DNA from: Liquorilactobacillus mali
GTDB lineage: Bacteria > Bacillota > Bacilli > Lactobacillales > Lactobacillaceae
DNA: 40,875 nucleotides
Assembly (NCBI RefSeq): GCF_001437155.1
Contig: NZ_JQAR01000021.1
Location: 1-40,875 of the forward strand
Direction: 5' to 3'
Within the stretch, counting starts at the first letter, position 1. Each line of letters starts with the position of its first letter. The translations under genes and the position numbers were made by a program. This document shows positions 1-40,875 of the stretch, piece after piece. Under the pieces are notes generated by a model. The model did not search any database. It saw only the letters and a list, made by a program, of their open reading frames with translations, and was not told the origin of the DNA.

Positions 1-125
1 GGTTTAATTTTACAGGGGAAAGGTATTCCCATTTACACAAACTTCTTGACACTCCCGAATTATTGGTACGAAAAGCTTTCATCAGAGGACATGAGCTTTT
101 TTCTTTGATAATAGATAGACATTAA
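1..125. other. Window edge, possible gene tail, undecided
   Basis: Several frames are open from the window edge: plus frame 1 to a stop ending at 108, plus frame 3 to a stop ending at 125, and one minus frame. None gives a peptide that I recognise, so a 3' end of a plus-strand gene is possible but cannot be assigned. The following stretch to about 389 has frequent stops in all frames and only a weak 7-bp inverted repeat (TGTCTCT / AGAGACA, about 240-272). Confidence 0.25.
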
Positions 126-389
126 GGGTTATACTCGCAATGTTTTTAAAGCTTGAGTTCCTACTTAGAAAATTATATTACTCGAAAGTGATTAATCACT
201 AATATAGACTTAACACACTACACTAACAAATCAAAATATGTCTCTGTCGTGCTTAAATACGCTGTATAGAGACAGGTGTTTAGAATAGACTACAAAGTTC
301 ATTTAGTTGAATGTATACTAATTTAAAAAATAGCACACAACTGCACAATACTTTATTTTAAGGGCAGTATTACAAGGAAATTTGGATTT

Positions 390-569
390 ATGAAAAAAAT
401 AGTGTAGACTTTCGTATTACTTTTGCTATGTAATCTTTTACCAGAAACAGTATTTATGCTACCTTTACCGACATATATAAATGTCGCCATGTCAATATTA
501 TTAGTGTTCATTTTTGTACTATCTGCGGTAACCGCGGTAAAATTGGTTGGTAACCATGAAGACCTGTAA
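390..569 (+). pseudogene. Small membrane protein gene with early in-frame stop
   Basis: An ATG at 390 follows a purine-rich AAGGA (375-379), but codon 6 is TAG (405-407). The frame then stays open to TAA at 567-569. The remaining sequence encodes two hydrophobic stretches, roughly residues 8-25 and 32-50, then a charged tail ending NHEDL, as expected of a small two-segment membrane protein of 59 residues. No family is recognised. Either this is a pseudogene or translation starts inside, for example at TTG 423, where no ribosome site is evident. It lies among other decayed genes, which favours the pseudogene reading. Confidence 0.4.
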
Positions 570-674
570 GTATTAAATTAATGCACAGTATCGTCGTTAC
601 TTTTCAGTTGACAGTCAAAATGATTTTATGGATGTAGAGATAGTTAATTATCATCATTGAGAGAGGTGAATGTT

Positions 675-764
675 ATGAACAAAATTCCCGTACCTAAAAT
701 TAGTGAGATCTTGAAAAAAGAGTTTATGATTCCACTCGGTCTTTCTGCTCATGAATTTTATTAA
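675..764 (+). pseudogene. HigA-like antitoxin, N-terminal fragment
   Basis: GAGAGGTG at 661-668 is a good ribosome site for the ATG at 675. The 29 codons begin MNKIPVPKISEILKKEFM and continue IPLGLSAHEFY before a TAA. This matches the conserved opening of HigA-type (Xre, VapI) antitoxins, which start with a P-x-I-S-E-I-L-x-E-E-F-M-x-P-L-G pattern and run to about 95-100 residues. The DNA-binding helices are missing, so the gene is truncated after the first conserved segment. No HigB-like toxin is seen upstream. The family call rests on the N-terminal motif alone. Confidence 0.55.
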
Positions 765-893
765 TTATTCTAGTTTCATATACGACTTTTATAGCAAAAG
801 TCACTATAAATGGTTTTTCAACGTATTTTATGAAAAACTCTGACAGAATATATCAAAAAATTCTTTCCATCTTGTTTAAATTGTTTAAAATTT

Positions 894-1405
894 CTAAGTT
901 TTCTTGAAGTCTTCAGCTTTCTTAACACCAATTACTCGTGGGTAACTTAATAGATCAATAATATTTTCAATATTTAAGTCAAGTCCAGTTCGACCAAGAT
1001 TATTATATACGATTACTTGTTTATCCACTAGTGAGACAATCTTCTTAAAATAACTCATTGCTTCGTGTTGAGTTGATAGCAAATACGGCGAAAACCCTCT
1101 ATTACAGCATTAATCATTGATGATTCCTAAATAAATTTGCCCAATTCTTCGCCATATTTTTGTCGAATATTTGATATTCCAAATATTAATTCAAAATTCT
1201 CAGATAATTGATTCTTATGATCAAATGTATTAATTAGTTCAAATTTTTCATTATTAGAAAAACTATACTGTTTTCCAGATAATAATATGGATTTTATTTC
1301 GTGCTGATTTAAGTATTTTACATGTTGAATTGTTCTACCAACATTCAAACTATCATCTTCGTTGAATAAAGTAGAGAAAGCTACATAGGATTTTTCTTTG
1401 ATCAT
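894..1405 (-). pseudogene. DapA-family (dihydrodipicolinate synthase-like) pseudogene
   Basis: Reading on the minus strand from ATG 1405, the frame encodes an N-terminal half that resembles DapA/NAL-family aldolases (FNEDDSLN..., HVKYLN, KSILLSG). A TAG follows at 1127-1129. Translation of the next bases continues the same family sequence (SMINAVIEG), then a one-base frameshift near 1100 restores the frame to FSPYLLSTQHEAMSYF and on to VYNNLGRTGLDLNIENI and PRVIGVKKA. It stops at 894, well short of the roughly 290 residues expected. In this family the conserved YN-x-P-x-R-T motif carries the catalytic Tyr; here Pro is replaced by Leu. One nonsense codon, one frameshift and a missing C-terminal third make it non-functional. 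It looks like a decayed catabolic aldolase rather than a lysine biosynthesis gene. Confidence 0.7.
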
Positions 1406-1681
1406 TATAAATCATCCGCTTTTTAACCATAGTAATTAAGAAAACTATCATAATATAGGATAATTAAAACATTGATGATGAATATGAGAATGATATTTTT
1501 CCCAAAAATATAGTTGGACTTTTCTGGACCGGATCGACAGACTCCTAGTCATGCCAAATGATTTATGGTGTTATATGTGATATGATAATTTTTAAAATTT
1601 CACATCCCAATGAAAAAATACATCTACGATATGATAAAGAGTGAGCTCTTTTAATTAACGGTGATAAACATGGAGGATAAC
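1406..1681. other. Intergenic, nothing recognised
   Basis: About 275 bases between the DapA-like pseudogene and the acetyltransferase. It is AT-rich with stops in all frames. I see no terminator, convincing promoter or repeat. Confidence 0.4.
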
Positions 1682-2122
1682 ATGGAAAAATTAGAAATAA
1701 AAGTTGGTGCTTTTGACTATCTACGTGCTTCCAGCTGTTACGTTAGAATGTCTGTTTTCGTTTTAGAACGAGACTTAAGCTTAGAAGATGAATTTGATAA
1801 CAACGATCGAGAAACGACAATATATAGTGTCATTTTTAGTAATAAAAAGCCTATTTCAACTGCTAGGTTTTTACCACGGGATGAAGATATAGTACGTATT
1901 ACACGTGTAGCAACACTTAAGGAATATAGAGGAAAAAAGTTAGGCACTAAGGTTGTTCGTTCTCTAGAAAACATTGCTCAACAAAAAAATTTCAAAAAGA
2001 TCGTCATACATTCAGAAATGACAGCAGTAACATTTTATGAAACACTCGGCTATGTTCGCAGTGGCGATATATACCAAGAAGATGGTGTCGCTTGTGTTAA
2101 CCTTATCAAGACGATTGACTAA
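1682..2122 (+). CDS. GNAT family N-acetyltransferase
   Basis: A 146-residue protein with the single-domain GNAT fold, which transfers an acetyl group from acetyl-CoA to an amine. The acetyl-CoA loop (motif A) is visible as ATLKEYRGKKLGTKVV (R-G-x-x-x-G-T), preceded by the beta strand IVRITRVA and followed by HSEMTAVTFYETLGYV, the motif B helix with its usual F-Y-x-x-x-G-Y. The start at ATG 1682 is chosen because GGAGG (1672-1676) sits 5 bases upstream; the longer GTG 1661 frame would place that site inside the gene. Substrate cannot be told: the general shape resembles ElaA-like and other small-molecule acetyltransferases. It is the only clearly intact gene of ordinary size in the first 3.3 kb. 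Confidence 0.85.
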   Translation: MEKLEIKVGAFDYLRASSCYVRMSVFVLERDLSLEDEFDNNDRETTIYSVIFSNKKPISTARFLPRDEDIVRITRVATLKEYRGKKLGTKVVRSLENIAQQKNFKKIVIHSEMTAVTFYETLGYVRSGDIYQEDGVACVNLIKTID

Positions 2123-2209
2123 GTTTTATATCGACGTTTCTAATAATCAATCATAAACAAGACTCATTCAAACTGTTGATAAATACTAATTTGGATAAGG
2201 AGAAAAAAT

Positions 2210-2368
2210 ATGGTAAATTTTTATAAAAATATATGGTTTTATATCGGACTATCATTAATTGGCTTGCCATTTCTAGTATTTTTTAATGCGCCGGCTTCTT
2301 GGTATTATTACGATATTCTTATATGCGCCATCCCAGGTTTGATTATAAGTATTAAAAATAAAATATAG
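2210..2368 (+). CDS. Small membrane protein, 52 aa
   Basis: A short frame from ATG 2210 to TAG 2368, behind a strong GGATAAGGAG ribosome site at 2193-2202. The peptide has two hydrophobic segments, about residues 8-25 (IWFYIGLSLIGLPFLVFF) and 33-47 (YYDILICAIPGLII), and a short lysine-rich end (SIKNKI). This is consistent with a small two-span membrane protein whose ends face the cytoplasm. No family is recognised. It lies 88 bases after the GNAT gene on the same strand and could be cotranscribed. The good ribosome site and clean hydrophobic pattern favour a real gene. Confidence 0.5.
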   Translation: MVNFYKNIWFYIGLSLIGLPFLVFFNAPASWYYYDILICAIPGLIISIKNKI

Positions 2369-2453
2369 CAAATAAAAACAAAAAAATATATATTTACCAA
2401 TAAAAACTTATTTTATAAAATCAAAAAGCTCTCAACATAAAGTAGGAGTTTAA

Positions 2454-2555
2454 TTGGATGTAGTGGGCAATAAATTAAAGAGAGCTCGTCAATCGAACGA
2501 ATTTTTGCAAAATGAGATTGCTACTATCTTACATAATTCAAGACAGTCCATTTAA
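2454..2555 (+). pseudogene. Xre-type HTH regulator fragment
   Basis: TTG 2454 follows TAGGAG (2443-2448). The 33 codons read VVGNKLKRARQSNEF, then LQNEIATILHNSRQSI, then TAA. This is the start of a Cro/CI (Xre) helix-turn-helix: G-x-x-L-K-x-A-R for helix 1, Q-x-E-I-A for helix 2 and S-R-Q-S-I for the recognition helix. Intact relatives continue S-x-W-E after S-R-Q-S-I; here a stop falls exactly there. The rest of the domain and any C-terminal part are absent, so this is a remnant. It is another decayed regulator next to the HigA-like fragment at 675. Confidence 0.55.
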
Positions 2556-2568
2556 AAAATTAAAATAT

Positions 2569-2724
2569 TCATAAAAAATATTTTCTTATGCATACTATTA
2601 CAACTGTTGATACTAATAAAATTATTGTTAGAGTAGGTAATGAAATCACATTAAAAACATAGTGAAATGCAAAAACTAAAGCAACATATAAAATTGCAAT
2701 TAATGAAAAAATATCAAATTTCAT
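2569..2724 (-). CDS. Small membrane protein, 51 aa
   Basis: Minus-strand frame from ATG 2724 to TGA at 2569-2571, behind AAGGCGGTG, a good ribosome site 5-6 bases before the start. The product MKFDIFSLIAILYVALVFAF... has a first span at about residues 5-22 and a second at about 29-45, ending CIRKYFL. It resembles many uncharacterised two-span miniproteins of lactobacilli, but I recognise no family. It runs convergently to the Xre fragment ending at 2555. It is supported by the ribosome site and hydrophobic pattern only. Confidence 0.45.
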   Translation of the reverse strand: MKFDIFSLIAILYVALVFAFHYVFNVISLPTLTIILLVSTVVIVCIRKYFL

Positions 2725-3330
2725 GTTAACACCGCCTTATTGTATTTAATTGAATAGGTTAAGGATAAAATTATGTTTGCTACAATTCGTCTATTACTTT
2801 TGTGTTTAACATAACCAATGTCACTTGCAATTTTTCGAACACATATATATAAGTGATTTCGTTAGGAGTAGCTATATTATTTAATTCATCAATGTTTAAG
2901 CTAGCAACATATGCACTCTTATATCTTGCTCTCCCCCACCAATAAGTACCACCATCTTTCGGTTACACCCAAGCCTTAACACTTTTCTCTCTCTTTTAAA
3001 GAACGTGGTAATTTACATCGGTATATGTAAATTATGAGTTTACTTAAGCAATTACTGCTTGTAAATCCTTGGTTTCTGGTTTTATTGAGGACTCAATCGA
3101 ATCTACCAGTTCGGATATTCTTGCTTCCAATATCGCATTATCAACGTAAACTTTTGCAATGTTATCTCACTGTACGTTTTAACAACATCTGAACTACAGA
3201 CCAAATTTCTGCTTATGTTGTCTGACAAAACCTATTGATTGGGGCTCTTCTACTACAACATCAACTTATTTTGTGGATGTGTTTTTTGAATATTTGCCCC
3301 ATATATTTTATCTGCATCTTAATGTCCTAA
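2725..3330. other. Gene-poor stretch with one decayed minus-strand frame
   Basis: About 600 bases without an intact gene. On the minus strand a frame ending at TAA 3044-3046 reads VDNAILEARISELVDSIE and SSIKPETKDLQAVIA, which looks like a genuine acidic, helical C-terminus. A second frame just upstream (about 3150-3220) also looks protein-like, suggesting a frameshifted remnant. I do not recognise the family. The rest (2725-3040 and 3220-3330) is broken by stops. Confidence 0.35.
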
Positions 3331-4302
3331 TCAGTAGTTTTCTATATTTAAAGCCAAATTTTTAAAGAAATCTAGATCCACATTTTTATTTTCTCCTTCT
3401 TCTGTCAGATAATCACCCAGAAACGTTGAATTTACCAATAAGAGAGCCATTGGCTGTAAGAAGTCAAAATGTTTTTCACGTCCAGCACTTAAACGAAGTT
3501 CTTTGTTAGGAAAAATGAAGCGCATCATAACCATTATTTTTAAGCACTTAAGCGGCGTCAATTCATTTTTCCCCTCCAATGGGGTGCCTTCAATGGCTAA
3601 CAGAAAATTAACTGGGATTGAAAAAGGATTCCTGCTCTTTAAATCAAAAGCGAGTTCAACTAATTCCTCATCTGTTTCACCCATACCACAAATAAAACCA
3701 GAACAAACATCAATCTGATGCTCATTAACTCTTTCAAGTGTTGCACATCTATCGTCATAATTATGTGTAGTTGCAATTTTGCAATAATTCTCTCTAGGAG
3801 TATTTAAATTATGATTTATTCGATCTATTCCAGCACTTTTGAGCTGTGCTAACTGTTTATCATCCACGAAACCGGCAGATAGACAAATCTCAAGACCAAG
3901 TCTATTTTTGATAGTTGGGATAATTTCACACAGTTGATTAACTTCTCTTTTAGATGGTTTTGTTCCGCTAAGCGCAATACAAAAGACACTTGCATGATTC
4001 TTCTTGGCCAGAATTGCCTTTTTTAAAATTACAGCATTTGGCACCAAGCCGTATTTTTCGATTTTCTCTTTGCTTCTCCGTGACTGGGCACAATAGCCAC
4101 AGTCCTCATTGCAAATACCCTGTTTTGCACTTAATAAGACATTTAATCTTAACGAGTTTTGTGTCACTTGATTCTTTAAATAGACAGCTGCGGCAAAAAT
4201 TGACCACCAGTCCTTTTTGCTATGAAGAATGTTAAGTGCTTCTTCTTCAGTGATTTCTCTGTTCCCAGCTAAAATATCTTGAGCTAATGTCATGTAATTC
4301 AA
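3331..4302 (-). CDS. bioB: Biotin synthase BioB
   Basis: Radical-SAM enzyme that inserts sulfur into dethiobiotin to give biotin. The 323-residue length fits the family. The SAM cluster ligands are C64-x3-C68-x2-C71 ([12 protein letters not shown]). The second-cluster cysteines are visible as C108 (VFCIALSG), C140 (LEICLSAG) and C200 ([12 protein letters not shown]), and the arginine ligand lies in [15 protein letters not shown] is also typical. The start is TTG 4302: AGAAGGAG (4311-4318) sits 8 bases upstream, and the ATG between them is out of frame. The gene is divergent from bioY across two BirA-type operators, so both are probably repressed by biotinyl-AMP-bound BirA. No bioA, bioD or bioF is in the window, so the likely role is conversion of imported dethiobiotin. 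Confidence 0.95.
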
Positions 4303-4318
4303 TTTTCATGCTCCTTCT

Positions 4319-4346
4319 GTTAACAATAATTTACACAATGGTTAAC
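4319..4346 (-). promoter_or_regulatory. BirA-type operator in front of bioB
   Basis: Two GTTAAC half-sites (4319-4324 and 4341-4346), 22 bases centre to centre and each flanked by AA. This is the known Gram-positive BirA operator pattern (GTTAAC, spacer, GTTAAC). The proximal half-site abuts the bioB ribosome site, so bound BirA would block transcription at or near its start. The assignment is from motif and gene context; no birA gene is in the window. Confidence 0.7.
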
Positions 4347-4383
4347 AATAAAATAATTACACATAAAATAAAAAAAAACAACT

Positions 4384-4411
4384 GTTAACTAAATTTGACA
4401 AAATGGTTAAC
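4384..4411 (+). promoter_or_regulatory. BirA-type operator in front of bioY
   Basis: A second pair of GTTAAC half-sites (4384-4389 and 4406-4411) with the same 22-base centre spacing as the bioB-side site. The distal half lies between the -35 and -10 elements of the bioY promoter, a direct way to repress it when biotin is plentiful. Confidence 0.7.
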
Positions 4412-4422
4412 TAGGATATATT
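4395..4422 (+). promoter_or_regulatory. bioY promoter
   Basis: TTGACA at 4395-4400 and TATATT at 4417-4422 with a 16-base spacer, about 37 bases before the bioY start. It is overlapped by the BirA-type half-site at 4406-4411. Confidence 0.6.
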
Positions 4423-4459
4423 GTTTAACTCGTAATTATTTACACTTAGGAGGCTTATT

Positions 4460-5002
4460 ATGAAGGTACGAACGATAACTCAAGTCGCTTTGATGACGGC
4501 TATTTTGATTATTTTGGGATTGATTCCCGGTATTCCTATAGGCTTTATTCCATTGCCAATTGTTTTACAAAACTTAGGTGTTATGCTTGCAGGTGCATTA
4601 TTAGGCTCCAAGAAGGGAACTTTAGCAGTTTTCTCACTACTTGTCTTGGTTGCCTTGGGATGTCCCTTTCTACCTGGTGGTCGCGGTGGTATTGCGGTCT
4701 TCATTGGTCCTTCCGGCGGATATCTGCTCAGTTATTTACTCTGTCCTTTAATTATGGGCAAGTCTTTTGAACTTTTTTCAAATAAGAAAATGTTGGTCGA
4801 TTTTGCTATCATTTGGATTATTGGAGTTGCTTTTATCAATGTCTGCGGAGCTATTGGGTTAACTGTATCAACTGGGATGCCTTTTCTGAAGTCCCTGTTG
4901 TCCGTTCTTGTGTTTATTCCTGGAGATACAATCAAGTCGATTGCAGCAGTACTCATATTCGAAAAATTAAGAGTTAATGTAGTTTTCAGAAGCAATATCT
5001 AG
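4460..5002 (+). CDS. bioY: Biotin transporter BioY
   Basis: S-component of an ECF-type vitamin transporter that binds biotin in the membrane. The 180-residue hydrophobic protein has about six spans and the typical BioY features: an opening helix (ALMTAILIILGLIPGIP), PLPIVLQNLGVMLAG, LLGSKKGTLAV, and the glycine-rich FLPGGRGGIAVFIGPSGGYL loop that lines the biotin site. The start ATG 4460 follows TTAGGAGG. No ECF ATPases or EcfT are nearby; in lactobacilli the energising module is usually encoded elsewhere and shared. It is divergent from bioB and under a BirA-type operator, so uptake of biotin or dethiobiotin and the BioB step are probably controlled together. Confidence 0.95.
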   Translation: MKVRTITQVALMTAILIILGLIPGIPIGFIPLPIVLQNLGVMLAGALLGSKKGTLAVFSLLVLVALGCPFLPGGRGGIAVFIGPSGGYLLSYLLCPLIMGKSFELFSNKKMLVDFAIIWIIGVAFINVCGAIGLTVSTGMPFLKSLLSVLVFIPGDTIKSIAAVLIFEKLRVNVVFRSNI

Positions 5003-5450
5003 TGTTAACTTCTTATGTAACATAAAATACATCTTTTGCTTAGGAAGAATTAATTGACTTGATATTCTGATATGCAATTGAATAATACCTTTCAAATGGG
5101 CGTGCGCAATCATCGGTAAGAAGGGTAAACTACGATCTAGTTGACTCTAGCTATGATTAGTTCATGTTTGTCATGAAACACTTTAATTATGCAGTATATT
5201 ATAATTATCGTAGGGAACAGCTGTGTTATTTGTTAACTATTTTTTTAGTTTCTATGTTCGAATATTATGTTATAACTGTTATACATTTTGGATATTCCTC
5301 CATAGGATATTGTTTTTGGACATGCTGACCGTAACCAACAATTTTTTTAATTATATCGAAAGAACTACGCTGAAAATATCATTACCTTTTCGTGTAGTTC
5401 TTTCACTCAGGACTTATATATAACCCAGTTCCCATCACTATGAATTAACC
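5003..5450. other. Intergenic with an 11-bp inverted repeat
   Basis: About 450 bases with no convincing gene; an open frame at 5223-5423 has poor composition and no ribosome site. An inverted repeat GAAAGAACTAC (5358-5368) / GTAGTTCTTTC (5394-5404) with inner AAAA/TTTT could form a hairpin, but no T-run follows. It could terminate bioY weakly or be a protein site. Confidence 0.4.
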
Positions 5451-5484
5451 AAAAAAAGAACCTTGATGAAATTCACCAAGGTTC
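5451..5484 (-). terminator. Terminator of the GlsB/CsbD pair
   Basis: The hairpin GAACCTTG (5458-5465) / CAAGGTTC (5477-5484) is followed on the minus strand by seven T (complement of 5451-5457). It sits 28 bases past the stop of the GlsB-like gene. Confidence 0.8.
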
Positions 5485-5512
5485 TCATTATTTCAAAAAG
5501 AAAGAATAAAAT

Positions 5513-5755
5513 TTAGTGTCTAAACAGAATAAATGAAACTAGCCATACAAGAATTACTGCACCAATAATTGATGGTACAATAGCCATTCCAGCTAATTGC
5601 GGTCCCCAAGAACCAAGTACTGCCTCACCAATAGATGAGCCCACTAAACCTGCAACAATATTACTAATCCATCCCATTGATTTGCCTTTGCTTGTAATTG
5701 CACCTGCAATTGCACCTATAATCGCACCTACAATTAAGACCCATAACCAATGCAT
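5513..5755 (-). CDS. GlsB/YeaQ/YmgE-family stress membrane protein
   Basis: An 80-residue protein of the transglycosylase-associated (GlsB/YeaQ/YmgE) family: three hydrophobic helices rich in glycine, with the family hallmarks ALIVGAIIGAIAG-like start (here LWVLIVGAIIGAIAGAI), GWISNIVAGLVGSSIG and a final IPSIIGAVILVWLV span. These small membrane proteins are known to be induced by general stress, for example alongside Gls24/Asp23 proteins; their biochemical role is not established. The start is ATG 5755, placed behind GGGGGAG; a longer frame to 5776 would put the ribosome site inside the gene. It lies 36 bases after the CsbD gene on the same strand and shares its promoter and terminator. Confidence 0.85.
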   Translation of the reverse strand: MHWLWVLIVGAIIGAIAGAITSKGKSMGWISNIVAGLVGSSIGEAVLGSWGPQLAGMAIVPSIIGAVILVWLVSFILFRH

Positions 5756-5791
5756 AGTCTCTCCCCCTTCGTACAACTTTGTTTCTCAAAA

Positions 5792-5998
5792 TTATTTGTT
5801 AATTTTCGACTTTAAATCCTCGGCAGCATCTTTAACAGCATCCTTAGCATCGCCAAGTTTTTCTTTGGCTTTACCCAAGAATCCTTCTGCCTTACCTTGT
5901 GCTTCACGAGTCTTGTCACCAGTTGCTTTTCCTTCAACTTCTTTTGCTTTACCGGTAACCTTGTCTTTCATTCCATCGACTTTGTCATCCAAACTCAT
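5792..5998 (-). CDS. CsbD-family stress protein
   Basis: A 68-residue, highly charged, soluble helical protein with the CsbD repeat pattern: DKVDGMKDKVTGKAKEVEG then TGDKTREAQGKAEGFLGKAKE. CsbD proteins are members of general stress regulons in many bacteria; no enzymatic activity is known. The start ATG 5998 follows GAAGGGAG. It is the first gene of a two-gene transcript with the GlsB-like protein, driven by the promoter at 6065-6093, and the pairing of these two stress families is common in lactobacilli. Confidence 0.9.
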   Translation of the reverse strand: MSLDDKVDGMKDKVTGKAKEVEGKATGDKTREAQGKAEGFLGKAKEKLGDAKDAVKDAAEDLKSKINK

Positions 5999-6064
5999 AT
6001 ACTTTCAGCTCCCTTCGAAAATTCACTTCGTATTAAGCCGTACATAACGCTTAACCTTACATAA

Positions 6065-6093
6065 ATTGTAACAAAGGTTAATATTGTAATCAA
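6065..6093 (-). promoter_or_regulatory. Promoter of the CsbD-GlsB pair
   Basis: On the minus strand TTGATT (complement of 6088-6093) and TACAAT (complement of 6065-6070) are separated by 17 bases, about 65 bases upstream of the CsbD start. This is a housekeeping-type promoter; no stress-sigma consensus is evident. Confidence 0.55.
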
Positions 6094-6173
6094 TTTTTTT
6101 GCTTTCACGAATAAAATACGGGAATTCTTTAGGATTTTTCCTGATAACCTAGCTTGAAATACTAAAAGATTTA

Positions 6174-8915
6174 TTATATTTTCGATTTACTTGCTTTTTT
6201 TGAGTATACTAATCTTACAACTTTTACTAATTCTGTGACTATCAGCACGATTAATCCTGTTATACTTGGAATTATCCAACCATAAACAAAATTAATCGAT
6301 CCAGTGTGGAATATATCCTGCATAAATGGCAAATAAATAATACCCACCTGAAATAACAACAATATACCTATAATGTAAAAAGAGATTTTATTCTGAAAAA
6401 AATATTTTGAAAAAACAAGATGATTGTTTCGCATATTGAACAAGTAGAATATCTTACCAAAGATAATAATATTCAAAGTCATGGTACTGCCCATTATATG
6501 TGACATTCCAAGAGCAGTCATACCATTATAAGCGATCATACCTAAACCTGCGATCAGGATTGATACATAGATTATTTCAACAATATCAAACTTCGTCAAA
6601 ATTCCACGACCGATATCCCTAGGTCCCCTAGCCATTATCCCATTTTCTGCTGGCTCGAAGATGAAGGCAAATTGAATTGTTAATGCTGAAACCATGTTGA
6701 TCCACAGTAACTGTGTAGGATATAGCGGCATAGTCTGGTTTAACAAGATACTGAAAACAACAATTAATCCTTCCGCAAAACTTGTTGGTAGTAAAAATCG
6801 GATCGTTTTACGAATATTATCAAAAACTAATCGTCCTTCTCTAACTGCAGAAAGAATAGTTATAAAGTTGTCATCTGCCAATATCATGTCAGCCGAACCT
6901 CTAGCCACATCGGTACCCTTAATCCCCATTGCAACACCTATATCAGCTTGTTTAAGTGCGGGTGCATCATTAACACCATCACCTGTCATTGATACAACGT
7001 GCTTTCTTTGCTGCTGTGCCTTCAATATCTTTAACTTATCACTTGGAGTGGTTCGTGCAAAAACCGTATACTTATCAATATTGTCAATCAAGTCCTGTTC
7101 AGACATCTTATCAAGTTCTGGACCCGTAACAGCCTTTAAATTTTCACCCATGTCAAGTTGATTTGCAATAGCTAAAGCTGTATTAGGGTCGTCACCAGTA
7201 ATCATCTTAACCTTAACCCCAGCATATCGAAGTTGCTTGATGGCATCTCTAGCTTCTTCTCTGGGAGGATCAATTATCCCGACTATCCCCACAAATTCAA
7301 ACTGCTTTCCTATTTTTGCCGTATCTACAAGTTTCTCAGCGTCATCGACCTTCTGTAATCCAAGTCCAACCACACGTTTTCCCTGTTTAGAAAGTTTCAC
7401 AACTTTATCTAACCATTTCTGTTCTTCTTCAAAATCAGGACTAAATTTCTTAATCTTACTTAGTAAAGTCTGTGGAGCTCCTTTAACCATTAAATAACGC
7501 TGATTTTCAACCTGAACAAGTCTTGCAGAATACCTAAATTCCGAATCAAAAGGAAGTGAATCAATCTCAGATACGTCTGGTTCTTCTCCTGTGACTTTAT
7601 GATAAAGTCCGGTCAAGGCTCCATCAGTTGGTTCACCAGTAAGTATCCAGGCTCCGCCTTCCAAATGGAATGATGCATCAGAAGTCTGTCCAGCAATCTT
7701 AATAAGCTTATTCAGCTTATCATCATTTTTCCAGGCAACAACTCTATTCTCAGTATCAAGAATTTGACCCGAAGCATCATAACCAACACCAGATACTGTG
7801 TACTCACCATTGAGAGTTATTATATCGGTGACCGTCATTTCATTTTTGGTAAGAGTTCCTGTCTTATCAGTATTAACAATATCAACAGCTCCTAAAGTCT
7901 CCACTGCAGGCAAGGTCTTAACAATCGCATTCTTCCCAGTCAATTTTCTCGTTCCCATTGCCAAGACAACCGAAACACTTGCAGGCATTCCTTCCGGCAT
8001 AGAACCAACAACTAGTGTAATAATCGCAACTGTTAGTGTTGGCAGACTATAGATTTTAAGATGCATACCTAAGAAGAATAGTATTGCCGCAATTGCCACA
8101 ATTGCCAATGATAATGTAATCCCCAATTTATCTAGGTTTTTCATCAGCGGCGTTGCCTTGTTTTTGACTTTAATTACATCGGATTGGATCTTACCAATTT
8201 GCGACTGCATTCCCGTTGCTACCACGACTCCCGTGCCAGAACCACTTATTACGGCTGTAGCAGCAAAAGCCATGTTTGCTCTCTCAGCTAACGGAACATT
8301 CTCCAATTCAATCGGCTCTTCAATCTTATCAACAGAATTCGTCTCACCAGTCAACGTCGACTCCTGTATCTTTAAATTATCGGCTGTCAGTAGACGGATA
8401 TCAGCTGGAACAGAATCTCCTGCTTCAAGACTAATAATGTCCCCAACAACAATTTCCTTTGCCTCCATCATTTTTCGTTGCCCATCACGAATAACAAAAC
8501 TCTCGGCTACCAATAATCCTTGAATTTTGTTCAGGGCAGTGTCGGCAGAAACCTCTTGAAAAAATCCTATGAGGGCATTTGCTACAATAACTGCGCCTAT
8601 AACAATCGAGTCTGGGTAGTGATGTAACAGGAAAGTAGCAATTGCAGTCACTGCCAAAATATAGACAATACTGTTATTGAATTGTTTGAAAAAAAGAACC
8701 CAATTAGACTTCTTCTTGACCTCTAGTTCATTTTTCCCAAATCGTTCTAATCTTCTTTTTGCTTCTTTAGCACTTAATCCAATAGTTGCATTTGTCTGGT
8801 ACCTATCCTCTAACTGTGCTGTACTTGCTTGCCAATCTTGCCTCTGACTGGGGGCACCGTCATCTCCGGAATCTTCACCTTGTTCAATTAAGTGTGCTTG
8901 CTGCTCATCTTGCAT
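6174..8915 (-). CDS. P2-type cation-transporting ATPase
   Basis: A 913-residue membrane pump that uses ATP to move cations. In order: cation ATPase N-terminal domain (about 35-105), M1-M2, actuator domain with LTGET (near 190), M3-M4 with GSMPEGMPAS, phosphorylation motif DKTGTLTK (about 350), nucleotide domain with KGAP, TGDDP and hinge TGDGVNDAPAL (about 640), and six further spans. Ion-site motifs differ from Ca2+ pumps such as SERCA: the M6 segment reads NMVSALTIQFAFIFEPAE instead of N-x-x-T-D. Similar M6 sequences occur in bacterial P2 ATPases of unproven specificity, so the ion (Ca2+, Na+, Mn2+ or other) is open. The start ATG 8915 has AGAGG 12 bases upstream; ATG 8927 abuts that site and is less likely. 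It is monocistronic. Confidence 0.9.
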   Translation of the reverse strand: MQDEQQAHLIEQGEDSGDDGAPSQRQDWQASTAQLEDRYQTNATIGLSAKEAKRRLERFGKNELEVKKKSNWVLFFKQFNNSIVYILAVTAIATFLLHHYPDSIVIGAVIVANALIGFFQEVSADTALNKIQGLLVAESFVIRDGQRKMMEAKEIVVGDIISLEAGDSVPADIRLLTADNLKIQESTLTGETNSVDKIEEPIELENVPLAERANMAFAATAVISGSGTGVVVATGMQSQIGKIQSDVIKVKNKATPLMKNLDKLGITLSLAIVAIAAILFFLGMHLKIYSLPTLTVAIITLVVGSMPEGMPASVSVVLAMGTRKLTGKNAIVKTLPAVETLGAVDIVNTDKTGTLTKNEMTVTDIITLNGEYTVSGVGYDASGQILDTENRVVAWKNDDKLNKLIKIAGQTSDASFHLEGGAWILTGEPTDGALTGLYHKVTGEEPDVSEIDSLPFDSEFRYSARLVQVENQRYLMVKGAPQTLLSKIKKFSPDFEEEQKWLDKVVKLSKQGKRVVGLGLQKVDDAEKLVDTAKIGKQFEFVGIVGIIDPPREEARDAIKQLRYAGVKVKMITGDDPNTALAIANQLDMGENLKAVTGPELDKMSEQDLIDNIDKYTVFARTTPSDKLKILKAQQQRKHVVSMTGDGVNDAPALKQADIGVAMGIKGTDVARGSADMILADDNFITILSAVREGRLVFDNIRKTIRFLLPTSFAEGLIVVFSILLNQTMPLYPTQLLWINMVSALTIQFAFIFEPAENGIMARGPRDIGRGILTKFDIVEIIYVSILIAGLGMIAYNGMTALGMSHIMGSTMTLNIIIFGKIFYLFNMRNNHLVFSKYFFQNKISFYIIGILLLFQVGIIYLPFMQDIFHTGSINFVYGWIIPSITGLIVLIVTELVKVVRLVYSKKASKSKI

Positions 8916-9122
8916 TAATAAAATCATCCTCTTCTATTTATATTTTTTATCGATCTGGTATACGAAGTTCTAATAATACCCTTCTGATAGTCCTCACCTC
9001 CGATTAATTACTACCAATTATAAAGGATAGTCCTCTGAAAATAAAATTCTAGAGTTTAAGATTGCAAAAAAGGTTGTTATATTCAATAATTAACTGATGC
9101 TAACAAAAAGGACGTTTGAATA

Positions 9123-10562
9123 TTGAAAAAAAATAACCGTATTTTAATTTTATGTGCCATTTTCGTAGCAACTTTTATGACTTCAGTAGAAGTTACAATT
9201 GTTACTACTGCTCTCCCATCCATAATCAGTCAATTGCATGGTTTATCATTTCAGAGCTGGATAATGAGTTCTTATCTCCTAATGACTGCAATTGCTACTC
9301 CTATTTACGGGAAATTAGCAGATGTTTGGGGAAGAAAATCATTATTTCAATTAGGTCTCGTATTATTTACTATTGGTTCTCTACTAAGTGGATTAGCACC
9401 AAATATCTTCTTTCTAATAATTGCCCGCTGTATCCAAGGAATTGGCGCGGGCTCTGTAATCCCCCTCACATTCACCATTATCGCTGATCTTTATTCATTC
9501 AAGGAACGTGCAAAAATCATGGCATTCACCAACACTGCATGGGGGTTATCTGCACTTATCGGCCCACTCCTAGGTGGATTCCTTGTAGACCAATTAAGCT
9601 GGCATTGGGTCTTTTTTGTCAATGTTCCTTTGGGGATACTAGTATTTGTCATAATTGCAGCCGGTTATCATGAAACTTATACTAAGCAGCAACTTACTAA
9701 CATCGATAAAGCTGGAATCACCTTCCTGTCGCTTACCCTATTGCTGTTGCTGATAGGTATCCAGTTATTAAACACTCATGTTATTTTGGGAATTCTGATT
9801 CTTGTCATCTCGGGTATTTGTTTACTTCTTTTTTCTTCAGCAGAAATAAAAGCGAAAGACCCAATAATTCCAATCTCAATGTTTGTTAATCGAACATTCT
9901 CAAATCAAGTTATTACAGCAACGTTGCTGAGTGGGATTTTGATTTGTTATGAAATATACTTTCCTATCTGGCTACAGTCGCTCTACCATGTGCCCGCAAC
10001 AATTTCTGGACTTGTTGTAACTTCGAGTTCTGTTATGTGGCTGCTTTCATCCTTTTTTGTTGGCCCATTACTGCAGAGATTCTCACCTAAAAAAATTATA
10101 TTAGTTGTTGTTATCATCCAATGCATAAGTTATCTACCATTGATTGGAGCGGGTAGAAACTTTCCTGACTGGTCATTCTATATAATTGCAGCAATTAGCG
10201 GTGCTGGAATGGGAGTCGTTATCAGTATGAATATCATGTTGTGTCAACACTTAGTTGGACCAGAACAGGTTGGATCTGCAACCGCCATAATCACTTTAGG
10301 CAGATCGCTTGGACCGACAGTAATGGCCGGTGTATATGGCGCGACCCTAAATATTATTATTAAAAACAATCTTAATGGCGTTTCACTTGCTCAAGTTAAC
10401 GATACTATCAGTTCTGCAAGTAAAACGGTGATTGCGCATCAACTCAATATTGAAAATATTATTTTGCAAGCTCTACACGGTGTCTTTGGAATCACCATTC
10501 TTCTTTTTCTTGTCATTCTCATTACAAATTTACTTGATCCAAATAAAAAGATTATTGACTGA
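9123..10562 (+). CDS. MFS drug efflux transporter, DHA2 family (14 TMS)
   Basis: A 479-residue proton-driven exporter. It has fourteen predicted spans, motif A GKLADVWGRK after TM2, the motif C-like GPLLGGFLVD in TM5, and an opening DxT-like VEVTIVTTALPSI in TM1 typical of 14-span drug:H+ antiporters. The start is TTG 9123 with AAAAAGGA about 10 bases upstream; no in-frame ATG lies upstream. The 5' gap to the divergent ATPase gene is about 200 bases. No regulator of the TetR or MarR type is adjacent. Substrate is unknown. It is a distant paralog of the second DHA2 pump at 11480-12907. Confidence 0.88.
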   Translation: MKKNNRILILCAIFVATFMTSVEVTIVTTALPSIISQLHGLSFQSWIMSSYLLMTAIATPIYGKLADVWGRKSLFQLGLVLFTIGSLLSGLAPNIFFLIIARCIQGIGAGSVIPLTFTIIADLYSFKERAKIMAFTNTAWGLSALIGPLLGGFLVDQLSWHWVFFVNVPLGILVFVIIAAGYHETYTKQQLTNIDKAGITFLSLTLLLLLIGIQLLNTHVILGILILVISGICLLLFSSAEIKAKDPIIPISMFVNRTFSNQVITATLLSGILICYEIYFPIWLQSLYHVPATISGLVVTSSSVMWLLSSFFVGPLLQRFSPKKIILVVVIIQCISYLPLIGAGRNFPDWSFYIIAAISGAGMGVVISMNIMLCQHLVGPEQVGSATAIITLGRSLGPTVMAGVYGATLNIIIKNNLNGVSLAQVNDTISSASKTVIAHQLNIENIILQALHGVFGITILLFLVILITNLLDPNKKIID

Positions 10563-10673
10563 TTATTCTTTACACATTAATTACAATATTTATAACAGTT
10601 GGTTACTCCAACGACTTATAATAGAAAATGGATAATGATTTTTTCTAATTGAATTTTAAAAGGATGGTATAGA

Positions 10674-11360
10674 ATGACAGAACAAACATTGATTTTTGGT
10701 CATCGTGGTTTTCCTGCAAAATATGCTGAAAATTCACTCGAAGGTTTTCACTATGCAATTGAGCATCACATAGATGGATTGGAATTTGACGTTCATTTGA
10801 CCAAAGATAACATACCTGTCGTACTTCATGATGAAACTGTTGATAGAACTACTAATGAAAAAGGAGAAATTCGTTCTTTTTCGCTCTCGGAATTGCGAGA
10901 ACTCAAATTGGAGAATGGTGAATCAATCCCGACTCTAAAAGAAGTACTGGAACTAGTTGGCACTTCACCTGTCCAATTAAATATCGAATTAAAAACTGAC
11001 AAAATGAACTATCCCGGAATTGAAAAGATTGTTCTTGATATGGTTAAGAGTTATGACCTTGACAAGCCTGTTGTCTACTCATCTTTTAACTTGGATACTT
11101 TGAAAAGATGTAAAAAAATTGACGATTCGCAATTATATTGTTGGTTGACCATGCATAAGGTACCTGAAGCAGCGTTGTTTGTTAAAAAATTGGGCTTGTC
11201 GGGATTGCATCTTCATCACTACCAAAAAGATGATATTCTCCAAAGGATTTGGACAGTTAATGATTCATTTAAAATAAAAAAACTATTTAGTCAGCAAGTT
11301 GCTGGAATTATTACCGACAATTTTGAAAAAGCTTTTAAAATAAGAGAAAAGATGTTGTAA
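10674..11360 (+). CDS. Glycerophosphodiester phosphodiesterase
   Basis: Hydrolyses glycerophosphodiesters such as those from phospholipid or teichoic acid turnover to sn-glycerol 3-phosphate and an alcohol. The GDPD motifs are clear: GHRGFPAKYAENSLEGF (catalytic His plus Glu), LEFDVHLTKDNIPVVLHDETVDRTT (metal ligands and second catalytic His), LNIELKT and a late RIWTVND. At 228 residues it is about 15 residues shorter than usual; the segment between GLHLHHYQ and RIWTVND looks abridged. There is no signal peptide, so it should act in the cytoplasm. AAAAGGATGG precedes ATG 10674. It lies 111 bases after the MFS gene and ends in a terminator-like hairpin. Confidence 0.93.
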   Translation: MTEQTLIFGHRGFPAKYAENSLEGFHYAIEHHIDGLEFDVHLTKDNIPVVLHDETVDRTTNEKGEIRSFSLSELRELKLENGESIPTLKEVLELVGTSPVQLNIELKTDKMNYPGIEKIVLDMVKSYDLDKPVVYSSFNLDTLKRCKKIDDSQLYCWLTMHKVPEAALFVKKLGLSGLHLHHYQKDDILQRIWTVNDSFKIKKLFSQQVAGIITDNFEKAFKIREKML

Positions 11361-11370
11361 AACCTACACA

Positions 11371-11415
11371 AAGAGGAGCTGGGTCAAAAGTTAAAGCTTG
11401 ACCTAGCTCCTCTAT
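11371..11415 (+). terminator. Terminator-like hairpin after the phosphodiesterase gene
   Basis: AGAGGAGCT, one mismatch, then GGTCAA (11372-11387) pairs with TTGACC and AGCTCCTCT (11398-11413). The T-run is weak (ATTTACTT). The GGTCAA core recurs in other terminators of the window (21712, 24543). Confidence 0.65.
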
Positions 11416-11479
11416 TTACTTGGACAAATGTGTTCCATAAGTTAACATTGTCTGTCTAACCGCTAATTTTGCGACTTAT

Positions 11480-12907
11480 CTAATGTTTCTTAGCTCTCAT
11501 CCAGACACGATATAACGTCAATAACCACGTAAACGAAATAATATACGTTGCGCTTGTGAAGGCAATGTGCATGCCATACACAAAAATACTGCTGTCATGA
11601 GCCGGATAACTTGTAATGGTGTACCCTATCTTTTGACTCATAGCAAAATACAAAATTGTGGTCACAAGGCTCGTTCCGGAAATCATCCCCAAATTTCTAG
11701 CCAATGCATTCAATGCTCCAGCTACACCAAGTTTGGCTTTGGGTGCATTAGTCATAATCAAAGCATTGTTAGGAGTTTGGAAAAAGGACATTCCTACTCC
11801 ACCAAGTACCAAGAGACATCCTACAAACAATAAAGAAGACTCGCCATTAACGACCCGCCAGCCGAAAAAGGAGAGTACTAAGACTGTTAATCCGAATAAC
11901 GTAACATATTCCTGATCAAATTTGTCTGCAATATAACCCGAAATTGGTGTTCCAATTAACATCGTCACCGGCCAGATCATCATATAGATTCCCGCCGTTC
12001 CCGAAGAAATGCCTCTTAGATTTTCAAAATAGAATGGTAATAATACATTAATAAAAAAGTTGCTTGTAAATATCAGAAAAGCGGCAACCAGACTAATCGT
12101 AAAGAGCGACGATTTGAAAATTGTTAAGTCTAGCAAGGGGTTCTCCGTATGAAGTTCGTGGATAATGAAAAAGATTAATAATATTATCGAAACAACAAAC
12201 GAACTCAATGGAATAATTTCTACAAATCCTTGCTCTTGTCCAATATTTACACCTAAAAAGAAAATGCTAATTGTCAAAAATAAACTGATGATTCCTAAAT
12301 AATCAAAAGTCACTTTTGTAGTAGACCTTACTTCCTGTGGTAATACTTTCATTCCAATAATAATCGCTACGATACCAATAGGCACATTTACCCAAAAAAT
12401 ATACGGCCATTTAAAATGTTCCAGTATTAATCCACCAAGTCCTGGTCCAGTAATTGTTCCCAATGACACAAACATTGCATTTAAAGCCATTGCTCGCGCA
12501 CGCATCTTCATAGGAGCAGCACTCGTGATAATTCCAAAGCTATTACTCATCGTCATTGCGGCTCCCAGTGCTTGAACGACCCTTGCAAAAAGAAGAAACC
12601 ATAAGCCTAAATTGATTCCAGCAAGTAATGACCCAATTGTAAAGACATAGGTCCCTATCTTAAAAACTTTAATTTTTCCTATTTGATCACCAAGGCCACC
12701 AAAAAAGGTTAATATTCCTGAAATAAATATTAAATAAATTGCAACTGTCCAAGTTGCCTTATTCATTGGAATTGCCAGATCTTTAGAAATTACAGGCAGT
12801 GCGATGTTAATAATCGATGAATCTAAAGTTGACATAAAAGTAAATATTCCAACTGCGGCAATTATTAGCCAAATATTTTTTTGTGCCCTACTACCCTCAT
12901 TTCTCAT
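11480..12907 (-). CDS. MFS transporter, DHA2 family (14 TMS)
   Basis: A 475-residue exporter of the EmrB/QacA type. TM1 carries the family D-x-S-I-I-N-I-A-L-P signature (TLDSSIINIALPVI), TM2-3 the motif A-like GGLGDQIGKIKVF, and TM5 the antiporter motif TITGPGLGGLILEHF. The end of the protein is basic (YRVWMRAKKH). The start is ATG 12907: GGAGG lies 7 bases upstream; the longer frame to 12979 contains no better ribosome site. It is transcribed in the same direction as the upstream phosphatase gene, but a hairpin with T-run lies between them, so it may be separately controlled or attenuated. Substrate is unknown. Confidence 0.88.
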   Translation of the reverse strand: MRNEGSRAQKNIWLIIAAVGIFTFMSTLDSSIINIALPVISKDLAIPMNKATWTVAIYLIFISGILTFFGGLGDQIGKIKVFKIGTYVFTIGSLLAGINLGLWFLLFARVVQALGAAMTMSNSFGIITSAAPMKMRARAMALNAMFVSLGTITGPGLGGLILEHFKWPYIFWVNVPIGIVAIIIGMKVLPQEVRSTTKVTFDYLGIISLFLTISIFFLGVNIGQEQGFVEIIPLSSFVVSIILLIFFIIHELHTENPLLDLTIFKSSLFTISLVAAFLIFTSNFFINVLLPFYFENLRGISSGTAGIYMMIWPVTMLIGTPISGYIADKFDQEYVTLFGLTVLVLSFFGWRVVNGESSLLFVGCLLVLGGVGMSFFQTPNNALIMTNAPKAKLGVAGALNALARNLGMISGTSLVTTILYFAMSQKIGYTITSYPAHDSSIFVYGMHIAFTSATYIISFTWLLTLYRVWMRAKKH

Positions 12908-12983
12908 TTTTTGTCCTCCATCTTTCATTTTCCCAATCATTTGAAACCTCATTTTGAAAATGAGTCCCTTTAATGCCAAACAA

Positions 12984-13017
12984 ATAAAAAGAGTTGCTTT
13001 GGAATTTCCACAACTCT
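12984..13017 (-). terminator. Terminator or attenuator between the phosphatase and MFS genes
   Basis: On the minus strand AGAGTTG (complement of 13011-13017) pairs with CAACTCT (complement of 12990-12996) and a run of five T follows. Its loop contains GGAAATTCC, which could instead pair with the arm of the hairpin just upstream (13031-13057). Confidence 0.7.
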
Positions 13018-13030
13018 AATACTAACTAAA

Positions 13031-13057
13031 TTAATTTCCCACAGAAAAGGAAATTAA
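13031..13057 (-). repeat. Inverted repeat upstream of the terminator
   Basis: TTAATTTCC (13031-13039) and GGAAATTAA (13049-13057) form a perfect 9-bp inverted repeat with a 9-base loop. It lies between the Cof-type phosphatase stop and the terminator at 12984-13017, and its arms are partly complementary to that terminator's loop. Confidence 0.5.
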
Positions 13058-13083
13058 CATTTATCAAAATACTACCAGCATAA

Positions 13084-13896
13084 CTATAAAACGTATTTTT
13101 GAATAGCTTTTGCTACCCCATCGTGATCATTATCATCAGTAGTTACACTTGCGGCCTCTTTAACCTGTGGAATAGCATTTTTCATTGCTACACCTAGCCC
13201 CGCAAACTTAATCATGCTCAAATCATTTTGTTCGTCGCCAATAGCCATGATTTCATCTGGAGTTATGCCTAAAACTGCCCCTAGCTTAGACAAAGCATTT
13301 CCCTTGTTAACTCCCTTTGCATTGGCCTCTAAGTAGAAAGGAGCACTTTTGGTAAAAACAAGCTCGTTTTCCATTTTTGAAAATGGTTCCCAATTGCTTA
13401 TTGCTTTATCTAAAATGGCCTGTTCGTCAATAAACATTGCCTTGATTAAGTTAATATTACTCATTTCGTCCGGTGTACGATAGGATATTCCCAGTGAAAC
13501 CAGATTGCTCTCATAAACTGTATAATATCCGATATCCTTATTTGCCGTGTAGATTCTGTCTTCACTGATTGCGTGAAAGTGCAGATTTAACTTTCGTGCC
13601 AATTTTTCAAGATCAAGATAATTCTGATAAGTGATTGGCTGCGAGCTGATAATCTTTCCCGCAGTTGTCTGAACCACTGCACCGCCAAAACAGACTACAT
13701 ACTGTTCATCTTGATTATCAAGTTCCAATTCTTTCAACAGTTTTCTAACACCTGAGATAGGTCTGCCCGTACATATTACGACCTTTATATTTCTTTCTTT
13801 TGCTTGAGTTATTGTTTCTTTAACTTTCTTAGTTAATTCCTTCTGCGAATTTACTAGCGTACCATCAATGTCAATTGCCACTAATTTAATTGAAAT
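13084..13896 (-). CDS. Cof-type HAD phosphatase
   Basis: Cytoplasmic HAD-superfamily phosphatase (IIB, Cof type) acting on sugar phosphates or similar metabolites. Motif I is VAIDIDGTLVNS with the nucleophile and acid/base Asp pair, motif II CTGR, motif III lysine in NKGNALSKL, motif IV GDEQNDLSMI. The cap domain lies between about residues 85 and 195. Start: no in-frame ATG, GTG or TTG is near the ribosome site GAGGAG (13903-13908). GTG 13881 is 21 bases away and would remove part of the first beta strand. ATT 13896 is 6 bases from the site and yields SIKLVAIDIDGTLV, the normal family N-terminus, giving 270 residues. ATT is therefore the likely start. The conservative alternative is 13881 (265 residues). 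Confidence 0.9.
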   Translation of the reverse strand: MSIKLVAIDIDGTLVNSQKELTKKVKETITQAKERNIKVVICTGRPISGVRKLLKELELDNQDEQYVVCFGGAVVQTTAGKIISSQPITYQNYLDLEKLARKLNLHFHAISEDRIYTANKDIGYYTVYESNLVSLGISYRTPDEMSNINLIKAMFIDEQAILDKAISNWEPFSKMENELVFTKSAPFYLEANAKGVNKGNALSKLGAVLGITPDEIMAIGDEQNDLSMIKFAGLGVAMKNAIPQVKEAASVTTDDNDHDGVAKAIQKYVL

Positions 13897-14097
13897 TATA
13901 ATCTCCTCATTTCTTGACAGCTATGATTATGTTTTCAGAATAGCCTTAAATTAATTTACTGTAAAGCGTTTTCTACCTCAATAAACTTTCTAAACCTAAT
14001 AACTTAATTCATGTTACTTTTTATATTCTATGTAATTTTAACACAAATCAATCATAGTGTAGTAAACTTGTTTATTTTTTTTTTTTAAGTTTTGTGT

Positions 14098-14116
14098 TAT
14101 ATTACTTTTAAAGTAA
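14098..14116 (+). promoter_or_regulatory. Promoter -10 and palindromic operator of the Rrf2 gene
   Basis: TATATT (14098-14103) is followed directly by the palindrome TTACTTT-T-AAAGTAA (14102-14116), about 27 bases before the gene start. A palindrome overlapping the -10 of a regulator gene suggests autorepression. No good -35 is seen; the upstream is a T-tract (14071-14086). Confidence 0.5.
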
Positions 14117-14142
14117 CAACAGATGAAAGGAGATGCACTCTA

Positions 14143-14598
14143 ATGGCTAATAATCGTTTGAGCGACCTAATTCACATTCTAGTATATATCGAGTTGCATG
14201 ATAATCAAAAACTAACAAGCGAATTGATTGCAAGTAGTCTTAATACTAATCCTAGTCTGACACGCAGAATGATGGGACAACTGAGAAAAGCAAACTTACT
14301 TGAAACGACTCAAGGAGCGGCTTGTCCTAAGTTGGCAAAAAATCCAAATAAAATCACTATTTTCGACGTATACATGGCAACTTGTCCTGATTCTCCACTT
14401 TTAAAAGTCGATCAAAATACCTCGAAAGAGTGTCAAGTCGGTCACATTATTCCGACTATTTTAAACAAATACTATCTGGAAATTCAAAGTACCGCTGAGG
14501 CAAAAATGCGTAGAATAACCATTGCAGATATTGCTGATGATGTTAGGATGGATATTGCACATCATCAAAAAAATAGCGATACTTTTGCAAAAATTTAA
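14143..14598 (+). CDS. Rrf2-family transcriptional regulator
   Basis: A 151-residue winged-helix regulator. The N-terminal RLSDLIHILVYIELHD and the helix-turn-helix TSELIASSLNTNPSLTRRMM match Rrf2 proteins (N-x-x-x-V/L-R-R/K in the recognition helix), followed by wing GLLETTQGA-like text (here NLLETTQGAAC). Three cysteines occur (GAACPKL, ATCPDS, KECQVG), but they do not form the C-x5-C-x7-C of Fe-S-binding IscR or NsrR; it is closer to the YwnA/Cys-poor branch, whose ligands are mostly unknown. The start ATG 14143 follows AAAGGAG (14126-14132). It precedes the ABC transporter leader by only 10 bases and could regulate it or only itself. Confidence 0.85.
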   Translation: MANNRLSDLIHILVYIELHDNQKLTSELIASSLNTNPSLTRRMMGQLRKANLLETTQGAACPKLAKNPNKITIFDVYMATCPDSPLLKVDQNTSKECQVGHIIPTILNKYYLEIQSTAEAKMRRITIADIADDVRMDIAHHQKNSDTFAKI

Positions 14599-14607
14599 CA
14601 GTTATTC

Positions 14608-14636
14608 TTGACACTGAGGATAATTAACAATATACT
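14608..14636 (+). promoter_or_regulatory. Promoter of the ABC transporter operon
   Basis: TTGACA (14608-14613), 17-base spacer, TATACT (14631-14636): a near-consensus housekeeping promoter. Transcription should begin near 14643, some 275 bases before the first structural gene, leaving a long leader. Confidence 0.8.
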
Positions 14637-14670
14637 AACATCAATAATTATCGAAAGGACGAGTTTGATT

Positions 14671-14733
14671 ATGAGAAAGTCTAGTCTATTCACAGCGAAT
14701 ATTTCATGGCAAAGCCGGCATAGCGGATTGTAA
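14671..14733 (+). CDS. Possible 20-aa leader peptide with one Trp codon
   Basis: ATG 14671 is preceded by GAAAGGACGAG, an acceptable ribosome site, and the frame runs 20 codons to TAA 14731-14733. The peptide MRKSSLFTANISWQSRHSGL contains a single Trp at codon 13 (14707-14709). The frame overlaps the 5' strand of P1 and the P3 hairpin of the structured leader. If translated, it could serve as a sensor peptide for tryptophan; classical attenuators have several regulatory codons, although TnaC works with one Trp. It may equally be a chance frame in a riboswitch. Confidence 0.35.
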   Translation: MRKSSLFTANISWQSRHSGL

Positions 14734-14841
14734 TTCGTAATTACACGGATACAATCTGGCAAACAGTTTGTATCTGTGCCGACTAACTTTCTTGTATTCT
14801 AAAAGAAGTCTGCATGGGTCTACGCGGCAGGCTTTGGTTCG

Positions 14842-14877
14842 AGGGCGACCAGGCATGCTGGTTTGCCCTTTTTATTT
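14842..14877 (+). terminator. Leader terminator of the ABC transporter operon
   Basis: AGGGCGACCAG (14842-14852) pairs with CTGGTTTGCCCT (14858-14869) around loop GCATG, with one bulged T, followed by TTTTTATTT. It lies 41 bases before the first gene, so it must be conditional. Confidence 0.85.
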
Positions 14878-14917
14878 GCTCTCATTATTTATAATAAAAA
14901 ATGGGGAGATTTTAATT

Positions 14918-15925
14918 ATGAAAAGACTTTATGGCTTTATTGCAGCATTAGTTATATTTTTAGGGGTAGCCTTTTTTATGACACAAAATAATTCATCAAA
15001 TACAGCAACGACAAAGAAAAAAATACCTACTGTTGGAATTTTGCAATTAATGACTCATCCCGCACTCGATCAGATCCATAAGGGATTTGTAGCTGGTTTA
15101 AAGGAATATGGTTATACACCCGGTAAAAATATCAAAATTGATTTTCAAAATGCACAAGGTGATCAGAGCAATTTGAAAACTATGAGTACTAAATTTTCAA
15201 ATGAAAAAGTATCACTAATGGCAGGAATCGCTACACCTGCAGCGCAGGCTCTAGCTAATGTTGCTGGTAAAAAAACACCTGTTATCCTTGCGGGTATAAC
15301 TAATCCATCAGGGAGCGGCTTAGTTAAGACAGATAAGCATCCTGGGGCTAACATTACTGGTACTTCAGGTGAATCTCCTCTAGAAAAACAATTGGCATTG
15401 ATAAAGACAGTCATGCCTAATGCTAAAACAATTGGTATTATCTACACATCTTCTGATCATGGTGGCACATACAATGCAAAGAAGTTCGCAGCACTTTGCA
15501 AAAAAGAAGGAATAAACTATAAACTCTATACTATTTCAGGCACCAATGATATGCAGCAAGTTGCTGAACAAATGGTTTCACAAGTGGATGCTGTCTATGC
15601 ACCTCAAGACAACGAAGTAGCTGCAGCCATGAAAACTTTGGTTGAAGTTGCTAACAAATCTAAGATTCCTGTTTTTGCAGCCGCTGATACAATGGTCAAA
15701 GACGGCGGTCTTGCATCATATGCAATCAGTCAATATAAATTAGGTAAAGTTGCTGGTGAAATGGCTGCACAAGTTCTTCGCGGTAGAAAAACTGCGAATT
15801 TCCCAGTTAAATATATTACTAAAGGTGAATATGTAATCAATACAAAGGAAGCTAAACTATTGGGAATCACATTACCCGATGATATTGTCAAACAGGCACA
15901 AAGCAGAGGAGAAGTTTTCAAATGA
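14918..15925 (+). CDS. ABC transporter substrate-binding protein (TrpX/COG2984 type)
   Basis: A 335-residue binding protein of the COG2984 (DUF534) family, which in lactobacilli and streptococci is usually annotated as tryptophan-binding TrpX. It has an N-terminal hydrophobic segment (about 5-22, YGFIAALVIFLGVAFFM) but no lipobox cysteine, so it is probably membrane-anchored rather than a lipoprotein. Family landmarks are VGILQLMTHPALDQIHKGF, ATPAAQALAN, GITNPSGSGLV, TGTSGESPLEKQLALI, GIIYTSSDHGG and YAPQDNEVAAAM. The start ATG 14918 follows GGGGAGA; an upstream extension of the frame runs through the terminator and is not real. It is the first gene of a three-gene operon. The substrate is inferred from the family only. 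Confidence 0.9.
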   Translation: MKRLYGFIAALVIFLGVAFFMTQNNSSNTATTKKKIPTVGILQLMTHPALDQIHKGFVAGLKEYGYTPGKNIKIDFQNAQGDQSNLKTMSTKFSNEKVSLMAGIATPAAQALANVAGKKTPVILAGITNPSGSGLVKTDKHPGANITGTSGESPLEKQLALIKTVMPNAKTIGIIYTSSDHGGTYNAKKFAALCKKEGINYKLYTISGTNDMQQVAEQMVSQVDAVYAPQDNEVAAAMKTLVEVANKSKIPVFAAADTMVKDGGLASYAISQYKLGKVAGEMAAQVLRGRKTANFPVKYITKGEYVINTKEAKLLGITLPDDIVKQAQSRGEVFK

Positions 15926-16824
15926 GTATGATTGTCTCAAGTATTGGTCAAGGCCTCTTGTGGGCCATATTAGGAGTTGCTTTATTTTTAACGTTCCGTA
16001 TCCTGAATTTTCCAGATATGACTGTTGAAGGAACATTCCCACTGGGTGCTGCCGTAACAACGGCTACGATTACACGTGGTGTTTCTCCTTTTCTAGCGTG
16101 TATTCTTGGATTCGTCGCCGGAGCAGTTGCAGGCTTATTAACTGGTTTGCTGTATACCAAGGGCAAGATTCCTATCTTACTAGCTGGAATTCTCGTAATG
16201 ACAGCTTGTCTGTCCATCAACTTGAGAATCATGGGCGGTTCCAATATTTCTCTTTTAGGAAAACAGACTATTTTCTCAAATCATTTTCTTGAATCACTTC
16301 CTAAATATTTTGATAGTGTTTTCGTTGGACTAGTCACAGTAGCAGTCATCACTATCTTATTAATGCTCTTTCTTCAGACCGAATTGGGACAGGCGTTCAT
16401 AGCAACCGGTGACAATCCAATGATGGCCCGTTCGTTAGGAATTAACACTGATTCCATGACCATTATGGGACTAATGCTCTCTAATGGAATTATCGGCCTT
16501 GGCGGTGCTCTAATCTCACAAAGTAATGGCTATGCAGATATTAACATGGGGATAGGGATCATTGTAATCGCACTTGCATCAATCATTATTGGAGAAGTGG
16601 TCTTTGGTGAATTAACGCTTAATCAAAGGTTAATTGCGGTAACCTTAGGAAGTATTATCTATCGTTTTGTCATTTTGATTGTCTTACAGCTTGGGTTCAG
16701 TACAAACGACCTCAACTTATTATCGGCAATAATCTTAGCTCTTTGCTTAATGTCACCTGTATTAGGGAAAAAACTAAAGTTGACTAAAGTGCTGGCTAAA
16801 GGAGGTCTCAAGAATGCAAAATAA
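15922..16824 (+). CDS. ABC transporter permease (TrpY/COG4120 type)
   Basis: A 300-residue membrane protein with about eight to nine spans, related to branched-chain amino acid type permeases (LivH fold). It begins SSIGQGLLWAILGVALFLTF and carries RILNFPDMTVEGTFPLGAAV, a conserved segment of COG4120 permeases. GDNPMMARSLGINTDSM near residue 170 is the cytoplasmic loop expected to touch the ATPase, and LSNGIIGLGGALISQ follows. Its ATG overlaps the stop of the binding-protein gene (ATGA), so the two are translationally coupled. It forms the pore of the importer with the adjacent ATPase. Confidence 0.92.
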   Translation: MSMIVSSIGQGLLWAILGVALFLTFRILNFPDMTVEGTFPLGAAVTTATITRGVSPFLACILGFVAGAVAGLLTGLLYTKGKIPILLAGILVMTACLSINLRIMGGSNISLLGKQTIFSNHFLESLPKYFDSVFVGLVTVAVITILLMLFLQTELGQAFIATGDNPMMARSLGINTDSMTIMGLMLSNGIIGLGGALISQSNGYADINMGIGIIVIALASIIIGEVVFGELTLNQRLIAVTLGSIIYRFVILIVLQLGFSTNDLNLLSAIILALCLMSPVLGKKLKLTKVLAKGGLKNAK

Positions 16825-17593
16825 ACCAATTCTTTCTCTTAAAAATATCGTTACAACTGTGAATGCTGGAACTCCTTCTGAGAATGTTATTTTGAATAAT
16901 CTGAACCTCAATGTCCATCGTGGGGACTTCATCACAGTTTTAGGATCAAATGGTGCTGGTAAATCTACCCTTTTCAATACAATTGCTGGTAATCTTGCAA
17001 TAACTAGTGGACAAATCCTACTAAATGAAAGGGATATTGCAAAAGAAACCGTTGAAAAAAGAGCACGCTACTTAGGCAGAGTTTTCCAAGATCCTAAAAT
17101 GGGCACGGCTCCTCGAATGACTGTCGCAGAAAACTTGAATTTAGCGCTTCGCCGAGGAAGTTCTCGTAACCTAACACTTCGCCATTTAAATAAGCACAAA
17201 TCACACTTTAAGGAATTAACTAGTACCATGAGTAATGGGTTAAATACTAAGTTAGATGTTGCCACTGAAAACCTTTCTGGTGGTCAAAGACAGGCACTCA
17301 GTTTTTTGATGGCCATTATCCAAAAGCCGGAACTGCTGTTACTTGATGAACATACGGCCGCATTAGATCCTAAAACAAGCTTTCAACTAATGGAAGAAAC
17401 AAATAAAACAATCTCCGAGCAGCACCTAACATGCTTGATGATTACACATCACTTAGATGATGCACTAAAATATGGAAATCGCCTAATTGTTTTAGATAAA
17501 GGCAAGGTTGTTTTTGATGTTGCTGGTCCAGAAAAGGAAAAATTAACCAAAGAACAGCTGCTGAGCTTCTTTAATGACTTGGTCGAAGTATAA
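16814..17593 (+). CDS. ABC transporter ATP-binding protein (TrpZ/COG1101 type)
   Basis: A 259-residue ATPase that powers the importer. Walker A GSNGAGKST (about 44-52), Q-loop in GRVFQDPKMGTAP, signature LSGGQRQALS (about 154), Walker B LLLLDEHTAALD and switch His in MITHHLDDAL are all intact. DEHTAALDPKT is characteristic of the COG1101 ATPases paired with COG4120 permeases. The start ATG 16814 overlaps the end of the permease gene by 11 bases and has AAAGGAGG upstream inside that gene. A strong terminator follows at 17627-17672, closing a binding protein-permease-ATPase operon that holds no biosynthetic gene. Confidence 0.95.
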   Translation: MQNKPILSLKNIVTTVNAGTPSENVILNNLNLNVHRGDFITVLGSNGAGKSTLFNTIAGNLAITSGQILLNERDIAKETVEKRARYLGRVFQDPKMGTAPRMTVAENLNLALRRGSSRNLTLRHLNKHKSHFKELTSTMSNGLNTKLDVATENLSGGQRQALSFLMAIIQKPELLLLDEHTAALDPKTSFQLMEETNKTISEQHLTCLMITHHLDDALKYGNRLIVLDKGKVVFDVAGPEKEKLTKEQLLSFFNDLVEV

Positions 17594-17626
17594 TTAACAA
17601 ATTAATTTTAGAATATTAGTTTAATT

Positions 17627-17672
17627 AAAAATAAGGATTATACCCAAAATATACGGTATAACCCTTATTTTT
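17627..17672 (+). terminator. Terminator of the ABC transporter operon
   Basis: AAAAATAAGGATTATACC (17627-17644) pairs, with one mismatch, with GGTATAACCCTTATTTTT (17655-17672). It is symmetrical enough to work in both directions, also ending the MenC-like remnant on the other strand. Confidence 0.85.
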
Positions 17673-17685
17673 CTTACTTATATCA

Positions 17686-17880
17686 TTAAAATAATTCTTT
17701 TTGTTTTACTGTAAATTTGGCCAAGTTCTCAACATCAATCTCATATCCCAATCCTTTTTCTTTAGATACATTTACAAAAGTTCCATCAAGTTCAATTTCT
17801 GGTTTAATAATGTCATCATTATAATATCTATGTGAAGCAGCAATATCGTTTGTGGTCAGATAACTTTTGAAAGTTGGAGA
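17686..17880 (-). pseudogene. MenC-like (enolase superfamily) C-terminal remnant
   Basis: A minus-strand frame of 64 codons ending at TAA 17686-17688 encodes ASHRYYNDDIIKPEIELDG, then GLGYEIDVENLAKFTVKQKE. This matches the C-terminus of o-succinylbenzoate synthase / N-acylamino acid racemase proteins (S-x-R-Y-x-x-x-D-I-I-x-P-E-I, then G-x-G-x-E/Y). A TAG stands in frame just upstream (17881-17883), and the catalytic barrel, normally some 300 residues, is absent. It is a gene relic, another sign of gene loss in this region. Confidence 0.6.
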
Positions 17881-17974
17881 CTACAATATGACAGCTAACT
17901 TTTTCCATCTAATATTTAGGCTATATTGTTCCTATTGAATATACACTTTGATTACTATTGCTCAAGCTGATTAA

Positions 17975-18004
17975 TTGAATATTCTTATTTTTTTTTGTTA
18001 TATT
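17975..18004 (+). promoter_or_regulatory. Promoter of the DJ-1/PfpI gene
   Basis: TTGAAT (17975-17980) and TATATT (17999-18004) with an 18-base spacer, about 46 bases before the TTG start. Confidence 0.5.
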
Positions 18005-18049
18005 GAAGGTGTAGTAGGATGTTAAGACTAATCTTAGGAGGTAATACAA

Positions 18050-18559
18050 TTGAGTAAAGTTGCAGTTTTAGTTACTAATTTAGTAGAAGAAATTGAATAT
18101 ACATCCCCTGTTGCGGCCTTAAAGAAAGCCGGTCACGAAGTCACTACCATTAGCCTTGATGATACAGCCACAATAAAAGGTAAACATGGTAATGAAATCA
18201 AAGTTGACACTGGTATTAGTTCTGTAAAACCTACCGATTTTGATGCACTTCTTATTCCTGGTGGTTTCTCACCAGACCAGCTTCGTTCTGATGAACGTTT
18301 TGTCGAATTTACAAAACATTTTCTGTTGAGTGATTCTCCACTTTTTGCCATTTGTCATGGACCACAGTTATTCATTCAAACTGGCCTGGTTAAAGGGCGT
18401 ACAATGACATCATATAAATCTGTACAGCCAGACCTTTACTATGCTGGTGCAATAGTTAAAGATGAGCCCGTCGTGATTGATAATAATTTGGTGACGAGTC
18501 GTACACCCGATGATATTCCTGCATTTAACAAAGCAATCACTAAAATTCTTACTAAATAA
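18050..18559 (+). CDS. DJ-1/PfpI-family protein
   Basis: A 169-residue single-domain protein of the DJ-1/PfpI superfamily, similar to YhbO/YraA stress proteins (described as deglycase or general stress proteins; the exact reaction is debated). The nucleophile elbow is AICHGPQLFIQ with the active-site Cys followed by His, and the conserved Glu is in LVEEIEYTSP near residue 15-17. IPGGFSPDQLRSD and TSYKSVQPDL are typical. The start is TTG 18050, with TTAGGAGG 8 bases upstream. It has its own promoter and shares a bidirectional terminator with the gene at 18641. Confidence 0.92.
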   Translation: MSKVAVLVTNLVEEIEYTSPVAALKKAGHEVTTISLDDTATIKGKHGNEIKVDTGISSVKPTDFDALLIPGGFSPDQLRSDERFVEFTKHFLLSDSPLFAICHGPQLFIQTGLVKGRTMTSYKSVQPDLYYAGAIVKDEPVVIDNNLVTSRTPDDIPAFNKAITKILTK

Positions 18560-18571
18560 ATTAATTTTTTC

Positions 18572-18614
18572 AATAAAAATAGACGCTCTCAAATTGAGAA
18601 CGCCTATTTTTATT
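18572..18614. terminator. Bidirectional terminator
   Basis: AATAAAAATAG (18572-18582) pairs with CTATTTTTATT (18604-18614), with inner CTCTC/GAGAA pairing. T-rich arms on both strands fit convergent genes on either side. Confidence 0.8.
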
Positions 18615-18640
18615 AAATTAACCTGCTAATTCAAAGCAAA

Positions 18641-18904
18641 TCATTTAGTTTTTTCAGCACCAAATACTGGCCGTACTAAAATTCCTAACAATGCTACACC
18701 TAACACTGCAACTATTAAGCCTGCGAGAACATTTCCAGCTAAGAAAATTCCTAATGCAGTTGTTGCAACTAGCCCAAAGATAGTTAAAAAGATTCCTAGT
18801 TTCTGAATCATATTTAAACGATTAAATTCTCGATAAAAGCCTGCTTCTAAGAGTAAAACACCAATAACTGCAATAGTTCCGAATAAAATGTGTCCGAATA
18901 CCAT
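18641..18904 (-). CDS. Small membrane protein, three spans, function unknown
   Basis: An 87-residue protein with three hydrophobic segments (about 4-20, 36-54 and 56-78) and a charged loop YREFNRLNMIQKLG between the first two. It ends with the charged tail RPVFGAEKTK. I do not recognise the family. ATG 18904 is preceded by AGGGGGAAA, a strong ribosome site. The gene stands alone between the bidirectional terminator and the reductase gene. The even distribution of Gly and Ala in spans 2 and 3 suggests tight helix packing, as in small stress or transporter-associated proteins. Confidence 0.75.
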   Translation of the reverse strand: MVFGHILFGTIAVIGVLLLEAGFYREFNRLNMIQKLGIFLTIFGLVATTALGIFLAGNVLAGLIVAVLGVALLGILVRPVFGAEKTK

Positions 18905-19010
18905 AATGATTTCCCCCTATTCTTAACTTTTTGAATTTAAAGCAACTAAGTATAGACCCGAGTATATCAATCATTTTAGTATTTCGTCAAGTAGATTGTG
19001 TGAAATATTT

Positions 19011-19967
19011 TTAGTGATATTTTCTCATTAACTCAGCCAGATGAACTTGTTGTGTGACAAATTCATGAGTACGACACACGTAATCATGTTCACGACCGAT
19101 TTTTGCGATGTATCCATTAATATAATCAACTTCTGTAGGTCTTCCCTTAGAAAAATCTTGATACATTGAAGGATAATGATACTTAAGTGCATGACTTGTA
19201 GTCGTAACTGAGTCAATTTCCTCTTGCCTCGTTTCAATCAGATAAATTCCAGCTCGCTCACAGGCATCATACGCTTCGTCAAACAATTGACGTGCCATCT
19301 GGGGAACACCTTCATACTCAATAAACTGTCCCATTTGGACTTCGAACATCGTACACAAAGTGTTAACAACAGCATTGAAAACCACTTTTGACATACACAT
19401 TCCAAGATAATCCTCAACGACAATTGGTCCCAAATAGGCTCTTTTTAAATCTGTTACAAATTCTTCAGCATCTTCAGGAATACTCTTGCTTGCATACATG
19501 GCAAGATGCATGACTTCTGCACCCTTTTTCCCCATAAAATCAACATCTGCTGGACCATCCAGTCTCGTTGCAATCATAGCAGTACCACAAATTATCTTCT
19601 CAGGAGCAAAGTATTGTGCAATTTTTTCAAAATGTCCCATCCCATTCATTGCGGAAAAAACATATTGATCGTCGTGAAAAAGTCCAGCCTTAGCATCACG
19701 TGCAAGCTCTTCTTCCAACTGCATCTGTTTTTTAAAAACTATCCATACATCAGGATGGCCTTGATACTCTTCTGGATAATAAATATTGATTGGAACAACC
19801 CTCCGATTTTCATGATCTCTAGCTACAGAAACACCACCTAATTCGCGAACTTTTTCTACATTTGGTTCCCATGTATCAATGAAATCGACCTCAACACCTG
19901 CATTTTCCTGCAACATAACACCATAACGATAACCCATTGCACCCGCACCAATAATTCCATACTTCAT
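19011..19967 (-). CDS. Ketopantoate reductase-family NAD(P)H oxidoreductase (paralog A)
   Basis: A 318-residue member of the PanE/ApbA family. The nucleotide site is GIIGAGAMGYRYG (G-x-G-x-x-G) at the N-terminus; the C-terminal helical domain has the catalytic Lys in MCMSKVVFNAVVNTLC (family K-x-x-x-N) and an RPTEVDYINGYI segment. In Lactococcus a PanE homolog reduces branched 2-keto acids to D-hydroxy acids. Here T-box control argues for a role in amino-acid-derived keto acids rather than pantothenate. ATG 19967 follows AAAGGAG. Its T-box and promoter lie at 19998-20302, back to back with those of paralog B. Confidence 0.9.
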   Translation of the reverse strand: MKYGIIGAGAMGYRYGVMLQENAGVEVDFIDTWEPNVEKVRELGGVSVARDHENRRVVPINIYYPEEYQGHPDVWIVFKKQMQLEEELARDAKAGLFHDDQYVFSAMNGMGHFEKIAQYFAPEKIICGTAMIATRLDGPADVDFMGKKGAEVMHLAMYASKSIPEDAEEFVTDLKRAYLGPIVVEDYLGMCMSKVVFNAVVNTLCTMFEVQMGQFIEYEGVPQMARQLFDEAYDACERAGIYLIETRQEEIDSVTTTSHALKYHYPSMYQDFSKGRPTEVDYINGYIAKIGREHDYVCRTHEFVTQQVHLAELMRKYH

Positions 19968-19997
19968 AACTTCAACAACTCCTTTCTATTTTTAAAA

Positions 19998-20043
19998 CAA
20001 AAAACACCCCTAGATTGATTGCATCATCAACCCAAGGGCGTTC
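19998..20043 (-). terminator. T-box terminator of paralog A
   Basis: On the minus strand AACGCCCTTGGG... pairs with ...CTAGGGGTGTT, followed by TTTTTT. It overlaps the end of the T-box element, as expected for a transcriptional T-box switch. Confidence 0.85.
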
Positions 20044-20268
20044 GTAAACGCGGTACCACCTTTTTTGAACTAAAAAAGTTCATCTTAACGGAAATAACAA
20101 AATTGTCTTTCCAGCTTTATAATGGAAGTATCCATCTCGCCTCTAAAAGCAAGCTCTCAAATGCGACTCTCGTAAAACAGTTTTGATATGTTTACACCAC
20201 CACATACTCTCTAAGCAAAACTGAGTCATTAATATTCACATTTGAATAAATTTAGTCTATCAATATTG
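20000..20268 (-). promoter_or_regulatory. T-box leader of paralog A
   Basis: The minus strand carries the T-box core AAGGTGGTACCGCG (complement of 20049-20062). Stem I has a lower helix TTCAAATGTG/CGCATTTGAG, an upper helix CAGTTTTG/CAAAACTG and a conserved distal part (AGAGAG ... GGTG). The variable base in TGGT is T, which pairs with discriminator A73. The unpaired 3' side of the specifier loop reads TTTTACGAG, so TAC (Tyr) is my best guess; TTT (Phe) cannot be excluded. Uncharged cognate tRNA would stabilise the antiterminator and switch on the reductase gene. Confidence 0.88.
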
Positions 20269-20273
20269 GTATT

Positions 20274-20302
20274 AGTCTATGCTTAGAAAGTTAAGATGTC
20301 AA
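20274..20302 (-). promoter_or_regulatory. Promoter of the paralog A T-box transcript
   Basis: On the minus strand TTGACA (complement of 20297-20302), 17 bases, TAGACT (complement of 20274-20279). The -10 is identical to that of the divergent promoter at 20370-20398. Confidence 0.7.
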
Positions 20303-20369
20303 TCTTTTTTTAATAAAAAACTAATTTTAAATTCATTTTTAATATAATTAACTTTTCTTTCAAAATCTA

Positions 20370-20398
20370 TTGACTACAACAAAAAAGTGTATTAGACT
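20370..20398 (+). promoter_or_regulatory. Promoter of the paralog B T-box transcript
   Basis: TTGACT (20370-20375), 17 bases, TAGACT (20393-20398). It starts a leader of about 325 bases. Confidence 0.7.
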
Positions 20399-20403
20399 TC
20401 AAG

Positions 20404-20690
20404 CATATTAAAAAAAAATGAGATAGCGTGTTGAAGAGAAGCTTTATTAATTAGATGGATTTAGCGAGCCTAATCTTGGTGAAAGTAGGTATCCTAGGTT
20501 AATAAAAATCATCTCTGAGCGTAGTGATCGAAACTCGTAATGAGTAATAAATCACTTTGGGAGCACCCACTATAGTGCTGACGAATTGATTTTTAGTTCG
20601 AATAAAGGCTCACTGTTGTGAGTGAATAAAAGGTGGTACCACGCGAAGGCGTCCTTTAGACATTTGTCTATTGGATGTCTTTTTTTATCT
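20404..20690 (+). promoter_or_regulatory. T-box leader of paralog B
   Basis: The T-box core AAAGGTGGTACCACGCG lies at 20629-20645. The stem I distal part is AGCGAG (20463-20468) ... GGTGAAAG, with CCTA/TAGG and GGAT/ATCC helices, and a lower helix TTTATTAA (20443-20450) / TTAATAAA (20499-20506). The 3' side of the specifier loop then reads AATCATCTCT, suggesting ATC (Ile) followed by the usual purine. The discriminator-pairing base is T (A73), compatible with Ile. A stem III hairpin CTCAC/GTGAG (20610-20622) precedes the T-box core. The specifier is a reading by eye and tentative. Confidence 0.88.
20646..20687 (+). terminator. T-box terminator of paralog B
   Basis: AAGGCGTCC (20646-20654) pairs with GGATGTCTT (20673-20681) using two G-T pairs, followed by TTTTTTT. 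It is mutually exclusive with the antiterminator formed by the T-box core. Confidence 0.85.
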
Positions 20691-20729
20691 TCAACATCTA
20701 TCTTACAAAAACATATAGGAGGAATCTTC

Positions 20730-21674
20730 ATGAAATTTACAGTATTAGGTTCAGGTGCAATGGGTTATCGTTATGGTGTTTTACTCCAAGAAGCAGGCAA
20801 CGATGTTGAATTCGTTGATGCTTGGGAACCGAATGTTGAAGCAGTCAGAAAACAAAACGGTGTCTTTGTTTCGCGTGATCATGAAAATAAGCGGCTCGTC
20901 CCTATTAAAATGTTCTATCCGGAGGAATACACAGGCAATCCTGATGTATGGGTAGTTTTTGCAAAACAAATGCAGCTTGAAAATCTACTTCAACGAATGG
21001 CACCTAAGTTCAACGAAAATCAGTATGTTTTAACATGTATGAATGGCATGGGTCATGTTGAAAAACTGTTGAATTATTTTAAACCTGAAAAATTAATTGC
21101 TGGTACTGCCCTTGTTGCCACAGTGCTAAATGGACCTGGAGATGTTGATTTCATTGGTGCCCGTGGAGCCGGAACAATGAATTTAGCAAATTATACTGAA
21201 AAACCTGACGAGATGACACACAAAATCGTGACAGAACTTGAAAAGTCACAATTCAACCCGACTCTAACTACCAACTTTTTAGGAACTTTGATGGCAAAAG
21301 TGGTCTTCAATTCTGTTGTCAATACACTGTGCACCCTCTTTGAAATTACCATGGGAGAGTTTGCAAGCTATCCTGGTGCCGACGAACTGAGTCGTCAATT
21401 GATTAATGAAGCATATGATGTCTGCGAACGTGCGAATATTACTATGATCAATTCACGACAAGAGGAACTAGATAGTGTTAACTATGTGTCAAAGGTTGCT
21501 AATCCACTACATTATCCTTCAATGTATCAGGACATGTCACACAATCGCCCAACTGAAGTGGATTACATCAATGGCTATCTTGTTGAGTTAGGTAGAAAAT
21601 ATCGTTATGAAGCTTCTACTCACGCATTCTTGACTCATTTGGTCCATTTAGCAGAACATACAAGACATCATTAA
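20730..21674 (+). CDS. Ketopantoate reductase-family NAD(P)H oxidoreductase (paralog B)
   Basis: A 314-residue PanE/ApbA-family reductase, clearly paralogous to the divergent gene at 19011: both share GAMGYRYGV, WEPNVE, RDHEN, PEEY-x-G, PDVW, KQMQLE, MNGMGH, KVVFN and RPTEVDYINGY. The dinucleotide motif is VLGSGAMGYRYG; the catalytic Lys is in LMAKVVFNSVVNTLC. ATG 20730 follows ATAGGAGG; the frame extends upstream only through the T-box and terminator. By analogy with lactic acid bacterial D-hydroxyisocaproate dehydrogenases of this family, it probably reduces a 2-keto acid from an amino acid, with NAD(P)+ regeneration. A terminator follows at 21712-21757. Confidence 0.9.
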   Translation: MKFTVLGSGAMGYRYGVLLQEAGNDVEFVDAWEPNVEAVRKQNGVFVSRDHENKRLVPIKMFYPEEYTGNPDVWVVFAKQMQLENLLQRMAPKFNENQYVLTCMNGMGHVEKLLNYFKPEKLIAGTALVATVLNGPGDVDFIGARGAGTMNLANYTEKPDEMTHKIVTELEKSQFNPTLTTNFLGTLMAKVVFNSVVNTLCTLFEITMGEFASYPGADELSRQLINEAYDVCERANITMINSRQEELDSVNYVSKVANPLHYPSMYQDMSHNRPTEVDYINGYLVELGRKYRYEASTHAFLTHLVHLAEHTRHH

Positions 21675-21711
21675 AAATACATTATTAGTTCACATACTTC
21701 AAAACCAAAAC

Positions 21712-21757
21712 AAAAGGACTAGGTCAAAATACAATTGACTCAGTCCTTTTTATTTTT
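21712..21757. terminator. Bidirectional terminator, GGACT-GGTCAA family
   Basis: AAAAGGACT-A-GGTCAA (21712-21727) pairs with TTGACT-C-AGTCCTTTT (21735-21750), then TATTTTT. It separates paralog B from the convergent pepN. The arm sequence resembles the hairpins at 11372 and 24543. Confidence 0.85.
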
Positions 21758-21807
21758 GCATCAATACATGATATAAAATCGAGTTTTTATGACTTCTTCA
21801 CACGATT

Positions 21808-24339
21808 TTATAGCACTTCTTTAATTGCTTTATTTACACCATCTTGCTGTTCTGCAATTAACTTAACGCGGCTCTCGATCACACTCGTATCCATCTTAAT
21901 CTCGCGTGTCAACCCAGGAACTACCAACTTTGGCTCAAAGAACTCTTTAAATTCAGTCAGTCTTTCTTCTGTACGCAAGACTCGGGCAATTACGGTAATA
22001 AAGGTCGTAAATTCCATGTCACCACCAACGGTATCTTCCAACCATTGCCACTCATTTCTGATCCAGTCCCAAGCCAGTTGTTCACCCTCAGCATTTGACA
22101 ATACTCCAGCAAACCATGCACGCAAATCTTGTGGCTTAATCGTGTCGGCATCCTCAAACTTATCAATAAGTTTGCTGAGGATTGCTGGATCTTTAGAGCT
22201 TGTTAACGCTGCGCAAATATCTGATTTGTAACTTCCATCTGCTGACCGACGATGTTCTTCCAGCAGCTTATCAAACAGTTCACGACTACCAAAATTTTTG
22301 ACTTCATTTATTAATATTGCTGCACGAACATCAGCTTGCAAACTTGATAATTTATTTTTATTAGCGCTAAACAGTTCATGTGCTTGAGCAACAGCCGTTT
22401 TATTATTTCCATAAATTGCTGCACCGACAACATAAGGCCTTGTTAGTTGATCATCAACTGACTCGTTTGTCCTTTGAATCCACCCCAAGCGTTCGACTTG
22501 GCGTGCACTTAATTTATTGTACAATGCTTCTAAATTTTGCTCTTCAACAGTATGAGGTGTCACAAACTTACGCAGATTTCTTGCTACACTATACAAAGCC
22601 GTGTTGACTAATGCATATTTACTATCTGCAAACTTATTAAGTAATGGAACAATTGTTTCATATGAAACCTGATTACCCTCAGCTAGCAAACGCAAGTCTT
22701 GAAGAATTTGTAATTGCGTAATTGAATCGTATCCTGTAACGTCCCGCAAAATGTCATCAAGCAGCGTATCATCGTACTTAACAATAAAGTGCGAACTATT
22801 ACCAATATTAATCCGCAAAGGCTTGCCCTTTCTCTCTCGTAAATTCTGATACCCAGCAATCTTAACTTCTTTTTCCGACATAATTGTAGGAATTTCATCA
22901 TAGTTACTATTCAATGGAATCTGCCATTGACGTCCCTGATCATGGCCTTTACCGATAAAGAATTGTTTTTGTGACAAAATAAGCTCATCATTTTCAATTT
23001 TTGCAGTTACTACAGGATAACCTGGTTGTTCTAGCCAAGAATTGATAATTTTTAAGACATCCATACCTGATGCTTTACCTAGTGCCTTCCATAAATCAGC
23101 ACCCGTTGCATTATCATATTGGTGTTCTTCAAAATAATTCTTTAAGCCAGCTCTCAATGCGTCATCACCAATCAATGCTCTGACCATCACTAGCATTCTA
23201 GCACCCTTAGCATAGACAATTGCCCCATCAAATAATGCATCAATTTCTGCAGGATTTTCAACTTGCACATGCACCGACTGAACCCCATCGGTTGCATCTC
23301 TTTGCAATGCAGCAGGTGACTCTGCTGCTTGGAAAGTCTCCCAGATGCGCCATTCGGGCTCTAATGCATCAATTGCCACATATTCCATCATGTTGGCAAA
23401 ACTTTCATTTAACCACAAATCATCCCACCACTTCATAGTTACTAAATCGCCAAACCATTGATGAGCAAGTTCATGAGCAATCACAGTGGCAACAAGCTGT
23501 TTCATCTCTAATGAAGTATTATCTGGATCAAGAGTCAAATATGCCTCACGATAGGTTACCAAGCCCCAGTTTTCCATAGCACCTGCCGAAAAATCAGGTA
23601 AAGCCAACTGCCATGAATGTGGCAGTGGATATGGTGTCTCATAGAAGTCTTCATAAAATTCAATTGAACGTTTGGCAATGTTCAAACCAAAATCTAATTC
23701 ATTAGCTTTATGTGCCTTCGTTGCGAAAACTCCGATTTTAACTCCACTTTTGGTCTCAGCATACTTGCCTTGCAACTCTCCAAATGCAAATGCCACCAGA
23801 TACGTTGACATGCGAACAGTCGTATCAAAATAATGTACGCCATCTTCAACACGCTTTTCAGGCATATTTGCTAGAGTTAATTCTCCTGGCTTTTCATCAT
23901 ACTTCAAAGCTAAATCAAATGTTGCTTTTGCTTCAGGCTCATCAACACATGGAAAAGCTTGACGGGCAAAGTTAGTCTCAAACTGTGTACCAATAATCTG
24001 TTTTTTGACGCCATCAATTTCATAATACGATGGATAGATACCCATCATTGAATCAGTTAACTTTGCCTCATACTCAACTTTAACTTCAACTTCACCTAGT
24101 TTGTCCACAGTCAGTCGAAGAGCGTCTTTTGCTGTGTCAATCTCAAACTTGCTTCGTTCTCCATTTACCTCAACAAAATTAATTTTCAAATTTTTTTGAT
24201 GAATTGCAATGTTAGTACTTTTTGCAATCCCTGTTATCTTTGTTGTTCCCTCTATCTTTTTAGTACCTCGATCTATCTCAAGATAGATATCATAATGCGA
24301 TGGTTGGAAATCATCGTAAAATCGTGCTATTTCAGTCAT
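21808..24339 (-). CDS. pepN: Aminopeptidase N
   Basis: An 843-residue M1-family zinc metallopeptidase, the length usual for Lactobacillus PepN, which removes N-terminal residues from peptides in the cytoplasm. The exopeptidase motif is AGAMENWGLVTYRE, and the zinc site is HELAHQWFGDLVTMKWW with the third ligand in LWLNESFAN. An N-terminal saddle domain, catalytic thermolysin-like domain and a C-terminal helical ERAP1-like half (from about residue 520) are present. No signal peptide is seen. The start ATG 24339 has GGGGAG 5 bases upstream; the frame's extension to 24378 lacks one. In a proteolytic lactic acid bacterium it would feed the amino acid pools sensed by the neighbouring T-boxes. Confidence 0.97.
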   Translation of the reverse strand: MTEIARFYDDFQPSHYDIYLEIDRGTKKIEGTTKITGIAKSTNIAIHQKNLKINFVEVNGERSKFEIDTAKDALRLTVDKLGEVEVKVEYEAKLTDSMMGIYPSYYEIDGVKKQIIGTQFETNFARQAFPCVDEPEAKATFDLALKYDEKPGELTLANMPEKRVEDGVHYFDTTVRMSTYLVAFAFGELQGKYAETKSGVKIGVFATKAHKANELDFGLNIAKRSIEFYEDFYETPYPLPHSWQLALPDFSAGAMENWGLVTYREAYLTLDPDNTSLEMKQLVATVIAHELAHQWFGDLVTMKWWDDLWLNESFANMMEYVAIDALEPEWRIWETFQAAESPAALQRDATDGVQSVHVQVENPAEIDALFDGAIVYAKGARMLVMVRALIGDDALRAGLKNYFEEHQYDNATGADLWKALGKASGMDVLKIINSWLEQPGYPVVTAKIENDELILSQKQFFIGKGHDQGRQWQIPLNSNYDEIPTIMSEKEVKIAGYQNLRERKGKPLRINIGNSSHFIVKYDDTLLDDILRDVTGYDSITQLQILQDLRLLAEGNQVSYETIVPLLNKFADSKYALVNTALYSVARNLRKFVTPHTVEEQNLEALYNKLSARQVERLGWIQRTNESVDDQLTRPYVVGAAIYGNNKTAVAQAHELFSANKNKLSSLQADVRAAILINEVKNFGSRELFDKLLEEHRRSADGSYKSDICAALTSSKDPAILSKLIDKFEDADTIKPQDLRAWFAGVLSNAEGEQLAWDWIRNEWQWLEDTVGGDMEFTTFITVIARVLRTEERLTEFKEFFEPKLVVPGLTREIKMDTSVIESRVKLIAEQQDGVNKAIKEVL

Positions 24340-24519
24340 ATTTTCTCCCCGCTTCATCAGAATACTTCCATTATACATCCTTGTAGTACTAACTTTAAAT
24401 AGACAAGTCTTACATGCTTCTTTTTAAATGTTTAAATTGTATAACTAACTTAAATAAGAAAAAAGAACAATGTAATGTGTATCAATGAAAAGTAGAAATC
24501 ACAGCTTTAGCTTCTAAGA

Positions 24520-24603
24520 AAATTTAGCTGTAATCAATAAAAAGACTAGCTCAAAATTCAACTTTTGAACCAGTCCCTAATCACTAATAAATTTAGCTGT
24601 AAT
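24520..24603. repeat. 15-base direct repeats flanking a terminator
   Basis: AAATTTAGCTGTAAT occurs at 24520-24534 and again at 24589-24603, bracketing the terminator hairpin at 24543-24575. The copies are exact. Confidence 0.7.
24538..24575 (-). terminator. Terminator of the GH1/PTS-IIB pair
   Basis: AGACTAGCTCAAAA (24543-24556) pairs imperfectly with TTTTGAACCAGTC (24563-24575); on the minus strand TTTTTATTG follows. It belongs to the same hairpin family as 21712. Confidence 0.75.
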
Positions 24604-24657
24604 TTTCCTATTTTATACTTACTTTTTGCCTAAAAATTGTTTCTTTCATCACATTTT

Positions 24658-26157
<1,500 letters not shown>

Positions 26158-26170
26158 TTAGAATATACTG

Positions 26171-26488
26171 TTAGGCCATTAAATCTTCCGCCTGCGTCAA
26201 AACTTTCGCACCGTTCATCATCCCATATGATTGCATATCAATTACATCCATCGGAATCTTTTTATCAACTAATTTCTTATTAATATCATTTTTCATATAT
26301 CTAATCTGTGGCCCTAGTAAAACAACATCAATTTCTTTTTCTACTAATTTCTGATCAATTTCGGAAGCCGAGACTGCAAAAATATCATAGTCTTTGCCTT
26401 GTTCCTTTGCTGCAGTCTGCATCTTAGCAACAAGCATGCTGGTACTCATTCCTGCTGCACAACATAACATAATAGTCTTTTCACTCAT
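26171..26488 (-). CDS. PTS IIB subunit, lactose/cellobiose family
   Basis: A 105-residue cytoplasmic phosphocarrier. The phosphorylated Cys is in IMLCCAAGMSTSMLV (C-x-x-G-M-S-T-S), and VVLLGPQIRYM is the family's second landmark. It receives phosphate from a IIA and passes it to the incoming sugar on a IIC. Neither partner is present next to it, so it must work with components encoded elsewhere. The start ATG 26488 follows GAGAGGATGGGG. It leads a two-gene operon with the GH1 enzyme under CcpA-type control. Confidence 0.93.
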   Translation of the reverse strand: MSEKTIMLCCAAGMSTSMLVAKMQTAAKEQGKDYDIFAVSASEIDQKLVEKEIDVVLLGPQIRYMKNDINKKLVDKKIPMDVIDMQSYGMMNGAKVLTQAEDLMA

Positions 26489-26536
26489 AATAACCCCATC
26501 CTCTCATTATCAATTAAAGTACTTTATTACATATTC

Positions 26537-26565
26537 ATTTTACATTATTTAGATAGCGCTTACAA
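26537..26565 (-). promoter_or_regulatory. Promoter of the PTS IIB-GH1 operon
   Basis: On the minus strand TTGTAA (complement of 26560-26565), 17 bases, TAAAAT (complement of 26537-26542), about 50 bases before the IIB start. A cre site overlaps the -35. Confidence 0.65.
26551..26564 (-). promoter_or_regulatory. cre site (CcpA)
   Basis: TGTAAGCGCTATCT on the minus strand matches the catabolite-responsive element TGWAANCGNTNWCA with one mismatch at the last base. It overlaps the -35, so CcpA should repress the operon when preferred sugars are present. Confidence 0.75.
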
Positions 26566-26582
26566 CCCTTCCAAATTTATAC

Positions 26583-26606
26583 AAAAAAAGCTGCATTTTA
26601 GCAGCT
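26583..26606 (-). terminator. Terminator of the fumarase/fumarate reductase operon
   Basis: On the minus strand AGCTGC-loop-GCAGCT (complements of 26601-26606 and 26589-26594) is followed by TTTTTTT, 24 bases past the reductase stop. Confidence 0.85.
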
Positions 26607-26629
26607 CTACCATAAATACTTTCCCTCAT

Positions 26630-28021
26630 TTATTGTTTCAAATATACATATGCTTGCTGTGCAGCTTGCCTCCCAAAAACAACGGTTTCTGCAATGGAAT
26701 TGCCTCCAATTCTATTATTACCATGTAATCCGCCAGCAACCTCACCAGCAGCAAAAATTCCTGGAATCGCATAACCATTTCCATCCAGCACTCTAGTTTT
26801 TTCATCAACATGAATTCCACCCATTGTATAGTGAACCGCTGGTGCAACGTGAATTGCATAATATGGTCCATCATCTAATTTGATATTCATTCCTGTTTTT
26901 CTTCCAAATGCTGTATCCACTCCAGCCTCAACTGCTTTATTCCATTCTGCTAAAGTTGAAGTTAAGTTATTACTATCAATTTTCAAGTTTCCTGCTAGTT
27001 CAGTAACTGTTTCTGCACTCTCAACCAGTCCTATATGGTTATAGAATTCAATTGCTTTAACACGTTTTCTGACCTTCTCATCAAAGATCAAGTACGCACT
27101 TTTTCCCGGTAAAGCAGTAATTGCATGTGAAACAACTTTCCTTGTATCCAGTTCATCAACAAATCGCTTTCCTTCATTAGATACAAGAATAGCCCCTTCA
27201 CCGCGAACCGTTTCACCTATCAGGTAAGCATGCGGCGTATCTTGTTGCACTGTTGGATGAATTTGAATCATTTCCATCTGAATTAATTCAGCACCTATTT
27301 CCTGTGCCAGCGATAGCCCATCTCCAGTGGCGCCACCATGGTTGGTTGTCTTATAGTTCAACAATTCTGGTCGGTACCTCTTTATCCATTTAGTACCAGC
27401 CCCGAATCCACCCGTTGCGATAACAATCGTCTTTCCTACGATCGTCTTTCGCATCTCATCACTTAATCTGATAACTACTTCGTTGTCAGAAGTATTCTTT
27501 TTTATATGTTCAACCCTGATCTGTGTAAATAAGGGAATGTTCTCTTTCTGAATAATACGTAGCAGTCCTTTAATTAGATATGCCCCAACTGGTGCAGTCG
27601 AAGCTGGCCGATGTGCTCTTTTCTTACTCATTCCACCCGTTATTGTTAAATCGGTCAATTCTATATCGTGAGAAGAAAGCCATTCAATTGCCAAGGCTGT
27701 ATGTGTAGTAAAGTACTCTAGCATTTCTTGGTTATTCAGCTTTCCTCCGCCTTGATACGTCTCATTGTAGAATTCAGCAAAACTATCAACTACCCCATTA
27801 GCTAATTGAACTTCCGTTTCGGCGGCATTCATCCCAGAAGACGCACGATTAGTATTACCTCCAATTTTGTCCATCTTTTCTAAGATAACTGGTTTAAGGC
27901 CAAGTTCATGTGCTTGAATTGCACAAGTTAGTCCCGTACTACCAGAACCTATTATTATTACATCGTAGTCTGTTCCAAGTTGTTCAATCGGACTAGGTGT
28001 GAAAACAAACTTATCAGGCAT
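26630..28021 (-). CDS. Soluble fumarate reductase-like flavoprotein
   Basis: A 463-residue FAD-dependent oxidoreductase of the fumarate reductase/succinate dehydrogenase flavoprotein family. The FAD site is VIIIGSGSTGLTCAI with EKMDKIGGNTNRASSG after it; QIHPTVQ, GETVRGEGAI and HYTMGGIHVD form the fumarate/active site region; IPGIFAAGEVAGGLHG and NRIGGNSIAETVVFG close the FAD domain. There is no N-terminal FMN-binding domain, heme motif or signal peptide, so it is a cytoplasmic single-domain enzyme. It probably reduces fumarate to succinate with a reduced flavin or NADH-linked donor. ATG 28021 follows GGGGGAG. It lies 60 bases downstream of fumC on the same strand. Confidence 0.9.
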   Translation of the reverse strand: MPDKFVFTPSPIEQLGTDYDVIIIGSGSTGLTCAIQAHELGLKPVILEKMDKIGGNTNRASSGMNAAETEVQLANGVVDSFAEFYNETYQGGGKLNNQEMLEYFTTHTALAIEWLSSHDIELTDLTITGGMSKKRAHRPASTAPVGAYLIKGLLRIIQKENIPLFTQIRVEHIKKNTSDNEVVIRLSDEMRKTIVGKTIVIATGGFGAGTKWIKRYRPELLNYKTTNHGGATGDGLSLAQEIGAELIQMEMIQIHPTVQQDTPHAYLIGETVRGEGAILVSNEGKRFVDELDTRKVVSHAITALPGKSAYLIFDEKVRKRVKAIEFYNHIGLVESAETVTELAGNLKIDSNNLTSTLAEWNKAVEAGVDTAFGRKTGMNIKLDDGPYYAIHVAPAVHYTMGGIHVDEKTRVLDGNGYAIPGIFAAGEVAGGLHGNNRIGGNSIAETVVFGRQAAQQAYVYLKQ

Positions 28022-28081
28022 TATTTTTCTCCCCCATATTTAGCTCTATTTGTATTTGAGTCTTCTACTTCATTTATTCTT

Positions 28082-29464
28082 TTATTTTGCGTTGATCATT
28101 GTCATCTTCTTAGGATCAACCCACTTATCAAAATCACTTTCTGAGATTTCTCCTGTTTCTAGTGCTGCCTCTTTCAATGAAATACCCTTGCTTTGAGCCT
28201 TTTGTGCTATCTCAGCACTTTTATGATATCCCAAATGTGGTGACAATGCCGTTACAGTCATCAGTGAATTATTTACCAGCTCTGCCATTTTCTTCTCATT
28301 AACTGTCAGCCCCGCAATCATTTTTTCATTAAAGCCATTGACAGTGAGTGTCAGCAGGTTAACTGATTCTAGAAAAGCATCGATAATCACAGGTTTATAA
28401 ACGTTCATTTCGAAATTTCCCTGTGATGCTGCCACGGAAATTACCGTGTCATTGCCAATAACGCGAACAGCTGCCATAGTTAACGCCTCTGCCTGTGTAG
28501 GATTGACCTTGCCTGGCATGATTGACGAACCGGGTTCGTTTGCTGGAATGTTCAATTCACCATATCCGGCACGAGGTCCACTTGCTAAAAATCTGACATC
28601 ATTTGCTATTTTAAGTAAATCTGCCGCCAATGTTTTTAGTGTTCCGTGTACAGCATTGATTGCTGAATGTGCTGCTAATCCATAAAATTTATTATTTTCC
28701 ACATTGAATTTATCATGATAATGGTCGCTGATCTCAGCATTTACGATTTTGGTAAATTCCTTTGTCGTATTTAATCCTGTACCTACTGCAGTTCCCCCAA
28801 GCGGTAATTCATACAAACTCCGCTTCGTATTATTGATGAATGATAAATCATGCTCCAACATACTTATCCAACCGCTGATTTCTTGGCCAAATGTCAGTGG
28901 AGTTGCATCCTGCAGGTGTGTTCTGCCAATCTTTACAGTCTCCCAATAGAGTTCTTGCTTATCCTTTAACGTGGCTGCTAATTTTTGGACTTCTTCAATT
29001 AGATTCTTTAAAGCCTGAGTGGCTGCAATATTCATTGCGGTAGGAAAAACATCATTGGAACTCTGCCCCATATTAACATCATCATTGGGTAAAATTTCTA
29101 GATTGGAGTTAAGCTTCTTTGCCATATGCGCAATAACCTCATTAACATTCATATTAGTTTGTGTCCCAGAACCAGTTTGGTACACTCGTAATGGAAAATC
29201 ACTTCTTAAATCTGCATCTCCAAGCTGTAATAAAGTATCTACTGCTTCGACAATTAAGTCTCTTTTTTCTTCAGTCATTTTCCCAAGTTGACAGTTAGCC
29301 ACTGCGGCAGCCTTTTTAATTACTAACAGTACCTTAATTATATCCAAAGGCATCTTATTTCCGGCTTTAAAATTTTGCCTGCTTCTTTCAGTTTGCGCTC
29401 CCCACAAAGCATCGGCAGGAATATTAACAGACCCAATCGTATCGCTCTCAATCCTAAAATCCAC
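28082..29464 (-). CDS. fumC: Class II fumarase
   Basis: A 460-residue homotetrameric, iron-independent fumarate hydratase that interconverts malate and fumarate. The family signature is GSSIMPGKVNPTQAEA (G-S-S-x-M-x-x-K-x-N), with TGSGTQTNMNVNEV, GRTHLQDATPLT and SSNDVFPTA as the other substrate regions. The start is GTG 29464, with AAGGAG 11 bases upstream. With the flavoprotein downstream it makes a reductive malate to succinate branch, useful as an electron sink in an organism without a full citric acid cycle. Confidence 0.96.
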   Translation of the reverse strand: MDFRIESDTIGSVNIPADALWGAQTERSRQNFKAGNKMPLDIIKVLLVIKKAAAVANCQLGKMTEEKRDLIVEAVDTLLQLGDADLRSDFPLRVYQTGSGTQTNMNVNEVIAHMAKKLNSNLEILPNDDVNMGQSSNDVFPTAMNIAATQALKNLIEEVQKLAATLKDKQELYWETVKIGRTHLQDATPLTFGQEISGWISMLEHDLSFINNTKRSLYELPLGGTAVGTGLNTTKEFTKIVNAEISDHYHDKFNVENNKFYGLAAHSAINAVHGTLKTLAADLLKIANDVRFLASGPRAGYGELNIPANEPGSSIMPGKVNPTQAEALTMAAVRVIGNDTVISVAASQGNFEMNVYKPVIIDAFLESVNLLTLTVNGFNEKMIAGLTVNEKKMAELVNNSLMTVTALSPHLGYHKSAEIAQKAQSKGISLKEAALETGEISESDFDKWVDPKKMTMINAK

Positions 29465-29555
29465 TTTGTTGTCAACTCCTTAAAATAATAGTTTGTTACA
29501 TTTTACACAATAAATTTTATAACAAAACAGTTAAAAACCTGCTTTGATTGCCTTT

Positions 29556-30395
29556 TTATTTTAAATTTCCCAGTTCATTAAATTCTGCATCTGTTAACTC
29601 AATCTTAGCTGCCTCTAAATTCTGCACTGCATGTTCTTTTGATTTGGTACCAGGAATTGGCATTATTACTGCACTTTTCTTCAGCAGCCATGCTAATGCA
29701 ATCTGTGAAGGACTTGCGTCATATTTATCTGCAATCTTTAACAATCTTTTATCCTCACTCAACTTTCCTGTTGCAAGCGGAAACCATGGAATAAATGCCA
29801 AGTGATTTTTTTCAGCGAATTCTAAGACATCTTCATCAGCACGATCTATCAAGTTATATCTATTTTGAACGGATACGATTGGAACAATTTTTTGTGCTGC
29901 CTCAATCTCGGGAACGGAAACTTGGCTTAGTCCAATATGTTTTATCTTTCCCTCACTTTGTAATTCTTTTAGCACTCCGAGCTGTTCTTCAAGAGGAACT
30001 GTTTTATCAATTCTGTGAAGCTGCAAAAGATCAATTTGTTTTAATCCCAATGAGAATAAGTTTAATTCAACTTGTTGTCTTAGATAGTCTGGTCGACCAT
30101 TAGGGGTCCATTGCCCTGGACCTTGTCTTGTAAATCCAACTTTAGTTGCTACCATTACATTGTTATCTGGTCGTTGTTTCAATGCTTCTTTCAAATAGAG
30201 ATTAGCGAAGAAAGGTCCATATGAATCGGCAGTATCAATAAAATCAACTCCGTGGTCAATTACAGTTGTTATCACTTCTACAGCATTTTCAACGTCTTTA
30301 GCAGGTCCCCAAACACCCTTACCAGGTAATTGCATCGTCCCATATCCTAAACGGTTGACTTTCAAGCCCTTACCAAAATCAAAGAATTGTTCCAT
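29556..30395 (-). CDS. Aldo/keto reductase
   Basis: A 279-residue NADPH-dependent TIM-barrel oxidoreductase. The catalytic tetrad is visible: Asp and Tyr in FIDTADSYGPF, Lys in VATKVGF and His in LLQLHRID. IPIPGTKSKEHAVQNLEA near the end (here MPIPGTKS) is the usual cofactor-binding region. Sequence style resembles the YdbC/YeaE-like AKRs of lactobacilli; the carbonyl substrate is unknown. ATG 30395 follows AAGGGGG. It is divergent from the CDF gene and downstream of nothing obvious, so it is probably monocistronic. Confidence 0.92.
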   Translation of the reverse strand: MEQFFDFGKGLKVNRLGYGTMQLPGKGVWGPAKDVENAVEVITTVIDHGVDFIDTADSYGPFFANLYLKEALKQRPDNNVMVATKVGFTRQGPGQWTPNGRPDYLRQQVELNLFSLGLKQIDLLQLHRIDKTVPLEEQLGVLKELQSEGKIKHIGLSQVSVPEIEAAQKIVPIVSVQNRYNLIDRADEDVLEFAEKNHLAFIPWFPLATGKLSEDKRLLKIADKYDASPSQIALAWLLKKSAVIMPIPGTKSKEHAVQNLEAAKIELTDAEFNELGNLK

Positions 30396-30501
30396 CGTAG
30401 TTCCCCCTTTTCATTTATATACTGATAATACATCAGATAGCCTCAATAATTGTTGCAGAAGTGTTTCTTTTTTAGTTTCTTAAATTTTCGAAAGATTTCC
30501 A

Positions 30502-30530
30502 TTGTTTTTCTTAACTCACAGTGCTATATT
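30502..30530 (+). promoter_or_regulatory. Promoter of the CDF transporter gene
   Basis: TTGTTT (30502-30507), 17 bases, TATATT (30525-30530). The operator at 30538-30557 would cover the transcription start. Confidence 0.55.
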
Positions 30531-30537
30531 TAAGATG

Positions 30538-30557
30538 ATATGAACATATACTCATAT
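30538..30557 (+). promoter_or_regulatory. ArsR/SmtB-type metal operator
   Basis: ATATGAACATATACTCATAT is an imperfect palindrome (ATATGA, 8 bases, TCATAT), the pattern known for CzrA/SmtB-family repressors that release DNA on binding Zn. Its position just after the -10 of a zinc-efflux gene supports metal-responsive repression. No ArsR gene is in the window. Confidence 0.6.
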
Positions 30558-30579
30558 TATCATAGAGAGGAGTAGTAAT

Positions 30580-31494
30580 ATGGATCAACCCAATAAAACA
30601 AACTTAAGATTCTTATCAGTTACGACTTTAAACATACTAATCACCTTCTTTGAATTAGTTGGTGGGTTACTTTCAGGGAGCCTCTCGCTGATTTCTGATG
30701 CATTTCATAATTTTAGTGATACTTTTTCGATTGTTTTAAGCTATCTGGCCAATGTAATTGGGAACAAAAAAGCTACTCCTAAAAATTCTTATGGTTATCG
30801 TCGCGCGGAAATTCTAACTGCATTACTCAACTCCATTATACTGGTTTTGATCTCTTTGTTCCTACTGTTCGAGGGAATTGATCGTATTCAGCATCCTGAA
30901 GCTGTTAAGGGTGCCATTATGTTCTGGGTGGCAATAATTAGTTTTATTGCTAATCTGAGTGCTGCTCTCTTATTACGTGACGGCTCACATAATAATCTTA
31001 ATATGAAAGCTACTTACTTACATCTATTGAGTGACTCACTTGCCTCAATCGGTGTAATAATTGGTGCTATTTTTATTTATTTCTTCAATCTTACTTGGAT
31101 CGATCCTATTATTACCATCCTAGTATCACTCTATATTGCTTACGAATCTCTACCAATTATCCAACAGACATTCAGAATACTTATGGAAGGATCACCTGAT
31201 ATTGATGTCGAACATGTTAAAAATGATTTGCTGGCTATTCCAGAAATAAAAGATGTCCATCATTTTCACTCTTGGTCAATTAACGAAAACGAACTAATGG
31301 CATCTGTACATGTCAATCTCCCCGATTTGCCGCTCAGTGAAACCGAGAAAATATACAGCAGTATTGAGAATGTATTAAAAGCTAAATATAATATTAGTCA
31401 CGTTACAATTCAGGCGGAGTGTACTCGTGGTCTAAAAAAAGCAATGTGCCTGTCTAACGAAGATGAAGATAACGATATACGAAATGGTAAGTAA
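30580..31494 (+). CDS. czcD: Cation diffusion facilitator, CzcD-like zinc exporter
   Basis: A 304-residue H+-coupled metal exporter with six spans and a cytoplasmic C-terminal domain. The zinc site in TM2 is LISDAFHNFSDTFSI (D and H-x-x-x-D) and in TM5 HLLSDSLASIG (H-x-x-x-D), giving the H-D-H-D set typical of Zn transporters. The cytoplasmic domain contains HHFHSWSINENELMASVHV. The histidine-rich loop found in some CzcD proteins is absent. ATG 30580 follows GAGAGGAG. Its operator suggests Zn- or Cd-induced expression. Confidence 0.95.
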   Translation: MDQPNKTNLRFLSVTTLNILITFFELVGGLLSGSLSLISDAFHNFSDTFSIVLSYLANVIGNKKATPKNSYGYRRAEILTALLNSIILVLISLFLLFEGIDRIQHPEAVKGAIMFWVAIISFIANLSAALLLRDGSHNNLNMKATYLHLLSDSLASIGVIIGAIFIYFFNLTWIDPIITILVSLYIAYESLPIIQQTFRILMEGSPDIDVEHVKNDLLAIPEIKDVHHFHSWSINENELMASVHVNLPDLPLSETEKIYSSIENVLKAKYNISHVTIQAECTRGLKKAMCLSNEDEDNDIRNGK

Positions 31495-31570
31495 AGTCAT
31501 GTTCCAGTAAATATCGAATTCACAAAAATTTATTAAGAACTCAGAATAAAACAAGTCATATTTTCCAAAC

Positions 31571-31618
31571 AAACAGCTCTACCAGAAGAAGTCATGATTT
31601 TTTCTGATAGAGCTGTTT
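31571..31618 (+). terminator. Terminator-like hairpin after the CDF gene
   Basis: AAACAGCTCTA-C-CAGAA (31571-31587) pairs with TTCTG-A-TAGAGCTGTTT (31602-31618). The stem is long, but the following T-run is poor. Confidence 0.6.
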
Positions 31619-31807
31619 AAGTATATTCTAGAATGAAAATACAGACATGCTACAGTATCTTCAAAACAATACCCTAAAAAATAAAATGCTTATATAAACA
31701 CGTATTACAACTTGAAATTACAGTATATTTCCATTATTATCCATGCTTTTGCTAGTTTATTTCAGTCTTTTGTCTGCCAATCGTTTCTTCATTATGACCT
31801 CCTTGAT

Positions 31808-31838
31808 CAAAAAATTGGTTCTGACAGCACTGCCAATT
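31808..31838 (-). terminator. Terminator of the six-gene PTS operon
   Basis: On the minus strand AATTGG (complement of 31833-31838) pairs with CCAATT (complement of 31813-31818), with six T running through the end. It is 35 bases after the stop of the last gene. Confidence 0.7.
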
Positions 31839-31872
31839 TGTCACTTAAATAAATAATATATCTCCTCATATG

Positions 31873-32520
31873 CTAGTTGCCTTTGTTATTTACAGGTAAA
31901 GGAGTGATGCCAATTAATTTCTCAAGTGTATTAATTAACCTTGAATAATCAATTTGAGAATAATTACTCACATTAACACGAAGTAATTTTCCTAAACTAA
32001 AATTTGCATACCCGCGATCCTTCATTCTTTTTTCAAATGTTTCTATACTTGGCATTCCATCAAATTTTGTGTTTGATTCTAATATATCATCACGATGATA
32101 GTGATTCATCAGGTGTCCGAGATGTCGTGGATCTTCTTGATCGCGATTACGTTGACGCCAATACAAAATATCAACTGGAGCCTCTAATCTCACAGTAATT
32201 ACTTGATAATCGTTTTTTTTTGCAATGCTTTTAAGATGTGGTTTTTGTTTATAGCTAAAAGGATAATCACACAGTATCTGTTTTTTATAACTCATCATGA
32301 GTTCAACTGCTCGATAAAAACGTTCTCGTGCCTCTTCATCAAGAACTTTTTTTTGCTCTAAATTATCAAAACCAATTTCATCGTATATGTGTTCCTTAAA
32401 CATATCTAGCGGTGTATAAATTAGAAAAGGAAATGCTCGCATAATAATTCTTCCTGTGTAACTTTTACCTGTTCCTGGAGCCCCAGCTAATAAAATTAAT
32501 GTTTTTTGTGCCGAATTCAC
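31873..32520 (-). CDS. P-loop kinase-like ATP-binding protein, last gene of the PTS operon
   Basis: A 215-residue P-loop protein. The N-terminal strand and Walker A are KTLILLAGAPGTGKSYTGR. Further on are the acceptor-like YTPLDMFKEHIYDEIGF, ILCDYPFSYK and a C-terminal lid-like segment VDILYWRQRNRDQEDPRH, which together resemble small-molecule or nucleoside kinases (zeta/AAA_33-type). I do not recognise an exact family or substrate. The start GTG 32520 is preferred because GGTGAT, complementary to the 16S tail, is 8 bases upstream; ATG 32532 and TTG 32580 are less well placed. It follows the aldolase gene by 88 bases. A substrate kinase serving the aldolase pathway is an attractive but unproven role. 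Confidence 0.7.
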   Translation of the reverse strand: MNSAQKTLILLAGAPGTGKSYTGRIIMRAFPFLIYTPLDMFKEHIYDEIGFDNLEQKKVLDEEARERFYRAVELMMSYKKQILCDYPFSYKQKPHLKSIAKKNDYQVITVRLEAPVDILYWRQRNRDQEDPRHLGHLMNHYHRDDILESNTKFDGMPSIETFEKRMKDRGYANFSLGKLLRVNVSNYSQIDYSRLINTLEKLIGITPLPVNNKGN

Positions 32521-32608
32521 TACTATCACCATCCCCACTGCAAAGTAAAAGATTGGAAAATTAACGAACTTTTCTCCCAATCTTTACTGTCACATTAAAC
32601 AATACTTT

Positions 32609-33445
32609 TTATTTATTCAAAAACAAACCTATCTTGTGTTTTACCACATCATACACTGCCTTATTGCATGGCATGATATTGTTTCGCAAAGAGTTATTAA
32701 CTTCAGTTTTATTAAAATACTTCTTAGCAGTTCGTGTCCAAGCAACTAGTAATTCAGTGCCAACATTAAATTTACGAATACCATTTTCAGTCAGACGATG
32801 ATAATCATTCTCGTTAACTCCAGTACCGCCGTGAATTACAAGTGGCGTTGATATATTTGAATGAAGTTCTTCAATTAAGTTCCAATTAAGCTTCGTTTTA
32901 GACTCAAACTGGCCATGGTGAGTACCAACACCTACAGCAAGTGCATCAACTGGCACATTACTCAGAAATTCAAGTGCCTGTTTAGGATCTGTATACACCC
33001 CTTCGGCAACTGTTATTCCCTCCTCAGTACCTCCAATTGTGCCAATTTCACATTCAACTGCTGCACCACGTTTATGTGCATAATCTGTTACACGTAACGA
33101 GCGCTCCATATTTTCCCGAAAGGGCAATGCCGAGCCATCAAACATCACAGAATTGTACCCAGCATCAATTGCCTCTTTTATATTGTCAAAGGATTTGGCA
33201 TGGTCAAGATGTAGATCCACATCGACAAGTAACTCTTCGGCCATCATTTTACATATAGCTACAAAGTTTTTCATTCCAACATATTTTGCAGTAGATTCAC
33301 TGGTTTGAATGATAACTGGCGCTCCAGCATCTTTAGCCGCTCGAATCATATCTGGTACCATTTCAAGATTATGCGCATTAAAAGCACCTACAGTATAGTT
33401 CAATTTTTCTGCTTCACCTAACATCGACTCAAGATTCTTGTACAT
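32609..33445 (-). CDS. Class II ketose-bisphosphate aldolase (FbaA/GatY family)
   Basis: A 278-residue zinc-dependent aldolase that cleaves a ketose bisphosphate (fructose, tagatose or a related sugar) to dihydroxyacetone phosphate and an aldehyde. Motifs: AFNAHNLEMVPDMI, zinc His in VDLHLDHAKS with the catalytic Asp beside it, EIGTIGGTEEGI, VGVGTHHGQF (second zinc His) and VIHGGTGVNEND (third zinc His). The start ATG 33445 follows AGGAGGAG. It sits within a PTS operon, so its substrate is likely a phosphorylated product of the transported compound. The sequence does not decide between FBP and TBP. Confidence 0.92.
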   Translation of the reverse strand: MYKNLESMLGEAEKLNYTVGAFNAHNLEMVPDMIRAAKDAGAPVIIQTSESTAKYVGMKNFVAICKMMAEELLVDVDLHLDHAKSFDNIKEAIDAGYNSVMFDGSALPFRENMERSLRVTDYAHKRGAAVECEIGTIGGTEEGITVAEGVYTDPKQALEFLSNVPVDALAVGVGTHHGQFESKTKLNWNLIEELHSNISTPLVIHGGTGVNENDYHRLTENGIRKFNVGTELLVAWTRTAKKYFNKTEVNNSLRNNIMPCNKAVYDVVKHKIGLFLNK

Positions 33446-33475
33446 AAGATAACTCCTCCTGTTTAGATATAATTT

Positions 33476-33868
33476 TCAGAACATGTTTGAACGCAGAACT
33501 CGTTTTGACATATCCAATAATCTATCTGTTTTCCCAATCCATTTTTGAATTTCAGCATCATCTTTAGCCGCAGCCGCAATTTTGCGTTTTTCCTCATAAA
33601 GATTCAATAATACGTTATATGCGTCCCCAAACTGTTCCTTGATCTTCAAGCTTGCTTCATATGCAGAGATAGCATTATCTGTTTGATTAAGTTTCACATA
33701 TACCGTACCAAGATCCTCATACAATTTAATTTTTTCATCATCAGCATTGGCCGCACTTACCTCTTTTTTAAGTTTTGCTGCTCTAATGATAAGATTTTCA
33801 ATTTCCTCAGAAGTTAGTTCTTTAGCATTAGTGAACTCTACTTTTTTCTTTTTATTAAATCCAAACAT
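33476..33868 (-). CDS. TPR-like small protein in the PTS operon
   Basis: A 130-residue soluble helical protein. After a basic opening (MFGFNKKKKVEF) come helices with the tetratricopeptide pattern: LYEDLGTVYVKLNQTDNAI then SAYEASLKIKEQFGDAYNVL, then a further helix pair ending WIGKTDRLLDMSKRVL. TPR units bind partner proteins; no enzymatic motif is seen. The start ATG 33868 has GGGAG 8 bases upstream. It lies 30 bases before the aldolase and 42 bases after the IIC gene. Its job in a sugar operon is not known to me; it may assemble or regulate PTS or aldolase components. Confidence 0.75.
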   Translation of the reverse strand: MFGFNKKKKVEFTNAKELTSEEIENLIIRAAKLKKEVSAANADDEKIKLYEDLGTVYVKLNQTDNAISAYEASLKIKEQFGDAYNVLLNLYEEKRKIAAAAKDDAEIQKWIGKTDRLLDMSKRVLRSNMF

Positions 33869-33910
33869 GACATCATCTCCCATTCACAAAATCAGCTATT
33901 TTTGTCATAC

Positions 33911-35194
33911 CTAGATTGCCTTCAAAATCGGTGCAAAAATAAATGCATACATTAACGCCGCGACAATCGTATCTGAATCAGTAGCACTGGCGTTTACAAA
34001 ACCAAGGCTTTGCAAAGCAACAACTAACAGCGCTGGAAGTAATGTAATGAACAAGCCGTGAAGCACACCTCCGATGATTGCCCCTCGTCGCCCACCAACA
34101 ACATTACCAAAAATTCCAGCAGTCCCACCTGCAAAAAAGTTTGTTAACATTCCCGGTAAAATAACGGCTAGACCCATCACTGGCATTAAGAACATACCAA
34201 TTACTGTACCAATTGTAGTTGTTACAAATCCGAGAATAACTGCATTTGGTGAATATGGGAAAAGAACAGGGCAATCTAATGCAGGTTTTGCGTCGGGAAC
34301 GAGCTTCATAGCAATACCACGAAATGCTGGCACAATCTCTCCCAACAGAAGTCGGACCCCTGCCAACAATACGTAGACACCAACAACGAACTGGACGGCT
34401 TGTAAGAATGCTTCAACCATATAATTAGTCGTACCGACACTTGCCCACTTGGGGCCTGCAAATGCTGCAGTGATTAAATACAAAGGGACCATAACAACAG
34501 CAACTGACAAATAAGTATCCTGCATGAATTCAAGGGCCTTAGGAAGTTTAATGTCCTCAACAGAATGCTTATTTTCGCCACGTTCACCAAAAATCCAAGC
34601 CGCACCGGCTTCAAATAGATAGCCGACTGTACAGAAATGGCCTAATGCAATTGCATCGTTGCCTGTAATCTTGCGAATAAACGGCTGAGCCAGTGCTGGC
34701 ATAGCAACAGCAAAAATCCCCCCGATAACACTTCCCAAAATAACTGTTATGACAGTATTGAAACCACAAATTTTACCTCCAACGACTGTCATTGTAGACA
34801 TCCATAATAATGCTTGACCTGTTAAGAAAATATATTTCCAAGGCGAAAAGCGTGCAATAATAATATTAACAATGAAAATCCCTAAGAATGTGAATGCAAT
34901 TGCATTACCTAAACCCAATGTGTTCATTGCTTGACCGTTGATTGCCTCTATACTTGGAACAACACCGTTCAAATGAAATGCATGTTGAAAAATTTTACCA
35001 AAGTATGTCAAGCTGGCAACAATGACAGCTGATCCTGCACTTAGAACTTCAAATCCAAGTAATGTTTTAAAAGTACCTGTGAGCACCGTCCCAAATGATT
35101 TCCTTTGCAGAACTAAACCCAGTAGCGCAATAAGTGCAATAATAACGGCTGATTGCGTCAAAATGTTTTGAATAATGAAATTAATAACAACCAT
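33911..35194 (-). CDS. PTS IIC component, ascorbate (UlaA/SgaT) family
   Basis: A 427-residue membrane protein with about eleven spans, of the L-ascorbate/galactitol-like AG superfamily of PTS transporters. Typical UlaA segments are visible: a first hydrophobic helix, GLVLQRKSFGTVLTGTFKTLLGF near residue 30, ALGHFCTVGYLFEAGAAW, RLLLGEIVPAFRGIAMKLVPDAKPALDCPVLFPYSPNA near 310, and FFAGGTAGIFGNVVGGRRGA. It imports the sugar-like substrate with phosphorylation by the IIB encoded just upstream. ATG 35194 follows GGAGGTAAG. UlaA relatives handle substrates other than ascorbate, so the actual substrate is uncertain, especially with an aldolase rather than the ula lactonase genes beside it. Confidence 0.92.
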   Translation of the reverse strand: MVVINFIIQNILTQSAVIIALIALLGLVLQRKSFGTVLTGTFKTLLGFEVLSAGSAVIVASLTYFGKIFQHAFHLNGVVPSIEAINGQAMNTLGLGNAIAFTFLGIFIVNIIIARFSPWKYIFLTGQALLWMSTMTVVGGKICGFNTVITVILGSVIGGIFAVAMPALAQPFIRKITGNDAIALGHFCTVGYLFEAGAAWIFGERGENKHSVEDIKLPKALEFMQDTYLSVAVVMVPLYLITAAFAGPKWASVGTTNYMVEAFLQAVQFVVGVYVLLAGVRLLLGEIVPAFRGIAMKLVPDAKPALDCPVLFPYSPNAVILGFVTTTIGTVIGMFLMPVMGLAVILPGMLTNFFAGGTAGIFGNVVGGRRGAIIGGVLHGLFITLLPALLVVALQSLGFVNASATDSDTIVAALMYAFIFAPILKAI

Positions 35195-35228
35195 ATCGTC
35201 TTACCTCCAGACAAATTTACTGACTACT

Positions 35229-35531
35229 TTATTCTGACAATTCTCTAATAACTGGAATAAGCTTCTCCTTAATTTCGTTCTCACTAACAATATTGTGTAA
35301 AAATACAAAATGAATTTCTGGATCCATTTCAAATTTTTCGAATTGCATTTTAAAATTCTCGGCCGAAACAATAATGTCTGTTCTTAACCCTGGTGCTGAT
35401 GATATAGATTCGTGCTCTAAATCTGCCTCAATTTTTTCTTTGCTAAGCACATCTTCTACCACCATTTGGCAAGCCAAAGAACTTCCCAGCCCATTACCAC
35501 AAATAAAATAAATTTTCAATTTCCTACTCAT
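35229..35531 (-). CDS. PTS IIB component, ascorbate (UlaB/SgaB) family
   Basis: A 100-residue phosphocarrier with the phospho-Cys in IYFICGNGLGSSLACQM (C-x-x-G-x-G-x-S), the family pattern for SgaB/UlaB and GatB-like IIBs. It takes phosphate from an EIIA and transfers it to the substrate on IIC. ATG 35531 starts 2 bases after the regulator's stop; its ribosome site AAGGAGAGG lies inside the regulator gene, implying coupled translation. No separate EIIA gene is present in the operon. Confidence 0.92.
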   Translation of the reverse strand: MSRKLKIYFICGNGLGSSLACQMVVEDVLSKEKIEADLEHESISSAPGLRTDIIVSAENFKMQFEKFEMDPEIHFVFLHNIVSENEIKEKLIPVIRELSE

Positions 35532-35533
35532 TT

Positions 35534-37639
35534 TTAAATCCTCTCCTTAGTCTCGTTTGGACCAAACAGCACTTTACAAAATTCGTTAATATCAGAAATA
35601 TCAGCAAGTCTTTCAACCTTATCTTGATCATTAATTAACCGCACAACAGATTTCATTACATTTAAGTGTGAGTAATTATCAACCGCTGCTAGACAAAAAA
35701 TAATTTTAACAGGATCATTTTCGGGATTTCCAAAATTGATTGGGTGGGCAAGAGTCATGATTGACACACCAAGTTTTTTTGCACCATCCTCTGGCCTTGC
35801 ATGTGCCAATGCAATTGATGGACCAATAACGATATATGGCCCATAATCTTCAACTGACTCTATCATTGCCTTTACGTATCCCGACTCAATATAGTTTTCA
35901 TCTAGAAGTGGCCTTGCAGACTTCATAATCGCATCTTTCCATCCACTAACTGGTACTTGTAATTGAATTTGACTATTGTTAATAAGATCCCTCAACATTG
36001 GTTGAACCTCTCTTTCATTTATTTTCAACCTATTTTTTTCAAATACCCTCCGTAGCTCAAAAACCAAGCCATTGCTAACGTCTATGCTATTTTCCTTGAG
36101 AACAATCAAAATATTATTGAATAATCGTGCAGGCTCTAACTGATTTTCCTCATACTTTGATAGCTTAGAGTGTTCTTTTAAGAAATTTGCTACGGCTTGA
36201 ACATCTTTAACAGAAGGTATTGGATTTACTTTAAGGCTCGGAAATCCTGCAATTTCGACATCAACTGTTTTAAAAACCAATCCAACTGGTATTTTATTCA
36301 GAACATCAAGTTCAGACACACTTAAAATTGCCAAAACGTCAACATTGAAATGCTCCTCAAGTTTCGCTGCCAGTAAGCGCCCAGTTGCCAATCCATAGTT
36401 ACAGATAATTGCAATTCTGTACTTACGAACCTGTTCTTGACGAATTTCAACCTGTGTAGTTGAAAAGTAAACAGCAAGATATCCTATTTCATCGTCTGAG
36501 AGATTCATTTGGTACTCCTGACCCCTTTTTAAAAAAAATGCTTTAACCGAATTGAAGATTTCTGGATAACTTTGCATAATAGTCCTTTTTAATGGATTAT
36601 ATGCATTTACACTCCTACTTTGTCTCTTAATTAATGCCGAAATATGTTTATATACTCGCTCGAATAGACTCTCACTTTTTGAAAATGGAAACTCAAGTAT
36701 TTCTTCCATCCACTCGATCAATGCTAAACATATAATTTGGGATTTAGCCCAATTTTCCAATTCTGCTGGTTCATCAGAGTCAAAACTACTAATTGTAAAT
36801 GCCAAATAACTGGCCTCTGATTTACCAACAATTTTCAAACCAAAATGTCTACTTACAGCATTTACAAATTCTGATTGATGAGTATTAAGTGCAGCCACAT
36901 CTGTATCTGCGGTATCAACGTTATGACCATTTTGTACACGTAAGAGCCATACCATTGTCAGCACAATCGCTTGCTGTTGATAATTGTCATTTACTCCTAA
37001 ATGTGAATCAGAAAAGATATTCTGTAAAATTGTTTTCAAATAAATAACATCAGTATTGTTAAAAACTTTTCTTGCCTCATCCACTAATATCTTCGGCCAT
37101 TTAAATCTATCGCGAACTATATCTAAAATATTAGGCTGGCGACTAAGCATATCTGTAAACATCATTCGAATCGCACGTTCATTTCCTTGCACGCTCACCC
37201 CACTTGTATGATTGGTAACAATACGTAATCCATAAGGTTGAACCAACTTTCGCAAATCACGCATATCGTTGTCCATTGTACTTTTGCTAATTTGCATATC
37301 TTCTTGCAATTCAACTAAAAATAAAGGGTCCTTATCAAACAAGAATTCCATGAGCAAAAATATGATTCTTTGTTGTGGGTTTAAATATGAATCATCTTGT
37401 ACATTGTCGTTTGTCATCCGGATAAACTTTTTTATTATTGTCGAGGAGAACGGATTATAAATTATACCCTTATTGATAGCTATTTGATCAAGCCCTTTGC
37501 TGGCCAGCAATTCATTGAGCTGTCTGATATCATTTCGTACAGTTTTGGTAGTCACTCCGAGCTGAATTGCTAAATCCTTCACCTTCAGTTCCTGTAAACC
37601 ACTTAGTACTTCTAATACCTGAATCAATTTATCTCGCAT
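35534..37639 (-). CDS. BglG/MtlR-type PRD transcriptional regulator with EIIA domain
   Basis: A 701-residue PTS-controlled activator. In order: N-terminal HTH (about 5-60, VKDLAIQLGVTTKTVRNDI), a second HTH (about 90-160, MQISKSTMDNDMRDL), PRD1 (about 185-290), PRD2 (about 300-405, with DEIGYLAVYFSTTQ), an EIIB-like domain (about 415-500, IAIICNYGLATGRLLA with a Cys) and a C-terminal EIIA domain (about 550-695) whose phospho-His is in ALAHARPEDGAKKLG. Its activity should respond to the phosphorylation state of its own PTS. The start ATG 37639 lies behind GGGGTGAG; the frame's extension to 37654 has no site. It is first in the operon and probably autoregulates it through the inverted repeat at 37693-37722. 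Confidence 0.93.
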   Translation of the reverse strand: MRDKLIQVLEVLSGLQELKVKDLAIQLGVTTKTVRNDIRQLNELLASKGLDQIAINKGIIYNPFSSTIIKKFIRMTNDNVQDDSYLNPQQRIIFLLMEFLFDKDPLFLVELQEDMQISKSTMDNDMRDLRKLVQPYGLRIVTNHTSGVSVQGNERAIRMMFTDMLSRQPNILDIVRDRFKWPKILVDEARKVFNNTDVIYLKTILQNIFSDSHLGVNDNYQQQAIVLTMVWLLRVQNGHNVDTADTDVAALNTHQSEFVNAVSRHFGLKIVGKSEASYLAFTISSFDSDEPAELENWAKSQIICLALIEWMEEILEFPFSKSESLFERVYKHISALIKRQSRSVNAYNPLKRTIMQSYPEIFNSVKAFFLKRGQEYQMNLSDDEIGYLAVYFSTTQVEIRQEQVRKYRIAIICNYGLATGRLLAAKLEEHFNVDVLAILSVSELDVLNKIPVGLVFKTVDVEIAGFPSLKVNPIPSVKDVQAVANFLKEHSKLSKYEENQLEPARLFNNILIVLKENSIDVSNGLVFELRRVFEKNRLKINEREVQPMLRDLINNSQIQLQVPVSGWKDAIMKSARPLLDENYIESGYVKAMIESVEDYGPYIVIGPSIALAHARPEDGAKKLGVSIMTLAHPINFGNPENDPVKIIFCLAAVDNYSHLNVMKSVVRLINDQDKVERLADISDINEFCKVLFGPNETKERI

Positions 37640-37664
37640 GTTCTCACCCCACATTTACATTCTA

Positions 37665-37678
37665 TGTAACCGCTTACC
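37665..37678. promoter_or_regulatory. cre site (CcpA) of the PTS operon
   Basis: TGTAACCGCTTACC matches TGWAANCGNTNWCA with one mismatch. It lies just downstream of a TAAAAT -10 (complement of 37679-37684), so CcpA would act as a roadblock at the transcription start. Confidence 0.7.
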
Positions 37679-37722
37679 ATTTTAAAAGTACTAATTGTTT
37701 CCCTCACTATGGGAAAACAATT
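37679..37722 (-). promoter_or_regulatory. Activator-dependent promoter and inverted repeat of the PTS operon
   Basis: On the minus strand TAAAAT (complement of 37679-37684) is a good -10, but 17 bases upstream there is no -35 (GTGAGG). The near-perfect inverted repeat AATTGTTTCCC (37693-37703) / GGGAAAACAATT (37711-37722) covers and extends beyond the -35 position. This is where a PRD-type activator would be expected to bind. Confidence 0.5.
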
Positions 37723-37982
37723 GTTATTAGCTCCATATGTTGTAAAAGAGTATAATTTACTCATCATATTTTCTTAATATTTTTCTAAATAAAAGCAGGT
37801 ACATTTTAAAAGCTATTCGGTCTCAAATATACAACCTTTTTATTGTTGCTCACCTCAATAAAACCCTCTGTTCTTGTAAATATCACCCTGCCAAAAACTA
37901 TTATACTGAAAATAAGTTTTTCTCGCTAAAACTGTGCCGTTCTACTCCCACAAGTAAAATTTATGGTTTATCTGACATGTAT
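37723..37982. other. Intergenic, nothing firm
   Basis: About 260 bases upstream of the PTS operon. A minus-strand TATAAT-like element (37900-37905) and a 15-codon GTG frame (37853 to 37806) are visible, but the ribosome site is poor. No gene is supported. Confidence 0.4.
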
Positions 37983-38031
37983 AATAAAAAGGAATGGGAC
38001 AAATTTAAAATTTGTCCCATTCCTTTTTATT
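37983..38031 (-). terminator. Terminator, 24-bp perfect palindrome after tpx
   Basis: The arms AATAAAAAGGAATGGGACAA... and its exact complement pair over 24 bases with a single central base. T-runs are at both outer ends, so it can terminate in either direction. It lies 95 bases past the tpx stop. Confidence 0.85.
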
Positions 38032-38125
38032 GATTTCATATAAATTTGCCGCATAAGTTAAAAATTTTCCGTCAAGCTTCAAATATTACTAAGCTTATAT
38101 CATATTCTAGTACTTTGGGTCTATA

Positions 38126-38629
38126 CTACTTATTTTTATTCAAAAATTCTAAAGCAGCCTGATAATTTGGTTCATTCGTTTGTTCAATAATTAACTCACG
38201 ATACGCTACTTCTCCTTGGGGATTAAGAATCCAAATGCTGCGTGCATCAACATTCCCATCTTCTACGAAAATTCCCACCTTTTTTCCTAAGGAACCATCT
38301 TTATCAGAGAGTAATTTCATCTTCGTAACGCCTTCGGCCGCACACCAGTCTTGCTGCTGCTCGACGGTATTAGTTGAAATGGTCAAAAAGTTAATATCTG
38401 GAAAAAAATCCACATCTTTATTGAATTTCTTTGTTGAAAGACTGCATACCCGGGTATTAATATCTGGAACGATACTAATCAATGTATACTTTCCACTGAT
38501 ATCTGTATTTGTAATGGTTTCACCCTGTGTGCTTTTTAATTCGAATTCTGGAAAACGACTTGCAATACTAATTGGTTCTCCATTAGTAGATGTTGGTTTT
38601 TCATGTCTGGTTATCTTCACTTTACTCAT
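38126..38629 (-). CDS. tpx: Thiol peroxidase Tpx
   Basis: A 167-residue atypical 2-Cys peroxiredoxin that reduces peroxides using thioredoxin. The peroxidatic Cys is in PDINTRVCSLSTKKFN (T-x-x-C), and the resolving Cys in QQDWCAAEGV, the usual Tpx spacing of about 34 residues. SIVPDIN and FLTISTNT are typical strands. Start: ATG 38629 is nearly in contact with GGAAGG; GTG 38620 (giving MKITRHEKP..., close to the common family start) has a 10-base spacing and may be the real one. It is divergent from the YitT-family gene. Confidence 0.95.
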   Translation of the reverse strand: MSKVKITRHEKPTSTNGEPISIASRFPEFELKSTQGETITNTDISGKYTLISIVPDINTRVCSLSTKKFNKDVDFFPDINFLTISTNTVEQQQDWCAAEGVTKMKLLSDKDGSLGKKVGIFVEDGNVDARSIWILNPQGEVAYRELIIEQTNEPNYQAALEFLNKNK

Positions 38630-38735
38630 TCCTTCCGTAACTCGATTATCTCAATTGTATGCTAGAAACTCACTGATAAGCAAATATTTGTTCTGATAAA
38701 ATTTATATTTGTGCAAAAAATTATTACTGATTATC

Positions 38736-38764
38736 TTGTCTTACAAAACTGTTGTATTTATACT
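38736..38764 (+). promoter_or_regulatory. Promoter of the YitT-family gene
   Basis: TTGTCT (38736-38741), 17 bases, TATACT (38759-38764), 33 bases before the TTG start. Confidence 0.55.
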
Positions 38765-38797
38765 TAGATTGCGCTAATTAACTTCTGAGAGGAGAAA

Positions 38798-39634
38798 TTG
38801 ATCATAAAAACAACTCGCAAATTATTTTATATTACTTTAGGTTCTTTATTATACGCAATTTCAATAAATTATTTTCTTATTCCAACCAGATTAGGTGAGG
38901 GTGGTGTTACTGGCCTGACAACTATTGCTTTTTATACACTACAAATTCCCACATATCTGACAAATTTTGTGCTTAATAGCATTTTATTATTGATTGGCTT
39001 AAAATATCTCAAACGAAAAACAATTTTACTATCACTTTGGGCAATTATTTGGCTTTCTATTTTCTTGAAACTTCCCGTTATTTATACTTATCATACGCAA
39101 CAGACTATTATTCCAACTATCGTTGGTGGTGCTCTAACAGGTATCTCAATGGGTTTAATTTTGAATGCGGAAGGATCCATTGCTGGAAGCACCATTTTGG
39201 GAAGAATACTTAATCAATATCTCGGAATTCCCATAGGATCAGCTACTCTTTTTTTTGATCTAGTCGTTGCAATTCCGTCCGTTTTCATTATTGGCTTTGA
39301 AAATACGATATTAACAGTTCTAGAATTATATATTTCTGCCAAAATAACCAATATTGCTTTAGAAAGATTTGGTTCAAAAAAGGTAATCCAAATAATTTCA
39401 TCTCACAGCAGCAGTATTGCCCAAGCAATCTCTGACTCATTGGGACAGGGTGTTACACTCCTTCAGGCCACCGGTTTTTACAGTCAATCGGCAAAACCCA
39501 TTATTTATTTCGTTTGTACTTCAAAAAATCTGGCAAGAATCATACCAATAATAGCAGCCACTGATCCAGCTGCTCTAATCATTACTGAAAATGTACGCAG
39601 CGTGCGTGCCACTGAAATATATCGTCTGCTCTAA
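38798..39634 (+). CDS. YitT-family membrane protein (DUF161 plus DUF2179)
   Basis: A 278-residue protein with five to six N-terminal spans (DUF161, about residues 1-195) and a soluble C-terminal DUF2179 domain (about 215-275). The YitT opening is LGSLLYAISINYFLIPTRLGEGG, then GVTGLTTIAF; GGALTGISMGLILNAEGSIAG and STILGRIL follow. DUF2179 is seen in GVTLLQATGFYSQ and IIPIIAATDPAALIIT, with the late VRSVRA. The function of the family is unsettled. The start is TTG 38798, behind AGAGGAG with a short 3-base gap; no other start is better. Confidence 0.9.
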   Translation: MIIKTTRKLFYITLGSLLYAISINYFLIPTRLGEGGVTGLTTIAFYTLQIPTYLTNFVLNSILLLIGLKYLKRKTILLSLWAIIWLSIFLKLPVIYTYHTQQTIIPTIVGGALTGISMGLILNAEGSIAGSTILGRILNQYLGIPIGSATLFFDLVVAIPSVFIIGFENTILTVLELYISAKITNIALERFGSKKVIQIISSHSSSIAQAISDSLGQGVTLLQATGFYSQSAKPIIYFVCTSKNLARIIPIIAATDPAALIITENVRSVRATEIYRLL

Positions 39635-39645
39635 CTGTAATGTTA

Positions 39646-39674
39646 TTGTAATAATTTATCTTAACAATTATAGT
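39646..39674 (+). promoter_or_regulatory. Possible promoter of the wall hydrolase gene
   Basis: TTGTAA (39646-39651), 17 bases, TATAGT (39669-39674), about 98 bases upstream of the start. Several other TATAAT-like sites are nearby in this AT-rich stretch, so the choice is uncertain. Confidence 0.35.
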
Positions 39675-39771
39675 TCATATTATAATATTCTTTTGCTATA
39701 CTGTAATTATTCTTATATGTCAATATTGAAATTAAATTTTAAAAAATAATTTATTTAAGGAAGTGAACTTT

Positions 39772-40875
39772 TTGAAAAAACGTAAGGAACGAATTGCCCA
39801 TCAAAAATATTTGCGGCAAGTCAAGCACATTAAGGGTATAAGTCGAACTGCTTCATACGTTGGAACAGGTTTTTTACTTGGCTCAGCCTCCCTTCCAATC
39901 CTTAAAGTAAAGGCTGATACTACAACTTCTCAAAATGCCGTCACTTCTACCACTGGATCTGTCGGATCTACAAGTGTTAGCGAATCCAGCAGCACTTCGG
40001 TTCCTAGCACGAGCTCTGCCAATTCAACTAGCTCAACTGCTTCAACTGCTTCAACTGCGGCTAGTTCTACAACAGCAAGTACAGTTGCTACAAGTAGTAG
40101 CGTCCAAAAGGCTCCCGTTTCATCTTCAAGCAGCTCGAGTTCGCAAAGTTCTGCAGTCTCATCTTCCAGTAGTTCAGCTAGTGCCGCAGTTTCGTCATAT
40201 AGCGCTGTCACATTAGATACGTCATCATTGACCTCTGCTCCTGTAAAAGTGGCAACTTTTATCAATAGTATTGCTAGTTCGGCACAACAAATTGCACAAC
40301 AATACAATCTTTATGCGTCTCTAATGATTGCACAAGCTGCAACCGAAAGTGGCTGGGGTACTAGTACCTTGTCTACAAAGGCTCACAATCTCTTTGGTAT
40401 TAAGTATTCTGGATCTGGTAGTTACATTACTATGAATACTCAAGAGTATTACAATGGCGCTTATCATACTGTTTCTGCCAAATTTCAGTCATATAGTAGT
40501 TACAGCGACTCGTTAGTTGCTTATGCAAAATTGATCTCTAACAATTTTGGTAATTCGACCAAAGCTAATGCATCTACGGTTTCTATTGCCGCAGCTAACC
40601 TTTCCAAAGGAAAGTATGGCACATATGCAACTGATCCCAGCTATGCTACAAAGCTTTTGTCCATCATTAATCTGTACAGTCTAACAAAATATGATACTGG
40701 TAGTTCGAGCAGTTCAAGCACTAATTCTGCTACTTCTACTTCAAGTTCTAACTCTAGCAGTTCTTCTAATAACGGTTCCTCTGCTTCAAGTAGTTCTACT
40801 ACTTCATATATCGTTAAATCGGGGGATTCACTCTGGGCTATCGCTAATAAGTATGGGATTTCTGTTGCTAATTTG
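39772..40875 (+). CDS. Secreted N-acetylglucosaminidase/muramidase with LysM (3' end cut by window)
   Basis: A cell-wall hydrolase of the GH73 (glucosaminidase) type; 368 codons are in view and the frame runs off the window. A basic N-terminus (MKKRKERIAHQKYLRQVKH) leads to a hydrophobic signal segment (about 28-50), cut near VKA-D. A serine/threonine-rich linker (about 51-150) follows, then the catalytic domain (about 160-305) with the acidic residue in AQAATESGWGTS and HNLFGIKYSG, YNGAYHTVSAKFQSY. After a second Ser-rich linker a LysM repeat begins near residue 345 (YIVKSGDSLWAIANKYGIS). The start is TTG 39772 behind AAGGAAGTGA. It should act outside the cell in wall turnover or separation of daughter cells. 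More LysM repeats probably follow beyond the edge. Confidence 0.92.
   Translation, partial: MKKRKERIAHQKYLRQVKHIKGISRTASYVGTGFLLGSASLPILKVKADTTTSQNAVTSTTGSVGSTSVSESSSTSVPSTSSANSTSSTASTASTAASSTTASTVATSSSVQKAPVSSSSSSSSQSSAVSSSSSSASAAVSSYSAVTLDTSSLTSAPVKVATFINSIASSAQQIAQQYNLYASLMIAQAATESGWGTSTLSTKAHNLFGIKYSGSGSYITMNTQEYYNGAYHTVSAKFQSYSSYSDSLVAYAKLISNNFGNSTKANASTVSIAAANLSKGKYGTYATDPSYATKLLSIINLYSLTKYDTGSSSSSSTNSATSTSSSNSSSSSNNGSSASSSSTTSYIVKSGDSLWAIANKYGISVANL

Follow-up and report, generated by a model that had tools for sequence, protein, structure and literature searches.

The leader of the trpXYZ operon of Liquorilactobacillus mali is, with a probability of roughly 87% as judged from its sequence, a ribosome-mediated transcription attenuator of a tryptophan transporter operon. 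It lies in a window of 40,875 nucleotides (the whole stretch of DNA that was analysed) and carries a tiny upstream open reading frame (uORF) with a Trp codon together with hairpins that exclude one another; given this combination, it is most likely read by a ribosome. By its alignments the leader is a divergent homologue of the Rfam family RF04312, the trpB motif, that falls outside the family threshold. A broader proposal, whose odds are about even, is that, instead of being riboswitches, RF04312 and its relatives form one homologous attenuator chassis, programmable by codons and found across Lactobacillales, in which the uORF codons would set the specificity (Trp, Tyr, Phe, mixed aromatic or His) while the RNA relay is kept. 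Liquorilactobacillus would add two segments to this chassis, giving a seven-segment domino (1:2/3:4/5:6 ON versus 2:3/4:5/6:7 OFF).

An initial annotation of this DNA had described a promoter, a basal stem, an 8-bp stem and a conditional terminator in front of a TrpX-type transporter, and all are found where it had placed them (Table 1); the product of the first gene passes the NCBIfam cut-off for TrpX. The region 14590-14930 contains five promoter-like sites, compared with a mean of 1.0 in shuffled sequences, and transcription would start at about 14643. The leader ends 41 bases 5' of the trpX ATG (14918), and its fold (-79.7 kcal/mol) is stronger than those of its shuffles (-56.5 kcal/mol, sd 4.54; z -5.11), none of 200 of which equals it. 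Conservation and covariation, whose absence had been named as grounds for giving up the annotation, are both present: the leader is kept in 14 of the 14 searched genomes of the genus, and both the basal stem and helix 3:4 covary. Three elements had been overlooked, namely the uORF at 14671-14733 that follows a Shine-Dalgarno (SD) sequence, two exclusive hairpins that share 14745-14758, and a sub-threshold match to RF04312. As to the sensor, the annotation had offered two guesses; the evidence favours the peptide attenuator and leaves the new riboswitch class unsupported.

Table 1. Features of the trpXYZ leader and operon, with positions in the window
Feature	Position	Strand	Remarks
Sigma-70-type promoter, TTGACA-17-TATACT	14608..14636	+	11/12 consensus positions
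Shine-Dalgarno sequence of the uORF, GAAAGGA	14653..14659	+	GAAGGGA in 7/14 genus members
uORF, leader peptide MRKSSLFTANISWQSRHSGL and stop	14671..14733	+	14/14 genus genomes; ATG-to-TGG stretch free of indels
Basal stem, 12 bp, 5' strand over uORF codons 2-6	14674..14686	+	pairs with 14781-14792
Trp codon TGG, proposed sensing codon, then invariant CAAAGCC	14707..14709	+	TGGCAAAGCC invariant in 14/14
Post-Trp segment 0'	14716..14723	+	pairs with 14774-14781, the 3' end of segment 3
Segment 1	14724..14738	+	pairs with segment 2 (hairpin 1:2)
Segment 2, left arm of P1	14745..14758	+	pairs with 1 or 3
P1 apical loop, GGCAAAC	14758..14764	+	complements terminator 3' arm, 14861-14867
Segment 3, right arm of P1, proposed antiterminator GUAUCUGUGCCGACU	14764..14784	+	pairs with 2 or 4
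Segment 4	14805..14817	+	pairs with 3 (antiterminator) or 5; homologue of RF04312 terminator 5' arm
Hairpin 4:5, 8-9 bp	14805-14813 with 14827-14835	+	
Segment 5	14825..14839	+	pairs with 4 or, as proposed, 6
Terminator hairpin 6:7	14843..14868, T-run 14869-14873	+	TTTGCC, C/T, then TTTTT in 14/14
trpX, substrate-binding protein, tryptophan ABC transporter	14918..15925	+	NF041285, 460.4 bits (cut-off 390); PF04392
trpY, permease	15922..16824	+	PF02653
trpZ, ATPase	16814..17593	+	PF00005

The uORF is uniform within the genus. In all 14 genomes an SD sequence is present, the distance from ATG to TGG is exactly 36 bases and Trp is codon 13 (other examples are MGKFNLANLNSSWQSRHCGL in L006, MVEISLNNLHTAWQSRLSRL in L012 and MKNFSLNELNLAWQSQ in L014); in 13 of the 14 the frame runs four codons past WQSR. 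The uORF of the window has one Trp codon. The leader shows one mark of an attenuator, namely a short SD-led ORF that encodes the regulated amino acid close to its stop. Synonymous change within the genus is only slightly in excess in the uORF frame (0.188, versus 0.125 and 0.145 in the other frames), and across three sets from outside the genus this excess is inconsistent.

No Rfam family matches anywhere in the window at gathering level. The initial annotation had stated that the leader lacks the T-box core, and indeed the T-box model (RF00230) gives no match at the leader, either at gathering level or at E<=10 over 14590-14930; outside the leader, this model matches the genome 33 times at E<=0.001, with 9 of these matches above the cut-off. 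A T-box identity of the leader is ruled out by the absence of this match. For the other known Rfam classes, nine weak matches were obtained at E<=10, and the alignment makes biological sense for RF04312 only. This match, seen with a permissive threshold, has 20.5 bits (E 1.5) and so falls short of the RF04312 gathering cut-off of 59; at E<=0.001 there is no RF04312 match in the window's own genome, and a scan of four loci of the genus at E<=0.5 yields a match in L012 only (32.5 bits). The description of the leader as unrecognised thus holds as far as the Rfam cut-off goes and fails in that the leader is a homologue of RF04312.

The homology is seen best with a covariance model, R1, that contains no member of the genus. 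R1 was built from 34 loci of other genera that were filtered for a WQSR uORF and a TrpX-like substrate-binding protein (SBP), and because of this filter the model includes that stretch. (The alignment A2 holds 34 of the 37 distinct loci that pass the filter; L079, L098 and L122 are omitted.) At 14707-14843 of the window R1 scores 63.1 bits (E 8.6e-13), and it gives the 14 leaders of the genus 58.9-73 bits; in the whole genome the leader is its only match at E<=0.001 (E 2.1e-11). Across the family, R1 has a match at E<=0.001 in 106 of 151 genomes and 30 of 40 genera. Hairpin 4:5, which is the terminator elsewhere in RF04312, has no U-run in the window leader, and the terminator here is one hairpin further 3'. 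Five other members of the genus (with loci L020, L023, L027, L032 and L039) carry, in addition to the divergent trpX leader, an RF04312-type attenuator with Trp codons before trpB, with a peptide such as MKFTFNIWQSWRS.

The loci of RF04312 itself were located by the RNA model alone, with uORFs disregarded. The 162 loci collected are not a random sample: they consist of the 62 best-scoring and 100 picked by hand among the matches listed, or, by source, of 109 of the 122 matches of one search and about 50 among the matches listed of another. Matches that look false (L075, L076, L125, L134 and L135 and, among the later 20, L265-L267 and L271) were kept in the counts, and the loci are related, so that the counts are not independent. 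The genes that follow encode a TrpX-like SBP in 120 of the 162 and trpB in 10.

An SD-led short ORF lies upstream in 137 of 142 RF04312 loci, and in 129 it contains Trp. Among 141 distinct loci, an SD-led Trp uORF is present in 128, compared with 9.4% of 5,640 dinucleotide shuffles, and Trp lies within the last 10 residues in 127, compared with 6.4% of the shuffles. When the ATG is chosen by the best SD sequence with its frame ignored, it is in frame with the TGG in 121 of the 122 distinct loci that could be scored, where one third would be expected; the sole exception is L081. (The input to this test was the 162 loci, 27 of which have no TGG anchor; the rest of those unscored are duplicates or have no SD-led ATG.) L024 has TGGCAAAGCCGG without an SD-led start. 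The peptides often end in QLNNRWQSR in Lactobacillaceae and in LNSWQNWRR in other families, and in 64 of the 129 Trp uORFs there is a single Trp codon. The stretch modelled in Rfam starts at P1, a median of 16 nt 3' of the uORF stop (128 loci), and the uORF is consequently outside the RF04312 model.

Another mark of an attenuator is that the uORF codons follow the regulated pathway, and they do so here. Trp codons go with TrpX and trpB. Tyr leaders (L113 and L252-L255; for example, a peptide ending in NHSYYYGYFG) and Phe leaders (L121, ending in RTFFAGFFFG; L133 and L259, ending in NNSFFFGFFR) stand before relatives of TrpX, and three of these eight SBPs that were scanned (those of L113, L121 and L259) score 307.6, 320 and 349.5, in all cases under the TrpX cut-off of 390. 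(The Phe uORF of L133 was missed by the script and found by eye.) A tree was made from 69 of the 134 SBPs (14 from the genus, 47 others with Trp leaders, mostly drawn at random, and all 8 with Tyr or Phe leaders) by a quick method that gave long-branch warnings. One of its branches, with a support of 100, separates all eight SBPs with Tyr or Phe leaders from those with Trp leaders. The leader types need only two changes on this tree, which is the minimum for three types, and the SBPs with Phe leaders do not by themselves form one group. In one genome, G236, both kinds occur before different SBPs, the Tyr leader being L113 and the Trp leader L126. The Tyr-Tyr-Trp-Phe leader MRTSNLNPTTRYYWFS occurs at L109 and L256; L109 is followed by genes for transketolase (tkt), DAHP synthase, aroB and aroD, which open the pathway to all three aromatic amino acids. 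At L018, which scores 62.2 bits and so is over the Rfam cut-off, the His-His-His leader MFKSNVTLHHHLHR precedes a basic amino-acid/polyamine antiporter, and at L074, which is from outside the order and under the Rfam cut-off, a Phe-rich uORF precedes a sodium symporter. Such swaps are predicted by codon reading, unlike by an aptamer for a single ligand.

Several further leaders were observed and left out of this count or stand apart from it. Weak RF04312 matches have a Ser-rich uORF before serC (L119) and a Leu-rich uORF before a lactate/hydroxy-acid dehydrogenase gene (L129); these are possibly further amino-acid specificities or a look-alike attenuator. (L119 figures in the Trp counts because its peptide has one Trp.) The uORF of L131 has no Trp and precedes an SBP_bac_3 protein. 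L108 and L111 have the Trp/Tyr leaders MDLRYEPTSWQVWYIS and MNLRYEQTSWQVWYIS; the first long ORF after L108, with a product of 383 aa, has no NCBIfam match at E<=0.001 and no Pfam match at E<=1e-10.

The third mark of an attenuator, a set of mutually exclusive helices that link the uORF with an antiterminator and a terminator, is also present. Within the genus (14 sequences), support is strongest for the basal stem, in which 5 of 12 pairs have changes on both sides, and for 3:4, in which 100% of cells are paired and one pair is compensated. It is weak for 1:2 (14 pairs, 96.9% of cells paired, zero double changes) and for 5:6, which can be drawn in 14 of 14 members at -7.8 to -12.5 kcal/mol and has no native preference (-9.9, versus -10.0 with cross-species partners and -7.0 when shuffled). 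The result for 0':3 is mixed, since its score is reached by 6 of 500 shuffles and its pairing by 278 of 500. In the 34 aligned loci from outside the genus, 6 of the 12 pairs of 3:4 change on both sides, and none of 500 shuffles scores as high; 1:2 covaries weakly (28 of 500 shuffles reach its score, and 292 of 500 its count of double-change pairs). A stem of the 0':3 type appears in the RNAalifold consensus of the 34 relatives from other genera, and the counterpart of the basal stem across the wider family is a pairing of the SD-start region with the region after P1.

These pairings were also compared by duplex energy in the 128 loci with Trp in the last 12 uORF residues, using native, cross-locus and shuffled segments in turn; the count in brackets gives the loci, of 128, whose native pair beats 90% of its cross partners. 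The values are -13.6, -8.5 and -5.9 for 1:2 (77), -9.9, -6.8 and -6.7 for SD-start:post-P1 (60), and -11.8, -9.9 and -6.8 for 3:4 (28), which is a moderate preference. For 2:3 (-17.9, -11.2 and -6.3; 84) and 4:5 (-19.3, -10.7 and -6.7; 110) the arms were cut from the native fold, so that these two are favoured by construction. Three control pairings are at chance (8, 16 and 9). When 0' is taken from 3 nt past the start of the TGG, 0':3 gives -14.1, -11.5 and -8.1 (34); taken from 12 nt, it has no native preference (-7.1, -7.0 and -6.5; 5).

The initial annotation had pointed to exact complementarity between the loop GGCAAAC (14758-14764) and GTTTGCC (14861-14867) in the terminator arm, and this is correct; both are invariant in the 14 aligned genus members, and for that reason they offer no covariation evidence either way. 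As the main switch this pairing was demoted to a possible genus-specific antiterminator because of this invariance and because the ON state computed with it is weak. A second proposed pairing, GGTC with GACC, amounts to 4 bp only.

From the uORF and its frame, the Trp codon, the alternative helices, the homology to RF04312 and the function-matched codon swaps, all of which can be read in the sequence, we infer where the ribosome would stall and how the signal would reach the terminator. The ribosome would translate the leader peptide while the polymerase is still within the leader. A ribosome at the stop codon would cover the RNA to about 14743, and one waiting at the TGG would cover it to about 14719; with these edges, segment 1 would be covered at the stop and free at the TGG, and segment 2 would be free in both cases. 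With ample Trp-tRNA, the ribosome would reach the stop (14731) with its footprint over segment 1; 2:3 (P1), 4:5 and then the terminator 6:7 would form, and transcription would end. When charged Trp-tRNA is scarce, the ribosome would stall with the TGG (14707) in its A site and would mask 0', which could otherwise capture segment 3. Segment 1 would then be free to pair with 2, and because 1 pairs with 2, segment 3 would be left for 4; the chain would move by one (1:2, 3:4, 5:6) and the operon would be read. If the leader is not translated, segment 3 would be held by 0':3 and by the basal stem that covers the uORF start, which would favour termination. The footprint argument is approximate, since only 73 of 128 loci leave 12 nt or more between the last Trp codon and the start of the segment 1 strand.

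In the genus, the relay from 4:5 to the displaced terminator would pass either through 5:6, which keeps the parity of the relay, or through pairing of the P1 loop with segment 7. P1 (-19.8) is thermodynamically stronger than 1:2 (-14.6), and the ON state would therefore need kinetics. The computed states are -34.7 for ON with 5:6, -25.8 for ON with loop:7 and -45.7 for OFF, so that by energy alone OFF beats both ON variants; with 1:2 and 3:4 formed, 6:7 is still possible (-36.3).

The published reading of the trpB motif is that of a riboswitch. The paper that describes the motif (SRC-39-1; Nucleic Acids Res. 2024, PMC11109978) ranks it among the strong riboswitch candidates and counts more than 900 representatives, located mostly before an ABC transporter that resembles amino-acid transporters. 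It has a separate category for uORFs and places the trpB motif among the riboswitch candidates; its authors were unable to exclude a protein factor or a classic attenuator. No claim of leader-peptide attenuation for the trpB motif was found in the titles and openings of abstracts of open-access papers on the motif or on leader-peptide attenuation of Trp genes in lactobacilli; subscription papers may contain one. On the riboswitch reading, P1 and its stems would form an aptamer that binds tryptophan or a related metabolite and acts on the terminator independently of ribosomes. The ranking of the motif, its entry in Rfam as Cis-reg, the strong fold of the leader and the nearly invariant P1 of the genus agree with this. 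It is nevertheless improbable: it leaves unexplained both the in-frame Trp uORF and the change of its codons to Tyr, Phe, His or Tyr-Tyr-Trp-Phe along with the downstream gene, the P1 loop varies in both size and sequence among the 34 outside loci, and the conserved stretches are largely accounted for by the alternative pairings.

A nascent peptide could instead be arrested by free Trp, as in TnaC, with a stall at the stop codon that covers segment 1 and leads to termination. The peptides have features that would suit such an arrest (Gln directly follows Trp in 108 of the 122 distinct Trp uORFs, and in 57 of the 122 Leu-Asn lies at most six residues before Trp, with several different Leu codons), and a stall at the stop codon would likewise terminate transcription in high Trp. 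TnaC-type arrest peptides have conserved C-terminal residues before the stop, and TnaC stalling switches its operon on. Neither corresponds to the case here: the uORF peptides found among 142 RF04312 loci have no common last residue (R, W, S, Q, K, H, V, L and others are found), and a stall at the stop codon of this leader would end transcription. The Tyr, Phe and His swaps and the mixed aromatic leader also fit codon reading better than a binding pocket, and an arrest of this kind, which in TnaC depends on Trp (PMC8429421), is considered very unlikely. The Leu-Asn lead, which is seen as Gln-Leu-Asn in seven of the eight Tyr/Phe leaders, may still aid stalling through the nascent peptide. A protein-bound attenuator of the TRAP or LacT kind at P1, with an incidental uORF, is most unlikely of all, as the uORF is present and in frame far above chance, its codons follow gene function and no repeats were seen by eye, even though a protein factor is left possible in PMC11109978.

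Beside the trpXYZ operon, the window has a gene for an Rrf2-family regulator (PF02082) at 14092-14598, on the same strand and directly 5' of the promoter. Two divergent T-box leaders lie at 20031-20256 (-) and 20422-20659 (+), with 91.2 and 85.1 bits just under the cut-off of 93, and each precedes one of two similar genes, 19011-19967 (-) and 20622-21674 (+), which look by eye like relatives of ketopantoate reductase.

RF04312 itself as a class of codon-programmable attenuators, which has even chances of being right, would be a wider and more interesting result than the window leader. If true, a published orphan riboswitch candidate known from more than 900 representatives would turn out to be a leader-peptide attenuator, the search for its ligand would be over, and Trp leader-peptide attenuation would be common in an order where T-boxes are often named as the control of amino-acid operons. 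The natural Trp, Tyr, Phe and His swaps on one RNA scaffold provide a ready test of whether specificity lies in the codons only, and the leader sequence would predict substrates for TrpX-like transporters that lack an assignment.

Among known systems, the window leader resembles RF04312 in having a post-Trp segment, P1, an antiterminator in the right shoulder of P1 and a following hairpin, as well as the same kind of downstream transporter; RF04312 loci in turn carry the same kind of W-Q uORF just 5' of the modelled stretch. It differs in its score, in the hairpin 4:5 without a U-run that is followed by a second, true terminator, and in the four codons beyond WQSR. The trpL, his and ilv leaders of E. 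coli likewise combine a short SD-led uORF, in which the amino acid under control is encoded a few codons ahead of the stop, with alternative hairpins and a terminator; unlike them, the present leader has an extra layer of pairing, and the stalled ribosome would free segment 1 to pair with 2 rather than block segment 1. The same kind of operon, trpXYZ, is described in Streptococcus suis as controlled by a Trp T-box that is ON at low Trp through conditional termination (PMC9382623), but there the sensor is a tRNA-binding RNA, whereas the window leader has no T-box match. His leader peptides, described in bacilli (PMC2965389) and in the Bacillus cereus group, Eubacteriales and Erysipelotrichales (PMC9413887, which states that the his genes of Lactobacillales are usually under T-box control), are likewise Firmicutes leader-peptide attenuators that replace T-boxes, though for His only and in other orders. 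The nearest precedent, compared here by its description, is the ilvB-II motif of Corynebacterium, which differs from the window leader in genes, phylum and codons; like the trpB motif, it had been considered a riboswitch candidate (PMC11109978), and it has been reported as a uORF attenuator (PMC10272879).
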